DNA from: Rhodanobacter sp. B05 | Lineage (GTDB): Bacteria; Pseudomonadota; Gammaproteobacteria; Xanthomonadales; Rhodanobacteraceae | Direction: 5' to 3' | Length of the DNA: 64,000 bases | Assembly: GCF_002001085.1 (NCBI RefSeq) | Contig: NZ_MUNU01000006.1 | Coordinates: 1-64,000 of the forward strand | In this document: piece by piece, positions 1 through 64,000 of the stretch | How the letters are laid out: each line of letters begins with the position of its first letter | How positions within the stretch are numbered: position 1 is the stretch's first letter | The notes under the pieces: generated by a model | Databases searched by the model: none | Told to the model about the DNA's origin: nothing | The model's input: the letters and a program-made list of their open reading frames with translations, nothing else | Position numbers and translations under genes: made by a program

Positions 1-1
1 G

Positions 2-436
2 AAGCAGCCGCCGCCGAAGATCATCCAGCAGGTCAACCCGCCACCGACGCCGCCGCCGCCCATGCCGCCACCGCCGGTGAACGAGGTTTCGGCCAACGCC
101 GTGCAGGCGCCGCCGCCGGCCCCGCCAGCCCCGCCGGCGCCGCCGCCGGATATCGCGGCAGGTTCGGATCTGAGCTATGGCGACCGGCCCAATCCCCCGT
201 ACCCGCCCATGGCGGCACGACAGCACCATGAGGGCACGGTGACGCTGATTATCCTGGTTGGTCTGGATGGTTCCCCCAAGACGGTCGAGGTGGAAAAATC
301 CAGCGGATTTCGGGAGTTGGATCGGGCCGCCAAGGAATGGGTGATTCGCCACTGGAAGTTCAATCCCGAGGTGAAGGCCGGCAAGAAAGTGGAAGGCTAT
401 GCTCGTGTTCCGATCACCTTCAATCTCAGTGGCTAG
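2..436 (+). CDS. tonB: TonB C-terminal part (5' end outside window)
   Basis: Energy-transducing periplasmic protein that couples the ExbB/ExbD proton channel to TonB-dependent outer-membrane receptors. The gene enters from the left edge; 144 residues are visible, read in frame from base 2. The first half is a proline-rich spacer (runs of PPP and PAPPAPP), followed by the TonB C-terminal domain with the YPPMA box, a GTVTLIILV strand, the WKFNPEVKAGKK segment and the terminal RVPITFNL strand. The N-terminal membrane anchor lies outside the window. It is followed by exbB and two exbD genes, the order known from Xanthomonas campestris. TonB identity is firm; which of several possible TonB paralogues it is cannot be told from the fragment. 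Confidence 0.93.
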   Translation, partial: KQPPPKIIQQVNPPPTPPPPMPPPPVNEVSANAVQAPPPAPPAPPAPPPDIAAGSDLSYGDRPNPPYPPMAARQHHEGTVTLIILVGLDGSPKTVEVEKSSGFRELDRAAKEWVIRHWKFNPEVKAGKKVEGYARVPITFNLSG

Positions 437-520
437 CGCAATATTCGACTTCAACCCGCTGTAATCCGGATCCAGTCGATTACAGTTACAGTTCACGCTT
501 GACTTTCCTAGGGTAGCGTT

Positions 521-1267
521 ATGTTCCTACAGACTCCTGCAGCAACCGGCAACACCAACGCCGAAGCCATGAAACAGATGGGCTTCAGCAACCTGATGCA
601 GAACTTCGACTGGCTTGGCTGGGTCGTGTTCGTGACCCTCGTTGCGATGTCGTTCCTGTCCTGGTACTTCATCATCGCCAACGGCATCCGCAATGCCACC
701 GTGAAGGCTCGCGCCGACAAGGTCATTGATGGCTTCTGGGGCAACGGTTCCACCCAGGACGCGATCCGCGAACTGGAAGCCCAGCCCAAGAGCGAACCGT
801 TCTCGAAGATCGCGCTGGAGGCCGCCTCGGCGGTGGCGCATCACCAGCAGAGCACCGTCGGCACCACGGGTCGCCTGGCCGAATCGCTGAGCCGCTCGGA
901 GTTCATCGACCGCGCCCTGCGCCAGGCCGTGGCTCGCGAGAGCCTGCGTCTGGAAGGCGGCATGACCCTGCTCGCCACGGTCGGTTCGGCGGCGCCCTTC
1001 GTCGGTCTGCTCGGTACGGTGTGGGGCATCTACCACGCCCTGATCGGCATCGCCGCCAGCGGCAACGCCTCGATGAACGCCGTGGCCGGCCCCGTGGGCG
1101 AAGCGCTGATCATGACCGCGTTCGGTCTGTTCGCCGCGATCCCCGCGCTGTTCGCGTACAACTTCTTCAGCCGCTCGAACCGCGTGGTATATGCCCGTTT
1201 CGACGAATTCGCGCACGACCTGCACGACTTCTTCGCGACCGGTTCGCGCGTCGAAAGCTCGAAGTGA
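521..1267 (+). CDS. exbB: ExbB, MotA/TolQ/ExbB proton channel subunit
   Basis: Inner-membrane subunit of the TonB-ExbB-ExbD motor, which harvests the proton motive force for outer-membrane uptake. The 248-residue protein has the family's three membrane segments at about residues 33-54, 148-178 and 192-214. The long cytoplasmic loop lies between the first and second, and the conserved GLLGTVWGIYHAL stretch is in the second. The start ATG is preceded by a modest GGGTAG ribosome site. It lies 84 bp after tonB and 11 bp before the first exbD, so one transcript is likely. TolQ is the alternative assignment, but the tonB/exbD context and the absence of tolA/tolB favour ExbB. Confidence 0.93.
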   Translation: MFLQTPAATGNTNAEAMKQMGFSNLMQNFDWLGWVVFVTLVAMSFLSWYFIIANGIRNATVKARADKVIDGFWGNGSTQDAIRELEAQPKSEPFSKIALEAASAVAHHQQSTVGTTGRLAESLSRSEFIDRALRQAVARESLRLEGGMTLLATVGSAAPFVGLLGTVWGIYHALIGIAASGNASMNAVAGPVGEALIMTAFGLFAAIPALFAYNFFSRSNRVVYARFDEFAHDLHDFFATGSRVESSK

Positions 1268-1278
1268 GGAATTGACCG

Positions 1279-1701
1279 ATGGCTGTCAGTCTAGGCGGCA
1301 ATGCCGGCGGTCCGATGTCGGAAATCAACGTCACGCCGCTGGTCGACGTGATGCTGGTGCTCCTGATCATCTTCATGATCACCGCGCCCTTGATGTCGCA
1401 TACCGTCACGATCGACCTGCCCATCGCCAACCCCAAGGCGAAGACCCCGGAGCTGAAGACGCCGCCACTGGATCTGGCGATCAAGGCGGATGGCAACATG
1501 TATTTCAACGATCATTCGGTCACCGATGCCGAGTTGCGCGCCAAGCTGCTGGTGGAGGCACAGCTGACACCACAGCCCCAGTTGCAGATTCGCGCCGACC
1601 GGGAAGTGCAGTTCAAGATCGTGAAGAAGATCATCAGTGACGCCAAGGGTTCGGGCATGGTGCATGTCGCCTTCATGACCACCGACGCGCCGAAGGGGTA
1701 A
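1279..1701 (+). CDS. exbD: ExbD-type biopolymer transporter, first copy
   Basis: Single-pass inner-membrane partner of ExbB. The 140-residue protein opens with a short cytoplasmic tail and the hallmark MSEINVTPLVDVMLVLL segment. Asp23, at the start of the transmembrane helix, is the family's proton-carrying residue. The periplasmic domain (about residues 45-140) ends with the usual VKKIISDAKGSG helix. It lies 11 bp after exbB and 6 bp before a second exbD. Two adjacent exbD genes are known in Xanthomonas campestris, where the second copy has a more specialised role in iron uptake. The two copies here share the membrane segment almost exactly but diverge in the periplasmic domain. Confidence 0.93.
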   Translation: MAVSLGGNAGGPMSEINVTPLVDVMLVLLIIFMITAPLMSHTVTIDLPIANPKAKTPELKTPPLDLAIKADGNMYFNDHSVTDAELRAKLLVEAQLTPQPQLQIRADREVQFKIVKKIISDAKGSGMVHVAFMTTDAPKG

Positions 1702-1707
1702 CGCGAG

Positions 1708-2118
1708 ATGGCATTTTCGACCAATACCAGTGGACCGATGTCCGAGATCAACGTCACGCCGCTGGTCGACGTGATGCTGGTGCTGCTGATCATCTTCATG
1801 ATCACCGCGCCGGTGCTGGCACACAAGATCGAGGTGGATCTTCCGCAGCCGAACAAGGACATCACGCCACCGGAAAACCCGCCGAGCCCGATCAATCTGA
1901 AAATCGATCAGAGCGGCGCGTTCTACTGGAACGGCAGTCCGGTCGACGAGTTGGGCCTGAAGGCGCAGCTGGCCGTGATCGGCCAGCAGACCCTGCCGAA
2001 CCAGCCGGAAATCCAGATCGCCGCCGACGACAACGTGGCCTACGAGTACGTGGCGCGCGTGCTGGCGGATGCGAAGAGCTACAACCTGGTGAAGATCGGA
2101 TTCAACGAGGCGCAGTAA
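1708..2118 (+). CDS. exbD: ExbD-type biopolymer transporter, second copy
   Basis: Second ExbD/TolR-family protein, 136 residues. It carries the same MSEINVTPLVDVMLVLL membrane signature (Asp21 is the conserved acidic residue) and a periplasmic domain ending in YVARVLADAKSYNLVKIGF. It starts 6 bp after the first exbD and is the last gene of the tonB operon, followed within 35 bp by a strong terminator. By analogy with exbD2 of Xanthomonas campestris it may be needed for particular substrates rather than all TonB-dependent uptake; that is inference from gene order. Confidence 0.92.
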   Translation: MAFSTNTSGPMSEINVTPLVDVMLVLLIIFMITAPVLAHKIEVDLPQPNKDITPPENPPSPINLKIDQSGAFYWNGSPVDELGLKAQLAVIGQQTLPNQPEIQIAADDNVAYEYVARVLADAKSYNLVKIGFNEAQ

Positions 2119-2151
2119 CCTTCACGGCAACTGACGGCCCGCTGCAACACG

Positions 2152-2178
2152 AACCCCCGCTCCGGCGGGGGTTTTTTT
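2152..2178 (+). terminator. Rho-independent terminator of the tonB-exbB-exbD-exbD operon
   Basis: Stem AACCCCCGC / GCGGGGGTT (2152-2160 with 2165-2173) closes on a TCCG loop and runs into a tract of seven T (2172-2178). It lies 34 bp after the last exbD stop codon. The terminal inverted repeat of the insertion sequence begins at 2180, so the element sits exactly on the end of this T-tract. Confidence 0.9.
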
Positions 2179-2179
2179 A

Positions 2180-3490
2180 GGTTCTTCACGGATTACCGGG
2201 GAAGGCGGCTTTGATCTTCATGAAGAAGTAGTCGCTGTCGCGGTAACCGTAGGCCATGCGCTTGATGACCTTGATCTTGTTGTTGATGCCTTCGAGCTGG
2301 CCGGTATGCATCGGCCAGCGCACCCGGCTGACGATGCCGCGCCAGTAGCCACTGAGCCGGCGGGCAAACTGGATCAGGGCTGGGATACGGCTTTGTTGGG
2401 CATGAGCCATCCACTGCTTCCAGGCACGCCGCCAATCCCACGCGGTGGTCGCCGTCCACAGCGCCTTGAGTTGCGCCTTCATCACGTACACCGTCATCAA
2501 CGATTGATTGGCGGCCAGTACGTCGTCCAGGCGGATCTGCTGTTCGGTTTTCAGGTGATCCGGGTTACGCAGCAATAACCAGTGCGCCTGCTTGACCACG
2601 CGGCGGGCGGGCCGCGTCGTGGCGCAGATCATTGGCTGCATCCACACGCACCCGGCCGATCACCTCGCGACCGTACTTGGCGATGACGTGGAACAGGTCG
2701 TAGATCACCCTAGCCCGTGGGCAATGCCGACGTACCTCCAGATCAAAGGCGGTGTTCATGTCCATCGCGACGGCCTTGATCCGCGCGCAACCCACCGGCC
2801 CCAGCCCCTCGAAGAAGGGCCGCACGGCGGCCCGGCTACGCCCCTCGCCGATCCACAGCACACGCCGGGTATCGGCATCGAGCACGACCGTGGCGTAACG
2901 ATGGCCCTTGTAAAGCGCAAACTCGTCCATGATCAGCCGCGTGGGTTGCGCGGCAGGCAACGCGGCCAGCGCCGCACCGAGCCGGCGCTTGTCCAGCTCC
3001 CGTACCGTGCTCCAGTGCAGGGCAAACAGCTCCGCTACGTGGGCGACGGGCAGCTTCGCGCACCAGGCTGACACCGTGTCGGCTAGACGCCGGGTCAATC
3101 GCGCATGGCGATCCAGCCAGCTCACCGCTTCCCTTCGCGTACCGCAATCAGGACACGCCACGCGGCGGAAGGTAGCGTGCAGCCATACCTTCTTGCCCAG
3201 CATCGGTAGATCACGGATTCGCCGATGGCTGTACTCGTGTACTGGCAAACCGGTGCATCGGCACCCACTGCAACGTACGGGCGGGTCCCTGGCGGGAACC
3301 AAGGTGATCTGGATCTCGTCTTGCCCGACCTGAAGATCGGATACCTCAAATCCCTCCCAGAACGGGAGGCAGGCTCTATCATCTGACATGGGAACGGTGG
3401 TTTCCGGGGGGACGTTTGCTCGACACAAACATCTTTACCGAATCCGCCGTTCCTTTTTCATGTCCGCTACCCGGACTTCCGCGAAGAACC
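2180..3490 (-). mobile_element. ISL3-family insertion sequence, about 1.3 kb
   Basis: The element is bounded by imperfect terminal inverted repeats. The left end reads GGTTCTTCACGG from 2180; the right end, read on the minus strand from 3490, is GGTTCTTCGCGG; a matching CCGGG block follows further in. Roughly 18 of 22 outer bases agree. The transposase stop codon lies inside the left repeat, as is common in this family. ISL3 elements usually make an 8-bp target duplication; both flanks are T-rich (2172-2179 and 3491-3498) but are not an exact duplicate, so the target site is unresolved. It separates the convergent exbD and pdxJ genes. Confidence 0.85.
2186..3389 (-). pseudogene. ISL3-family transposase, broken by a single-base frameshift
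   Basis: The N-terminal part (start codon at 3387-3389, MSDDRACLPFWEGFEV) has the zinc-ribbon pairs CSGC and CPDC and then the DDE catalytic core (LIMDEFALYKGHRYATVV, VAMDMNTAF, VIYDLFHV). Near 2610-2625 the reading frame shifts by one base, in a GC-rich stretch coding for RHD then RPARRVVKQ. The remaining part (LEGINNKIKVIKRMAYGYRD, with the catalytic Glu region) continues in the neighbouring frame to 2186. Removing one G restores a continuous ISL3 transposase of normal length. It may be a real inactivating mutation, a sequencing error or, less likely, programmed frameshifting; ISL3 transposases normally come from one frame. Confidence 0.82.
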
Positions 3491-3514
3491 TTTTTATTGG
3501 GGCTCAGGTGCTCT

Positions 3515-4258
3515 TCAGCGCAGGATTTGAAGATACTTGCGCACGGTGGTGGCCAGCCCTTCATACAAGGCCTCGCCGATCAGCGCATGGCCGATCGACA
3601 CCTCGGCCAGGCCGGGGATGGCGGCCTTGAACGTACCCAGATTCGCCTGGCTGAGATCGTGCCCGGCGTTCACCGCCAGCCCGGCCTGCTGCGCACGTCG
3701 CGCGGTGTCGGCGCAGGCGCCGAGTGCCGCGCCCGGTTGGCCATCGGCGAATGCCTGCGCATACGGTCCGGTGTAGATCTCCACGCGCCGGACACCGATC
3801 ACCGCGGCGAGATCGAAGCCCTCACTGCCGGCGTCGACGAACAGGCTGACACGGCACCCGACATCGCACAGTGCCCCCACCAGCGGTCGCAATCGAGCGA
3901 TATCCCGGCGCAGATCGAAGCCATGGTCGGAGGTGATCTGGCCGTCGCCATCCGGTACCAGGGTGACCTGGGTGGGCCTGACCTGGCGTGCCAGTTCGAT
4001 CAATCCCGGATAGTCGCCGCGCGGTTTGGCGAACGGATTGCCCTCGATGTTGTATTCCACCCGCCCGCGCAGCATCGCGGCCAAAGCGTATACGTCCGAG
4101 GGGCGCACGTGTCGCTGATCGGGGCGCGGATGCACGGTAATCCCGCCGCAGCCCGCTTCGATGCAGGTCTGCGCGGCGTGGCAGATATCCGGTTCGCTGC
4201 CGCCTCGTGAATTGCGCAGCACCGCGATCTTGTTGAGGTTGATGCTGAGCAGGGTCAT
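3515..4258 (-). CDS. pdxJ: Pyridoxine 5'-phosphate synthase
   Basis: Cytosolic TIM-barrel enzyme that condenses 1-deoxy-D-xylulose 5-phosphate with 3-amino-2-oxopropyl phosphate to give pyridoxine 5'-phosphate, the last ring-forming step of the DXP-dependent vitamin B6 pathway. The 247-residue protein starts [20 protein letters not shown] and contains the diagnostic [48 protein letters not shown] and VNAGHDL blocks. In-frame start codons exist further upstream, but homology begins at the start chosen. It is last in the gltB-gltD-PPTase-pdxJ series, 73 bp after the PPTase stop. In Xanthomonas pdxJ likewise faces the tonB-exb operon. Confidence 0.95.
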
Positions 4259-4330
4259 GACGGAAGCACGTTCGGTAGTAACGGTTCCGGCAGCGACGGC
4301 GATGCCGGGCGATCCAAGACAGTGCGCCAA

Positions 4331-4975
4331 TCAGCTGGTGCTGGCAAGCACCTCCAGCTGTATCGTGCGCGGCGCACCGCGCCATGCCAGCGCGCCGACC
4401 AGGTCGGGGGCGATGGCGAGGCGTTGCAACTGCCATGCGTCGACATCGTCGTCGTCGAAGCGCAGCAGGCGAAGCTGGGCCCGAGTGGAGAGAATCCGCA
4501 ATCGCTGCAAACCGTAGCCGATGCCGCGCCCATGTGCCTTGAGTATCGCTTCCTTCGCTGTCCATATCTCAAGGAATGCCGCATCGCGCGCTTCCTCGGG
4601 CAGCGCGGCCAGGGCGTCCGCCTCGTCGTTGCCGAAGAACCGCCGGGCGATCGGCAGCGCACGTGGCCGCGGACGCCGTCGTTCGATATCGATGCCGGGC
4701 GAGATCCCGCGGGCGACGGCGATCAACGCGTGTTCGCCGCTGTGCGACCAGTTGAAATCCAGCGACGAGCCGTGCGCTGGATCCAGGCGGGGCCGGCCGT
4801 GCTCGCCCTCCACCAGGGTCACCGCGTCGGCGTCGATACCGAGATAGGCCGCCAAGGTCAGGCGCAGTGGCTGCCGCCCCTGCGCCGGTCGATAGTCGAG
4901 ATACCAGACCTGGATCGCATCGTCGTCAAGCCGCGCGGCCGCATCGATCAGGTTTCCCGGGTGCGCTGCGATCAT
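4331..4975 (-). CDS. Sfp-type 4'-phosphopantetheinyl transferase
   Basis: Transfers the phosphopantetheine arm of CoA to a conserved serine of carrier proteins (fatty-acid, polyketide or peptide synthesis). The 214-residue protein has the superfamily motifs in order: [11 protein letters not shown] (74-84), GIDIE (94-98, magnesium-binding Asp96 and Glu98) and [12 protein letters not shown] (138-149). The length fits the Sfp/HetI class, not the short AcpS class. The start used avoids an arginine-rich, poorly coding stretch; an in-frame ATG at 5029, 12 bp after gltD, is possible. In many gammaproteobacteria pdxJ is paired with acpS; here an Sfp-type enzyme sits beside pdxJ, so it may serve primary fatty-acid ACP as well. 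Substrate is inferred. Confidence 0.88.
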
Positions 4976-5041
4976 GCCCGCATGGTGCCGTCGTCGGCCT
5001 GGATGCACAAGCGGGCGGTCGCAGTTCATCGACCCGCGCGA

Positions 5042-6502
5042 TCAACGCGGCAGGCGCGATGCCCCCATCAGAAACTCGTCCACCGCCCGCGCACACTGCC
5101 GTCCTTCGCGTATCGCCCAGACCACCAGCGATTGGCCGCGTCGCATGTCGCCCGCGGCGAACACCTTGTCGACGCTGGTGCGATAGCCCGCATTGCCTTC
5201 GGTGGCGGCCCTGGCATTGCCGCGCGCGTCCTTCTCGACACCGAAGGCATCCAGCACGGCCTGCGATGGCGAGACGAAACCCATCGCCAGCAGTACCAGA
5301 TCCGCCTGGATCTCGAACTCGCTGCCCGCCAGCTCGCTCATCTTGCCGTCCTTCCATTCAAGGCGGACCGCGGTGAGACTGCGCACCCTGCCCTTGCCGT
5401 CGTCGTTGAAACACCTGGTGGCAACCGCCCAGTCGCGCTGGCAGCCCTCCTCGTGTGAACTGGAGGTGCGCAGGCGGAGCGGCCAGTACGGCCAGGTCAG
5501 CGGCTTGTTCTCCTGCGCAGGAGGTTGCGGGAGCAGCTCGAACTGCGTGATCGCCGCCGCGCCCTGCCGGTTTGAGGTGCCCACGCAATCGGAACCGGTA
5601 TCACCGCCGCCGATCACCACCACCTGCTTGTCGGTGGCAAGGATCTGCAGTGCCAGTGTGTCGCCGGCAACGACACGGTTCTGCTGCGGCAGGAATTCCA
5701 TCGCGAAGTGCACGCCTTCCAGCTCGCGTCCCGGCAGCGGCAGGTCGCGCGGGGCCTCTGCTCCGCCGGCCAGCACCACCGCGTCGAAATCCCGCTGCAA
5801 TTGCTCGACCGACACGTGTACCGGCGTGACGTCCGCTCGATCGGACGCAGCTCCCACCAGGACGCCCGTGCGGAACGCCACGCCTTCGGCGCGCATCTGC
5901 TCGATCCGGCGATCGATATGTTCCTTCTGCAGCTTGAAGTCGGGAATGCCATAACGCAGCAGGCCACCGATACGGTCGTTCTTCTCCAACACGGTCACCG
6001 CGTGGCCCGCTCGCGCCAGTTGTTGCGCGGCGGCCAGGCCGGCCGGGCCGGAGCCGACCACGGCGACCTTCCAGCCAGTCTGTCGCGATGGTGGTTGCGG
6101 CAGCACCCAGCCTTCCTCCCACGCCTTGTCGATGATCTTGTGCTCGATCGACTTGATGCCCACCGCGTCGTCGTTGATGTTCAACGTGCATGCCGCTTCG
6201 CACGGCGCCGGGCAGATGCGACCGGTGAATTCGGGGAAATTGTTGGTGGCATGCAGCACCTCGATCGCGCGCTGCCAATCCTGGCGATAGACCAGCTCGT
6301 TGAAATCGGGAATGACGTTGTTCACCGGACAGCCGCCGTGGCAGAACGGAATGCCGCAATCCATGCAACGGGCGGCCTGGGTCTTCGCCTCGCCGTCGTT
6401 CAGTGATGGCGTGAATTCGCGCCAGTGCTGTTTGCGGACGCGCGGCGCCTCGCTGGTTTCCAGCACGCGCGGGTGTTCGAGAAAGCCGGTGATCTTGCCC
6501 AT
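5042..6502 (-). CDS. gltD: Glutamate synthase (NADPH) small subunit
   Basis: Oxidises NADPH and passes electrons to the large subunit for glutamine + 2-oxoglutarate to 2 glutamate. The 486-residue protein has N-terminal iron-sulfur cysteines (Cys46, 49, 54, 58 and Cys97, 101, 105), an FAD-binding [11 protein letters not shown] motif near residue 150, an NADPH-binding [18 protein letters not shown] segment near 290, and the C-terminal [17 protein letters not shown] block closing the FAD site. Length is normal. It begins 23 bp after gltB and is clearly in the same operon. Together with glnA at 59 kb it completes the GS-GOGAT route. Confidence 0.97.
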
Positions 6503-6525
6503 GATTGATCTGTCCTCCTGGCGGC

Positions 6526-11220
<4,695 letters not shown>

Positions 11221-11253
11221 GGTCTGAGTTCCCGGAACAAGGGGGGAGTCTCG

Positions 11254-11283
11254 ACTATAGTGCGTCGCAACAAAAAGAAGCAA
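11254..11283 (-). promoter_or_regulatory. Putative sigma-70 promoter of gltBD
   Basis: On the minus strand TTGCTT (11278-11283) and TATAGT (11254-11259) are separated by 18 bp, leaving a leader of roughly 25-30 nt before the gltB start at 11220. Just upstream (11294-11330) the heptamer ATGGCCG occurs twice, with a related ATGGCCC further on; this could be a regulator site but no regulator is recognisable. Prediction is by eye only. Confidence 0.5.
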
Positions 11284-11364
11284 GAAAAATCAAATGGCCG
11301 TATATATGGCCGAATCAGGGGCCGTCCGATGGCCCTTGCGGCACCGGAGCGCGCGCCATGCACC

Positions 11365-11402
11365 GGGGATGCTCCCGGCGCAAGCGCGCCGGGAGCATCC
11401 CC
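11365..11402 (-). terminator. Long perfect hairpin downstream of acs
   Basis: Arms GGGGATGCTCCCGGCGC and its exact complement (17 bp, 11365-11381 with 11386-11402) enclose a four-base loop. A second small hairpin (GGGCGG / CCGCCC, 11403-11418) touches the acs stop codon. There is no T-tract in either direction, so it is a transcript-end stabiliser or a weak terminator between acs and gltB. It could also be an isolated REP-like palindrome. Confidence 0.55.
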
Positions 11403-11417
11403 GGGCGGGGCACCGCC

Positions 11418-13358
<1,941 letters not shown>

Positions 13359-13747
13359 GGCTGGGCTCCTGCTGGCTAGGCGTCGAGAGGCATGACGAAG
13401 ATACCGCACCGGCAGCAGCGCCATGCGGCGTAGGCGTTCGAGTGTAGCCCGATCATCGCGGACGCGCTGCTGCAGCAGTGCGTCGAGCAGCACATCGCCC
13501 GGCCGGGTTGCGCAGCAAGTGAACGGACTCGAGACGATGTGCTGCCAGGTGCGGAAAACGCAGAACAGGACATTCAACGAGAATCCCGGCGCGGTGCCGG
13601 ATCACGCCGGCGGTCCGGTCAATGGCCTCCGCGTGCAGCAGCTACCCGATGTTCGTCGTGCCGCTCTCCTGCCGGCCCCGTTACGTGGTGATATTCCGTG
13701 GCCCGATCACCGCGCGTCGGATGGATGCGTTTCCAGGGATGACCCGG
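13359..13747. other. Intergenic stretch between acs and the GlsB-like gene, no gene seen
   Basis: About 390 bp. Several short reading frames cross it but none resembles a protein or has a convincing ribosome site. It must hold the acs promoter (minus strand) and the 3' end of the GlsB-like gene. No repeat or RNA gene was recognised. Confidence 0.5.
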
Positions 13748-14008
13748 TCAGGCGCGCTTGATCAAGCCGATGATCACCAGCAGCACGATCGCGCCGATCA
13801 TCGCGTAGACGATACTGGTGATGATCGGGCTGCCGAGGCTGAAGCCCACGCCCAGCATTGGCAGCAGCCAGCCGGCCAGGAACGCGCCGATGATGCCGAT
13901 CACGATATTGCCGAGCAGGCCGAAGCCGAAACCGCGCACGATCAGCCCGGCCAGCCAGCCGGCGATGGCGCCGATGAGAAGAAAAATGATCAGGCCCGAA
14001 GCGGTCAT
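13748..14008 (-). CDS. GlsB/YeaQ/YmgE-type small membrane stress protein
   Basis: An 86-residue, very hydrophobic protein with three probable membrane helices (about 5-25, 30-52, 63-84) and the glycine-rich pattern of the family: GAIAGWLAGLIVRG, then GNIVIGIIGAFLAGWLLP. Members are small inner-membrane proteins often induced by stress or stationary phase; no biochemical activity is established. A good AGGAG-type ribosome site lies upstream. It is divergent from the radical SAM gene, with about 190 bp between the two starts. Confidence 0.88.
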   Translation of the reverse strand: MTASGLIIFLLIGAIAGWLAGLIVRGFGFGLLGNIVIGIIGAFLAGWLLPMLGVGFSLGSPIITSIVYAMIGAIVLLVIIGLIKRA

Positions 14009-14194
14009 CGGAAACTCCTTGGTTCGACGGAATAACTTGTTCGAAGGAAGATGAAGAGAGGCGGCGCGCTACGCCCGGCAAGCGTCGGCGTTCGCATGTG
14101 CAACGGCCGTGACGAAGGCGTCGCTGTCCCGGCGTCCGGGGCGGACTTCCGCTTCGCTCATGTCGCGGCCGCTGAGACCTTGTCGCGAGACACT

Positions 14195-15319
14195 ATGTCC
14201 ATGGACGATTTTCCGCCGCCGGTGACCCTGCCGGAACAGCTCCTGACGACCCGCCCGCACAAGGGCCGCGGTGCCGCCTCCAACCCGGAAGGCCGCTTCG
14301 AGCGCATCCGCCACCAGGCCGAGGACGATGGCTGGCAAAGCGCGCTGCTGGACGAGGAGAGGCCGCGTCCGAGTACCGAGGTCACCGAAGAACGCGCGCG
14401 CAGCGTGATCAGCCACAACGACTCGCCGGACATCGCGTTCAGCCAGGCGATCAACCCCTATCGTGGCTGCGAACACGGTTGCATCTATTGTTTCGCACGC
14501 CCCTCGCACGGCTACCTCAACCTCTCGCCGGGCCTCGACTTCGAAACGAAGATTCGTGCCAAGGGCAACTTCGCCGAGGTATTGCGCGCCGAGCTGGCCA
14601 GGCCCGGTTATGTGATCAGTCCGATCAACATCGGCAGCAACACCGACCCGTACCAGCCGATCGAGAAACGCTGGCGACTCACCCGCGCCGCGCTGGAGCT
14701 GCTCGCCGAGTGCCACCATCCGTGCACGATCGTGACCAAGAACGCGCTGGTCGAGCGCGACTTGGACATCCTGGTGTCGATGGCGCGCGAGCAGTTGGTG
14801 CAGGTGTTCGTCTCGGTCAACTCGCTGGACAACCGTCTCGCCGCGAAGCTCGAACCGCGGGCCAGCGCGCCGCACCGGCGGATCAAGGCGATCCGCAGCC
14901 TGGCCGACGCCGGCGTGCCGGTTGGCGTGCTGGTGGCGCCGATCATCCCCGCATTGAACGACAAGGACATGGAAGCCGTGATGGCGCAGGCCGACGCCGC
15001 CGGTGCGCGCTGCGCCGGATACACGACGCTGCGCCTGCCGTACGAATTGAAACAACTATTCCGCGAATGGCTCGCCCTGCACGCGCCGCAGCGCGCCGAA
15101 CACGTGATGAGCCTGGTCCAGCAGATGAATGGCGGCCGCGACTATGACAGCAACTTCGCCACCCGCATGCGCGGCCACGGCGTGTTCGCCGACCTGCTGC
15201 GCCGTCGCTTCGAAGTCGCCTGCCGCAGGCACGGTTTCAGCCGCGCCCGTGAACTCGTGCTCGATACCTCGCGCTTCGTGCCACCGCGCAAACCGTCGCC
15301 GCAGGGCGAATTGTTCTAA
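14195..15319 (+). CDS. PA0069-family radical SAM protein
   Basis: Predicted radical SAM enzyme of 374 residues. The cluster-binding motif is Cys92-x3-Cys96-x2-Cys99 in GCEHGCIYCFARPSHGY. The adjacent HGYLNLSPGLDFETKI and NIGSNTDPYQPIEK blocks are typical of the PA0069/spore-photoproduct-lyase-like group. The C-terminal part has GRDYDSNFATRMRG. A DNA-repair role has been suggested from similarity to spore photoproduct lyase, but the reaction of this branch is not established. The start ATGTCCATGGACG was chosen because the 48 codons upstream look non-coding; an internal ATG two codons later is also possible. Confidence 0.88.
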   Translation: MSMDDFPPPVTLPEQLLTTRPHKGRGAASNPEGRFERIRHQAEDDGWQSALLDEERPRPSTEVTEERARSVISHNDSPDIAFSQAINPYRGCEHGCIYCFARPSHGYLNLSPGLDFETKIRAKGNFAEVLRAELARPGYVISPINIGSNTDPYQPIEKRWRLTRAALELLAECHHPCTIVTKNALVERDLDILVSMAREQLVQVFVSVNSLDNRLAAKLEPRASAPHRRIKAIRSLADAGVPVGVLVAPIIPALNDKDMEAVMAQADAAGARCAGYTTLRLPYELKQLFREWLALHAPQRAEHVMSLVQQMNGGRDYDSNFATRMRGHGVFADLLRRRFEVACRRHGFSRARELVLDTSRFVPPRKPSPQGELF

Positions 15320-15342
15320 GCGAAGGCTGCCGTCGCTGCGGC

Positions 15343-17400
15343 TCAGTTCGAAGCCGGCAGGTATTTTTCGAACCAGCCCAGCGCCCGCTGCAACACGTCG
15401 CGCTGATGTGCCGGATCGACGAAGTGATGCCCTTCGTTCGGGTATACCACCAGCGAAGTCGGCACGCCCTGCGCGCGCAGCGCGTGCCACATCTCGAACG
15501 ATTGCGGCGCGGGGCATTCGGCGTCGCGATCGCCGACCACGATCAGCATCGGCGTCTTCACCTGCTTGATGAAGTTGATCGCCGAGCTCTTCGCGTACAC
15601 CGCCGGGTCGTCGTAGACGCTGGCGCCGAAGAACGGAGGCATCCACTGGTCGATCAGGTTTTCGCCGTAGTAGCTCTGCCAGTTCGAGATGCCGGCACCG
15701 GCCACCACGGCGCGGAAGCGCTGGGTCTGGGTCGGTGCGAACATGCTCATGAAGCCGCCATAGCTCCAGCCGGTGAGGCCTAGCCGCTTGTCGTCCACCG
15801 GGACTTTCTTTTCCACCGCGTCGATCCCGGCGAGCGTGTCGCGCAGGTCGCCGTAGCCGAAGTCCTTGCGGTTCGCCTGCACGTATTTCTCGCCCTGGCC
15901 GAAGCTGCCGCGCGGGTTCGGCATGAACACGAAATAGCCCAGCGCGGAAAACGGCACGGCGCCATAGCCCACGCCGGGCCAGCGCGGAATCACCGCGCTC
16001 GACGGGCCGCCGTGGATCACCACCACCATCGGATAGGTTTTCTTCGGATCGTAGTGGGCCGGATACAGCAGCCAGCCCTGCACGTGGAAGCCCTCGTTGT
16101 TCCATTCCACCGACTCGGCCTTGCCCCAGGCCGGCTTGAGTCCGGCATTGATCGAGGTGACTGCGGCCGGCGCGGCGTCGCCCAGGGTACCGGCATGCAC
16201 CTCGGCGGCGGCCGCGTACGAGCTCTGCACATAGGCGATGCGGCGATGATCGCGCGAGGTCGCCATCGCCATCGCGGCGCTACCGTCGCCGATGCTGGCC
16301 GCGACCGTGAAGTGCACGCGTTGCTGTTGCGCGCGTGTGGCGGAAACCGCGTAGTCCGCCAACTGGCTCCGGCCGTTGCTGATCTGGCTGACCAGCATCG
16401 ACTGCGGCCCGGTCCAGTCGAGCCACGATGGCGTGACATGGATGTCCGGCGTCAGGTTGACCGGCGTACCGCCTTGCGCCGATACCGCGTAGATGTCGCC
16501 GCCGGTGGCACCCTGGTCGCTCATCAGGCCGCCGATGAAGGCGATCCGCTGGCCGTCGGGTGACCAGCGCGGCAGTGCGATCTGCAGGCCGTGCAACGAA
16601 CCGCTGCCGCGGTCGGCCGGGTCAACCAGCACGGTGGCCGCGGCGCCCGGTTGTGCCGCCTGGGCGTACAGTCTGGCGATCCACCAGTTGTTGTCGCCCG
16701 GTGGCTTGGCCGCGGTGTAGGCGATCGACGAACCGTCCGGCGACCAGTCGAATTCGTAGGCGTACATGTCCGCGGGCGTCAGCTCGCGCAGCTTGCCGCT
16801 GGCCAGGTCGATGTCGGCTACGCGCTGCACCTCGATCCCGCTGACGCCGATCTCGCCGGCCGGCAGCCTGGCCGCCGCCACCGCGCTGGCGTGGCGGGTG
16901 GCGCCGGCCACGTAGAGGAAGCCCAGCGACTTGCCGTCGGCGGTCCACTGCAATCCGCGTACATAGCCGCCCAATTGCGCCAGTTGCGCGGGCTTGTCGC
17001 GGCCGGCGGTGTCGGCGAGATAAATCGTGTTCTGCATCACCTGCGTGCTGGTGAGGTCGATCCTGCAGTTGGAGATGAAGGCGAGGTGGCGCGAGTCCGG
17101 CGCCCAGGCGATGCCCGATTCGGCGCAGGTGCCGGGCGCGGATGCCGCCGTCACCGCGTGCGCATGACGGCCATCGGCATCGGCCACCTCGATCGCCGGC
17201 TTGTCATCGCGTTCGATCACCCACGCCAGCTGCCTGCCATCCGGCGAGATCGCCACCGCCTGGATCGATCGCGCCTTGCCCAGCTGGGTCAGCACCTGCT
17301 CGATGCGCGGATCGACCGCCTGCGGGTCGGCGTGGACAGCAGGTGCCAGGGCGAGTGCCAGCAGGCACAACGAGGCACACGGCAGGGTGCGTTTCAGCAT
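15343..17400 (-). CDS. S9-family prolyl-oligopeptidase-type peptidase, exported
   Basis: Serine peptidase of 685 residues with a signal peptide (residues 1-24, ending AVHA), a seven-bladed beta-propeller built from WD40/PD40-like repeats (VAISPDGRQLAWV, IAWAPDSRHLAFI, FDWSPDGSSIAY) and a C-terminal alpha/beta hydrolase domain. The catalytic triad is readable: Ser546 in GWSYGGF, Asp626 in VVGDRDAECP and His658 in NEGHHF. It probably cleaves short peptides, acyl-peptides or dipeptides in the periplasm. It is convergent with the radical SAM gene. A 10-bp hairpin lies directly before the start codon and contains the ribosome site. Confidence 0.93.
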   Translation of the reverse strand: MLKRTLPCASLCLLALALAPAVHADPQAVDPRIEQVLTQLGKARSIQAVAISPDGRQLAWVIERDDKPAIEVADADGRHAHAVTAASAPGTCAESGIAWAPDSRHLAFISNCRIDLTSTQVMQNTIYLADTAGRDKPAQLAQLGGYVRGLQWTADGKSLGFLYVAGATRHASAVAAARLPAGEIGVSGIEVQRVADIDLASGKLRELTPADMYAYEFDWSPDGSSIAYTAAKPPGDNNWWIARLYAQAAQPGAAATVLVDPADRGSGSLHGLQIALPRWSPDGQRIAFIGGLMSDQGATGGDIYAVSAQGGTPVNLTPDIHVTPSWLDWTGPQSMLVSQISNGRSQLADYAVSATRAQQQRVHFTVAASIGDGSAAMAMATSRDHRRIAYVQSSYAAAAEVHAGTLGDAAPAAVTSINAGLKPAWGKAESVEWNNEGFHVQGWLLYPAHYDPKKTYPMVVVIHGGPSSAVIPRWPGVGYGAVPFSALGYFVFMPNPRGSFGQGEKYVQANRKDFGYGDLRDTLAGIDAVEKKVPVDDKRLGLTGWSYGGFMSMFAPTQTQRFRAVVAGAGISNWQSYYGENLIDQWMPPFFGASVYDDPAVYAKSSAINFIKQVKTPMLIVVGDRDAECPAPQSFEMWHALRAQGVPTSLVVYPNEGHHFVDPAHQRDVLQRALGWFEKYLPASN

Positions 17401-17427
17401 GGAAGGCTCCGGCTCGGGGAGCCTTCC
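17401..17427 (-). promoter_or_regulatory. Hairpin covering the S9 peptidase ribosome site
   Basis: Perfect 10-bp arms GGAAGGCTCC (17401-17410) and GGAGCCTTCC (17418-17427) with a 7-nt loop end one base before the S9 peptidase start codon. On the minus strand the only plausible ribosome site, GGAG, is inside the stem, so translation may depend on opening it. It could instead be a T-less terminator for fbp, which stops 65 bp upstream. Confidence 0.5.
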
Positions 17428-17492
17428 ACGCTACAGCCGCATCATCCGCGCGCCAAGTGCGACAGGTCACAGGCCGCGGCGACGCCGTGGCG

Positions 17493-18524
17493 TCAGGCGT
17501 TCGCGCCGTCCGCCTCGAGGTGGTAGCGGGTGGCCACCTCGACTTCGTCCTTCGAACCCAGGAACACCGGCACCCGCTGGTGCAGGCCGGTCGGCTGCAG
17601 CTCCAGGATGCGCTGGCGGCCGGTGGTCGCGGCGCCGCCGGCCTGCTCGACGATGAAGGCCATCGGGTTGGCCTCGTACATGATGCGCAGCTTGCCGCCC
17701 TGCTTGGCGATCTTCGCGTCCAGCGGGTAATAGAACACGCCGCCGCGGGTCACGATGCGGTGCACGTCGGCCACCATCGAGGCGACCCAGCGCATGTTGA
17801 AGTCCTTGCCGCGTGGCCCGGTGCTGCCGGCCAGCAGCTCGCCGATGTAACGCTGCATCGGCGCCTGCCAGTGGCGCTGGTTGGACATGTTGATGGCGAA
17901 CTCGGCGGTCTGTGCCGGGATCCGGATGCCGCGCCGGCTCAGCACGAAGCTGCCCACCTCGCGATCCAGGGTGAACTCGTGCGTGCCGTGGCCGAAGGTC
18001 AGTACCAGCACGGTGGCCGGGCCGTACACGACGTAGCCGGCGGCGAGCTGTTCGGTACCCGGCTGCAGGAAATGCTCGGCCTTGGGTTCGGTAACGTGGT
18101 CGGGGCAGCGCAGCACCGAGAAGATCGTGCCGACCGAAACGTTGACGTCGATGTTGGAGGAGCCGTCGAGCGGATCGAACAGCAGTAGGTGGTTGCCCTT
18201 GGGATACCCGTCGGGTATCTGCTGCGGGTCCTCCATTTCCTCCGAGGCGCAGGCGGCGAGGTGGCCGCCCCAGGCGTTCGCCTCCAGCAGGATCTCGTTG
18301 GAGATCACGTCCAGCTTCTTCTGCGCCTCGCCCTGAACGTTGATGCTCTGCGCGCCTTCGCCGCCGGCCATGCCGAGCACGCCGCCGAGCGCACCCTTGT
18401 TGGTGGCCACCGCGATCCGCTTGCAGGCGCGCGCCACCACCTCGATCAGCAGCGAAAGCTCGGCGTTGATGTGGCCGGCGCGGCGTTCCTCGATCAGGAA
18501 CTGGATCAGCGAGATGGCTTTCAT
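17493..18524 (-). CDS. fbp: Class 1 fructose-1,6-bisphosphatase
   Basis: Cytosolic gluconeogenic enzyme that hydrolyses fructose 1,6-bisphosphate to fructose 6-phosphate. The 343-residue protein contains the metal/phosphate site [21 protein letters not shown], the [22 protein letters not shown] loop, and the C-terminal GGVFYYPLD ... [21 protein letters not shown] substrate site. Length and order match class 1 enzymes. It stands alone, with REP-type repeats upstream between it and the DJ-1-like gene. Confidence 0.96.
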
Positions 18525-18570
18525 GTCGGGTCCATGGCAGATGAAACGCCTATTGTCGCATCAGTCACCC

Positions 18571-18656
18571 GTAGGAGCCCGCTCGCGGGCGATGCTCCTG
18601 CTCTGATGCGTGATGGAGGATCGAATCAAAAGCATCGCCCGCAAGCGGGCTCCTGC
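18571..18656. repeat. REP doublet (inverted pair, REPIN-like)
   Basis: Copy 1 spans 18571-18596 (GTAGGAGCCCGC then GCGGGCGATGCT). Copy 2 spans 18631-18656 in opposite orientation and differs at two of 26 positions. Each copy contains its own small hairpin (GCCCGC / GCGGGC), and the 34-nt spacer would be the loop of the large hairpin. This GTAGGAGC-type sequence is the common REP class of pseudomonads and xanthomonads, normally moved by a RAYT transposase; no RAYT gene is in this window. A partial match (TGTAGGAGC) occurs near 34712. Confidence 0.85.
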
Positions 18657-18743
18657 AAGGGAGCCGTCGTGTCGTCTTCCCTGCTGACAGCACGTTGGCA
18701 GCAGGGGATCATCAAGCTGTACCTCTATCACGGAGGGCACGAC

Positions 18744-19352
18744 ATGCGCGACACGGTGTATTTCCTGGTTTTCGAGGGGTTTGCCGACTGGCAGGCGGCG
18801 CTGGCGCTGTGCGAGATCCGCCGCCCGGGCGACTGGCAGGTGCGGGCGGTGGGTTTCACGCGGGCTCCGGTCGTTTCGATGGGCGGGCTCAGCGTGCAGC
18901 CCGAACTGTCGCTGGCCGAGTTCGACGACAAGCGCGCGGCCCTGCTGATCGTGCCCGGCGGCCACCTGTGGCAGCGCGGCGAAGGCGCGTGCGCGGTGGC
19001 GGCGATCCGCCGCCTGCATGCGGCGGGTGCGCCGGTGGCGGGCATCGACAGCGGTGTGCTGGCGCTGGCGCGTGCTGGCCTGCTCGACAATTGCCGCCAC
19101 ACCGGCAACTGGCCCGGCCAGATCGCCAGCCAGGTGCCCGGTTATGCCGGCGCCGATCAGTACGACGCCAGCGTGCTCGCGGTGAGCGACGGCGGCGTGA
19201 TCAGCGCCAGCCACCTGGGCAGCGTCGAGTTCGCGCGCGAGGTGATCCACACCCTGGATCTGTACAGCCCGACCGACCGTGAGGACTGGTATCGGTTGTT
19301 CAAGCACGCGCAGCTGCCGCCGTGGTGCGTCGGCGAAGCGGTGCCGGCGTGA
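18744..19352 (+). CDS. DJ-1/PfpI-family protein lacking the nucleophile cysteine
   Basis: A 202-residue protein with the DJ-1/PfpI fold pattern: strand YFLVFEGFADWQ, the LLIVPGGHLW turn, and the nucleophile-elbow region VAGIDSGVLALARAGLLDNCRHTGNW. In active relatives the elbow reads like A-I-C-G; here Asp102-Ser103 replace the cysteine, so the usual thiol chemistry is not expected. It may be a non-catalytic binding protein or use a different chemistry. The start has a clear GGAGGG ribosome site 7 bp upstream. A small unknown gene follows after 4 bp. YoaZ-like amidotransferase-fold proteins are the closest familiar group. Confidence 0.82.
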   Translation: MRDTVYFLVFEGFADWQAALALCEIRRPGDWQVRAVGFTRAPVVSMGGLSVQPELSLAEFDDKRAALLIVPGGHLWQRGEGACAVAAIRRLHAAGAPVAGIDSGVLALARAGLLDNCRHTGNWPGQIASQVPGYAGADQYDASVLAVSDGGVISASHLGSVEFAREVIHTLDLYSPTDREDWYRLFKHAQLPPWCVGEAVPA

Positions 19353-19356
19353 GGGG

Positions 19357-19557
19357 ATGGCGATGACTACCCCATGGGAACGCTTCCTCGCGGCGTATCG
19401 TCCGCTCTATCTGCGCGGCCGGTGGCTGGACGGGCGACACGACCTGCCCGTCGCCGACCAGTCGGCCGCCGTGGAGGAACACGCGCGGCGAACACGCCGG
19501 CGCGGCCCGCTGACGACATTGGCGCACATGGTTTTTCACTTGCGGAGCAAGCCGTGA
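19357..19557 (+). CDS. Small hypothetical protein
   Basis: A 66-residue protein starting MAMTTPWERFLAAY, basic and rich in Arg and His (EEHARRTRRRG), ending VFHLRSKP. I do not recognise a family. It begins 4 bp after the DJ-1-like gene and stops 39 bp before the VOC gene, so it is probably translated from the same message. A GGGG stretch directly precedes the ATG, and the next ATG two codons later may be the real start. No signal peptide or membrane segment is evident. Confidence 0.5.
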   Translation: MAMTTPWERFLAAYRPLYLRGRWLDGRHDLPVADQSAAVEEHARRTRRRGPLTTLAHMVFHLRSKP

Positions 19558-19596
19558 TCGGGACGGACGACGACCGCTTCAGCCCACGGAGACCTC

Positions 19597-19965
19597 ATGA
19601 TCATTGACCACCTCAGCCTGCCGAGCAGCGACCTTGCCCGCAGCCAGGCCTTCTTCATCCGTGCGCTGGCCCCGCTCGGCATTGGCGTATTGAAAGCCTT
19701 CCCCGACACCATCGGCATGGGCCGCGAGGGGGCGGATTTCTGGCTGGTCGCGAGCCCGGTCGCGCCGACCCCGCTGCACATCGCCTTCGTCGCCGACAAT
19801 CGGGCCCAGGTGGATGCGTTCCACCACGCGGCGGTGCTGGCCGGCGCCGACGACCATGGCGCGCCGGGCCTGCGTCCGCAGTATCACGCCGACTATTACG
19901 CCGCCTTCGTGATTGGCCCGGACGGGCACAATATCGAGGCGGTCTGCCATCAGCCGCAGGACTGA
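19597..19965 (+). CDS. VOC-family (glyoxalase/bleomycin-resistance fold) protein
   Basis: A 122-residue single-domain protein with the vicinal-oxygen-chelate pattern: MIIDHLSLPSSDLARSQAFF at the start (metal-ligand His5), LHIAFVADNRAQVDAFH in the middle, and YYAAFVIGPDGHNIEAVCH at the end, where the penultimate strand carries the usual Glu ligand. Members bind a metal and act as lyases, isomerases, dioxygenases or resistance proteins; the substrate cannot be told. It is followed 26 bp later by a glutathione transferase, which suggests a small detoxification group. Confidence 0.88.
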   Translation: MIIDHLSLPSSDLARSQAFFIRALAPLGIGVLKAFPDTIGMGREGADFWLVASPVAPTPLHIAFVADNRAQVDAFHHAAVLAGADDHGAPGLRPQYHADYYAAFVIGPDGHNIEAVCHQPQD

Positions 19966-19991
19966 TCCATCGCGCCACGGGAGCATCCACC

Positions 19992-20624
19992 ATGAGCACG
20001 ACACCACGCGTCACCTTCTTCCACGCACCGCAGAGCCGCTCCGGCGGCACCCGCGCCCTGTTCGAGGAGCTCGGTGTCGACTACGACCTGCACGCGCTCA
20101 ACCTCAAGGCGGGCGAGCAGCGCCAGCCCGCGTACCTGGCAATCAACCCGATGGGCAAGGTGCCGGCGATCCGTCACGGCGACGCGCTGATCACCGAACA
20201 GCCGGCGGTGTTCATGTACCTGGCCGACCTTTACCCCGCAGCGAAGCTGGCACCGCCGATCGGCGACCCGTTGCGCGGGCCGTACCTGCGCTGGCTGGTG
20301 TACTACGGCTCGTGCTTCGAACCGGCGGTGATCGACAAGTCGATGCAGCGCGAGCCGGCGACGCCCTCGACCTGCCCGTACGGTGACTACGACACCATGC
20401 TGAAGACGCTCACCGACCAGCTGGAGAAAGGCCCGTATCTGCTGGGCGACACTTTCAGCGCGGCCGACGTGCTGTGGGGCACCGCGCTGAACTGGACCAC
20501 CATGTTCAAGCTGGTGCCGGAGCTGCCGGTGATTCGCGCCTACATCGATCGCGTGCTGGCACGCCCGGCGATGCAGCGTGCGGCGGCGAAGGATGCCGAA
20601 CTGGTCGCCGTGCAAACGACATGA
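19992..20624 (+). CDS. Glutathione S-transferase family protein
   Basis: Soluble 210-residue protein. The N-terminal thioredoxin-like domain (about 1-80) has the PQSRSGGTRALFEELG active-site helix (a Ser in the usual catalytic area), the NPMGKVPAI cis-proline motif and the TEQPAVFMYLADLYP glutathione-binding segment. The C-terminal all-helical domain has the FSAADVLWGTALNW N-capping motif. The likely role is conjugation or glutathione-dependent reduction of small electrophiles; the substrate is unknown. A GGGAG ribosome site is present. It lies between the VOC protein and a WYL regulator. Confidence 0.92.
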   Translation: MSTTPRVTFFHAPQSRSGGTRALFEELGVDYDLHALNLKAGEQRQPAYLAINPMGKVPAIRHGDALITEQPAVFMYLADLYPAAKLAPPIGDPLRGPYLRWLVYYGSCFEPAVIDKSMQREPATPSTCPYGDYDTMLKTLTDQLEKGPYLLGDTFSAADVLWGTALNWTTMFKLVPELPVIRAYIDRVLARPAMQRAAAKDAELVAVQTT

Positions 20625-20684
20625 CGGAATGAGCCGTGACGTTCGACGCTGTTCGCCATCGCCGATCCCGGCGATGATGCGCGG

Positions 20685-21389
20685 ATGCGTCGCGCCGACC
20701 GCCTGTTCCTCATCATCCACGCCCTGCGCGGCCGGCGTACCGCGCTGCAGGCGCGCTCGCTGGCGCAGACCCTGGGCGTGTCGCTGCGCACGGTCTATCG
20801 CGACGTCGCCGACCTGCAATTGTCCGGCGTACCGATTGAGGGCGAGGCCGGCGTCGGCTACGTGCTGCGCAAGGGTTCGGACATCCCGCCGCTGATGTTC
20901 AACGCCAGCGAACTGGAGGCACTGGTGGTCGGATCGCGTTTCGTGCGCGCGTTCGCCGGCACCCGGCTGGCCGAAAGCGCGCAGGCGGCGTTGCTCAAGA
21001 TCGAGGCGGTGCTGCCGCCGGACCTGCGCGAGCGGGCCGGCACCACGCGCATCTTCGCCCCGGTCTGGCGCGACCAGCATCGCGAGGATTTCGCGGTCCT
21101 GATCGACCAGCTGCATGCGGCGATCGTCGGCAACCAGGTGCTGCGGCTGGACTATCGCGACGAGGCCGGCCAGACCAGCACGCGCGAAATCGAGCCGCTG
21201 TGCCTGTCGTTCTGGGGCGGCAAGTGGACGCTGGGTGCGTGGTGCCGGTTGCGCGGGGATTTCCGCAACTTCCGCCCCGATCGCATCGATGTCGGTGCTC
21301 CCACCGGCGAGGTATTTGCGGAGGTCGCCGAGCGTGGCCTGGCGGCCTATCTGCGCGCCGTCGGCGTCGACAAGGTCGACCTGCGCTGA
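20685..21389 (+). CDS. YafY-type transcriptional regulator (HTH_11 + WYL)
   Basis: Predicted DNA-binding regulator of 234 residues. Residues 1-55 form a winged HTH of the DeoR/HTH_11 kind (RRADRLFLIIHALRG ... LAQTLGVSLRTVYRDVADLQ). Residues from about 130 form a WYL domain (LRLDYRDEAGQTSTREIEPLCLSFWGGKWTLGAWCRLRGDFRNFRPDRI), a ligand-sensing fold that in studied members binds nucleotides or nucleic acid. It is preceded in the same direction by the GST and VOC genes with a 60-bp gap, so these are candidate targets. Confidence 0.9.
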   Translation: MRRADRLFLIIHALRGRRTALQARSLAQTLGVSLRTVYRDVADLQLSGVPIEGEAGVGYVLRKGSDIPPLMFNASELEALVVGSRFVRAFAGTRLAESAQAALLKIEAVLPPDLRERAGTTRIFAPVWRDQHREDFAVLIDQLHAAIVGNQVLRLDYRDEAGQTSTREIEPLCLSFWGGKWTLGAWCRLRGDFRNFRPDRIDVGAPTGEVFAEVAERGLAAYLRAVGVDKVDLR

Positions 21390-21512
21390 TTAAGGACGGC
21401 GTGTTCAAGCGCGCGCCACCGCGGTACGCTGAATGGGCTTGCCCGGATGCGGCAGCCAGTCATGCGACGTGGCGCCCTTCCCGGCACGCTCCCGCCTTGC
21501 CAAGGAGCCTGC

Positions 21513-23348
21513 GTGAACATCACCCTGAGGATCACCCGTCTGGCCATCTGCGTGCTGGCCATGGGTCTGCTGTCGCTGGTCCATGCGGCGGCCGCGCCGT
21601 CCGGCGTTGCCGATGGCAGCGCGGATGCCCAGTTCAGGCACATCTACAGCGCCGAATGGGCCTGGCGAACCGGCCACCCCGCGGCCGGGGCCGTGGCTGC
21701 ATCGCCGGACAACAGTCGGCTGGACGATATGGGTGCGGCCAGCCAGCAGCTGCGCCTGGACTACTGGCAGCACGTGATGAGCCAGCTCGATGCGATCGAC
21801 GTGGCTGGGTTGACGCCGACCAACCGGGTCAACTTCGAGGTGTATCACGCGCAGATCAGCAACCTGCTGGCCGACCAGAAGTTCGAAACCTGGCAGATGC
21901 CGTTCAACAGCGACTCGGCGTTCTGGTCCGATGTTGGCTACGAACTGGGCGGAGATCACCTGCGCGGCGTCGACGATTACCGGAAGTATCTGGATCGGCT
22001 GTGCCAGATCCCGGCCTACTTCGACCAGGAGATCGACAACATGCGGCTCGGCCTGAAGCGCGGCTTCAGCGTGCCGCGCGAGGTGCTGAAAGGGCGTGAC
22101 GTCTCGATCGCCGCGGTGGCCGAGCTGAAGGACCCTACCCAGAGCAGCTTCTACGCGCCGTTCAAGAACCTGCCGGCGTCGATCCCCGCCGACCAGGCGC
22201 AGGCACTGCAGGGCCAGGCGCTGCAACGCATCCGCGACGAGGTGATTCCGGCCTACGCCAAGCTGCTGAAGTTCTTCCACGAGGAGTACGTGCCGCAGGC
22301 GCGTACCACGCTGGCCGCCGAGGCGATGCCCGATGGCAAGGCGTTCTATCGCCAGCAGATCCGCGAATACACCACGCTCGACCTCAGTCCGGACCAGATC
22401 CACCAGATCGGCCTGGAGCAGGTGGCGAAAATCCACGCGCAGATGCTCGAGGTGATGAAGGACTCGGGGTTCAAGGGCGACTTCCCCGCCTTCCTGGCGT
22501 TCCTGCGCAACGATCCGCAGTTCTACGCCAAGACACCGCAGGAGCTGCTCGACAAGAGCGCTTGGGTGGCCAAGGAAGTGGACGGCCAGATGGCCAAATT
22601 CTTCGGCCACCTGCCGCGCGCACGCTTCGCCATCGAGCCGGTGCCGGCCGACATCGCGCCGTACTACACCTCCGGCCGCGGCGGTCCGGACGTCTATCTG
22701 GTCAACACCTACGACCTGAAATCGCGACCGCTGTACAACATGCCCGCGCTGACCCTGCACGAGTCCTACCCCGGGCATGCGCTGCAACTCGAGCTGGCGG
22801 CGGAAAGCCACGGCCAGCCCGCGTTTCGCCGCAACGGCTACATCTCCGCCTATGGCGAAGGCTGGGGCCTGTACTCCGAATACCTCGGCAACGAGATGGG
22901 CATCTACAAGACGCCGTACCAGCAGTTCGGCTTCCTCACCTACCAGATGTGGCGCGCCTGCCGGTTGGTGGTGGACACGGGCATTCATCACCTGGGCTGG
23001 ACGCGGCAGCAGGCGATCGACTACCTCACCGTCAACACCGCGCTTTCGGACCGCGAGATCGCCAACGAGGTGGACCGCTACATCAGCTGGCCCGGCCAGG
23101 CGCTGTCGTACGAGCTGGGCTATCTGAAGATCCGCGAACTGCGCACGAAGGCCGAGCAGGCGTTGGGCCCGAAATTCGATATCCGCCACTTCAACGACAC
23201 CGTGCTGTCGACCGGTTCGGTGCCGCTGCCGGTGCTGGAAAAGCGCATCGATCACTTCATCGCCGATGGCGGGCCGGAGCCGGATTTCGGCTGCGATTGC
23301 GCCAAGCCGCCGCATGCCACGCCGCATGGAGAATCGGATTCGAGGTAA
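21513..23348 (+). CDS. DUF885-family zinc metallopeptidase-like protein, exported
   Basis: A 611-residue protein with a signal peptide (NITLRITRLAICVLAMGLLS, then VHAAAA). The DUF885 signature is the HESYPGH segment, His416-Glu417 and His422, in LTLHESYPGHALQLELA, followed by YGEGWGLYSEYLGNEMG. These resemble metal-binding sites of gluzincin-type peptidases; activity in the family is mostly predicted. The start is taken as GTG at 21513 because AAGGAG lies 6 bp upstream and a signal peptide follows; upstream in-frame ATGs lack this. It stands alone between the WYL regulator and the toxin-antitoxin pair. Confidence 0.88.
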   Translation: MNITLRITRLAICVLAMGLLSLVHAAAAPSGVADGSADAQFRHIYSAEWAWRTGHPAAGAVAASPDNSRLDDMGAASQQLRLDYWQHVMSQLDAIDVAGLTPTNRVNFEVYHAQISNLLADQKFETWQMPFNSDSAFWSDVGYELGGDHLRGVDDYRKYLDRLCQIPAYFDQEIDNMRLGLKRGFSVPREVLKGRDVSIAAVAELKDPTQSSFYAPFKNLPASIPADQAQALQGQALQRIRDEVIPAYAKLLKFFHEEYVPQARTTLAAEAMPDGKAFYRQQIREYTTLDLSPDQIHQIGLEQVAKIHAQMLEVMKDSGFKGDFPAFLAFLRNDPQFYAKTPQELLDKSAWVAKEVDGQMAKFFGHLPRARFAIEPVPADIAPYYTSGRGGPDVYLVNTYDLKSRPLYNMPALTLHESYPGHALQLELAAESHGQPAFRRNGYISAYGEGWGLYSEYLGNEMGIYKTPYQQFGFLTYQMWRACRLVVDTGIHHLGWTRQQAIDYLTVNTALSDREIANEVDRYISWPGQALSYELGYLKIRELRTKAEQALGPKFDIRHFNDTVLSTGSVPLPVLEKRIDHFIADGGPEPDFGCDCAKPPHATPHGESDSR

Positions 23349-23357
23349 CCTGGTGAT

Positions 23358-23404
23358 TACTTTCCATATGAAGTAGAATAAAACATGACTTCCTATGGAG
23401 AGTC
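23358..23404 (+). promoter_or_regulatory. Palindromes before the Xre/RES module (candidate autoregulatory operators)
   Basis: Two imperfect palindromes lie just before the antitoxin start. The first has arms TACTT (23358-23362) and AAGTA (23371-23375) around a CATATG core. The second has arms GACTTCC and GGAGAGTC (23387-23404) and overlaps the ribosome site. Xre-type antitoxins typically repress their own operon through such sites, so these are plausible operators. The assignment rests on position and symmetry only. Confidence 0.5.
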
Positions 23405-23411
23405 ATGCGCC

Positions 23412-23825
23412 ATGGCCACCCAATCCTCTCGCGTTGCCGAAGCCGCGTCACGCTACCCAGTGTCGTCCGATGTACTGGCCGGCCCCGCGTTGCGCACCTT
23501 TTTCCGCATGGCCGCGCAGTGGCAGCTGCGCATCGCCGACCAGCGCAAGCTGCTGGGTGATCCGCCGGAGTCGACGTTCTACAAGTGGAAGCGCGAGCGC
23601 GATGCCGCGCTCGGCCGCGACACGCTGGAGCGGATCAGCTACCTGCTGGGCATCTGGCAGGCGCTGCAGATCCTGTTCCCCGATCCAGCGCAGGCCGACG
23701 CCTGGCTGCACAGGCCGAACAGCGCTCCCCTGTTCGGCGGTCAGTCGGCGCTGGAGCGCATGTTGTCGGGCAACGTCGCCGACCTGTTCGTGGTGCGGCA
23801 ATACCTGGATGCCCAGCGCGGCTGA
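23412..23825 (+). CDS. MbcA/ParS/Xre-type antitoxin
   Basis: A 137-residue protein with an Xre-like HTH region (about residues 28-85, LRTFFRMAAQWQLRIADQRK ... STFYKWKRERD) and the C-terminal toxin-binding domain of the MbcA/ParS/Xre group (DAWLHRPNSAPLFGGQSALERMLSG, 97-121). It neutralises the adjoining RES toxin and probably represses the operon. The start used has GGAGAG about 10 bp upstream; an in-frame ATG at 23385 would add nine residues. The RES gene follows in the same direction 84 bp later (or immediately, if an earlier start is used). Confidence 0.9.
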   Translation: MATQSSRVAEAASRYPVSSDVLAGPALRTFFRMAAQWQLRIADQRKLLGDPPESTFYKWKRERDAALGRDTLERISYLLGIWQALQILFPDPAQADAWLHRPNSAPLFGGQSALERMLSGNVADLFVVRQYLDAQRG

Positions 23826-23909
23826 GTGCGGTCGCGACCGGCGAGACCGCCACGCAGGATGCTCCCTGACTTCCCCGAGCTGAGCGGCGAGCCGCTACAT
23901 GGAGCCTCG

Positions 23910-24599
23910 ATGCCGACCGATCTGCCGCCGCTGAAGCGCATTCGCTGGAACCAGGCGTACCGGATCGTGCCCAGCCGCTTTCCCACCGTCGGCGTGTACG
24001 ACCGCGTTGCCGATCCGGCCGATCTCGATGCCGTGTTCGCGCTCGAGGCGATGACCAATCCGCGCCTGCGCGAAGAGGCCGGTGCGCTGCGACAGGTGCC
24101 GCAGGAGCGCCGCCTCAGTGGGCCCGGCTCGACGCCGGTGATGGCGGCGTTCACCCATCTCAATCCCGAGGGCAGCCGTTTCTCCGATGGCACCTGGGGC
24201 GTGTTCTATGCCGCGCACAGCGTGGCCACCGCGGTCGAGGAAACCGTCTACCACCGCGAACGCTTCCTCGCCGCGACCAGCGAACCGGCCTGCGAGATCC
24301 AGATGCGCTGCTACCGCACCCGCATCGACAGCAAGCTGCACGATATCCGCGGAGGCTGGCTGGAGGCGCACGATCCGGACAGCTATGTGGGCAGCGTGGC
24401 GTTGGCGCGCCGGCTGCGCGATGGGGGCTCCAATGGCATCGTGTTCGACAGCGCGCGTCATGTCGGCGGCGAATGCGTGGCCGCGTTCCATCCCGACGTG
24501 GTCGCGCCCTGCGTGCAGGCACAACACCTGGTCTATCGCTGGGACGGTGTGCGCATCGCGCAGGTGCTGGAGGTGTCGGAGCTGGCGCGGTCGCGCTAG
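23910..24599 (+). CDS. RES-domain toxin (NAD+ phosphorylase family)
   Basis: Toxin partner of the preceding antitoxin. Characterised RES toxins (for example MbcT) destroy cellular NAD+ by phosphorolysis. The 229-residue protein carries the RES core: a basic RIVPSRFPTVGVYDRVADP segment, FTHLNPEGSRFSDGTWGVFYAAHSVATAVEETVYHRERF (Arg90, Tyr100, Glu110 correspond to the conserved pocket residues), and the C-terminal NGIVFDSARHVGGECVAAF segment with the conserved serine. ATG 23910 has GGAG 5 bp upstream. Earlier in-frame starts at 23859 and at GTG 23826, directly after the antitoxin stop, are possible. Confidence 0.9.
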   Translation: MPTDLPPLKRIRWNQAYRIVPSRFPTVGVYDRVADPADLDAVFALEAMTNPRLREEAGALRQVPQERRLSGPGSTPVMAAFTHLNPEGSRFSDGTWGVFYAAHSVATAVEETVYHRERFLAATSEPACEIQMRCYRTRIDSKLHDIRGGWLEAHDPDSYVGSVALARRLRDGGSNGIVFDSARHVGGECVAAFHPDVVAPCVQAQHLVYRWDGVRIAQVLEVSELARSR

Positions 24600-24635
24600 G
24601 CTTGGCGACACCACCGCCCCGCAGGGTGCCAGTCG

Positions 24636-25313
24636 ATGAAGACCGTCGCGTTTCTCCTGTTGCTCTGCCTGCTGCCCTCGCTGGCCCGGGCTCGCGACAA
24701 TCGCGAGAACGACCACGCCCAGTGGAATCAGGATATCGCCGCGTTCCAGGCGTCCGACCGCCAGCATCCGCCAGCGGCAGGCGCGGTGCTGTTCATCGGC
24801 AGTTCGTCGATCCGCTTCTGGAAGACGCTGGCCAGCGACTTTCCCGAGGTGAAGACGATCAACCGCGGCTTCGGCGGTTCCGAAATCGACGACGCCACCT
24901 TTTTCGCCGACCGCATCGTGGCGCCCTACCATCCGCGTGCCATCGTGATGTATGCCGGCGACAACGATCTGGCCGACGGCGACAGCCCGGCCCGTGTACG
25001 CGACGACTTCGCCGCCTTCGTGCGCAAGGCGCGTGCGCTCGACCCTGGTGTGCCGATCGCCTTCATCGCGATCAAGCCCAGCGTGGCGCGCCAGGAACTC
25101 TTGCCGCAGATCCGCGAGGCCAATGCACTGGTTCGCCGTTATGCGGCCAGCAAGCATGGCGTCACCTACCTGGATGTGTTCACGCCGATGCTTGGAACAG
25201 ATGGCCAGCCGCAGGCGAAATGGTTCATCGGCGACGGCCTGCACATGAATCGCACGGGTTATGCGTTGTGGATCGACATTGTCAGACCGTGGCTGGATCG
25301 GGTGGTGAAATAG
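24636..25313 (+). CDS. Exported SGNH/GDSL-type hydrolase
   Basis: A 225-residue protein with a signal peptide (residues 1-19, MKTVAFLLLLCLLPSLARA). The four SGNH blocks are present: GSSSIRFW (Ser57, in place of the GDS form), NRGFGGS (Gly), GDNDLADGD (Asn110) and DGLHMNRTGY (Asp200, His203). The catalytic set is complete, so an esterase, lipase or acetylesterase acting on lipids or on acetylated glycans in the periplasm is likely; the substrate is unknown. It is convergent with phhA, 16 bp apart. Confidence 0.9.
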   Translation: MKTVAFLLLLCLLPSLARARDNRENDHAQWNQDIAAFQASDRQHPPAAGAVLFIGSSSIRFWKTLASDFPEVKTINRGFGGSEIDDATFFADRIVAPYHPRAIVMYAGDNDLADGDSPARVRDDFAAFVRKARALDPGVPIAFIAIKPSVARQELLPQIREANALVRRYAASKHGVTYLDVFTPMLGTDGQPQAKWFIGDGLHMNRTGYALWIDIVRPWLDRVVK

Positions 25314-25329
25314 GCGCGCTCGTAGCGCA

Positions 25330-26223
25330 TCAGGTATCCGCGCCGCTCGCCCAGCCCACGCGATCACCACGGGTGAACACACGGTCATCCTCAAGCACGT
25401 CACCGGCCGCATGCGCGGGCAGCTCGTGCAGCTTCGCGTAGATCGGGGTGAAGTCCGGGCGGGTGGCCTCGAACAGCTGCTCGAAGTCCTCGATCACGAA
25501 ATAGGTCTGCTGGTAGGTATCGATGCGGTAGCGCGTGCTCATCACGCGCTCGATGTCGAAGCCGATGCGGTTCGGCGAGGGTGAGTCCAGGCAATAGATC
25601 GACTCGCCCTTGGAGCTGACGATGCCGGCACCGTAGATGCGCATGCCTTCGTCGGTGTTCATCAGGCCGAACTCCACTGTGTACCAGTACAGGCGGGTCA
25701 GGTTCATCAGCGCTTCGGGGCCGATCGCGAACGCCTTCATGCCGCCGCGGCCGTAGGCCTGCATGTAGTCGGCGAACACCGGGTTGAGCAGCAGCGGCAC
25801 GTGGCCGAACAGGTCGTGGAACAGATCCGGCTCGCTGAGGTAGTCGAGCTGGTCGGGCTTGCGGATCCACCAGCTCACCGGGAAACGCCGGTTGGCCAGG
25901 TGATCGAAGAACACCTCGTCCGGCAGCAGGCCTTCCACCGCGACGACCTCCCAGCCGGTGGCGGCCTTGAGCACTTCGTTGAGCTCGCTGAATTTCGGGA
26001 TGCCGCCATCGCCCAGGCCGAAGCGCTCGACACCTTGCATGAATTCCTTGCAGGCACGCCCGGGCAGCAGTTCGCGCTGGCGCTTGAACAAGGTGTCCCA
26101 CACCTCGTGGTCGGTCCTGCTGTAGCTGGCCCACGGCTGCTCGACCACGCCGGTGGCGTACACCGGCACGTAGCCGCGATCGGTCTGCTGATGCTCGACT
26201 TTGCGGGGCGTGGGGTCTGCCAT
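25330..26223 (-). CDS. phhA: Phenylalanine 4-monooxygenase
   Basis: Iron- and pterin-dependent hydroxylase converting phenylalanine to tyrosine with O2, first step of phenylalanine catabolism. The 297-residue bacterial monomeric form contains the metal ligands His136 and His141 (HDLFGHVPLL) and Glu184 (YTVEFGL). The start MADPTPRK has GGAG 6 bp upstream, and in-frame sequence further up lacks homology. It is transcribed away from an Lrp/AsnC-type regulator with a 133-bp shared promoter region, the arrangement expected for control by amino acid. No pterin carbinolamine dehydratase gene is adjacent. Confidence 0.96.
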   Translation of the reverse strand: MADPTPRKVEHQQTDRGYVPVYATGVVEQPWASYSRTDHEVWDTLFKRQRELLPGRACKEFMQGVERFGLGDGGIPKFSELNEVLKAATGWEVVAVEGLLPDEVFFDHLANRRFPVSWWIRKPDQLDYLSEPDLFHDLFGHVPLLLNPVFADYMQAYGRGGMKAFAIGPEALMNLTRLYWYTVEFGLMNTDEGMRIYGAGIVSSKGESIYCLDSPSPNRIGFDIERVMSTRYRIDTYQQTYFVIEDFEQLFEATRPDFTPIYAKLHELPAHAAGDVLEDDRVFTRGDRVGWASGADT

Positions 26224-26282
26224 GGCTTGCTCCGGGCGTGGGACTTCAAGCAGCTTAGAGCGAATCGCAGGCACGAAGATTG

Positions 26283-26295
26283 TTTTGTTGCAAAA
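26283..26295. promoter_or_regulatory. Inverted repeat between phhA and the Lrp-type gene
   Basis: TTTTG-TTG-CAAAA is a perfect 5-bp inverted repeat in an AT-rich 133-bp divergent intergenic region, 60 bp from each start codon. Lrp/AsnC regulators recognise short AT-rich dyads, so it is a reasonable operator candidate. No binding evidence exists from sequence alone. Confidence 0.4.
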
Positions 26296-26356
26296 TCGGG
26301 GGCGCGATTTGCATTATTATTGCGTTACACGAATATTCGCAGAGTGATTATTGCGT

Positions 26357-26833
26357 ATGCCGACCCTGGACCGTACCGACCTGCGCATCCTCGCCGTCCT
26401 CCAGGGCGAGGGGCGCATCAGCAACGCCGAGCTGGCCGAGCGGGTCAGCCTGTCGCCTTCGGCCTGTCTGCGCCGGCTGCAGCGGCTGGAGTCCGAGCGG
26501 ATCGTCACCGGCTATGCGGCGCAGATCGATCCGCAGGCGGTGGGCCTGGGCCTGCAGGCCTTCGTGCGGGTCCAACTGAGCAAGCACGAGCGCGCGGCGG
26601 TCGAGGGTTTCGTTGAACGCGTCAACGGCTGGGATGAAGTCGTGGCCTGCCATGCCCTGACCGGCGACATGGATTATCTGCTGCATGTCTACGTGGCGGA
26701 CCTGGAGGACTTCTCGCGTTTTCTGCTCGATCATCTGCTCAACGCGAGCGGCGTGGCCGACGTCAATTCCAGCTTCGTGCTGCGCACCGTGAAGCGTTCG
26801 CCGTCGCTGCCGCTGACCCAGCTGGAGCGGTGA
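26357..26833 (+). CDS. Lrp/AsnC-family transcriptional regulator
   Basis: A 158-residue regulator with an N-terminal winged HTH (LDRTDLRILAVLQGEGRISNAELAERVSLSPSACLRRLQRLE, about 5-50) and a C-terminal RAM/AsnC effector domain (HALTGDMDYLLHVYVADLEDF). Such proteins assemble as octamers and sense amino acids. Its position divergent from phhA suggests control of phenylalanine breakdown, as with PhhR-independent Lrp-type regulators in other bacteria (inference). ATG 26357 is used; an in-frame TTG lies two codons earlier. Confidence 0.92.
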   Translation: MPTLDRTDLRILAVLQGEGRISNAELAERVSLSPSACLRRLQRLESERIVTGYAAQIDPQAVGLGLQAFVRVQLSKHERAAVEGFVERVNGWDEVVACHALTGDMDYLLHVYVADLEDFSRFLLDHLLNASGVADVNSSFVLRTVKRSPSLPLTQLER

Positions 26834-26903
26834 GGATGGATGTGGATCCGTTCAGCGCGGGCATCGCCGCGGTGGGGTCGACTAACGCTAAACTAACTGA
26901 CTG

Positions 26904-27704
26904 ATGAGCATCGACACCGCCACCGTTGCCGAACGCGATTTGCTGCGCCCGCTGCGTTACCTGTGGCGGGTGCCGCTGCTGCTGGTGTACGCGGTGCTGG
27001 CGATTCTGCTGGCCGGGCTGGTGCTGAGCTGGAACCGACATCGCGTCATGCACCATGGCCACGAGCCGTTCGCGCACCGGCTGGTTCGCTGGTGGTCGAC
27101 TGGGCTGATGCGCATCTTCGGCCTGCGTGCGGTGCGCGTCGGCCAGCCGCTGGCCGATCCGGTGCTGTTCGTCGCCAACCACACCTCATGGATCGATATC
27201 GAACTGCTGCACAGCCAGCGTGCCGCCTGCTTCGTGGCGAAGGCGGAGATCGCCGGCTGGCCGCTGGTCGGCTGGCTGGCCGCGAGCGGGGGCACCATCT
27301 TCCATCGCCGTGGCAGCAACCATTCGCTGGCGGCGGTGATGCAGGTAATGGTCGAGCGGCTGCGCGAAGGGCGTTCGGTGGCGGTATTTCCCGAAGGCGG
27401 CAGCGGCTACAACGGCGTGCTCAAGATATTCCATGCGCGCATCTTCCAGGCCGCGCTCGATGCCGAGGTGCCGGTGCAACCGGTGGCGCTGCGCTTTGCA
27501 CGTGGCGGCAGGCGGATCGTGGATGCCGGCTTTCGCGAGGACGAGAGTTTCGTGGGCAATTTCCTGCGCCTGCTGGGCGAGCCGCGGATGGATGCCGAGG
27601 TGCATTTCCTGCCGCCGGTGCCGGCCAGTTCCGAGGGGCGTCGGCGCATGGCCGAACAATCGCGCGAACGCATCGCTGCGGCCCTGGCAGATCGCGCCGC
27701 ATGA
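26904..27704 (+). CDS. 1-acyl-sn-glycerol-3-phosphate acyltransferase family (PlsC-like)
   Basis: Membrane-associated acyltransferase of 266 residues. A hydrophobic N-terminal segment (about 21-43) is followed by the acyltransferase motifs NHTSWID (His93, Asp98), GGTIFHRRG and FPEGGSGYNG (162-171). It probably adds the second acyl chain to lysophosphatidic acid or acylates another lyso-lipid. Its stop overlaps the start of the next gene by 4 bp (ATGA), so the two are translationally coupled. The low similarity outside the motifs leaves open an ornithine-lipid or other lyso-lipid substrate. Confidence 0.9.
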   Translation: MSIDTATVAERDLLRPLRYLWRVPLLLVYAVLAILLAGLVLSWNRHRVMHHGHEPFAHRLVRWWSTGLMRIFGLRAVRVGQPLADPVLFVANHTSWIDIELLHSQRAACFVAKAEIAGWPLVGWLAASGGTIFHRRGSNHSLAAVMQVMVERLREGRSVAVFPEGGSGYNGVLKIFHARIFQAALDAEVPVQPVALRFARGGRRIVDAGFREDESFVGNFLRLLGEPRMDAEVHFLPPVPASSEGRRRMAEQSRERIAAALADRAA

Positions 27705-28720
27705 ACCTGCCGCACGGAAAGGACTTCCGGCCGCCGCGGCTGCTGCGCAGCGGACATGTGCAGACGATGCTGTCCTCCAGCGGCGTGCGTCGCCTGCTGT
27801 TGCCGCGCGCGGCGAAGACGGTGCTGCAGGGCGCCGAGCCGGTGGTGGTCGATGGCGGCGGCGGCGTGCGCCTCACCGGGGCCTACACCGCGCAGCGCGT
27901 CGCGTCGACATCGCGTGGACTCGCCGTGCTGTTCCACGGCTGGGAAGGCAGCGTCGACTCCACCTACGTATTGCAGACCGGCAGCCGCCTGCTCGCCGAC
28001 GGCTGGGACATCTTCCGGCTCAACTTCCGCGACCACGGCGACAGCCACGGGCTCAACGAGGCGCTGTTCCACTCCTGCCGCATCGACGAAGTGGTGCATG
28101 CGCTGGGTGACATCGCGCAGCGCTGGCCGATGCGGCCGATGGCGCTGGCCGGTTTTTCGCTGGGCGGCAACTTCGCCCTGCGCGCGGCGATCCAGACGTC
28201 GCGGGTGGGCATCCCGCTGGCCTACGTGCTGGCCGTATGCCCGATCATCGACCCGGCGGTGGGCCTGTTCTCGCTGGAAGAATCCGCGCCATGGTTCTAC
28301 CAGGCCTACTTCATGCGCAAGTGGCGCCATTCGCTGCTGCTCAAGCAGCAGGCGTTCCCGCAACACCGCTATTTCGAGATGTCTGAGCTGAAGCAGCACC
28401 TGCGCGGCCTGACCGAGGCGCTGGTGCTGCGGCATACCGACTTCAAGTCGCTGCAGCAGTATCTGGACGGCTATTCGGTGGCTGGCGACGCGATGCAGGC
28501 GATGCAGATTCCGGCGACGATCCTTACCGCGAAGGACGACCCGGTGATCCCGGTCGGCAGTTTCGAGACGCTGGAGCTGCCGCCGAACGTGGAGCTGGAC
28601 CTCGCGCCCTATGGCGGGCATTGCGGCTTCATCCGCGACTGGGGCATGACCAGTTACACCGACGACTACATCGCCGCACGCTTCAACGCGCTGGCCGAGG
28701 GGATGTCGCCGATCGGCTGA
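27701..28720 (+). CDS. YheT-like alpha/beta hydrolase
   Basis: A 339-residue protein of the YheT/COG0429 hydrolase type. Readable features are the N-terminal FRPPRLLRSGHVQTML signature, the oxyanion region FHGWEGS (79-84), the nucleophile elbow GFSLGGNFALR with Ser153, an acid region ILTAKDDPVIP and the terminal APYGGHCGFIRD histidine. Members are esterases or thioesterases of uncertain substrate; eukaryotic relatives (ABHD1/3) act on phospholipids. The 4-bp overlap with a PlsC-like acyltransferase suggests a shared role in membrane lipid remodelling. Confidence 0.88.
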   Translation: MNLPHGKDFRPPRLLRSGHVQTMLSSSGVRRLLLPRAAKTVLQGAEPVVVDGGGGVRLTGAYTAQRVASTSRGLAVLFHGWEGSVDSTYVLQTGSRLLADGWDIFRLNFRDHGDSHGLNEALFHSCRIDEVVHALGDIAQRWPMRPMALAGFSLGGNFALRAAIQTSRVGIPLAYVLAVCPIIDPAVGLFSLEESAPWFYQAYFMRKWRHSLLLKQQAFPQHRYFEMSELKQHLRGLTEALVLRHTDFKSLQQYLDGYSVAGDAMQAMQIPATILTAKDDPVIPVGSFETLELPPNVELDLAPYGGHCGFIRDWGMTSYTDDYIAARFNALAEGMSPIG

Positions 28721-28804
28721 GTCGCCGCTCCGTCGGGATCAGATCGCGATACCGCGGCTTCGACGTGGCGCGTATCCTTTCCGCGGACCAACCAGGGCGA
28801 AGCC

Positions 28805-31800
28805 ATGCATCAGTCAGGCAACACCGTGATCCCGCGTACGGACAGGCGATGGGCACTGATTTGCGGGCTCGCCTGCCTGCTGCTGCCCCTGCTTGCCGCC
28901 GCCACCCCGGAAACGACCTTCTTCCGCTCGTTCGAAGCGGTCGAACCGGCACCACCGACCTCGCCGGCGAATGCGCCGTTTGGCATTGACGTCGCCGGCG
29001 GTCCGAGCGCCGCTGCCGCACTCGATGCGAAGCCCGGCGTCGGTTTCAGCGGGTTGCAGTCGCTGCACTATCGCGGTGACGCCGGTGGCCGGCAGGCAGC
29101 CGATCTGTATACGGTGAACCTGCCGGTGCGGGCGGATACGCAACTGTCCTACCTGATCTTCCCCTGCTCCAACCCGGGTGATCTGCGCAATCCGGCCAAC
29201 TACGTCGCGGTGGATCTGCAGTTCGACGACGGCAGCCACCTGTCCACCCGGGGTGCCGTCGACCAGCACCGGATCGGCATAGCGGCGCATGCCCAGGGCG
29301 AGGGTCGCACCCTGTATCCGGACCAGTGGAACTTGCTGTCGATCGATCTGGGCCCGGTCGCGGCCGGACGCACGATCAAGCGCATCGTGCTGATCCACGA
29401 CGGTCCGGCGGCGCATTTCCAGGGCTATCTGGACGATTTGCGCATCGGTCCCGCGCCGGTCGATGCGCGCCAGCGTCCCAGCGACTTCGTGGATACCCGC
29501 CGTGGCAGCAATTCGAACGGTCGCTTCTCGCGCGGCAACACCTTCCCCGCCGTGGCGATGCCGCACGGGTTCAACCTCTGGACGCCGGTGACGGATGCCG
29601 GCTCCGACTGGATCTACCAGTACCAGCAGCGCAACGGCGCGGACAACCGGCCGCGCATCGAGGCCTTTGCGTTGTCGCACGAGCCCAGCCCGTGGATGGG
29701 CGATCGGCAGACCTTCCAGCTGATGCCGGCGTCGGTGGCCAGTGGCCCGCCGCACCTGCATCGCGCAGCGCGCGCACTCAGCTTCAGCCATGCGCATGAA
29801 GTCGCGCACGCACATCTGTACCGCGTCGCCTTCGACGACGGCATCGTCACCGAGGTCGCGCCCACCGACCATGCGGCGATGTTCCGCTTCACCTTCAAGG
29901 GCGGGCGCTCGCAACTGGTCTTCGACAATCGCAACGACCACGGCGGCATCGTGCTGGATCCCGCGTCGCGCAGCTTCAGTGGCTGGTCGGACGTGAAGAG
30001 CCGGCTTTCCGCCGGCGCCGGCCGCCTGTTCTTCTACGGCGTGGTCGATCGGGCGGTGACGCAGAGCGGCCGCCTGCACGGCGCGGGCCGCGATCAGGTC
30101 GCCGCCTGGTTCGGTTTCGACACCTCGAAAGACAGGGTGGTGAACCTGCGCATCGCCACCTCGCTGATCAGCCTGGCCCAGGCCAGGCACAACCTGGCGC
30201 TGGAGATCGCCCCCGACGAAAGTTTCGATAACGTGCGCGAGCGCGCCCAGCGGGCCTGGGACAAGCAGCTCGGCATCGTCAGCGTGCGCGGCGCCAGCCG
30301 CGACGAACTCACCACGCTCTACTCGAATCTCTATCGACTGTTCCTGTACCCGAACGAGGCGTACGAGAACACCGGCAGCGCGACGCAACCGGTCTACCGT
30401 TATGCCAGTCCGTTCTCCGCACCGACCGGAACGGACACGTCGACGCATACCGGCGCGCGGGTGCTTGCCGGCAAGCCTTACGTCAACAATGGCTTCTGGG
30501 ATACCTATCGCACCGCGTGGCCGGCCTACACCCTGCTCGAACCGGAGCAGGCCGGCGCGATGATCGACGGATTCGTGCAGCAGTACCGCGACGGCGGCTG
30601 GATCGCGCGCTGGTCCTCGCCCGGCTACGCCGACCTGATGGTCGGCACCAGTGCCGACGTGGCGTTCGCCGATGCATGGCTGAAGGGTGTGCACAACTTC
30701 GACGTCCGCTCCTTCTACCAGGCCGCGCTGAAGGATGCCACCGTGGTCAGCCCGCTGGCGGGCACCGGTCGCAAGGGGCTCGCACGTTCGGTATTCAATG
30801 GCTATACCGACACGGCGACCAGCGAGGGCCTGTCGTGGTCGCTGGCCGGCTACCTCAACGATTTCGGCATCGGCAACCTGGCCGCGGCGCTGGCCGCGCA
30901 GCCTGCCGCGAACGATCCGTATGCGGCGCACTACGCTGACGACGCAGCGTACTTCCGCAACCGCGCGCTGGATTACGTCAGCCTGTTCGACCCCGCGGTC
31001 GGTTTCTTCGTCGGCCGCGATGCGGCCGGCCACTGGCGTGTCGACAAGGCGGGTTTCGATCCCCTGCGCTGGGGCGGCGACTACACCGAAACCAACGCCT
31101 GGAACATGGCCTTCGACGCGGTGCAGGATGGCGCCGGGCTGGGGGCGCTCTATGGCGGTCGCGCCGGCCTCGCGGCGAAACTCGACGCCTTCTTCGCCAC
31201 GCCAGGCAACTTCCACGTCGGCAGTTACGGCGAACCGATCCACGAAATGCTGGAGGCACGCGATGTACGCATGGGCCAGTACGGCCACAGCAACCAGCCT
31301 TCGCACCACATCATCTACATGTACGATTTCGCCGGGCAGCCGTGGAAGGCGCAGGACAAGATCCGCGATGCGCTGTCGCGCCTGTACGTCGGCAGCGAGA
31401 TCGGCCAGGGTTATCCCGGCGACGAGGACAACGGCGAGATGTCCGCCTGGTACCTGTTCAGCGCCGCCGGTTTTTATCCGCTGCGCATGGGCACGCCGGC
31501 CTACGTGATCGGCGCACCGTATTTCCCGCACATGGACATTGCTCTGGAGAACGGCAGGCACATCGTGATCGATGCGCCCGCGGTCAGCGACAGCAACCGC
31601 TACATCCAGAGCCTGCGCGTCAATGGCCAGCCGTGGAACCGACTGACCCTGCCGCACGCGCTGCTGGCGCAGGGTGCCACGCTGGATTTCACGATGGGGC
31701 CGAAACCTTCGGCCTGGGCCAGCGACGAAGCGGCGCTGCCGCCGTCACTCACCGCGCACGGCAATCCGCTGCCGCTGCGCGATCTCACCGATGGCGGTCA

Positions 31801-32194
31801 CGGCGAAGTCAGCAGCTCGCCAGCGATCCCGCAGCTGGCGGCACTGTCCGACAACGACAGCCGTACCGAAGCCGCGCTGCCCGCGGCGCCGACCACGATC
31901 AGCTGGCACTTCGCGCAACCACGCGAAGTCACGATGCTTACGCTGACTTCCGGCGCCAGCGCCGCGGCGCCCTCGGACTGGCAGTTGCAGGCATCCAGCG
32001 ATGGCAAGCACTGGCAGACGCTGGATGCGCGCCGGCACGAGCGCTTTGCGTGGCCGCAACAGACGCGCGCGTTTGCCGTGCATGCACCGGGCAAGCATGC
32101 GTATTACCGGCTGCGCCTCGATCCATCGGCCGGCACGGTGCCGACGGCACTGGCCGAAATCGAACTGCTCGGGCCCGACGCGGCGAGCCGGTAG
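28805..32194 (+). CDS. GH92-family glycosidase (alpha-mannosidase type), exported
   Basis: Large 1129-residue protein with a signal peptide (ALICGLACLLLPLLAAA). The GH92 N-terminal beta-domain starts around residue 220 (FVDTRRGSNSNGRFSRGNTFPAVAMPHGFNLWTPVT). The (alpha/alpha)6 catalytic domain contains TETNAWNMAF with the probable acid Glu and GYPGDEDNGEMSAWYLFSAAGFYPL with the general-base region. Residues 1010-1125 look like an F5/8-type carbohydrate-binding domain (LQASSDGKHWQTLDAR ... YYRLRLDPSAGT). GH92 enzymes are calcium-dependent exo-mannosidases. No SusC/D-like or other glycan genes are nearby, so it is an isolated locus. Confidence 0.92.
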   Translation: MHQSGNTVIPRTDRRWALICGLACLLLPLLAAATPETTFFRSFEAVEPAPPTSPANAPFGIDVAGGPSAAAALDAKPGVGFSGLQSLHYRGDAGGRQAADLYTVNLPVRADTQLSYLIFPCSNPGDLRNPANYVAVDLQFDDGSHLSTRGAVDQHRIGIAAHAQGEGRTLYPDQWNLLSIDLGPVAAGRTIKRIVLIHDGPAAHFQGYLDDLRIGPAPVDARQRPSDFVDTRRGSNSNGRFSRGNTFPAVAMPHGFNLWTPVTDAGSDWIYQYQQRNGADNRPRIEAFALSHEPSPWMGDRQTFQLMPASVASGPPHLHRAARALSFSHAHEVAHAHLYRVAFDDGIVTEVAPTDHAAMFRFTFKGGRSQLVFDNRNDHGGIVLDPASRSFSGWSDVKSRLSAGAGRLFFYGVVDRAVTQSGRLHGAGRDQVAAWFGFDTSKDRVVNLRIATSLISLAQARHNLALEIAPDESFDNVRERAQRAWDKQLGIVSVRGASRDELTTLYSNLYRLFLYPNEAYENTGSATQPVYRYASPFSAPTGTDTSTHTGARVLAGKPYVNNGFWDTYRTAWPAYTLLEPEQAGAMIDGFVQQYRDGGWIARWSSPGYADLMVGTSADVAFADAWLKGVHNFDVRSFYQAALKDATVVSPLAGTGRKGLARSVFNGYTDTATSEGLSWSLAGYLNDFGIGNLAAALAAQPAANDPYAAHYADDAAYFRNRALDYVSLFDPAVGFFVGRDAAGHWRVDKAGFDPLRWGGDYTETNAWNMAFDAVQDGAGLGALYGGRAGLAAKLDAFFATPGNFHVGSYGEPIHEMLEARDVRMGQYGHSNQPSHHIIYMYDFAGQPWKAQDKIRDALSRLYVGSEIGQGYPGDEDNGEMSAWYLFSAAGFYPLRMGTPAYVIGAPYFPHMDIALENGRHIVIDAPAVSDSNRYIQSLRVNGQPWNRLTLPHALLAQGATLDFTMGPKPSAWASDEAALPPSLTAHGNPLPLRDLTDGGHGEVSSSPAIPQLAALSDNDSRTEAALPAAPTTISWHFAQPREVTMLTLTSGASAAAPSDWQLQASSDGKHWQTLDARRHERFAWPQQTRAFAVHAPGKHAYYRLRLDPSAGTVPTALAEIELLGPDAASR

Positions 32195-32205
32195 ACGTCG
32201 GCGTA

Positions 32206-32820
32206 TCAGAACGTCGGCGCGAGCGCCCGCTGCCGCATCCAGCAGGCGATGCTCATGCGCTCGCGCCTGGCCGGCAGCACCTCGTGCTCGAACTGTGCCG
32301 AGAGAAACAGCAGCAAGGTGCCGGCATGCGGAAAGATGTCGTGCGACGAACCATTCGCCAGATACAGGCGCAGCGCGCCGCCGTCGGCCACGCGCCACGC
32401 CTCGTTGAGATAGAACACCGCCGACAGCACCCGCGCGTCGCTGTCGCGCAGGCGATCCAGATGACGCGTATAGCTGCCACCGGGCGGATACACCGCGTAA
32501 TGCGATTCGCATTCGACCAGCCCAAGCATCAGCTCGCGGTTGAGCGTCACCCGCAGCGCGTCGAGGCGATCGACGAACACTTGCTGCGGCGCGCTCAGCG
32601 CATCGGCCTGGAACCAGTGCGTGCTGTCGCTGCGCAACGGTGTGGCCGTGCGCAAGCCGCCGACTCGTGCCGGCGTCAGCCGTTGCGCGTCGCGCAGCGC
32701 GCGGCAGTCATCGGCCAGCGCCCGCGTCTGCGCGGCCGAAAGGAAATCCGGCACCACACACCAGCCCTCGCCGGCCAGTGCGCTGGCAATGTCATGGAAC
32801 GGCGTCGGAGGCGTATTCAT
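32206..32820 (-). CDS. Fe(II)/2-oxoglutarate-dependent dioxygenase (prolyl-hydroxylase-like)
   Basis: A 204-residue protein with the double-stranded beta-helix iron site His120-x-Asp122 (YTRHLDRLRD) and distal His179 (FEHEVLP), plus Arg188 (RRERMSIACW) for the 2-oxoglutarate carboxylate. The order and spacing match the P4H/PKHD group, as in SM-20-like proteins. A target protein or small molecule cannot be inferred. The start MNTPPTPFHD was chosen because sequence upstream is poorly coding. It is convergent with the GH92 gene, 11 bp apart, and 29 bp downstream of the DUF3820 gene. Confidence 0.9.
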   Translation of the reverse strand: MNTPPTPFHDIASALAGEGWCVVPDFLSAAQTRALADDCRALRDAQRLTPARVGGLRTATPLRSDSTHWFQADALSAPQQVFVDRLDALRVTLNRELMLGLVECESHYAVYPPGGSYTRHLDRLRDSDARVLSAVFYLNEAWRVADGGALRLYLANGSSHDIFPHAGTLLLFLSAQFEHEVLPARRERMSIACWMRQRALAPTF

Positions 32821-32849
32821 GGGCCGCCAGTGTAACGACGCGCGCCCTG

Positions 32850-33062
32850 TCAGCGCTGGCGCAACGGATCGAGCAGCGACGACAGCCCGTTGTGATCCAG
32901 CTCCAGCATCAATGCCAGCAACTGGCCCAGCTCGCCTTTCGGAAAACCCTTGCGCGCGAACCATGCCAGATACGCGCCGGGCAGGTCGGCGATCAGCTGC
33001 CCCTGATACTTGCCGTACGGCATGCGCACGACCACCAGCTTCTTCAGATCAGCCGCTTCCAT
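32850..33062 (-). CDS. DUF3820-family small protein
   Basis: A 70-residue cytosolic protein with the DUF3820 pattern MPYGKYQGQLIADLPGAYLAWFARKGFPKGELGQLLALM. Related proteins in pseudomonads have been called quorum-regulated virulence factors; the domain also occurs next to exonucleases. No activity is established. The ATG sits 7 bp after the VOC gene stop, so the VOC, DUF3820 and dioxygenase genes probably form one minus-strand unit. Confidence 0.85.
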   Translation of the reverse strand: MEAADLKKLVVVRMPYGKYQGQLIADLPGAYLAWFARKGFPKGELGQLLALMLELDHNGLSSLLDPLRQR

Positions 33063-33069
33063 CGACGCG

Positions 33070-33492
33070 CTACTTCGCGAACAGCTGCGCGCGATCGGCG
33101 AACGCCTTGAACTCCAGCGCATTGCCGCAGGGATCGAGCAGGAACATCGTGGCCTGCTCGCCGGGCTGGCCCTTGAAGCGGATATGCGGCTCGATCACGA
33201 AACGCGTGCCGGCCGCCTGCAGCCGTTCGGCCAGCGCCTGCCAGGCGTCCATCTCCAGTACCAGGCCGAAGTGACGCACCGGCACGTTGTCGCCATCCAC
33301 ATCGTGCGCCGCCACCGCGCGTGTTTCCTCCGGCGCCAGATGCGCCACGATCTGGTGCCCGTGGAAATCGAAGTCCACCCAGCTGTCGCTGGAGCGGCCT
33401 TCGGGGCAGCCCAGCAGCTCGCCGTAGAACGCGCGGGCGTTGGTTAGCGAGGTCACGGGGAAGGCGAGATGGAAGAGTGGTAGTTCGGACAT
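33070..33492 (-). CDS. VOC-family protein
   Basis: A 140-residue protein of the glyoxalase/dioxygenase superfamily: [22 protein letters not shown] at the N-terminus (His ligand), [34 protein letters not shown] and [15 protein letters not shown] (Glu ligand). It has two paired beta-alpha-beta-beta-beta units as usual. NCBI-type annotation often calls this subgroup dioxygenase-like, but substrate and reaction are unknown. The start is chosen at [11 protein letters not shown], where homology begins. Confidence 0.88.
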
Positions 33493-33646
33493 GATTGGAT
33501 TGAGGGCGTGAAAGTGGGAGCTTCGCGGCGATTTAGGCTCGAGGTCAACGCAGCAAGCCACATAAACGGCTCTGACCTAGTTACTGCGTCCGCACCCGGA
33601 CCGTTACTGGACTCGAATGGTGCGTTATCCGCTGACCGACGGCTAT

Positions 33647-34585
33647 TCAGGACGCCCAAGAAAATATGATCCCATCACGCAACCCTTCGTCCAACATTTC
33701 GTGTGTGACATTCACATTCTCTGTCATCACCAATCGCCTTGGTTGTGACCGGTCCTTCAACGCTTCGGTCAACGCCTCATCGCTACCGATCCCGTAAGGT
33801 CTGCGATATGCCTGCATATATGTCTTCAATGCTATTCGAGATTTTTCTGGATCAATCAAAGCAGGATTTTTGCACCAATAGTCCACGCTAATCCCGCCGG
33901 ACACCGGGAGACCATCCAAGGTTTGCTCATCGGTGTCGGGGATGAACACAACGAACCCGTCGGTCAATTGCTCCGAATAATCACAGGCATAACCGTCAAT
34001 CATGAGACACCTACTTTCCGATTGCTCAGTGGCCTTCCGGCGTTTGTCATTTACTCGCCACCACAATTCCTCTTTGCTATACAACGTCAGACCTGCGCGT
34101 GAAGCAACCGTCACATCGATATCCCACCAGATTCGCGACAGGCGCTCCCACTTCTCCCCAGCTTCCTTCATGTGGCGCTTCATCTCACGCTTGCCCCACA
34201 TTGTCAGCAGAAAAATGTGACTCTCCACATCAGCGCGAATACCTAGGATCTCGGCAATCCCCGTATGAATGGAGAGGTGACACATCTTGCATACGCATAC
34301 GATCCGCGCGAGCCTTTGTTTGTGTGTTGTTTCGTCAAAGTCCCATCGTTCGTGGGCTTCCAAACGCTCGGAAGACCCACAAATTTCACACCGTCTGCCA
34401 GCCCGCGCGATGACATACTGACTAAGGGCTCGCCAATGAGAGGGTGGCGTCATCGCGCGTAGATTCACGAACCAAGCGGTTCTTGGTACAGGATCCACAT
34501 AGAAATTGTTACCACCATACGATCGATCTTCTCCAGGAAGTTCATTCGCATAGCGTTCTAGATGGACGGCTCTTGTTCGCGCCAT
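33647..34585 (-). CDS. HNH-type putative endonuclease in an AT-richer segment
   Basis: A 312-residue protein. Residues 66-107 form a four-cysteine zinc/HNH-like module: Cys66-x2-Cys69, AHERW (His78), Cys99-x2-Cys102-His103 and His107 (CKMCHLSIHTG). The flanking N-terminal part (FYVDPVPRTAWFVNLRAMTP) and the 200-residue C-terminal part match nothing I recognise. Codon use is visibly less GC-rich than in every neighbour, and it interrupts ordinary housekeeping-type genes, so recent acquisition is likely. A nuclease role, perhaps in defence, is inferred from the motif only; the module could be purely structural. Confidence 0.7.
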   Translation of the reverse strand: MARTRAVHLERYANELPGEDRSYGGNNFYVDPVPRTAWFVNLRAMTPPSHWRALSQYVIARAGRRCEICGSSERLEAHERWDFDETTHKQRLARIVCVCKMCHLSIHTGIAEILGIRADVESHIFLLTMWGKREMKRHMKEAGEKWERLSRIWWDIDVTVASRAGLTLYSKEELWWRVNDKRRKATEQSESRCLMIDGYACDYSEQLTDGFVVFIPDTDEQTLDGLPVSGGISVDYWCKNPALIDPEKSRIALKTYMQAYRRPYGIGSDEALTEALKDRSQPRRLVMTENVNVTHEMLDEGLRDGIIFSWAS

Positions 34586-34807
34586 GAATGCTTACTCTTC
34601 ATTAGATTTAGATCAGCAATTTATAGTGATCGCGGATGGATAGAGGTGCCGCATGGTGCTGCCTTCAAGGCGGCGACGAAACCATGCGAAGACAGCTGAC
34701 CATGCGCGCCAGCTGTAGGAGCAATTGGGCCAGCTCTGAGACATTTATAAACACTCCGACGCGCCAGCCGAAATGACATGGCTCTCGTTCACATCAGTGC
34801 CGCATTC
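34586..34807. other. AT-rich intergenic stretch upstream of the HNH gene
   Basis: About 220 bp without a gene. It holds an AT-rich block (34596-34630) likely to contain the HNH promoter on the minus strand. Near 34712 there is a fragment, CTGTAGGAGC, resembling the start of a REP unit. No target duplication or attachment site was found by eye. Confidence 0.4.
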
Positions 34808-35620
34808 TCACGGCTTTACAAACCGCAACGTCATCCGGTCCGACTCGCCGATCGCCTTCATCTTCGCGTGCTCGCTGTCGGGGCCGGCCAGATCCGGCGG
34901 CAGGCGGTGCACGTTGATGTCTTCGGGATCGTTCGGGTTGGCATTGATCTCGGATACGCCGGCCACGCGGAAGCCGGTCTTGAGTGCGAGCGCGATCAGG
35001 TAATCCTCGGGCAGGCGATGCAGCGCCTTGGCGCTGTCCACGGCATCGGCGAACGGTCTGGCGCGGTGTTCGGTGACGCCGAACACGCCGCCGGGCTTGA
35101 GCACGTGGAACGCGGCCTGGAACACAGAGTCGAGGGTGGCCGGGCTGTGGTTGAGCCAGTCATGCGTGTTGCGGAAGGTGAGCACCATGTCGGCCGAGTT
35201 GTCGGCGCCTAGGTTCACCTGGTACGGCGGTGCGAACGGGACGAATTTCCCGATGTGTCCGTACACCGCCGGATCGGCCTTGAGCTTGGCGCTGAATTTT
35301 GCGGCCGTCGCCGGCGCGGCTTCGATCAGGTGGCCGTGCGCGTAGAGGAAGGGCGCGAGGATTTCGGTGTACCAGCCGCCACCGGGTGCCAGTTCGACCA
35401 CCGTCATGTCCGGCCTGATGCCGAAGAATTGCAGGGTCTCGACCGGATGCCGGTACTGGTCGCGCGCCCGGTTGGCGGCCGAACGCCAGTGGCCGTTCAC
35501 GGCCTGCTGCAGTGCCGTGGTGGTGCCCTCGGAGGCGCTGACAGGCGCGCCGCTGGCAACGGCCGGGGCCAGCAACGCCACGATTAATGGGACGAGCAGC
35601 TTGCAGGTGCGACGAAACAT
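34808..35620 (-). CDS. Exported class I SAM-methyltransferase-like protein
   Basis: A 270-residue protein beginning with a convincing signal peptide (FRRTCKLLVPLIVALLAP, cleavage near ASG-AP), followed by a Rossmann methyltransferase fold. The SAM-binding motif is VVELAPGGGWYTEILAPFL, with later VLTFRNTHDWLNHSP and FHVLKPGGVFGVTEHRA blocks. Such exported methyltransferase-like proteins recur in xanthomonads and alphaproteobacteria. SAM is cytosolic, so either the leader is a membrane anchor, or the protein no longer methylates, or it uses another ligand. The start has a GAGGG ribosome site upstream. Confidence 0.85.
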   Translation of the reverse strand: MFRRTCKLLVPLIVALLAPAVASGAPVSASEGTTTALQQAVNGHWRSAANRARDQYRHPVETLQFFGIRPDMTVVELAPGGGWYTEILAPFLYAHGHLIEAAPATAAKFSAKLKADPAVYGHIGKFVPFAPPYQVNLGADNSADMVLTFRNTHDWLNHSPATLDSVFQAAFHVLKPGGVFGVTEHRARPFADAVDSAKALHRLPEDYLIALALKTGFRVAGVSEINANPNDPEDINVHRLPPDLAGPDSEHAKMKAIGESDRMTLRFVKP

Positions 35621-35756
35621 GGTTCGACCCTCCCGACGATAGGTGTTCAAGACTACGCCGAAACAGGGCGCCGAATCGGCACCGTCAACAGGCCGAGTGG
35701 CTTCCGGTTTCAACACCGCGGAGAAACCCGGGGTTTGGCACTAGTCCCGGGCTCGC

Positions 35757-36103
35757 TCAGCAGGCGAGCATGCTGCGGATGGCAGCTTCCAGAGGCGGCA
35801 GATGCTGCTGCACGATGGCCTGTACGGTCTGGGCGTCGATGTCGCCGAGATAGTTGTGCACAAGAATGTTGCGGAAGCCGCTGATCTGTTGCCGCGGGAT
35901 CGCCGGGTAAGGCCGTTTCAGCTCATCCGGCAAACGTTGCGTGGCTTCCGACGTTGCGTGGCTTCCGACAAGGTCTGCAGGTTGCGCAGGGTGGCGTCGT
36001 GCAGCATCTCGTCCCGGGTCAGATCGCCACGCTGCTGGATGCGCCGGATTTTCTCGATGGCATCGAGGATATGTTGCGCATAGGCCTGCCATGCCTTGCT
36101 CAC
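35757..36103 (-). pseudogene. HepT-type HEPN toxin, frameshifted by a 17-bp tandem duplication
   Basis: The gene begins MSKAWQAYAQHILDAIEKIRRIQ and reads normally to LQTLSEATQR, then shifts frame at a perfect tandem duplication (35935-35951 and 35952-35968). Deleting either copy rejoins LSEATQR to LPDELKRPYPAIPRQQISGFRNILVHNYLGD and gives a standard 109-residue HepT with the RNase motif R-x4-H (RNILVH). Because 17 is not a multiple of 3, the current gene makes a truncated 61-residue product lacking the catalytic motif. It overlaps the MNT antitoxin gene by 4 bp. Its intact form is an RNase toxin blocked by AMPylation of a tyrosine near the motif. Confidence 0.88.
35935..35968. repeat. Perfect 17-bp tandem duplication inside hepT
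   Basis: CGTTGCGTGGCTTCCGA occurs twice head to tail with no mismatch. One copy is the ancestral coding sequence, as shown by the continuous HepT frame when the other is removed. Perfect identity implies a recent event, and such duplications can revert by slippage or recombination. Confidence 0.95.
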
Positions 36104-36396
36104 AGATCCACGGCCTCGCTCAGCACGCTGTCGCGCAGGTGGCGATTGAGTTCATGTTCGGGAATGAGGTCAAGGCGTCGGCCGGTGATTTCGGCCAGCC
36201 GTTCGGCGAGCGGCAGGCGCTGGGTGAACAAGTCGTAGCCGCGCGGAAAATCGACCAGAAAATCGATGTCGCTGTCCGGACGTTCCTCGCCGCGGGCCAC
36301 CGAGCCGAACACGCGGATGCGCCGCGCGCCGTACTGACGGCATGCGGCGTGAATGGCCTCGCTTTGTACATGCAACTGGTCAAGCAGCATGGTCAT
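36100..36396 (-). CDS. MNT-type nucleotidyltransferase antitoxin (MntA-like)
   Basis: A 98-residue minimal nucleotidyltransferase with the motif Gly31-Ser32 ... Asp43-x-Asp45 (VFGSVARGEERPDSDIDFLVDF) and a third acidic position in RRLDLIPEHEL. In characterised MNT/HEPN modules the protein adds AMP to the HepT toxin and so silences it. It is followed with a 4-bp overlap by hepT, which is frameshifted here. This gene is intact. The start MTMLLDQ is preceded by CGGGG; a second in-frame ATG two codons later is possible. Confidence 0.9.
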   Translation of the reverse strand: MTMLLDQLHVQSEAIHAACRQYGARRIRVFGSVARGEERPDSDIDFLVDFPRGYDLFTQRLPLAERLAEITGRRLDLIPEHELNRHLRDSVLSEAVDL

Positions 36397-36459
36397 GGCC
36401 CCGCGGTGGAATGGTGCGCCGCTAGTGTAGCCCGGCTTCACCTTGCGGGCAGCGCCAGT

Positions 36460-37935
36460 TCAATCCGCCGCCACGCACCGCTCCCGTGCCCACGCCCGCA
36501 GCGCTTCCACCTGTTCCCGCATCAGTAGCGACAGCGGCCGGGTCTGCTGCAGGGCATGCAGCAAGGCAGGTTGATCCGGTGGCGTACCGTTGCCGGCCGC
36601 GTCGTACAACGCGCTGACGATGGTCTGTTCGATCTCGGCGCCTGAGTAGCCGTCGCTGGCGGCGGCGAGTGCGCCAAGGTCGAACGTGGCGGGGTCGAGC
36701 TTGCGGCGGGCGAGGTGCATCGCGAAGATCTCGCTGCGCACGGAGGCCTGCGGCAGGTCGACGAAGAAGATCTCGTCGAAGCGGCCCTTGCGCAGCAGCT
36801 CGGCGGGCAGTTCGTTGACTGCATTCGCGGTGGCGACCACGAACACCTTGGCCTTGCGCTCGGCCATCCAGGTCAGCAGGTAGCCGAGCACGCGGCGCGA
36901 CACGCCGCCGTCATCGCCGCCGCCGGCGAGGCCCTTCTCGATCTCGTCGATCCACAGCACGCACGGCGCCAGCAGCTCGGTGCTGGCCAGCGCCTCGCGC
37001 AGGTTCTTCTCGGTCTCGCCCTGATACTTGTTGTACAGCGTGCCGAAGTCCAGCCGCACCAGCGGCACGCCGAAGCCGCCGGCGATCGCCTTCGCCGCGA
37101 GGCTCTTGCCGCAACCCTGCACGCCGAGCAGCAGCACGCCGCGTGGCGGATCGAGCATCGGCGTGGCTTCGGGCGAGAGAAATACCGCGCGGCGGCGCTG
37201 CACCCATTCGCGCACGCGACTGACGCCGGCAATGTCGGCGAAGCTGGCGGTGGCGTATTCGTAGTGCAGCAGGCCGGAGCGGTTGAGCAGCTCGAACTTG
37301 GACTGCATCAGCACCGGCAGGTCACCGGGACCGAGCGCGCCGTCGGCGTAGATCAGCTTGCGCACGATGCGTCGGGCGTCGGGTGCCGACAGGCCGAGCA
37401 GGTTGCGCACGATGGTCCGCGCGGCATCGTTGTCCACTTCGATCCGGCGGCCCTGTTCGCGTTGCCAGCCGGCCGCCTCGCCGCGCAGGATGCCGGCCAG
37501 CTCCCTGATGTCCGGCAGCGACAGCGGGATGCGCAGGGCCAGTGCCTCCAGTTCCGCGGGCAACTCGACCCTGGCACCGACCAGCACGATGGTGTGCGCG
37601 GCGGAATGTTGCCGCTGCACGATCTCGCGCAGCTGGCGCAGGCTCATCGCGTAGCCCAGCAACGGGTGGAAATCGAACATCAGGTAGATGCCGGGTTCGC
37701 CCTGGGCGCGAATCGCGTGGAGCGTGGCCGTGGCATCCGGCGCCACCGCGCCATCGGTCTGGGCGAAATCGAGCCGGCTCAGGCCGTCGGTCAGCGACCA
37801 GCGCCACAGCGGGCGCAGCGCCTGCGCGATCACGTGGCGGAAGCACTCGATCACGCGCTGCTCGTCCACCGTCTCGATGACCAGCAGCGGCGTCGCTGCG
37901 CGCACCAGCGTGGTGAGGTCGTCCAGTTCGCTCAT
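36460..37935 (-). CDS. Ycf46-like AAA+ ATPase
   Basis: A 491-residue ATPase. The N-terminal 220 residues ([28 protein letters not shown]) match the Ycf46 N-domain. The AAA module follows, with Walker A GVQGCGKS (271-278), Walker [12 protein letters not shown] (325-335), sensor 1 [10 protein letters not shown], an arginine-finger region [15 protein letters not shown] and a C-terminal lid. Ycf46 proteins are widespread, with a role in CO2 use reported in cyanobacteria; elsewhere the function is unknown. It lies 63 bp upstream of the MNT/HepT pair on the same strand, which may be chance. Confidence 0.9.
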
Positions 37936-38035
37936 GCAACTCCCCTGTGAGGAGCGCCAGTTTACCGGGCCGCGCTGCTGCTGGCTTCACGCGGCCGGGT
38001 ATACATTGGCGGCTCCATGACGAAGGAGCCTGCTC

Positions 38036-39124
38036 ATGCGCGTGCTGATGTCGTTGTTGCTGGCGGTTGTGTCGCTGCCGTTGCTGGCCGCGCCCCGGCT
38101 GGACAAGCTGACCCTGCCCAAGGGATTCCATATCGCCGTGTATTCCGATCAGGTGTCGAATGCGCGCGAGATCGCGCTGGGCAGCCACGGCACCGTGTTC
38201 GTCGGCTCCAGCGGCGCCGGCAAGGTCTACGCGCTCACCGACAGCAAGGGCGCTGGCGTGGCCGATCAGGTGCGGGTGATTGCCAGTGGTCTGCACAATC
38301 CGATCGGTGTCGCCTTCCACGATGGCGATCTGTATGTTTCGGCGGTCAGCCGGATTTTCGTGTTGCGCGACATCGAGCAGCACCTCGACAACCCGCCGAA
38401 ACCGCAGCTGGTCACCGACAAGCTTCCCGACAAGGACCATCACGGCGGTCGTTTCCTGGCCTTCGGGCCCGACGGCAAGCTGTACGTGCCGATCGGCGCG
38501 CCGTGCAACATCTGCAACCCCGGCCCCGACTACGCCAAGCTCACGCGCATGAACGCCGATGGCAGCGACTGGCAGGACGTGGCCACCGGCATCCGCAATT
38601 CGGTCGGCTTCGACTGGCAACCCGGCACGAAGCGGCTGTGGTTCACCGACAACGGTCGCGACATGCTCGGTGACGACATCCCCAGCGACGAATTGAACGA
38701 GATCACCCGCGTCGGGCAGAACTTCGGCTATCCGTTTTGCCACCAGGGCGACCTCCTGGATCCCGAGTTCGGCAAGGGCCATGCCTGCAAGGACTACACG
38801 CCACCGGTGCTGAAGCTGGGCGCCCACGTGGCCTCGCTCGGCATGCGTTTCTACGAAGGCAGGCAGTTCCCGGCCAGCTACCGCGGTGCGATCCTGGTCG
38901 CCGAGCACGGCTCATGGAACCGCACGAAGAAATCCGGTTACCGCGTGATGACGGTTCGGCTGAAAGGGAACAAGGTGCTGTCATACGAGCCGCTCATCAC
39001 CGGCTTCGAACAGGACGAGAGTGCCTGGGGTCGCCCGGTCGACGTGCAGCCGATGCCCGACGGCAGCGTGCTGGTCAGCGATGATCTGGCGGGGGCGGTG
39101 TATCGGGTGACGTATCAGCCGTGA
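38036..39124 (+). CDS. PQQ-dependent sugar (sorbosone-type) dehydrogenase, exported
   Basis: A 362-residue protein with a signal peptide (MRVLMSLLLAVVSLPLLAAP) and the six-bladed propeller of soluble glucose/sorbosone dehydrogenases. Recognisable segments are LPKGFHIAVYSDQV, HHGGRFLAFGPDGKLYVPIG, TGIRNSVGFDWQPGTKRLWFTDNGRD, NFGYPFCHQG and FPASYRGAILVAEHGSWNR. It probably oxidises an aldose or sorbosone in the periplasm, with PQQ as cofactor. No PQQ biosynthesis genes are in the window, so PQQ would have to come from elsewhere, and the cofactor is an inference from family. Confidence 0.88.
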   Translation: MRVLMSLLLAVVSLPLLAAPRLDKLTLPKGFHIAVYSDQVSNAREIALGSHGTVFVGSSGAGKVYALTDSKGAGVADQVRVIASGLHNPIGVAFHDGDLYVSAVSRIFVLRDIEQHLDNPPKPQLVTDKLPDKDHHGGRFLAFGPDGKLYVPIGAPCNICNPGPDYAKLTRMNADGSDWQDVATGIRNSVGFDWQPGTKRLWFTDNGRDMLGDDIPSDELNEITRVGQNFGYPFCHQGDLLDPEFGKGHACKDYTPPVLKLGAHVASLGMRFYEGRQFPASYRGAILVAEHGSWNRTKKSGYRVMTVRLKGNKVLSYEPLITGFEQDESAWGRPVDVQPMPDGSVLVSDDLAGAVYRVTYQP

Positions 39125-39131
39125 GTCCCAT

Positions 39132-39160
39132 GTCATTCCTGCGCTGCGGTGAAGAGCGAT
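39132..39160. repeat. Degenerate copy of the palindromic repeat
   Basis: GTCATTCCTGCGC (39132-39144) matches the first half of the repeats that follow, and GAAGAGCGAT (39151-39160) is the reverse complement of the sequence just outside the copy at 39250. It looks like a scarred or partly deleted unit immediately after the dehydrogenase stop codon. Confidence 0.6.
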
Positions 39161-39181
39161 GACCAGCTTCGCTGTTGTAAA

Positions 39182-39275
39182 GCGATTCCTGCCTGCGCAG
39201 GAATGACAAGATAAAAGGAACGACACGTCTACCCATCACTTACACCATCGTCATTCCTGCGCAGGCAGGAATCGC
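39182..39275. repeat. Inverted palindrome pair, left side of the GIY-YIG gene
   Basis: A 26-bp unit at 39182-39207 (GCGATTCCTGCC then TGCGCAGGAATGAC) and its exact reverse complement at 39250-39275 are separated by 42 nt. Each unit is itself a hairpin: ATTCCTGC and GCAGGAAT arms with a four-base loop. The layout of two small hairpins in inverted order is that of a REPIN. The nuclease gene starts 22 bp to the right. Confidence 0.9.
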
Positions 39276-39296
39276 TCTTCACTACGAGGCATAGCC

Positions 39297-39590
39297 ATGG
39301 ACAGGCGACAACCCCGCGTCTACATGTTGGCGAGCAGGAAGAACGGCGTCCTCTACATCGGCGTCACCAGCGACCTGGTCAAGCGCATCTGGCAGCACAA
39401 GAACGACGTGGTGGAAGGTTTTACTCACCGTTATGGCATCCACACCTTGGTCTGGTATGAGCTTCATCCGACGATGGAGTCGGCGATCCTGCGCGAGAAG
39501 ACGCTCAAGCGGTGGAAGCGCGACTGGAAGATGCGCTTGATCGACGAGGGCAATGCCGAGTGGCGGGACTTGTATCCGACTATTCTGTAG
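39297..39590 (+). CDS. Single-domain GIY-YIG nuclease (YhbQ/COG2827 type)
   Basis: A 97-residue protein consisting of one GIY-YIG domain: the two tyrosines Tyr9 and Tyr20 (RVYMLASRKNGVLYIGVTS), catalytic Arg30 (LVKRIWQHK), the YGIHTLVWYEL strand, and the ESAILREKTLKRW helix with the conserved glutamate (Glu61 or Glu67). All core residues of an active endonuclease are present. Stand-alone members have no settled function and are often described as UvrC-like. Inverted palindrome pairs of the same family flank it at 22 bp upstream and 4-10 bp downstream, so gene and repeats form one compact block of about 500 bp between two unrelated genes. Confidence 0.92.
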   Translation: MDRRQPRVYMLASRKNGVLYIGVTSDLVKRIWQHKNDVVEGFTHRYGIHTLVWYELHPTMESAILREKTLKRWKRDWKMRLIDEGNAEWRDLYPTIL

Positions 39591-39594
39591 CCGT

Positions 39595-39687
39595 TGAAGT
39601 GCGATTCCTGCCTGCGCAGGAATGACAATGGTGGGCGGACGTCGCCTCTTTTACCGTCATTCCTGCGCAGGCAGGAATCGCACTTCA
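39595..39687. repeat. Inverted palindrome pair, right side of the GIY-YIG gene
   Basis: The same 26-bp unit as on the left lies at 39601-39626, with its reverse complement at 39656-39681, separated by 29 nt. Here the match extends outward to a 32-bp perfect inverted repeat (39595-39626 with 39656-39687). The order of the two orientations is identical to the left pair. The first arm starts four bases after the nuclease stop codon. Confidence 0.9.
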
Positions 39688-39719
39688 CACGCAACATGCA
39701 ACCCGAGCGGAGACACCCC

Positions 39720-40343
39720 ATGCAATTACGCAGCGACAATTTCGAGAACGGTCGCCCTATCCCGCCCGAATTCGCTTTTGGCAGGCGCGCCGACCCCTTC
39801 GCGCTGTCGGACAACCACAGCCCGCATCTGGCCTGGAAAAATGCGCCGCCAGCGACGCGTTCGTTCGTGCTCACCTGCATCGATCCCGACGTGCCCAGCC
39901 GGGGTGACGATGTGAACCAGCAAGGCCGCATGGTGCCGGCGGATCTTCCCAGGGTGGAGTTCGTGCACTGGCTGATGGCGAACATCCCGGCCGAGTGCGG
40001 CGAACTGGCCGCGGGCGCCTGCAGCGACGAAGTCACTCCGCGCGGCAAGCGCGAGCCGTTCGGTCCGCCCGGCAACGTGCAGGGCGCGAACGACTACACC
40101 GGCTGGTTCGCCGGCGATGCCGACATGGGTGGCGAATATCTGGGTTATGACGGCCCGTGCCCGCCCTGGAACGACACTTTGCTGCATCACTACCATTTCA
40201 CCCTGTATGCACTCGACGTCGTCAGCTTGCCGCTGGTCAAGGGCTTTTCGCGCGAGCAATTGCGGGTGGCGATGGCCGGCCATGTGCTGGCGCAAACCGA
40301 GCTCGTCGGCACCTACAGCCTCAATCCCTCGGTCGGAGGCTGA
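39720..40343 (+). CDS. YbhB/YbcL-type PEBP (Raf kinase inhibitor-like) protein
   Basis: A 207-residue protein of the phosphatidylethanolamine-binding family. The ligand-pocket motifs are [11 protein letters not shown] (Asp-Pro-Asp loop), [11 protein letters not shown] (His-Trp) and [24 protein letters not shown] (GPxPP and HxYxFxxYAL). Bacterial members are of unclear function, with possible roles in phospholipid binding or protease inhibition. The start is the ATG with GGAG 9 bp upstream; the in-frame sequence before it is merely translated palindromic repeat (FLRRQESHF). No signal peptide. Confidence 0.92.
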
Positions 40344-40468
40344 TCAAACGTGGGCGCGGCGTGCATGGCCGCGGTGGCGCCCTTCACGCCCGCGTGGCAC
40401 CCGATATGGGTGAATGGCGCTACATGGCGGCCGTGAGTGCGGCGTCATTCCCCCAAGAGGCCATCCCC

Positions 40469-40624
40469 ATGCTTCACTACGCCCTGGTTTTCCTCGTCAT
40501 TGCGATCATCGCCGCCGTGCTCGGCTTCGGCGGCATTGCCGGCGCGGCTGCCGGCATCGCGAAGATCCTGTTCATCATCTTCCTGATCCTCGCGGCCATC
40601 GCATTCTTCCGCCGCGCCCGATAA
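40469..40624 (+). CDS. DUF1328-family small membrane protein
   Basis: A 51-residue protein made of two hydrophobic helices, [25 protein letters not shown] and [17 protein letters not shown], ending in a basic tail. This is the YtjA/DUF1328 family of small inner-membrane proteins seen in many proteobacteria and often linked to envelope stress. Function unknown. It is first of five closely packed plus-strand genes (40469-43075). An AAGAGG ribosome-like site lies about 12 bp upstream. Confidence 0.9.
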
Positions 40625-40666
40625 TTCGACATCTTTGCCCAGACAAGCCCCAACCCGGAGCAGGTA

Positions 40667-41029
40667 ATGAACAAGCAAGTCCAAACCCCAGAACAGCCTG
40701 TCGGCGACCGCATCGACGAGCGAGCCGAGCGTGTCAAGCAGGCCACATCCCATGCCGTGGCCAGCACCAAGGACAAGGTGGATCACGTCGCCGATCGCGT
40801 CGAGGAGGGCCTGCACCACGCCACCGACAAGACCGCCGAAGCGGCCCATCGCGCCGCCGACAAGGCCGCCGAGGTCAGCGAGCGCAGTCGCGCCGCGTAT
40901 GAGCAGACCCGCGAGCGCGCCGACGAATGGCTGGAGCAGGCGCGCGACTATGTGCGCGAGAAGCCGGTGCAAGCGGTCGCCATCGCCTTGGGCGCGGGCT
41001 GGTTGCTTGGCCGTATCCTGCGGCGTTGA
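40667..41029 (+). CDS. DUF883-type membrane-anchored coiled-coil protein
   Basis: A 120-residue protein: residues 10-90 are a long charged helix of alternating Ala, Glu, Lys and Arg (RVKQATSHAVASTKDKVDHV, then repeated ADK/AAE units), and the end has the DUF883/ElaB-like anchor REKPVQAVAIALGAGWLLGRILRR. Members of the ElaB/YqjD group associate with ribosomes and the inner membrane in stationary phase in E. coli; the long helix here is also LEA-like, which suggests desiccation or stress protection. These are inferences. It begins 42 bp after the DUF1328 gene. Confidence 0.85.
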   Translation: MNKQVQTPEQPVGDRIDERAERVKQATSHAVASTKDKVDHVADRVEEGLHHATDKTAEAAHRAADKAAEVSERSRAAYEQTRERADEWLEQARDYVREKPVQAVAIALGAGWLLGRILRR

Positions 41030-41052
41030 GCCGGCGTGTCAGGGGGCAGCGA

Positions 41053-41544
41053 ATGCACAGCGAGGGTGAATCCACCCGCGAGACGGCGCCGGATCCGGCG
41101 CCGTCATCGTCTGGATTGCTGGTCGAAATCGGCCAGCTCGGTCGTGCCATCAAGAAGTTGTTCGGCGCGCAGATGGAGCTGTTGGCGGCCGAGCTGGGGC
41201 TGGCGCGCCGTGCCATCTCCTGGATGCTGCTGGCGGGGCTGGCTGCCACCGTGGCCGGCGTCGGCCTCGGCCTCACCGTGCTCGGCCTGCTTGGCGTATT
41301 GCTGGCGAAGTGGCTGGGTTCCTGGGTGTGGGCGCTGCTGTTGCTGGCCGTGCTGGAGGCGCTGTTCCTGTTCGGCGCGATCATGCTGTTCCGGCGCTGC
41401 ATGCACTGGATGAGTCTGCCCGCGACGCGTGGCGAATGGAGTGCGATGATGCGTGAAACCGGACACCGGGCCAAAGCCGAATGGGCCGAAGAGGCTGCGG
41501 CGCACTCGCCCGACGACGATGTCCCACGCAGCGAGGATCGGTGA
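41053..41544 (+). CDS. Phage-holin-family (holin superfamily III, YqjE-like) membrane protein
   Basis: A 163-residue inner-membrane protein with two strong membrane helices (about residues 57-83 and 88-113) after an amphipathic segment (VEIGQLGRAIKKLFGAQMELLAAELGLARRA). It resembles the Actino_Holin-X/YqjE group, which in enterobacteria sits beside the ElaB/YqjD and YqjK genes exactly as here beside the DUF883 gene. Despite the family name there is no phage context. The next gene starts on the last base of its stop codon. Confidence 0.82.
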   Translation: MHSEGESTRETAPDPAPSSSGLLVEIGQLGRAIKKLFGAQMELLAAELGLARRAISWMLLAGLAATVAGVGLGLTVLGLLGVLLAKWLGSWVWALLLLAVLEALFLFGAIMLFRRCMHWMSLPATRGEWSAMMRETGHRAKAEWAEEAAAHSPDDDVPRSEDR

Positions 41545-41885
41545 TGAGCGTATTCGAGCAAGTGACCAGGGTGCGCCAGGCCCGGGCGCGCGTGGCGGCG
41601 GCGAGGCAGGAGCTGGGCACGCCGGCCGGTGCACTGCTCGCTCGCGGGCGCGAGTATCCATTGACCACCGTGGGTGTCGCGGCCGGGGCGGGTTTCGCAT
41701 TGGGCACGCTCAACGTGCAACCGCTGCGCGTGCCGGGCCTGGTCTCGCTGCTCAGTGGCGGCATGGCCGAAGCGGTGACCCATGGCACGCGGTTGCTGGC
41801 GGAGCTCGCTGCCCTGGGCCTGGGCGCGAATGCCGCCGGGAGCGATCCCGCCACGACGGGCGCGGAGGCTGGCGAATCTTCATGA
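41544..41885 (+). CDS. Short YqjK/DUF-like hypothetical protein of the envelope cluster
   Basis: A 113-residue protein starting MSVFEQVTRVRQARARVAAARQELG. A basic N-terminal helix is followed by a Gly/Ala-rich hydrophobic stretch (TTVGVAAGAGFALGTLNV) that may dip into the membrane, then GLVSLLSGGMAEAVTHGTRLLAELAALGLG. No family is certain; position after a YqjE-like protein suggests a YqjK-like partner. Its start overlaps the previous stop by one base and its stop overlaps the next start by 4 bp, so it is translationally coupled on both sides. Confidence 0.7.
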   Translation: MSVFEQVTRVRQARARVAAARQELGTPAGALLARGREYPLTTVGVAAGAGFALGTLNVQPLRVPGLVSLLSGGMAEAVTHGTRLLAELAALGLGANAAGSDPATTGAEAGESS

Positions 41886-43075
41886 GCAGCGACGTCGAGC
41901 AGCGGCCGCCCGACCCGGACGAGTCCATCCGCGACATCACGTCGGCGGCGATGCTCGCGAGGATGCCGGCCGATCCGTTGCTGGTCACGAATCTGCCGCG
42001 GCCGCTGGCGCGACGGTTGCACAGCGCGCGCGGCACCCGTCGGCACCTGCGGGCGATTCGCATCCTGCTCGACGCGATGCTGCTGCTGGCCTTGATGTAC
42101 ACCGTCACGCTGACCAAGGCGCTACTGATCCCGCTGGTGCTGGCCGCCTTCATCGGGCTCGCGCTGAATCCGCTGGTGGCCGCCGGTGGGCGGCTGCACC
42201 TGCCGCGCTGGCTCACCGCCAGCGTGCTGATGATCGGCCTGGTGGTGGGCATCGGCAATGGCATCGGCATGCTGGCGCAGCCGGCGCTGGGCTGGTTTCA
42301 CGGCGCGCCGGCGGCCATCCGCAGCTTCATACCCAAGTTCCGCGACATGACCAAGCCGCTGGAAGCGGCCAATCGCGCCACCCAGACCCTGGTCACCGGC
42401 ACGTCGCGGGTTGCCACGGCGCCGACGCCTTCGGTATCGATCACCGCCTGGGACGTGGTTTCGACCGCGCCGAAGGTGCTGGCGGCGATACTCAGCGTGT
42501 TGCTGCTGGTGTTTTTCTTCCTGGTATACGGCGACACCATGCTGCGACGGTTGGTCGAGCTCACGCCGAGCTTCGCCTACAAGCGACACGCGGTGAGCAT
42601 CGTGCGCGGCTTCCAGACCGAGGTGTCGCGCTACCTGCTCACCGCACTCGTGATCAACGCCAGTCTCGGCACGATCACCGCCGGCATGCTGTGGCTGTAT
42701 CACGTGCCCGATGCCCTGCTGTGGGGCGCGGTGGCGATGTTCGCGAACTTCATTCCCTATGTCGGGGCGATCTTCACCACCGCCGTGCTGGCGATCGTGT
42801 CGATGCTGTACGCGAAGAACGCGAACCTTGACGTGTTCCTGCCCGCATTGACCTTCGCCGGCATCACCATCGTGGAAGGCAACCTGATCACTCCGCTGAT
42901 CCAGGGTCGCAGCATGCGCCTGAGTCCGATCGCGATCCTGCTGTGGCTGCTGGTGTGGGGCTGGTTGTGGGGCATCCCCGGCGCGCTGCTGGCGGTGCCG
43001 ATGCTGACCTGCACCAAGCTGATCTGCGAGCGCGTGCGCGGTTGGGAGTGGTTCGCGCTGATCGTGTCGCGCTGA
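41882..43075 (+). CDS. AI-2E-type (PerM/YdiK-like) membrane permease
   Basis: A 397-residue inner-membrane protein with about eight membrane helices in the AI-2 exporter pattern: paired N-terminal helices (LLLALMYTVTLTKALLIPLVLAAFIGLAL), a helix near 120, a periplasmic domain (about 135-200), then VLLLVFFFLVYGD, LITALVINA-like, the FANFIPYVGAIF motif and VEGNLITPLIQGRSMRLSP. The family includes transporters of varied substrates, some exporting autoinducer or sodium; the name does not prove AI-2 transport. It is the last gene of the envelope cluster. Confidence 0.88.
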   Translation: MSSDVEQRPPDPDESIRDITSAAMLARMPADPLLVTNLPRPLARRLHSARGTRRHLRAIRILLDAMLLLALMYTVTLTKALLIPLVLAAFIGLALNPLVAAGGRLHLPRWLTASVLMIGLVVGIGNGIGMLAQPALGWFHGAPAAIRSFIPKFRDMTKPLEAANRATQTLVTGTSRVATAPTPSVSITAWDVVSTAPKVLAAILSVLLLVFFFLVYGDTMLRRLVELTPSFAYKRHAVSIVRGFQTEVSRYLLTALVINASLGTITAGMLWLYHVPDALLWGAVAMFANFIPYVGAIFTTAVLAIVSMLYAKNANLDVFLPALTFAGITIVEGNLITPLIQGRSMRLSPIAILLWLLVWGWLWGIPGALLAVPMLTCTKLICERVRGWEWFALIVSR

Positions 43076-43087
43076 TCGCGTGGCGTA

Positions 43088-43106
43088 CGCACGGTCGGTC
43101 CGTGCG
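43088..43106. terminator. Hairpin between the convergent permease and SDR genes
   Basis: Arms CGCACGG and CCGTGCG (7 bp) with a 5-nt loop lie 13 bp after the AI-2E-type gene. There is no T-tract. It could end transcripts from both sides of this 126-bp convergent gap. Confidence 0.35.
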
Positions 43107-43201
43107 CGCCGGCAATTTCGATGAGCATCGACGTCCGCTGGCACGCGCTGCAGAAAGATTCGGCGTGGCAGGGGAATCCGGGTCCGCGCGGTTGACGTCA
43201 T

Positions 43202-43933
43202 TCACCAGGCGATGCGCTGGCCATCGCGGTAGAAGCCGCCGGTGACAGGTTCGGGCACGCAGGCCGCCCAGACGATGCCGGCGGCGCCTTCGGCCACCGG
43301 GCGGCCACCCGGGCCGCCCATGTCGGTGGCGACCCAGCCGGGGCAGACCGCGTTGACCTGGATGCCGCTGCCCTCGAGTTCGCGGGCCAGGGCGCGCGTA
43401 TAGGTGTTCAGCGCCGACTTGGAGACACGATAGGCCGGGCAGTTGCCACTGTCGCTGGTGCTGGCGCCGCAACCGCTGGAGACGTTGACGATGCGGCCGT
43501 AGCGATGTCGGCGCATCAACGGCAGCATCGCGCTGGAAAGCCGCCAGCTGCCAAACAGATGGGTATCCATCGCCTCGCGCACCGACGCGATCTCGGTGCT
43601 GGCAGGGTTCGCCCCCGGGTCGTAATACGCGCCGGCATTGTTGACCAGCACGTCGAGCCGGCCATAGGTGACGTCGATCCAGCGCACCAGCGTGTCGACC
43701 TGATCCTGCCGGGTGACGTCGAGCTGCACCGCGATCACGTCGCCGGGCGCGCCCGCGAGTTTGCGGGCGGCATGCAGACCCTTGTCGAGATCGCGCGCGC
43801 CGAGCAGCACGGTCATGCCGCGTTCGCTGAGTTGGCGCGCCACCTCGAAGCCGAGGCCGCGGTTGGCACCACTGACCAGTGCGACCCGGTAGACCGGTAT
43901 CGCCACCGGCAAGCGCCGCGCCGGCCGGCTCAT
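43202..43933 (-). CDS. SDR-family oxidoreductase (carbonyl-reductase-like)
   Basis: A 243-residue cytosolic NAD(P)H-dependent reductase. The cofactor motif is VSGANRGLGFEVARQL (Gly-x3-Gly-x-Gly), then LDVLVNNAGAYYD, RIVNVSSGCG (catalytic Ser), AYRVSKSALN (Tyr-x3-Lys) and NAVCPGWVATDMGG. The arrangement is closest to CBR1-like carbonyl reductases. Its start overlaps the stop of the efflux outer-membrane gene by 4 bp, so it is the fourth gene of the RND operon; it may reduce a toxic carbonyl compound that is also an efflux substrate (inference). Confidence 0.92.
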   Translation of the reverse strand: MSRPARRLPVAIPVYRVALVSGANRGLGFEVARQLSERGMTVLLGARDLDKGLHAARKLAGAPGDVIAVQLDVTRQDQVDTLVRWIDVTYGRLDVLVNNAGAYYDPGANPASTEIASVREAMDTHLFGSWRLSSAMLPLMRRHRYGRIVNVSSGCGASTSDSGNCPAYRVSKSALNTYTRALARELEGSGIQVNAVCPGWVATDMGGPGGRPVAEGAAGIVWAACVPEPVTGGFYRDGQRIAW

Positions 43934-45381
43934 GGCGCGGCGCTGGGGTCAGCCTTGGCCACGGCGCTGCAGTGCTCGTCGCCGCAGGCCTGCCAGCCAC
44001 CACCGAGCGACTTGTACAGGGCCACCGCGCGGGTGTCGATGGCCGCCTCGGCCTGGGCCAGGTCGTCCTCGGCGGCGAGCTGGGTGCGCTGCGCGTCGAG
44101 CAGTTCGAGGAAGCCGGTTTCGCCCTCCTGATAGCGCACGCGCGCCAGCTCGGCGGCGCGCCGGCTCTGCGTTTCCTGCTCGATCAGGTGATCGACGCGC
44201 ACGCGTTGCTGGTTGAAGCCGGTGACCGCGTTGTCGATGTCCTCGATCGCCAGCAGCACGGTTTGCTGGTAATTCGCCTGCGCCGCATCGGCACGCGCCT
44301 CGCTGGCGTGCAGGTTGGCGCGCACGCGCTGCACGTTGAGGCCGGGCCAGCTGATGCTGGGCATCAGCGACCAGGCGCGCGTCGACGGGCTGCCGAAGTC
44401 GTTGCTGCGTCCGGACAGGAAACCGAGGAAGCCGCCCAGGGTGATGTGCGGGAAGAAATCCGCCTTGGCCACGCCGATGCGCGCGGTGGCGGCGGCGTAT
44501 TCACGTTCGGCCATCTGGACGTCCGGACGGCGTGCCAGCACATCGCCGGCCGCGCCGAGCGGCAGGTTCACCGCAATCGGCTTGAAGTCCTTCGGCGACA
44601 GGTCGACGTCCAGTTCGCCCGGTCGCTGGCCCAGCAGCACGGCCAGACGGAATTCGGATGCGCTCACCGCAGTTTGCAGTACCGGCAATTGCGCCTGCAC
44701 CGCGGCGAGACGTGCCATGGCGCTGGCCACGTCCTGCTCGGAGCCCGCTCCGAGCTGCTGGCGCACCTCGGTGAGGTGCACGGTCTGGCGCTGGTTCTCG
44801 ATGTCGCGCCGGGCGATATCCAGTCGCAGCTGGCTGCCGCGCAATTCGAAGTAGTTGCGCGCCACCTCGGCCAGCAGGCTGACCTGGGCGTTGCGCAGGG
44901 AGGCCTCGCTGGCACCAAGATCGCCGCGGCTGGCCTCGACCGAACGGCGGACGCCGCCGAACAGGTCCAGCTCCCACGACGCGTCGAAGCCGGCCTGGTA
45001 GGTGGTCACGGTGGTGCGCTGATCGGTGAAGCCCGGCTGCTGGCCGCGGCTGCGCGTGTAGTTCACGTCGGTGTCGATCGTCGGCAGCTGATCGGCCTTC
45101 GCGCCACTGAGCAGTGCGCGCGATTCGTGCAGCCGCGCCACCGCGATGCGCAGATCGAGGTTGTTCGCCGCGGCGCGCTGGATCAGCGCGTCCAGCGTGG
45201 GATCGTTGAACTGTTTCCACCAGGCGGCCTGGAACTGCGCGTTGTTTTCCTGCGCGGCGTCCAGTCCCTGCAGTTGCGGCGCGGCGATCTTCGCGGCGTG
45301 GTAGTTCGGTCCGACGCTGGCGCAGCCGGCCAGTGCGAGGGCGGCGGCCAGCAACGACGCTCGAAGAATTCTCGTCGTCAT
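43930..45381 (-). CDS. RND efflux outer-membrane lipoprotein (OprM/NodT type)
   Basis: A 483-residue TolC-like channel of the tripartite pump. The N-terminus is a lipoprotein signal (RILRASLLAAALALAGC), cysteine 23 being the lipidation site. Two outer-membrane-factor repeats follow, with the coiled-coil helices (ASLRNAQVSLLAEVARNYF; GSWQ-like LAAVQAQLPVLQTAV) and the conserved PDVQMAEREYAAATARIGVAKADFFPHITLGG block. Start 45381 is chosen because the 68 in-frame codons upstream encode translated repeat DNA. The 203-bp gap to the RND gene is unusual inside such an operon and holds the repeat pair. Confidence 0.94.
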   Translation of the reverse strand: MTTRILRASLLAAALALAGCASVGPNYHAAKIAAPQLQGLDAAQENNAQFQAAWWKQFNDPTLDALIQRAAANNLDLRIAVARLHESRALLSGAKADQLPTIDTDVNYTRSRGQQPGFTDQRTTVTTYQAGFDASWELDLFGGVRRSVEASRGDLGASEASLRNAQVSLLAEVARNYFELRGSQLRLDIARRDIENQRQTVHLTEVRQQLGAGSEQDVASAMARLAAVQAQLPVLQTAVSASEFRLAVLLGQRPGELDVDLSPKDFKPIAVNLPLGAAGDVLARRPDVQMAEREYAAATARIGVAKADFFPHITLGGFLGFLSGRSNDFGSPSTRAWSLMPSISWPGLNVQRVRANLHASEARADAAQANYQQTVLLAIEDIDNAVTGFNQQRVRVDHLIEQETQSRRAAELARVRYQEGETGFLELLDAQRTQLAAEDDLAQAEAAIDTRAVALYKSLGGGWQACGDEHCSAVAKADPSAAP

Positions 45382-45397
45382 CCCGGTGCTCTTGGCG

Positions 45398-45542
45398 GTC
45401 ACCCCGGCGAAGGCCGGGATCGCATTTGATCGCCCGCTGGTGCGTGCGGTGCGATGACTCGCTGCGCTCGCCCCTGCGGGGCCAGCCTTCGGCTGTTCAA
45501 CGCTCGCATGGCTCGCTTTTGTCCTGCCTTCGCAGGAATGAC
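45398..45542. repeat. Inverted pair of the GIY-YIG-type palindrome inside the efflux operon
   Basis: Unit 1 (45398-45423) reads GTCACCCCGGCG then AAGGCCGGGATCGC. Unit 2 (45517-45542) is in the opposite orientation and ends CTTCGCAGGAATGAC. Both keep the frame of the 39-kb repeats (GTC at one end, small hairpin, CGC or its remnant at the other) but with different stem sequences. The spacer is 93 nt. They lie between the RND permease stop and the lipoprotein start. Confidence 0.75.
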
Positions 45543-45584
45543 GAGCGGAGGTTTCCTGCACGGTGTTGTGAATGAAGGTTTTCA

Positions 45585-48500
45585 TCAGTGGTTCTCCAGC
45601 GCCGGCAGCGCATGCGCGGCGGCGCGTTCGGCCGCGCGCGCCTCACGGCGTTCGACCAGGGCGCGGATCAGGACATAGAACAGCGGCGTGTAGATCAGCC
45701 CGAAGATGGTCACGCCAAGCATGCCGGAGAACACCGCCACGCCCATCGCATGGCGCATCTCGGCACCGGCACCGTGCGAGGTGACCAGCGGCACTACGCC
45801 CATGATGAAGGCGAACGAGGTCATCAGGATCGGGCGCAGTCGCAGCTTCGCCGCTTCCAGCACCGCTTCGTGGCGGCTCATGCCTTCATGCTGGCGTTCG
45901 CGGGCGAACTCGACGATCAGGATAGCGTTCTTGCACGCCAGCCCGACCAGCACGATCAATCCGATCTGGGTGAAGATGTTGTTGTCGCCACCACTCAGCC
46001 ATACGCCGGCGATCGCGGACAGCAGCACCATCGGCACGATCAGGATCACCGCCAGCGGCAGCGACCAGCTTTCGTACAGCGACGACAGCACCAGGAACAC
46101 CAGCAGCACGCACAGCGGGAACACCAGGATCGCAGTGTTGCCGGCGAGGATCTGCTGGTAGGTCAGCTCGGTCCACTCGAAGCTGATGCCGTTCGGCAGG
46201 TTGTCCTTCGCCAGCTTCTCCATCGCCGCCTGCGCCTGACCGGAACTGAAGCCCGGCGCCGGGCCGCCGTTGATCTCGGCGGTGGCGTAGCCGTTGTAAT
46301 GCTGCACGCGATCCGGGCCGGCACCCTGCTGCACGGTGACGAACGAACCCAGCGGCACCATCTGCCCCTGCGCGTTGCGCGTCTTCAGCTGCAGGATGTC
46401 CTGCGGCGTGTGGCGGAACGCCGGGTCGGCCGAAACATTGACCTGGTAGGTGCGACCAAAACGGTTGAAGTCGTTGACGTAGAGCGAGCCCATGTAGGCC
46501 TGCATGGTCTGGTACACGTCGCCCAGATTCACGCCTTCGGCCTTGGCCTTCTCGCGATCCACGTCGGCATCGACTTGCGGCACCGCTACCTGGAAGCTGG
46601 AGAACAGCCCGGCCAGTGCCGGGTCCTTGCGGCTGGCGGCGATCAGGTTCTGCGTCTGCTTGTACAGCTCGTCGAAGCCACGGTCGCTGCGATCCTCGAT
46701 CTGCATGCGGAAACCGCCGATCGTGCCCAGGCCCATCACCGGCGGCGGCGGGAACACCGCGATGTACGCGTCCTGGATCGCGCCGAACTTCTGGTTCAGC
46801 GCGCCGGCAATCGCGCCGGCCGACAGATCCGCGCTGCGCCGTTCCTCGAACGGCTTCAGCGTGACGAACACGATGCCGGAGTTGGTCGAGTTGGTGAAGC
46901 CGTTGATCGACAGGCCGGGAAACGCGACCGCATGTTCCACGCCCGGCTGCTTCAGCGCAATCGCACTCATCCGCTCGATCACGTTCTCGGAGCGATCGAG
47001 CGACGCAGCATCGGGCAACTGCGCGAAGGCCACCAGGTACTGCTTGTCCTGACTGGGCACGAAGCCGGTCGGCACGTGCGAGAAGCCGAACCAGGTCAGC
47101 GCGATCAGGCCGGCGTACACCACCAGCGCCAGCTTGCCCTTGCCGACGATGCGCTTGACGCCGCCCACGTAGCGCTCCGAGCCGCGATGGAAGACGCGAT
47201 TGAACGGGCGGAACAGCCAGCCGAATGCGCGGTCGATCCACACCGTGAGGCGATCCTTCGGCGCGTCGTGACCCTTCAGCAACACCGCGGCAAGCGCCGG
47301 GCTCAGGGTCAGCGAGTTGAATGCGGAGATCACCGTGGAGATCGCGATGGTCAGCGCGAACTGGCGATAGAACTGACCGGTGAGGCCGCTGACGAAGGCG
47401 GTCGGGATGAACACCGCGCACAGCACCAGCGCGGTGGCCACGATCGGGCCGGTGACTTCGTGCATCGCCTTGCGCGTGGCTTCGCGCGGCGACTGGCCGA
47501 GTTCGATGTGCCGTTCCACGTTCTCCACCACCACGATCGCGTCATCGACCACGATGCCGATCGCCAGCACCAGTCCAAACAACGACAGCGCGTTGAGCGA
47601 GAAACCGGCCAGGTACATCACCGCGAACGTGCCGATCAGCGATACCGGCACCGCCACCAGCGGAATGATCGAGGCGCGCCAGGTCTGCAGGAACAGGATC
47701 ACCACCAGCACCACCAGCAGGATCGCTTCCAGCAGCGTGTGCGCCACCGCCTCGATCGAGCCGCGCACGAACACGGTCGGGTCGTAGACGATGGAGTAAT
47801 CCACGCCCTGCGGGAAATCCTTCTTCAGCTGCGCCATGGTGGCGCGCACTTCGTCGGAGATCTGGATCGCATTGGAGCCAGGCCGCGCGAAGATCGGCAG
47901 CGCCACCGCCGGCTTGTTGTCGAGCAGGCTGCGCAGCGCGTAGTTGTTCGAGCCCAGGTCGACCTTGGCCACGTCGCTGAGATGCGTCACACCGCCATTC
48001 GCGTCGGTGCGCACGATGATGTTGCGGAAGTCGTCCGCGCTGACCAGCCGGCCGCGGGTGTTGATGTTGAGCTGGAACGCCGAGTTGGTCGGACCGGGTG
48101 GCGCGTTCAGCGCACCGGCGGCGACCTGCACGTTCTGCTCGCGGATCGCGTTGATCACGTCGCCGGTGGTGAGCGAGCGCTGCGCCAGTTTCTGCGGATC
48201 CAGCCACACGCGCATCGAGTATTCGCCGGCGCCGAAGATCTGCACGTCGCCGACGCCGTCGAGCCGCCCCAGCACGTCCTTCACGTGCAGGCGCGCGTAG
48301 TTCGACAGGTACAGCATGTTGTAGCGCTGATCCGGCGAGGTCAGATGCACCACCATCGTGAGGTCGGGCGAGCTCTTCTGCGTGGTCACGCCGAGCCGCT
48401 GCACTTCCTCCGGAAGCTTGGGCAACGCCTGCGCCACACGGTTCTGCACGTCGACCTGGGCGGTGTCGAGATCGGTGCCGAGCGCGAACGTCACGGTGAG

Positions 48501-48776
48501 GGTAAGCGCGCCGTCGCTGGTCGCCTGCGACGAGGTGTACAGCATGCCTTCGACGCCGTTGATCTGTTCCTCCAGCGGCGTGGCGACGGTTTCGCCGATC
48601 ACCTTGGGGTTGGCACCAGGATAGCTGGCGTGTACCACCACGGTGGGCGGCACCACTTCCGGGTATTCGCTGATCGGCAGCTTGAACACCGCGATCGAAC
48701 CGGTGATCACGAACAGCAGCGACAGCACGGCGGCCATGATCGGCCGGTCGACGAAGAATTGGGCGATGTTTTTCAT
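45585..48776 (-). CDS. Multidrug efflux RND permease (HAE1 family)
   Basis: A 1063-residue inner-membrane proton antiporter that takes up drugs from the periplasm and inner membrane. It starts MKNIAQFFVDRPIMAAVLSLL and has twelve membrane helices in two repeats. The proton-relay aspartates are in GIVVDDAIVVVENV, with large periplasmic pore loops on either side and the motif GxxxKNAIL (GLACKNAILIVEFARE) in the second half. It resembles AcrB/MexB/MexF proteins. It lies between its adaptor and outer-membrane partner. Substrates are unpredictable from sequence. Confidence 0.96.
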   Translation of the reverse strand: MKNIAQFFVDRPIMAAVLSLLFVITGSIAVFKLPISEYPEVVPPTVVVHASYPGANPKVIGETVATPLEEQINGVEGMLYTSSQATSDGALTLTVTFALGTDLDTAQVDVQNRVAQALPKLPEEVQRLGVTTQKSSPDLTMVVHLTSPDQRYNMLYLSNYARLHVKDVLGRLDGVGDVQIFGAGEYSMRVWLDPQKLAQRSLTTGDVINAIREQNVQVAAGALNAPPGPTNSAFQLNINTRGRLVSADDFRNIIVRTDANGGVTHLSDVAKVDLGSNNYALRSLLDNKPAVALPIFARPGSNAIQISDEVRATMAQLKKDFPQGVDYSIVYDPTVFVRGSIEAVAHTLLEAILLVVLVVILFLQTWRASIIPLVAVPVSLIGTFAVMYLAGFSLNALSLFGLVLAIGIVVDDAIVVVENVERHIELGQSPREATRKAMHEVTGPIVATALVLCAVFIPTAFVSGLTGQFYRQFALTIAISTVISAFNSLTLSPALAAVLLKGHDAPKDRLTVWIDRAFGWLFRPFNRVFHRGSERYVGGVKRIVGKGKLALVVYAGLIALTWFGFSHVPTGFVPSQDKQYLVAFAQLPDAASLDRSENVIERMSAIALKQPGVEHAVAFPGLSINGFTNSTNSGIVFVTLKPFEERRSADLSAGAIAGALNQKFGAIQDAYIAVFPPPPVMGLGTIGGFRMQIEDRSDRGFDELYKQTQNLIAASRKDPALAGLFSSFQVAVPQVDADVDREKAKAEGVNLGDVYQTMQAYMGSLYVNDFNRFGRTYQVNVSADPAFRHTPQDILQLKTRNAQGQMVPLGSFVTVQQGAGPDRVQHYNGYATAEINGGPAPGFSSGQAQAAMEKLAKDNLPNGISFEWTELTYQQILAGNTAILVFPLCVLLVFLVLSSLYESWSLPLAVILIVPMVLLSAIAGVWLSGGDNNIFTQIGLIVLVGLACKNAILIVEFARERQHEGMSRHEAVLEAAKLRLRPILMTSFAFIMGVVPLVTSHGAGAEMRHAMGVAVFSGMLGVTIFGLIYTPLFYVLIRALVERREARAAERAAAHALPALENH

Positions 48777-48845
48777 GGGTTTACCTTGTGGTCACGCGGG
48801 CTTTTCCTTCTCCCGTTGGCGACCTGAGGGAGTCCCCTTGCGGGT

Positions 48846-48947
48846 GAGAAGGTGCCCCCAGGGCGGATGAGGGTTCGGCGTAGTGCGACGTCGCGCTCCG
48901 GTCGCACCCTCACCCGCCTGTCGGCACCCTCTCCCGAAGGGAGAGGG
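48846..48947. repeat. Inverted repeat pair between adaptor and RND genes
   Basis: Copy A (48846-48874, GAGAAGGTGCCCC then GGGCGGATGAGGGT) and copy B (48906-48933, opposite orientation) agree at about 24 of 29 positions. Copy B continues into a perfect 9-bp hairpin, CCCTCTCCC-GAA-GGGAGAGGG (48927-48947). The adaptor stop codon (48910-48912) lies within copy B, so the last dozen adaptor residues (SLSLRERVPTGG) are repeat-encoded. GAGAGGGTGCC-type repeats are frequent in xanthomonad genomes. Confidence 0.75.
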
Positions 48948-50193
48948 ACGCAATGGCAGGCTTTGCGTCGCGCTCATGCGCAGTCTGCGTCGTGCGCTTG
49001 TCGACCTCCGGCGCATCGCCGTTCTCGACCAGTCGCTTGTCGGTCGTGTCCAGGCGGTAGCTCATCGCCACCTTCTGCGGATTCACCTCGACTCCGGGGC
49101 GCACGCGCTGCAGGCCGTTCACCACCACCAGGTCGTTCGCCTGCAGGCCGCTGTCGATCACGCGCAAGCCGTGGAACAAGGGGCCGGTGTCCACCTTGCG
49201 GTATTGCACCTTGTGCTCCTTGTCGACCACATAGACGAACTGATTGCCCAGATCGGTGCCGATCGCGCGGTCGTCGACCAGCACGCGCGGCCGCGCCTGG
49301 CCGCTCTGCAGCTGCACGCGGGCGTACAGCCCGGGGGTGTACAGCCCGTCGGCGTTGTCGAACACCGCGCGCAGGCGGATCGTGCCGGAGCCGGTGTGCA
49401 ACTGGTTGTCGACGAAGTCGAGGCGGCCCTGGTGCGGATGGCCCGATTCGTCGGCGAGTCCCATCGACGCCTCGATCCGTGCGCTGCTGCCGGCCTGCTT
49501 CGCATCGGCGCGCAGGTGGTCGAGCTTCAGCCAGGTCTGTTCGTCCACGTCGAAGTAGACGTACACCGGGTTCACCGAGACCACGCTGGTCAGCACGTCG
49601 CTGCTGGTGACCAGGTTGCCGGGAGTGACCCGGGCGTTGCTGACGCGACCGTCGATCGGCGAGCGCACGGTGGTGAAATCCAGGTTGAGGCGCGCCGCGG
49701 CCAGCGCCGCGCTGGCGGCGGCGAGCTGCGCCTGCGCACTTTGCGCGGCGGTGTCCTGGCGATCGGCCTCCTGCTTGGCGATCGCATGCTGGGCCAGCAA
49801 CATCGCGGCACGGCGCTGGTTGGTCCAGGCCAGGCTCAGTTCGGCTTTCGCCTGCGCCTGGTTCGCGGCCAGCCGGTCGACCTCGGCCTGATAGGGGCGC
49901 GCATCGAGCTGGAACAGCACGTCGCCCTTGTGCACCAGCGCGCCTTCCTGGAAATGCACCGACTCCACGAAACCGCCGACGCGCGGCTGTACCTGCACTG
50001 TGTTGACCGCCTGCACGCGGCCGGTGAACTCGGCGCTGTCGCTGACCTGGCGGGTCAGCGCCTGGGCCACGGTGACTTCGGGTGGCGGGCCGCCGGCGGG
50101 GCTTTGCGCGTGGCTGTTGTTACCGTGCAGCAGCACCCAGCTGCCCAGTACTCCGGCAGCAATCAGCGGGGCCAGCATCCATTGTTTTTTCAT
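48910..50193 (-). CDS. RND efflux periplasmic adaptor (MexE/AcrA type)
   Basis: A 427-residue membrane-fusion protein linking the RND pump to the outer-membrane channel. It has an uncleaved or signal-type N-terminal segment (WMLAPLIAAGVLGSWVLL), the lipoyl half-motifs (VNTVQVQPRVGGFVESVHFQEGALVHKGDVLFQLD and VRSPIDGRVSNARVTPGNLV), a helical hairpin between them and the beta-barrel/membrane-proximal domains (LYARVQLQSG). The extreme C-terminus is encoded by an inserted repeat. It is first gene of the operon adaptor-permease-channel-SDR and is divergent from a LysR regulator. Confidence 0.94.
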   Translation of the reverse strand: MKKQWMLAPLIAAGVLGSWVLLHGNNSHAQSPAGGPPPEVTVAQALTRQVSDSAEFTGRVQAVNTVQVQPRVGGFVESVHFQEGALVHKGDVLFQLDARPYQAEVDRLAANQAQAKAELSLAWTNQRRAAMLLAQHAIAKQEADRQDTAAQSAQAQLAAASAALAAARLNLDFTTVRSPIDGRVSNARVTPGNLVTSSDVLTSVVSVNPVYVYFDVDEQTWLKLDHLRADAKQAGSSARIEASMGLADESGHPHQGRLDFVDNQLHTGSGTIRLRAVFDNADGLYTPGLYARVQLQSGQARPRVLVDDRAIGTDLGNQFVYVVDKEHKVQYRKVDTGPLFHGLRVIDSGLQANDLVVVNGLQRVRPGVEVNPQKVAMSYRLDTTDKRLVENGDAPEVDKRTTQTAHERDAKPAIASLSLRERVPTGG

Positions 50194-50337
50194 CTTGCGC
50201 TCCCAACACCTTTGGTTGCCGGGCGCACATCCCCGGCGAAGGGTCGAGAGAATAGGTGTACTTCGCGGTATAGAAAATCCGTTTCCTGCGCATTACACTC
50301 GTGCGCCACAGTCACGAATCGACGAGGAATTGAAACA

Positions 50338-51306
50338 ATGGAAGACTTTTCCGCCATTTCGACCTTCGTCCGCGTGGTCGAGGCCAAGAGTTTCGCCGCC
50401 GCCGCCGCCCAACTGGGCATGACCCCGTCCGGCGTCAGCCGTGCGGTGGCGCGGCTGGAAACCCAGCTCGGCGCGCGCCTGCTGTTCCGTTCCACCCGCT
50501 CGCTGCGGCTCACCGACGAGGGCGCCTCGTTCCATGCCCGCTGCAAGGAGATCCTCGCCGACCTGGCCGAGGCCACCGAGGCGCTCAACTTCGCCAACAG
50601 CAAGCCGACCGGCAAGCTGCGCGTGGGCATCTCACTGTCGGTGGGTCGCGCCGCGGTGATCCCCCGGCTGACCGAATTCGAGCAGCGCTATCCGGACATC
50701 CGGCTGGAGCTGTCGATGAGCGACACGCCGATGGATCTCAATGGCGAAGGGCTGGATTGCGCGATCCGCGTCGGCCAGCTGGAGGATTCCAGCCTGATCG
50801 CGCGCAAGATCGGCTACCTGCGCAACGTGGTCTGCGCCTCGCCCGATTACCTGCGCCGTTACGGCGCGCCGCAGAGCATCGAGGATCTCAGGCAGCACCG
50901 CTGCATCAACTACGTCTATCCGAACGGCCGCCCGCGGCAATGGCAGTTCGATACCCCGGGAGGCCAGGTGAGCGTGGACATCGATGCGCACATGCTGATC
51001 AACGACGGCGAGTCGGTGCTGCAGGCCGTGGCCGCCGGCCTGGGCATCACCCAGGTGCCGCGCATGCTGGCCGCGTGCATGCTGGACAAGGGCATGCTGG
51101 AACTGGTGATGACCGACACGCGCTCGACCGGCAAGCCGGTATGGATCGTCTATCCGCAGCGCCGGCATCTGTCCGCGCGCATACAGGCGTTCATCGAGTG
51201 GGTGCGCGAGTTGTTCGAACGCACCAACGAGCCGAACAGTCTCAAGCGGCCATCCATGCCGGCCGTCGAGGCGCCGCGCGAGGAGTCCGTGCCGGTCGCG
51301 GCCTGA
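50338..51306 (+). CDS. LysR-family transcriptional regulator
   Basis: A 322-residue regulator with the LysR HTH (MEDFSAISTFVRVVEAKSF, AAQLGMTPSGVSRAVARLETQLGARLLFRSTR) and a periplasmic-binding-like effector domain (LRVGISLSVGRAAVIPRLTEFEQRYPDIRLEL, then GEGLDCAIRVGQLEDSSL). It is transcribed away from the RND operon across 144 bp, the classic arrangement for an effector-responsive activator or repressor of the adjacent pump. GAGGAA lies upstream of the start. The tail after residue 295 is low-complexity. Confidence 0.93.
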   Translation: MEDFSAISTFVRVVEAKSFAAAAAQLGMTPSGVSRAVARLETQLGARLLFRSTRSLRLTDEGASFHARCKEILADLAEATEALNFANSKPTGKLRVGISLSVGRAAVIPRLTEFEQRYPDIRLELSMSDTPMDLNGEGLDCAIRVGQLEDSSLIARKIGYLRNVVCASPDYLRRYGAPQSIEDLRQHRCINYVYPNGRPRQWQFDTPGGQVSVDIDAHMLINDGESVLQAVAAGLGITQVPRMLAACMLDKGMLELVMTDTRSTGKPVWIVYPQRRHLSARIQAFIEWVRELFERTNEPNSLKRPSMPAVEAPREESVPVAA

Positions 51307-51312
51307 GCGCCA

Positions 51313-51822
51313 TCAGCAGCGGCGCGGGCGGAACAGCGTGATCCGATCCGGTGCCGGCGTGCCCTCCGCAAGCAGCCAGTCCTGGGCGGCCAGCACGGCA
51401 ACGCACGGGCCAAGCGCCGCAATGCGGATGCTGCGCCCGGCGCCGCGCCGACGCAGGATCTCGAGCATGTCGCGCAACACGGCGCCGACGAACGGCGTGT
51501 AGAGATAGAGCAGCGTGGCCGGTGCAAGGTCGGCCGCGCGCGCATCCTGACAGTGGAATTGCACGTTCGACAGTTGCAAGGCGTGGGCGCCTGCCCGCGC
51601 GCAGGCCACATACTCGGGTTCGCGCTCGATGCCGATCGCCGCGGCGCCCGTGCAGATCGATGCCAGCAGCGGCACGTGTCCCAGCCCGGAGCCGGTCGAT
51701 GCGAGCCGGTCGAGCCGGTCGAGCGCATCCAGTCGCTGGCGCAGAGACTGCGGCTGGCGCAAGCCGGCATCGTGCTCCAGCGCCTCGATCAGGGCGTGCA
51801 GTGGCGACACCGCATCAACCAC
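51313..51822 (-). CDS. Small SAM-dependent methyltransferase-like protein
   Basis: A 169-residue protein with a condensed Rossmann methyltransferase pattern: GSGLGHVPLLASICTGAAAIGIEREPEYVACAR (motif I and acidic motif II), NVQFHCQDARAADLAPATLLYLYTPFVG (motif III/IV region) and a C-terminal strand. It is about two-thirds the length of typical class I enzymes. The substrate is unknown. It is convergent with the LysR gene, 6 bp apart, and upstream of uppP with a 26-bp gap on the same strand. Confidence 0.75.
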   Translation of the reverse strand: MVDAVSPLHALIEALEHDAGLRQPQSLRQRLDALDRLDRLASTGSGLGHVPLLASICTGAAAIGIEREPEYVACARAGAHALQLSNVQFHCQDARAADLAPATLLYLYTPFVGAVLRDMLEILRRRGAGRSIRIAALGPCVAVLAAQDWLLAEGTPAPDRITLFRPRRC

Positions 51823-51848
51823 GGCTCAGCATGCGCAACACGGGTGGC

Positions 51849-52646
51849 TCAGCCGCCGTGCGGCAGCCATATCAGCAAGGCCGCGCCGAAGGCGATGCGG
51901 TAGATCGCAAACGGGGTGAAGGTGTGAGTACGGATATAGCCGAGCAGCCACTTCACCGCGATGAACGCGACGATCGCCGACACCGCGAAACCTACGATGA
52001 GCGCGGTCCAGTCCTCGTGCGCCGCGCCGCCGTCCTTGACCACCTTGAGCAGCTCGTAGCCGGTGGCCGCATACATCGTCGGGATGCCGACCAGGAACGC
52101 GAACTCGGTCGCCGCCGCGCGGTTGCTGGTGCCGAACAGCATCGCGGTGAAGATGGTTGCCGCCGAGCGTGAAGTGCCCGGGAAGATACCGGCCACCATC
52201 TGCGCGATACCGACCAGGACCGCCACTTTCCAGGTGACTTCACTGCGCTCGGGCTGGCGCGCGGCGAGGAGTTCGGCGCCGATCATCCAGAACCCGCCGA
52301 TCACCAGCGCCCACGCGATCGGGGTCACTTTCTCCGGCAGCTTGAAGCCGAGCTTCACCGCGATGAAGCCAAGCACGGCGGTGATCAGGAAGGCCGTGAC
52401 CAGTTTCAGCAGATAGTCGCGATTGGCGGGGTCGCGCCATTGCGTCAGCAACTGCCAGATCCGCTTCCAGTAGATCAGCGTGACCGCGAGGATCGCGCCG
52501 GCCTGGATGCCGATGTTGAACAGGTCCGAACGCGCACCGAGCCCGAACTTCTCGGCGATCAGCAGGTGGCCGGTACTGGAGATCGGCAGGAACTCGGTGA
52601 TGCCTTCGATGATGCCCAGCAGGATGACATGAAGCAGATCGGTCAC
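51849..52646 (-). CDS. uppP: Undecaprenyl-diphosphate phosphatase
   Basis: Inner-membrane enzyme (UppP/BacA) that removes a phosphate from undecaprenyl diphosphate to recycle the lipid carrier for peptidoglycan and O-antigen; overproduction gives bacitracin resistance. The 265-residue protein has the signature GIIEGITEFLPISSTGHLLI (residues 11-30) and the second active-site block AQMVAGIFPGTSRSAATI, with about eight membrane helices. The start is taken as GTG 52646, where homology begins; in-frame sequence further upstream is not family-like. Confidence 0.95.
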   Translation of the reverse strand: MTDLLHVILLGIIEGITEFLPISSTGHLLIAEKFGLGARSDLFNIGIQAGAILAVTLIYWKRIWQLLTQWRDPANRDYLLKLVTAFLITAVLGFIAVKLGFKLPEKVTPIAWALVIGGFWMIGAELLAARQPERSEVTWKVAVLVGIAQMVAGIFPGTSRSAATIFTAMLFGTSNRAAATEFAFLVGIPTMYAATGYELLKVVKDGGAAHEDWTALIVGFAVSAIVAFIAVKWLLGYIRTHTFTPFAIYRIAFGAALLIWLPHGG

Positions 52647-52828
52647 GGGATGGTTCCGGAGGGACGAACGGGATGAGCCGGGGCGACGGCTCCGGCTGGC
52701 GGCACAGTTTACGTGGGTTTTGGCCGGGCCATCCGCGGCCGCGCGGCCGCGAACCGGGGCGCGGCGCACATGACCCGGGGTATGGCCCGGACCGGTGCGA
52801 GTGAGGGTGACACCGGGTACCGCGCCGT

Positions 52829-52845
52829 TGCACCGCGAAGGGGCT
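52829..52845 (+). promoter_or_regulatory. NtrC-like half-conserved site upstream of the torF-glnK-amtB unit
   Basis: TGCACC-GCGAA-GGGGCT matches the NtrC consensus TGCACC-N5-GGTGCA perfectly on the left and at four of six positions on the right. It lies about 100 bp upstream of the sigma-54 promoter, a normal enhancer distance. Only one such site is evident. Confidence 0.45.
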
Positions 52846-52929
52846 TGGACATCCCCGGTTTGGCGCAAGTCGCCTTCGAATCCCTCCCCGCGTTGTTGCT
52901 GCAATGCGGTAAAACGGCGTTTTCGCCGC

Positions 52930-52945
52930 CGGCACGCCACTTGCT
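52930..52945 (+). promoter_or_regulatory. Sigma-54 promoter of the porin-glnK-amtB operon
   Basis: CGGCACG-CCAC-TTGCT matches the sigma-54 consensus (TGGCACG-N4-TTGCW) at all but the first base. The invariant GG (52931-52932) and GC (52943-52944) have the required 12-bp offset. Predicted start of transcription is near 52956, giving a leader of about 100 nt before the porin gene. It supports nitrogen control of the three genes. Confidence 0.8.
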
Positions 52946-53053
52946 GTGTACCAGGCAGGGCAACGCATCGCGGCGTTGCTCCGGTGCCTGGTGCCATGCA
53001 CAAGGAAAGGCATCGATGGATCCCGCGCCACCGTGGAATGAGGGGGCAGATCG

Positions 53054-53815
53054 ATGAAGCGACGGACGATAAGGGGAGTGTGTACCGGTGTGGCCGTGCT
53101 GGCCGTGCTGGCTGGCCAGGCCGCGTGGGCAGCGGAAGCCGCCAGCAGTACCAATGGCAGCGTGGCGGTGGTCAACGACTACCTGTTTCGCGGCCTTTCG
53201 CAAACCAATCAAAAGCCGGCGGTGCAGCCGGGCATCGAGTACGACCATGCCAGTGGCTGGTACGTCGGCGCATGGGGCAGCAACATCAGCTGGTTGTCGG
53301 ATACCTCGACTTCGACGGCGCCGCTTTCCAGCAGTCTCGAGGTCGATCTCTACACCGGCTATCGGGGCAGCTTCAGCGGCGGCTGGAGCTACGACGTCGG
53401 GCTGTACGAGTACTACTACCCCGGCGACTATCCCGCCGGTTTCACCCGGCCGTACACCACCGAAGGCTATGTCTCGCTGGCATACAAGACGCTGTCGCTG
53501 AAGTACTCGCACTCGTTCACCAACCTGTTCGGCTTCCCCGACAGCAGGCACAGCGGCTACCTCGACCTGTCCTGGAACGTCGAGTTCACGCCCGGCTGGA
53601 CCCTCAACACGCATGTGGGGCACCAGCACGTGGCCAACACGCCGGGCTTTTCCTACACCGACTGGAAGCTGGGCGTGACCCGGGCCTTCAGCCATGGCTA
53701 TTCGGTTGCGCTCGGCTACTACGACACCAATGCCAAACGCACCGCCTACACCAACGCGTACGGCCATTTCGTCGGCCGTGCCACCGGCGTGCTGAGCCTG
53801 AGCAAGGCGTTCTGA
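53054..53815 (+). CDS. TorF-family putative outer-membrane porin (TIGR02001 type)
   Basis: A 253-residue protein with a signal peptide (residues 1-26, ending QAAWA) and a beta-barrel of alternating hydrophobic and aromatic strands. The diagnostic start is VAVVNDYLFRGLSQTNQKPAVQPGIEYDHASGWYVGAWGSN. The end, LSLSKAF, carries the C-terminal aromatic residue needed for barrel assembly. The family is of unproven function. It lies 60 bp before glnK and behind a sigma-54 promoter, which suggests passage of ammonium or small nitrogen compounds across the outer membrane (inference). Confidence 0.88.
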   Translation: MKRRTIRGVCTGVAVLAVLAGQAAWAAEAASSTNGSVAVVNDYLFRGLSQTNQKPAVQPGIEYDHASGWYVGAWGSNISWLSDTSTSTAPLSSSLEVDLYTGYRGSFSGGWSYDVGLYEYYYPGDYPAGFTRPYTTEGYVSLAYKTLSLKYSHSFTNLFGFPDSRHSGYLDLSWNVEFTPGWTLNTHVGHQHVANTPGFSYTDWKLGVTRAFSHGYSVALGYYDTNAKRTAYTNAYGHFVGRATGVLSLSKAF

Positions 53816-54214
<399 letters not shown>

Positions 54215-54235
54215 CTCCTGTCCTGCGAGGTTTCC

Positions 54236-55591
54236 ATGAAAGACTTTTCGCTGTTCCGCCAACTGCGAGGCTTGCCCGCGTGGTTGCCGCCGCTGATGAT
54301 ATTCGGTCTGTTGCTGCTGGCCCCGACGGCGCATGCCGAGGCGGCTGCCGCGGCGCCGGTGGTCGACAAGGGCGACGAGGCCTGGATGCTCACCTCGACC
54401 CTGCTGGTGCTGATGATGACCGTACCCGGTGTCGCGCTGTTCTACGGCGGTCTGGTGCGCTCGAAGAACGTGCTGTCGGTGCTGATGCAGGTGCTGACGG
54501 TGTTCTCGATGATCACGGTGCTTTGGGTGATCTACGGCTACAGCTTCGCCTTCAACGCCGGCAACCCGTTCATCGGCAATGCCGGCAAGCTGTTCCTGCG
54601 CGGAGTCACCACGACCTCGTTGTCGAATACCTTCACCAGCACGGTGAAGCTGCCCGAGTTTGTCTTCGTCGTGTTCCAGGCGACCTTTGCCGGCATTACC
54701 GGCACACTGATCGTCGGCTCGCTGGCCGAGCGCATGAAGTTCGGCGCGGTGCTGCTGTTCACCGCGCTCTGGTTCACCTTCGCCTACATACCGATCGCGC
54801 ACATGGTGTGGGGCCCGGGCGGTTTCATGCTGACCCGGGGCGCGCTCGATTTCGCCGGCGGTACGGTGGTGCACATCAACGCCGGCATCGCCGGCCTGGT
54901 CGGCGCCTACCTGCTCGGGCCGCGCCAGGGTCTCGGCCGCGAGGCGATGCGGCCGCACAACCTCACCTTCACCATGATCGGCGCGTCGCTGCTCTGGGTC
55001 GGCTGGTTCGGCTTCAATGCGGGCTCCAATCTCGAGGCGAACGCGGGCGCGGCGCTGGCCTTCATCAACACCCTGGTCGCGACGGCGGCGGCGGTGCTGG
55101 CTTGGCTGCTGATCGAGCGCGTGTTCCGGGGCAAGCCGTCGATGCTCGGCGGCGCATCCGGCGCGGTGGCGGGCCTGGTGGCGATCACTCCGGCCTGCGG
55201 TACGGTCGGGCCGATGGGCTCGATTGTCATTGGCGCCATCGCCAGCCTGGTCTGCTTCTGGGGTGTCAGCGGATTGAAGCGGTTGCTGAAGGCGGACGAT
55301 GCGCTGGATGTGTTTGGCGTGCACGGCATCGGTGGTATCGCCGGCGCCCTGCTCACCGGCCTATTCACCGCGCCCGTGCTGGGTGGCACCGGCACGGCCG
55401 ATTTCTCCATGCTGCACCAGTTGGGCGTGCAGGGCCTGGGCGTGTTGGTCACCCTGGTCTGGAGCGGTGTGGTCTCGCTGCTCGCCTACCTGATCGTCCG
55501 CGCACTGTTCGGTGGCCTGCGTGTCGACGAAGAGAGCGAACTGCAAGGTCTCGACATCACCAGCCATGGCGAGGCAGCGTACGAGCCATGA
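54236..55591 (+). CDS. amtB: Ammonium transporter AmtB
   Basis: A 451-residue inner-membrane ammonium channel. It has a probable cleaved signal segment (residues 1-33, LLLLAPTAHAEA), a mature start DEAWMLTSTLLVLMMTVPGVALFYGGLVR, and eleven membrane helices. The pore histidine pair is in YIPIAHMVWGPGG and DVFGVHGIGGIAG. The AGSNLEANAGAALAFINT and GLRVDEESELQGLDITSHGEAAYE tail are the GlnK-interacting end of classic AmtB proteins. Co-transcribed with the porin and glnK genes. Confidence 0.96.
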   Translation: MKDFSLFRQLRGLPAWLPPLMIFGLLLLAPTAHAEAAAAAPVVDKGDEAWMLTSTLLVLMMTVPGVALFYGGLVRSKNVLSVLMQVLTVFSMITVLWVIYGYSFAFNAGNPFIGNAGKLFLRGVTTTSLSNTFTSTVKLPEFVFVVFQATFAGITGTLIVGSLAERMKFGAVLLFTALWFTFAYIPIAHMVWGPGGFMLTRGALDFAGGTVVHINAGIAGLVGAYLLGPRQGLGREAMRPHNLTFTMIGASLLWVGWFGFNAGSNLEANAGAALAFINTLVATAAAVLAWLLIERVFRGKPSMLGGASGAVAGLVAITPACGTVGPMGSIVIGAIASLVCFWGVSGLKRLLKADDALDVFGVHGIGGIAGALLTGLFTAPVLGGTGTADFSMLHQLGVQGLGVLVTLVWSGVVSLLAYLIVRALFGGLRVDEESELQGLDITSHGEAAYEP

Positions 55592-55597
55592 GCTCCA

Positions 55598-55626
55598 ACG
55601 GGTCCGCGCCGGTGGCGCGGACCCGT
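55598..55626 (+). terminator. Hairpin after amtB
   Basis: Perfect 13-bp arms ACGGGTCCGCGCC and its complement (55598-55610 with 55614-55626) with a GGT loop begin 7 bp after the amtB stop codon. There is no T-tract, so it is either a factor-dependent terminator or an mRNA-stabilising end. Confidence 0.6.
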
Positions 55627-55751
55627 GACCGGACGAAATGCGGAAGTGGAACAGAGCTGCATGTGTGGCCGCGGGATCATACCGATGGCCTATGGCGCCG
55701 TACGGATGCCACGACCTAAGCTGCGGCTTCCATGCATCTTCAGGGGGCGTC

Positions 55752-58700
55752 ATGCACAAGGCGACGATGGGCTGGCTCGGCCGCGCGGCGGCAATTGCAA
55801 TCCTGTTCGGCGCGGCGGCAGACGCGTCGCCTGCGCCCCCGCTGCTGCAGTCACCGACGCTCTCGGCGGATCGCATCGCGTTCGCGTACGGCGGTGAAAT
55901 CTGGACGGTGCCGCGCGCCGGTGGCGACGCCACGCTGCTGGTGGGCGGCCAGGGCACGGCCAGCGCGCCGGTGTTTTCGCCGGATGGCAACCGCATTGCC
56001 TACACGGCCAACGTCAACGGCAACGACGACGTGTTCGTGGTGCCGGCCGGCGGCGGCCAGCCGACCCGCCTGACCTGGCATCCGGACCACGATGCCGCGG
56101 TGGGCTGGACGCCGGATGGCAAGGGCGTGCTGATCCGCTCGCACCGCCACGCCACCAATGATTCCTACCAGTTGTATGTAATGCCCATGACGGGTGGCCT
56201 GCCGACCGCGCTGCCGTTGTCGATGGCCGAGCAGGGTTCGTTCTCGCCGGATGGATCGCACATCGCCTACAACCCGATCGGCCAGTGGGAGCCGGACTGG
56301 CGCGACTATCACGGCGGCCAGACCACCCGGATCTGGATTGCGCGCTTGTCCGATTCCAGCATCGTCAAGCTGCCGCACGCGAACGCCAACGACAGCGACC
56401 CGATGTGGATGGGCGATACGGTCTATTTCCTGTCCGATCGCGATGGTCCGGCCACGCTGTATGCCTACGCAGTCGGCAGCGGCAAGCTGACCCGGCTGAT
56501 CGACAACCACGGCTTTCCGATCGACGGCGCGGCGGCGGCCGATGGCACGATCGTCTACAGCCAGATGGGCGTGCTGCACCTGTACGACGTGGCCAGCGGA
56601 CATGACCAGCGCGTGCCGGTGCGCGTCGACGGGCCGCTGCCGCAGACGGTGCCGCACTTCGAGAAGGTGGCCAAACAGATCCAGCATGCCGGCATCTCGC
56701 CAACCGGCGCCCGCGCCGTGTTCGAGGCACATGGCGAGATCCTCACCGTACCCGCCGACAAGGGTGACATCCGCAACATCACCAACACCTCCAATGCCGC
56801 CGAGCGGGATCCGGCATGGTCGCCGGACGGCAAGTCGATCGCCTATTTCTCCGACGCCGGTGGCGAATACGCGCTCACCATCCGCAGCCAGGATGGCCTG
56901 GGCCAGCCACGCCGGATCAACCTGGGCCAGCCGCCATCGTTCTTCTACAGCCCGGTATGGTCGCCCGACGGCAAGCGCATTGCCTACAGCGACAAGCGGC
57001 TGAACCTCTGGTATGTCGATCTCGAGCATCCGACGCCGGTGAAGGTCGACACCGATCGCTTCGACACGCCGCTGCACGAGTTCGACGTCAGCTGGTCGCC
57101 GGACGGCCGCTGGCTGACCTATACCAAGCAGCTACCGAACCATCTGCGTGCGGTGTTCGTGTATGCGCTGGCCACGCACCAGGCCACACAGGTCACCGAC
57201 GGCATGAGCGATTGCCTGTATCCGGTGTTCGATCGCAACGGCAAGTACCTGTATTACACCGCGAGCACCGACGAGGGCCTCAGCCCGGGCTGGCTGGACA
57301 TGACCAGCGAGGCGCATCCGGTCACCCGCAGTGTCTACGTGGCGGTGCTGCGCAAGGATCTGCCGTCGCCACTGCAACCGCAAAGCGACGAGGACAAGGG
57401 CCCGGCCGCGGAAGACAGCCACAAGAACGAGGGCAAGCCGCCAGCGCCGGACAAGTCGATGGTCGACATCGACTTCGACGGCCTGGCCCAGCGCACCCTG
57501 GCGCTGCCGATCGAGGCGGCCAATTATGTCGGCATGGTCGCCGGCAAGAGCGGCGTGCTGTACCTGCTGCAGGCGCCGCAGGTGCCGGGCGAGGACGCCG
57601 CCAGCACCCTGCAGCGTTTCGAGCTGGACCAGCGCAAGACCGACAAACTGGCCGAGGACGTCAAGCAGTTCGCGCTGTCCGATGATGGCAACAAGCTGCT
57701 CTACCAGAGCGGCGATGACTGGTTCATCACCGACGCCGGCAAGCCGGTCAAGAAGGGCGACGGCGAGCTCAAGACCGGCGGGATGGAAGTGCAGGTGGTG
57801 CCGCGCCAGGAGTGGGCGCAGATGTACAACGAGGTCTGGCGGATCGAGCGCGACTTCTTCTACGACCCGCATCATCACGGCCTGGATCTGCTCGCTGCCG
57901 AACAGCGCTTCCGCCCCTACCTGGCCGGCGTCGGCAGCCGCGAGGATCTCAACGTGCTGTTCCGGCGCATGCTGGCTTACATGTCGGTCGGGCACATGTT
58001 CGTGCGTGGCGGCGCCATGCCCGAGATCGCGAAAATCGATGTCGGTCTGCTCGGCGCCGACTACAGTGTGGATCACGACCGCTATCGCTTCAGCCATGTG
58101 TACAGCGGCGAGAACTGGAATCCGGACCTGCATGCGCCGCTGACCCAGCCCGGCGTGAACGTGCAGGCCGGCGAATACCTGCTCGCGGTCAATGGCCAGC
58201 TCCTGCATGCCGGCGACAACCTCTATGGCTTCTTCCAGCAGACCGTCGGCAAGCAGGTGGTGTTGCGGGTCGGCCCGCATGCCGACGGCAGCGGGGCGCG
58301 CAATGTCACCGTGGTGCCGGTCAAGAGCGAGTTCGGCTTGCGTCATCTCGACTGGATCGAACACAACCGCAGGGAGGTCGATCGACTCAGCGATGGCCAG
58401 CTGGCCTACGTGTATCTGCCGGACACCGCCGAGGGTGGCTTCCGCAACTTCAACCGCTACTACTTCGCGCAGACCGACAAGCACGGCGCACTCATCGACG
58501 AGCGCTACAACCATGGCGGCCAGCTTGCCGATTACATTGTCGACGCGCTGCAGCGCAAGCCGATGAGCCGGGTGATGACCCGCGAGGGCGAGACCTATAC
58601 CGAGCCGACCCAGGCGATCTATGGTCCCAAGGCGATGCTGATCAACCAGTTCTCCGGCTCCGGTGGCGACGCATTGCCGTGGTACTTCAAGCGCAGCGAG

Positions 58701-59030
58701 GTCGGCCCGTTGATCGGCGAGCGCACCTGGGGTGGCCTGGTCGGCATCGGCGGCTATCCACCCCTGCTCGATGGCGGCCGCGTCACCGCGCCACGCTGGG
58801 CGATCTTCGGCCTGCATGGCCAGTGGGAAGTGGAGAACCACGGCATCGCGCCGGATATCGAGGTCTGGCAGGACCCGGAGCTGATCCGCCAGGGCCATGA
58901 TCCGCAATTGGAAAAGGCAGTCGAGGTGCTGATGCAGCAACTCAAGGCGCACCCGGCGCCGAGCTATCCCGACCCGGCCTATCCGGACTATCACCCGACT
59001 ATGCCGCCGGTGGAGGCAGGTGGCGGCTGA
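55752..59030 (+). CDS. Tricorn-type S41 protease homologue, exported
   Basis: A 1092-residue protein with a signal peptide (GWLGRAAAIAILFGAAADAS). The N-terminal half is a PD40 beta-propeller (IAFAYGGEIWTVPRAGGD, FSPDGNRIAYTANVNGNDDVFVV and further blades). A second propeller, a PDZ-like domain (about 785-860) and an S41 catalytic domain follow. His748 (VGHMFV) and Ser970 (NQFSGSGGD) sit almost exactly where the archaeal tricorn protease has its His746 and Ser965. Bacterial homologues are periplasmic peptidases that trim peptides. It lies between amtB and glnA but is not obviously nitrogen-regulated. Confidence 0.92.
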   Translation: MHKATMGWLGRAAAIAILFGAAADASPAPPLLQSPTLSADRIAFAYGGEIWTVPRAGGDATLLVGGQGTASAPVFSPDGNRIAYTANVNGNDDVFVVPAGGGQPTRLTWHPDHDAAVGWTPDGKGVLIRSHRHATNDSYQLYVMPMTGGLPTALPLSMAEQGSFSPDGSHIAYNPIGQWEPDWRDYHGGQTTRIWIARLSDSSIVKLPHANANDSDPMWMGDTVYFLSDRDGPATLYAYAVGSGKLTRLIDNHGFPIDGAAAADGTIVYSQMGVLHLYDVASGHDQRVPVRVDGPLPQTVPHFEKVAKQIQHAGISPTGARAVFEAHGEILTVPADKGDIRNITNTSNAAERDPAWSPDGKSIAYFSDAGGEYALTIRSQDGLGQPRRINLGQPPSFFYSPVWSPDGKRIAYSDKRLNLWYVDLEHPTPVKVDTDRFDTPLHEFDVSWSPDGRWLTYTKQLPNHLRAVFVYALATHQATQVTDGMSDCLYPVFDRNGKYLYYTASTDEGLSPGWLDMTSEAHPVTRSVYVAVLRKDLPSPLQPQSDEDKGPAAEDSHKNEGKPPAPDKSMVDIDFDGLAQRTLALPIEAANYVGMVAGKSGVLYLLQAPQVPGEDAASTLQRFELDQRKTDKLAEDVKQFALSDDGNKLLYQSGDDWFITDAGKPVKKGDGELKTGGMEVQVVPRQEWAQMYNEVWRIERDFFYDPHHHGLDLLAAEQRFRPYLAGVGSREDLNVLFRRMLAYMSVGHMFVRGGAMPEIAKIDVGLLGADYSVDHDRYRFSHVYSGENWNPDLHAPLTQPGVNVQAGEYLLAVNGQLLHAGDNLYGFFQQTVGKQVVLRVGPHADGSGARNVTVVPVKSEFGLRHLDWIEHNRREVDRLSDGQLAYVYLPDTAEGGFRNFNRYYFAQTDKHGALIDERYNHGGQLADYIVDALQRKPMSRVMTREGETYTEPTQAIYGPKAMLINQFSGSGGDALPWYFKRSEVGPLIGERTWGGLVGIGGYPPLLDGGRVTAPRWAIFGLHGQWEVENHGIAPDIEVWQDPELIRQGHDPQLEKAVEVLMQQLKAHPAPSYPDPAYPDYHPTMPPVEAGGG

Positions 59031-59072
59031 CGCGGCTCCGCGCCGGCGATGGGCGGTGCGGGTTCAAGTGAC

Positions 59073-59089
59073 ATCACCAAGTTGGTGCA
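59073..59089 (+). promoter_or_regulatory. NtrC-like enhancer site upstream of glnA
   Basis: ATCACC-AAGTT-GGTGCA matches the NtrC consensus TGCACC-N5-GGTGCA at ten of twelve fixed positions and contains the perfect palindrome CACCAA-G-TTGGTG. It lies about 110 bp upstream of the glnA sigma-54 promoter. A weaker TTGCAC-containing sequence follows near 59106-59120. Confidence 0.6.
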
Positions 59090-59184
59090 AGTGCCTTGAT
59101 GGTTTGCTTGCACTTGGCGCAGAACTGCCGGATTCGGCGGCCCTGTGATAGTGCAGATGCCTGTTCTTGAATGACTTTGCTTCG

Positions 59185-59200
59185 TGGCACAGGTATTGCT
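59185..59200 (+). promoter_or_regulatory. Sigma-54 promoter of glnA
   Basis: TGGCACA-GGTA-TTGCT fits the sigma-54 consensus with one mismatch. GG (59186-59187) and GC (59198-59199) have the correct 12-bp spacing. The predicted transcript start near 59211 leaves a 43-nt leader before the glnA ATG at 59254. Confidence 0.85.
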
Positions 59201-59253
59201 CACAGACGCAGTATTGTTCCCCCTGCTGCGCCATCCATTGCCGAGGTTTCCCC

Positions 59254-60663
59254 ATGACTGCCCAGAAAGTGCTCGACCTGATCCAGGAACACGAGGTCGA
59301 GTTCGTCGACTTCCGTTTCGCCGACATGCTCGGCGTGCATCACCACGTCACCTTCCCGGCCCACGCGATCGACGAGTCGACGTTCGAGGACGGCAAGATG
59401 TTCGACGGTTCCTCGATCACCGGCTGGAAGGGCATCAACGAATCCGACATGGTGCTGCTGCCCGATCCGGACACCGCGCACCTCGACCCGTTCAGCTCGC
59501 ACGTGCAGCTGATCCTGCATTGCGACGTGCTGGAACCGAGCACCATGCAGGCCTACGGCCGCGACCCGCGCTCGATCGCCAAGCGCGGCGAAGCGTACCT
59601 GAAATCCACCGGCATCGCCGACACCGCGTTCTTCGGTCCGGAGCCGGAATTCTTCATCTTCGATTCGGTGCGTTGGCAGAACGACCCGGGCCGCGTGTTC
59701 TACGAGATCGGTTCCGAGGAAGCGGCGTGGTCGTCGCGCTACAAGTACGACGGCAGCAACAGCGGCCACCGCCCGGGCGTGAAGGGCGGCTACTTCCCGG
59801 TCAGCCCGGTCGATTCGCTGGGCGACCTGCGCGCGGACATGTGCAAGGTGCTGGAGTCGCTGGGCCAGACCGTCGAAGTGCATCACCACGAAGTGGCGAA
59901 CGCCGGCCAGTGCGAGATCGGCGTGAAGTTCAACACGCTGGTGAAGAAGGCCGACGAACTGTTGACGATGAAGTACGTCATCAAGAACGTGGCGCACCAG
60001 AACGGCAAGACCGCCACCTTCATGCCCAAGCCGCTGGTCGGTGACAACGGTAGCGGCATGCACGTGCACCAGTCGCTGGCGAAGAACGGCGAGAACCTGT
60101 TCGCCGGCGACCTGTACGGCGGCCTGAGCCAGACCGCGCTGTGGTACATCGGCGGCATCTTCAAGCATGCCCGCGCGATCAACGCGTTCGCCAACTCCAC
60201 CACCAACAGCTACAAGCGCCTGGTGCCGGGCTTCGAGGCGCCGGTGATGCTGGCGTACTCCGCGCGGAATCGTTCCGCGAGCTGCCGCATCCCGTACGTG
60301 GCCAGCCCCAAGGGCCGCCGCATCGAGGTGCGCTTTCCCGACCCGATGAACTCCGGCTACCTGGTGTTCACCGCGCTGATGATGGCCGGCCTCGACGGCA
60401 TCTTGAACAAGATCGACCCGGGCGCGCCGGCCGACAAGGACCTGTACGACCTGCCGCCGGAAGAGGAGAAGAACATCCCGCAAGTCTGCTCCAGCCTCGA
60501 CGCCGCGCTGGAAGCGCTGGACAAGGACCGCGAGTTCCTGAAAGCCGGCGGCGTGTTCACCGACGACTTCATCGATGCCTACATCGAAGTGAAGATGAAG
60601 GAAGTCACCAGGTACCGCGCCAGCACGCATCCGCTGGAATTCCAGATGTACTACTCGCTCTGA
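59254..60663 (+). CDS. glnA: Type I glutamine synthetase
   Basis: Dodecameric cytosolic enzyme making glutamine from glutamate, ammonia and ATP. The 469-residue protein has the usual blocks: [67 protein letters not shown] and the RIPY segment. Tyr398, in DLYDLPPEE, is the adenylylation site, so activity should be modulated by GlnE. The ATG at 59254 is where homology starts. Expression is probably driven by the sigma-54 promoter at 59185 with NtrC; a terminator follows 23 bp after the stop. Confidence 0.97.
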
Positions 60664-60685
60664 CCGCGACGAGGGTGCAGGCTTG

Positions 60686-60719
60686 AAGAGCACGGGCGCA
60701 TCGGCGCCCGTGCTCTTTT
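60686..60719 (+). terminator. Rho-independent terminator of glnA
   Basis: Stem GAGCACGGGCGC / GCGCCCGTGCTC (60688-60699 with 60704-60715), extended by two A-T pairs, closes on an ATCG loop and is followed by TTTT. It lies 23 bp after the glnA stop codon. Confidence 0.9.
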
Positions 60720-60818
60720 CTGCCCCTGCAGGCGCCCTGCAACCGGGCCCGACGATCAGTTGCGGATCGCATGATCGAACTGACGGGTCCGTGATCTACC
60801 AGGCTGATCCAGCTCTGA

Positions 60819-62009
60819 CTAGAACTGGATTTGCGCCCTGACCTCCACCACCTTGGGGTCGACTGACAAACCACGTCGGTCGCTCTGGACGTGCACGTAG
60901 TTGACCTGAAGTTTCAGGTAGCGGTTGATGTACCAGTTCGCTCCCAGCGTCCAGTCGCGCTCGCGACCACCCGGTATCGGACTGTCGTCGAGGTCGAGTT
61001 CGCTGTAACGGAGCGCGAGCTCCAGTGCGCCATACGGGCCCTCGGGTTTGATGTTGCCGACGTTGCCGCTGGAGTACGGGCGTGACTCGCCGGTGACGAC
61101 CCAGCTGGCGAACGCGTAGTAGCCGCTGGCGTCGTAGTTCGGGCGCGCTCCGTCCGGCGCGACCACGGCATGCAGGTATTCGCCCTGGATGGACCACGGG
61201 CCGCGGATCCACAGGCCTTCGAAGCCGGTCCGATCGATATGGTCGGTTGGGGCGAGATTCCCCGAGTCCACCAGCCTCGCCGCCAGTCCGGCCTCGGGGT
61301 TCGCGCGCAGCCGCGCGCTCGGTGGCGTGTAGATGCCGCGTCCGTCGGTGGTGCCGTCGGGCGATTCTTCCGAGGCGGAAACGCCCAGGTGGATCACGTC
61401 GCCGGGCTGATTGTGCGGCACCCACGCGAAGCGGGCGGCCAGCATGCGGCCGTCGCTGCCGCCATTGAGGTCACCGCCGGCGTAGTAGCCCGCGTTGACG
61501 AGGTAGTGCGGACGCTCCCATGCCCAGTCCACGCCGAGACGCCGGTTGGCGTAGATCGCCTGAGTCGGCAACGCGGACTCGAGGAAGGTGGTGGCACCGG
61601 TGCTGGTGTTGCCCTCGAAGCCCACCGGTGTCTTGCTGAATCCGATCCGGAAAGCGCCGACGTCCTTGCCCAGGAGCGCCTTGCTCTGCACGCGCAGGTA
61701 GGTGTCCAGCCATGTCCTGGCCTGGAAGTCGTAGCCCACGGTGGCGTCGTAGACGCCTTTCTTCTTCACGTAGAAGCCGAACTCCTTGCGCCGGTTGGTC
61801 TGTGCATCGGCAAGCCGGCCCTCGTCGTTCGAGAACCGGTCGACGTCATACTGATACTTGAGCACCAGGCCCAGGTCGGTTCCGTCGTCGAACACGTAAT
61901 GTGTGGGCCAGTTGTCGACGAAATTGTACGTGTCGGACCTGCTTTCGCCTGCGCTTGCCATGGTCGGGATCGCCACCAGCAAGGCGGCCATCAGCGTCGT
62001 CTTCTTCAT
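60819..62009 (-). CDS. OprO/OprP-type anion porin
   Basis: A 396-residue outer-membrane barrel with a signal peptide (MKKTTLMAALLVAIPTMASA) and the PF07396 phosphate-selective porin pattern: FGFYVKKKGVYDATVGYDFQARTWLDTYLRV, RIGFSKTPVGFEGNTSTGATTFLESALPTQAI, and the final VEVRAQIQF strand with a terminal Phe. OprP and OprO carry phosphate and polyphosphate, but this gene lies behind cysW-cysA, so sulfate or another oxyanion is equally plausible. A GC-rich hairpin lies in the 126-bp gap to cysA. Convergent with glnA. Confidence 0.9.
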   Translation of the reverse strand: MKKTTLMAALLVAIPTMASAGESRSDTYNFVDNWPTHYVFDDGTDLGLVLKYQYDVDRFSNDEGRLADAQTNRRKEFGFYVKKKGVYDATVGYDFQARTWLDTYLRVQSKALLGKDVGAFRIGFSKTPVGFEGNTSTGATTFLESALPTQAIYANRRLGVDWAWERPHYLVNAGYYAGGDLNGGSDGRMLAARFAWVPHNQPGDVIHLGVSASEESPDGTTDGRGIYTPPSARLRANPEAGLAARLVDSGNLAPTDHIDRTGFEGLWIRGPWSIQGEYLHAVVAPDGARPNYDASGYYAFASWVVTGESRPYSSGNVGNIKPEGPYGALELALRYSELDLDDSPIPGGRERDWTLGANWYINRYLKLQVNYVHVQSDRRGLSVDPKVVEVRAQIQF

Positions 62010-62058
62010 GGGTGTTTTCCCTTTTCATGGTGCACCTGCGTTGCCGTCGGAGATGACC

Positions 62059-62084
62059 GGGGCGGCGCAGGCGCAGACCGCCCC
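62059..62084 (-). promoter_or_regulatory. GC-rich hairpin between cysA and the porin gene
   Basis: GGGGCGG (62059-62065) and CCGCCCC (62078-62084) can pair around a 12-nt loop in the 126 bp separating cysA from the porin. It may limit read-through from the ABC genes into the porin or mark the end of the cys transcript. No T-tract is present. Confidence 0.4.
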
Positions 62085-62135
62085 GACGCGGTCGGCCGAC
62101 AGGCCAACCACGGGAGAGAAAGGAAGGAACTCCGG

Positions 62136-63254
62136 TTACCGCCGGTCGGGTGGGCGCCAGGTCCAGCGATCGCGGATCACGGCGCGGTTGCCGTGGTCGT
62201 CATCGAATGGAAACGCGACGAGCCGGTTTGGCGCGACGCGCAGCACGGCACCCGGTTGCAGTCCCAGGCGACCGAGATCCTCGCTCGCGACATCGGCCTC
62301 CAACGCCAGGTCGATGTCGCCGACGTACAGGTCCAGGTGCGCCACGCTGCCGGCCAGATACACGTGCCGCAGACGCGCCTCCCACGCAGGCTGGCCATCG
62401 GGTACCGACAAGGTGAGGTGCTCCGGGCGTACATAGGCGACACCATGGCGATAACGCCCGTCCCACGGGTCAGTCATGAGCGGCCAGGCACCGGCGCCCC
62501 ATCCCTGCGCATGGCGGGCCAGCGGGATCCGGTTGGTGCGGCCGATGAACTCGCACACAAACGGTGTGGCCGGATCCTGATAGACGGCCTGCGGCGTGCC
62601 GACCTGCTCGATGCGGCCGCGGTTCATGACGGCGATGCGGTCGGCGAGCTCCAGCGCCTCCTCTTGGTCGTGGGTCACGAACACGGTGGTGAGCTGCAGT
62701 TCCTCGTGCAGTTCGCGCAGCCAGCGGCGCAGGGTGATACGTACCTGCGCATCCAGTGCGCCGAACGGCTCGTCCAGCAGCAGCAACTCCGGTTCGACCG
62801 CCAGGGCTCGCGCGAGGGCGACGCGCTGACGCTGGCCGCCGGAGAGCTGGCTGGGATAGCGATCACCCAGTTCTTCCAGTTGCACGCGCTTCAACAGACG
62901 CTCCACCTGCTCGCGGATCTGCGCGCGCGACGGGCGGCGGCGGCGCGGCCGCACGCGCAGTCCGAACGCCACGTTCTCGCGAACCGTCAGATGACGGAAC
63001 AAGGCGTAATGCTGGAACACCAGTCCGACATTGCGCTCGCGTGCGCTGGCGGCGAGGAAGTCCTGATCCCCCTGCATGACGACTCCCCCGTCCGGGTAGT
63101 CCAGTCCGGCGAGGATGCGCAGCAAGGTGGTCTTGCCCGATCCGGACGGTCCGAGCAATGCAAGGAACTCGCCCGGCGCCATCTGCAGGCTGACGTCGTC
63201 CAGTGCGGCGAAGTCGGCAAAGCGGCGGGTGAGCCGGTCAAGTACTAGCGTCAT
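62136..63254 (-). CDS. cysA: Sulfate/thiosulfate ABC transporter ATP-binding protein
   Basis: A 372-residue ATPase that powers the CysTW sulfate importer. It has Walker [10 protein letters not shown], the signature [15 protein letters not shown], Walker [13 protein letters not shown], the H-loop [15 protein letters not shown] and a C-terminal TOBE/CysA regulatory domain ([14 protein letters not shown] ... [11 protein letters not shown]). The [21 protein letters not shown] start lies 7 bp after the cysW stop. Length and C-terminal domain fit CysA rather than the shorter lipid or amino-acid ATPases. Confidence 0.94.
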
Positions 63255-63261
63255 GGGGATC

Positions 63262-64000
63262 TCAGTGGCCGCCGGGCGCATGCGCAGCGATCTCGTCGCT
63301 GTAGCGCCATTCGAGGAAGGTCTTCACTGCCAGGGTGAGGAGGGCCAGCAAGGCCAGCAGCGAGGCGATGGCAAACGCACCGACGTAGTCGTACTCGTTG
63401 TAGCGCATCTCCACTTCCAGCGGCATGGTGGTGGTCAGCCCGCGGATGTGACCGGACACGACGGATACCGCGCCGAACTCGCCCATCGCGCGGGCATTGC
63501 ACAGCAGCACGCCGTACAGCAGCGCCCAACGGATGTTCGGCAGCGTCACGCGCAAGAACATCTGCCAGCCATTGGCACCGAGGACACGCGCGGCTTCCTC
63601 CTCTTCGCTGCCTTGCGCCTGCATCAGCGGAATCAGCTCACGCGCGACGAAGGGCAGGGTGATGAAGATCGTCGCCAGAACCAGACCCGGCACGGCGAAG
63701 ATGATCTTCACTCCATGCGCGGCCAGCCACGGGCCAAACCAGCCCTGCGCGCCGAACAGCAGCACGTAGACGAGACCCGAGATCACCGGCGATACCGAGA
63801 ATGGCAGGTCGATCAGTGCACCGAGCGCGGCCTTGCCACGGAACTCGAAGCGCGTCATCGCCCATGCAGCCGCGATGCCGAAGACCAGGTTGAGCGGCAC
63901 GGCGATGGCCGCCACCAGCAGGGTCAGCCGGATCGCGGCCAGCGCCTCGGGCTGGTGCAGGCTCACCAGGTAGGCGTGTACGCCCTGGCGGAAGGCTTCC
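63262..64000 (-). CDS. cysW: Sulfate ABC transporter permease CysW (5' end outside window)
   Basis: Inner-membrane permease subunit; 246 codons are visible and the N-terminus lies beyond base 64000. Membrane segments include [29 protein letters not shown], the [22 protein letters not shown] stretch, and the EAA coupling loop [25 protein letters not shown] that docks on CysA. The residues [20 protein letters not shown] preceding an internal Val codon match CysW, so the internal start is not the true one. cysT and a sulfate-binding protein gene are expected to the right, outside the window. Confidence 0.93.

Follow-up and report, generated by a model that had tools for sequence, protein, structure and literature searches.

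The window analysed here is a stretch of 64,000 nucleotides from the genome of Rhodanobacter sp. B05. At positions 39182-39681 it carries a block in which a gene for a single-domain GIY-YIG nuclease of 97 aa (39297..39590, plus strand; intact ORF with a Pfam match) lies between four 26-bp hairpin units arranged as two inverted pairs. An earlier note had described an intact 97-residue nuclease flanked by four identical units, and coordinates and letter identity confirm this, the 26-mer GTCATTCCTGCGCAGGCAGGAATCGC being present in four letter-identical copies. The left pair consists of an outer unit (39182..39207, minus strand; DNA fold -7.5 kcal/mol, z -4.3) and an inner unit (39250..39275, plus strand; -7.7 kcal/mol, z -4.2), and the right pair of an inner unit (39601..39626, minus strand) and an outer unit (39656..39681, plus strand); the tails of both inner units point at the gene. 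Each pair is REPIN-like and is predicted to fold as a single long hairpin, with -36.1 kcal/mol (z -10.8) for the left pair (39176..39281) and -48.6 kcal/mol (z -14.3) for the right one (39595..39688). With the arms extended, the right pair forms an inverted repeat of 41 nt (90%) and the left pair one of 32 nt (94%). The inner left unit ends 21 bp 5' of the ATG, the inner right unit starts 10 bp 3' of the stop and its extended arm begins 4 bp past the stop codon; the unit-gene-unit span is 377 bp.

Allowing up to 3 mismatches, the 26-mer matches seven times in the window, versus 0.25 expected, and none of 100 shuffles reached seven; the whole genome holds 16 unit sites at up to 2 mismatches and none for the reversed control. 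Sequence comparison shows that the degenerate unit noticed earlier near 39132, left of the block, is real (39131..39164), and a similar remnant lies beside the lone unit of the gene-less allele of another genome of the genus (G017). What had been called a diverged pair at 45398, a description that holds only in broad terms, comprises one good CGC-tail unit (45398..45423, plus strand; its stem starts with AC instead of AT) and a partner split by a GC-rich insert of 66 bp (about 45456-45521). At the nuclease locus of G018 (L011), too, a unit is split by a very similar insert. A search of the window's genome for further copies of the 66-bp insert, with up to 3 mismatches allowed, gave this one copy alone; could it be a small element hitting REP units? 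A short string like GACCAGCTTCGCTGTTGTAAAGC likewise interrupts units, CGC-tail and CCA-tail alike, in a number of genomes (window positions 39149-39186; nrdA-nrdB spacers of G030 and G033). No known RNA family reached its gathering threshold between 38900 and 40000.

The protein matches Pfam GIY-YIG with E 2e-15 (57.2 bits, cut-off 22.6), and the columns invariant among 27 aligned rows include Y9, Y20, R30, H34 and E67, of which we take the two tyrosines, the arginine and the glutamate to be catalytic. Its structure model (pLDDT 93.7) resembles UPF0213, the UvrC N-domain and Slx1 (best Foldseek E 1.4e-3, probability 1.00), with no Foldseek match at E 0.001 or below; it shares fold and size with the single-domain UPF0213/GIY-YIG structures 1zg2 and 1ywl but only 28% and 18% identity, respectively, and nothing found in this analysis connects those two proteins with repeats. 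No NCBIfam model was found for it, and no PADLOC model identifies it as a defence gene. A weak match to the homing endonuclease family phrog_314 would suit a homing endonuclease remnant retained for another function, an extremely unlikely origin given that neither an intron nor an intein was seen on inspection of the ORF's surroundings, that purifying selection is evident (median dN/dS 0.12 over 45 ortholog pairs) and that the repeat sites would flank the gene rather than mark an empty allele.

Repeat units beside relatives of the nuclease

The hairpin unit is a CGTC-1-type REP palindrome. According to the accessible part of Di Nocera et al. 2013 (PMC3733652), this class, which includes dRS3, has a CGTC/TGTC tag, an 8-bp stem, a 4-nt loop and AT at the stem start, occurs as dimers that are mostly head-to-head, and has tails most of which, not all, fit CCA. 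The window units share the tag, stem, loop, AT start and dimers, but differ in that all four end in a CGC tail where CCA is usual and in their link to a GIY-YIG gene.

A scan of named genomes yielded at least 576 relatives of the window nuclease, the best 80 of which were kept; several of these come from metagenome bins and may be misassigned. Among the 74 of these 80 with both 250-bp flanks complete, 67 had a CGTC-type unit within 250 bp of the nuclease and 43 had units on both sides, the remaining seven having none within that distance. In control windows taken 500-2000 bp away at the same loci, units were present in 2/70, 2/66, 3/64 and 2/62 cases and never on both sides. A test independent of the unit definition gave the same picture within the best 80: the two flanks shared an exact string of at least 13 nt in 54 of 75 loci, compared with none of 64 controls. 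The tails beside these 80 homologs were almost all CCA, and among the matches listed a CGC tail beside a nuclease was seen only in the window clade. A homolog from N. gonorrhoeae (L124), 65% identical over residues 5-97, also has CGTC-type units in both flanks.

Conservation of the unit was followed in 127 CGC-tail units from nine genomes, drawn from the matches listed for the genus, less the tandem-array copies in G008 and G030 and every row from G006, G028, G031 and G032. Stem pair 3 is intact in 126 of these units and stem pair 6 in 122, with three different pairings at each (pairs 1, 2, 4 and 5 being fixed by the search pattern), and the loop is GAAG or GCAG in 117 of the 127. These substitutions indicate that stem bases compensate and that the hairpin form of the unit is preserved. 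Among 36 cases of oppositely oriented neighbours no more than 160 bp apart, 21 were identical, versus 6.9 expected from the genome's own pool; 23 of the neighbouring pairs in this set were oriented (+-) and 13 (-+). At nuclease loci, the left and right pairs of a genome are often unlike each other, while partners within a pair agree. Judged by these comparisons, the inverted pairs behave as units. CGC-tail units also occur in tandem arrays, one with a repeat period of about 79 bp (G030:C1:1193257-1193597) and one of about 153 bp (G008:C2:575836-576403), which suggests local amplification.

Nuclease clade and repeat class across the genus

CGC-tail and CCA-tail units were counted in 36 genomes of the genus and compared with the presence of the window-type nuclease (clade 1) and of the pooled sister clades. 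The median number of CGC units was 20 in the ten genomes with a clade-1 gene and 0 in the 26 without (p 2e-5, with G002 scored as gene-absent although a contig end cuts its gene; p 2.5e-6 when it is rescored as present), and these units were not associated with sister-clade genes (p 0.40, 36 genomes). Conversely, CCA units had a median of 28 in the 14 genomes with a sister-clade gene and of 4 in the 22 without (p 4e-5), and no association with the clade-1 gene (p 0.66, 36 genomes). Independent contrasts in 30 of the 36 genomes, resting on a single nrdA tree and omitting six genomes with incomplete nrdA (G002, G004, G010, G016, G019 and G022), gave r 0.62 (p 1.3e-4) for CGC units with clade 1 and r 0.68 (p 1.6e-5) for CCA units with the sister clades, and r -0.05 and -0.41 for the cross tests.

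Repeat features were also mapped on a tree of 114 nucleases, from which L085, L125, L067 and L075 had been left out as duplicates or cut genes. Stem base 6 required 10 changes (101 rows), compared with 41 for the lowest of 300 shuffles, the tail one change compared with 7 (101 rows), and loop base 4 16 changes compared with 23 (92 rows, A/G only). The margins shrink when only named organisms are considered (stem 7 versus 18-32, loop 12 versus 14-25), and 74 of the 111 inner branches are unresolved, so that the result describes clustering and not branching order. At the level of sequence, nuclease phylogeny predicts the stem, loop and tail of the repeat. The earlier note had asked whether repeat family and nuclease clade co-occur and co-diverge; this double dissociation by clade and the tree congruence indicate that they do.

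Some genomes do carry repeats without a matching nuclease, and these count against a partnership between the two. In G013 (10 CGC units), G020 (8) and G047 (10), no nuclease of the window family was found, profile search included; G017 (20 CGC units), G005 (9) and G006 (4) have only sister-clade genes. The ten CGC-tail units of G047 are an observation from another family of the same order. In G034, which has 5 CGC units, the only nuclease match is a weak one of 36 bits.

Two explanations in which the nuclease plays no part were weighed against these data. The strong folding of the units, together with the mostly downstream position of REPs relative to coding regions described in the accessible part of Di Nocera et al. 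(PMC3733652), would be in keeping with ordinary terminators or RNA hairpins and a nuclease gene that is a bystander in repeat-rich spacers. Neither the flank enrichment among the best 80 of at least 576 homologs (67/74 versus 2-3 in 62-70 controls) nor the double dissociation and the tree congruence would be expected then; a bystander gene or plain terminators do not account for clade-matched repeats, and we rejected this highly unlikely explanation on flank enrichment and co-variation. Alternatively, RAYT-type tyrosine transposases could move the repeats, the GIY-YIG gene being incidental, and a Y1_Tnp match is indeed present in 36 of 45 genus genomes. However, Y1 counts follow neither CGC units (Spearman p 0.39) nor CCA units (p 0.89) in 36 genomes, five clade-1 genomes without a Y1 match (G008, G012, G015, G021 and G035) nevertheless hold 6-47 CGC units, and only one of the 30 Y1 loci fetched had any unit. 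RAYT-driven repeats, the least probable of the explanations considered, were rejected on these counts and loci.

Block presence and absence at two sites

All ten complete clade-1 genes lie between the same neighbours, a sugar-dehydrogenase-like and a PEBP-like gene (named by eye). A first survey of this site covered 24 loci, of which 14 gave a PEBP-like start and ten did not, and the gene was present in six of the 14; a follow-up covered the ten missed loci and six others, with G016 and G019 ambiguous. Genomes with the gene at this site have 6-47 CGC units each (10 genomes). Where the gene is absent and one unit is left, the counts are 4, 8, 10 and 20 (G006, G020, G013 and G017), the relic unit being, by eye, one base off in G013 and degenerate in G006. 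Where both gene and unit are absent and the neighbours lie 74-165 bp apart, all five genomes (G003, G004, G010, G011 and G014) have no CGC units at all; in G010, G011 and G014 the gap between the dehydrogenase and PEBP-like genes is 74-118 bp, without a unit, as in G003 and G004. The dehydrogenase is missing from the site in G005 and G022, and the site is not syntenic in G001, G007, G009, G037 and G044.

A second site lies between nrdA and nrdB, for which loci from 30 of 45 genomes were surveyed, G029 giving no nrdA end. In the 29 readable genomes a sister-clade nuclease was present in ten, all with units, and absent in 19, of which 18 were unit-free. The site is filled in G017 and empty in G000 (the genome of the window) and G015, yet these two share 98% identity with G017 over an NrdA fragment of 452 aa. 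In G033 it is gene-less with a hybrid unit pair, which compared with G032 corresponds to one deletion from a left-pair unit to the same-orientation right-pair unit. Taken together, the states of the window site, of nrdA-nrdB and of G033 mean that blocks come and go and that the repeats were the route of one loss or more. The gene-less relic alleles and the G033 deletion could reflect ordinary repeat recombination without a role of the enzyme. The contents of the nrdA-nrdB spacer vary by species (L165-L194), including REP-nuclease blocks, a small ORF (MKRYRN..) that is presumably KTSC-like, and other palindromes and sequence, and the spacer looks like an insertion hotspot across the genus.

The proposal of the earlier note, that a GIY-YIG nuclease and REP-like repeats of its own form a partnership like that of RAYTs and REPs, had been tied beforehand to two observations that would speak against it, namely repeat abundance independent of nuclease presence in related genomes and an unvarying block. 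In the 36 genus genomes and in the phylogenetic contrasts abundance was not independent of the nuclease, and block state differed between relatives at both sites. The suggestion that the window block of about 0.5 kb is a recently mobile unit did not hold up, because all ten complete orthologs share one site, a pattern that old acquisition followed by later losses would give. As for an empty site in relatives, gene-less and unit-less alleles were seen, but comparison of the relatives' loci revealed no empty window site with a target duplication.

These data also bear on whether the enzyme mobilises REPs in the strict sense, as a GIY-YIG analogue of RAYT that both excises and copies inverted pairs, with unit-gene-unit as a minimal autonomous element. 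The nearest units at the 44 two-sided loci among the best 80 of at least 576 homologs would fit such an element, being tail-inward around the gene in 29, tail-outward in ten and oriented the same way in five, as would the excess of identical pair partners, the filled and empty nrdA-nrdB alleles of close relatives and the complete lack of CGC units in genomes with a bare window site. On the other hand, neither a target duplication nor an insertion exact to the base turned up in the loci examined, and the clade-1 orthologs occupy one common site. Moreover, GIY-YIG enzymes hydrolyse DNA, and we know of none with strand transfer activity. We regard a mobiliser as unlikely.

Possible activity and related systems

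The reading that we prefer, with a probability of about 0.68, is a nuclease-REP partnership, in which the small GIY-YIG nuclease would recognise the hairpin units lying beside its own gene and dispersed across the genome. It draws on the family-wide association, the clade match, the compensatory stems, the co-occurrence and the presence or absence of blocks between relatives. From these sequence comparisons we strongly infer that the nuclease recognises its repeats; by analogy with Neisseria Ssn and dRS3 it probably nicks them in folded form, and it probably maintains them. The enzyme would bind the unit as folded single-stranded DNA (a strand state suggested by Ssn and REPtrons), would take its cue from the tail and the constant GTCAT..CC flank and not from the stem bases, which vary, and, again by analogy with Ssn and REPtrons, would nick at or near the unit. 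Nicking of units exposed in replication, repair or DNA uptake would make them recombinogenic, and recombinogenic units in inverted pairs could be copied, converted or deleted, so that the repeat population would grow while the matching nuclease is present and decay after its loss. The nick may also limit incoming unit-bearing DNA. Within this partnership the window clade is, as its repeats indicate, one of switched specificity, with the tail CGC instead of CCA.

The partnership is not a wholly new idea, given that CGTC/dRS3 repeats have been described and that a Neisseria GIY-YIG nuclease acting on them has reportedly been published. This nuclease, Ssn, is reportedly the subject of a 2025 article in Nat Commun as a site-specific single-stranded GIY-YIG nuclease of Neisseria with the NTS repeat as target. 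It is said to cut only single-stranded DNA at its own repeat and to modulate natural transformation, its defining feature reportedly being a repeat target that adjoins the gene and exists in many copies. We take L124 of N. gonorrhoeae to be the Ssn ortholog. The window protein is like Ssn in its homology to the single-domain L124 (65%) and in the multi-copy repeat beside its gene, but its clade differs in the CGC tail and in the inverted pairs that bracket the gene, one to the left and one to the right. A word search of PMC12236230 and PMC12455585 gave no mention of Ssn. The likeness to the REPIN-RAYT (REPtron) systems, as far as the accessible parts of Bertels and Rainey 2011 (PMC3116915) and Corneloup et al. 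2021 (PMC8266576) describe them, lies in REP units paired in inverted orientation and folding into a single hairpin, an enzyme gene near the repeats and co-evolution; the window enzyme, however, is a GIY-YIG protein and not an HUH tyrosine transposase, and mobilisation is only a candidate reading for it.

In the genome that holds the window, a further GIY-YIG gene (G000:C12:322582-322878; L195, also L002) is flanked on both sides by unrelated palindromes of the GTTCGCCCTGAGC..TCGAAGG type. This motif, which was defined after reading the flanks, occurs within 250 bp of 11 of 12 closer homologs compared with 2 of 12 control windows, and of none of eight weaker homologs; the locus may represent another nuclease-repeat partnership.

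Palindromes of the REP type are widespread among bacteria, and the accessible part of Di Nocera et al. (PMC3733652) treats the CGTC REPs as one of two large superfamilies, for which no dedicated enzyme had been found in 2013. The window nuclease family is a strong candidate for that enzyme. More tentatively, and at somewhat less than even odds in our view, single-domain GIY-YIG proteins could be the missing CGTC REP enzymes in general, a second, non-HUH class of REPtron in which unit-gene-unit blocks of about 0.4-0.6 kb would act as minimal selfish elements and each clade would have its own repeat specificity; under this same tentative proposal the window clade would be a natural tail switch, and the parallel clade at G000:C12:322582 may use unrelated palindromes. 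The genus contains several nuclease clades with different repeat classes, in some cases side by side in a single genome, so that recognition and propagation are open to direct test, and the switch of tail in one clade provides a ready-made way of asking how a nuclease of 97 residues would read a hairpin.
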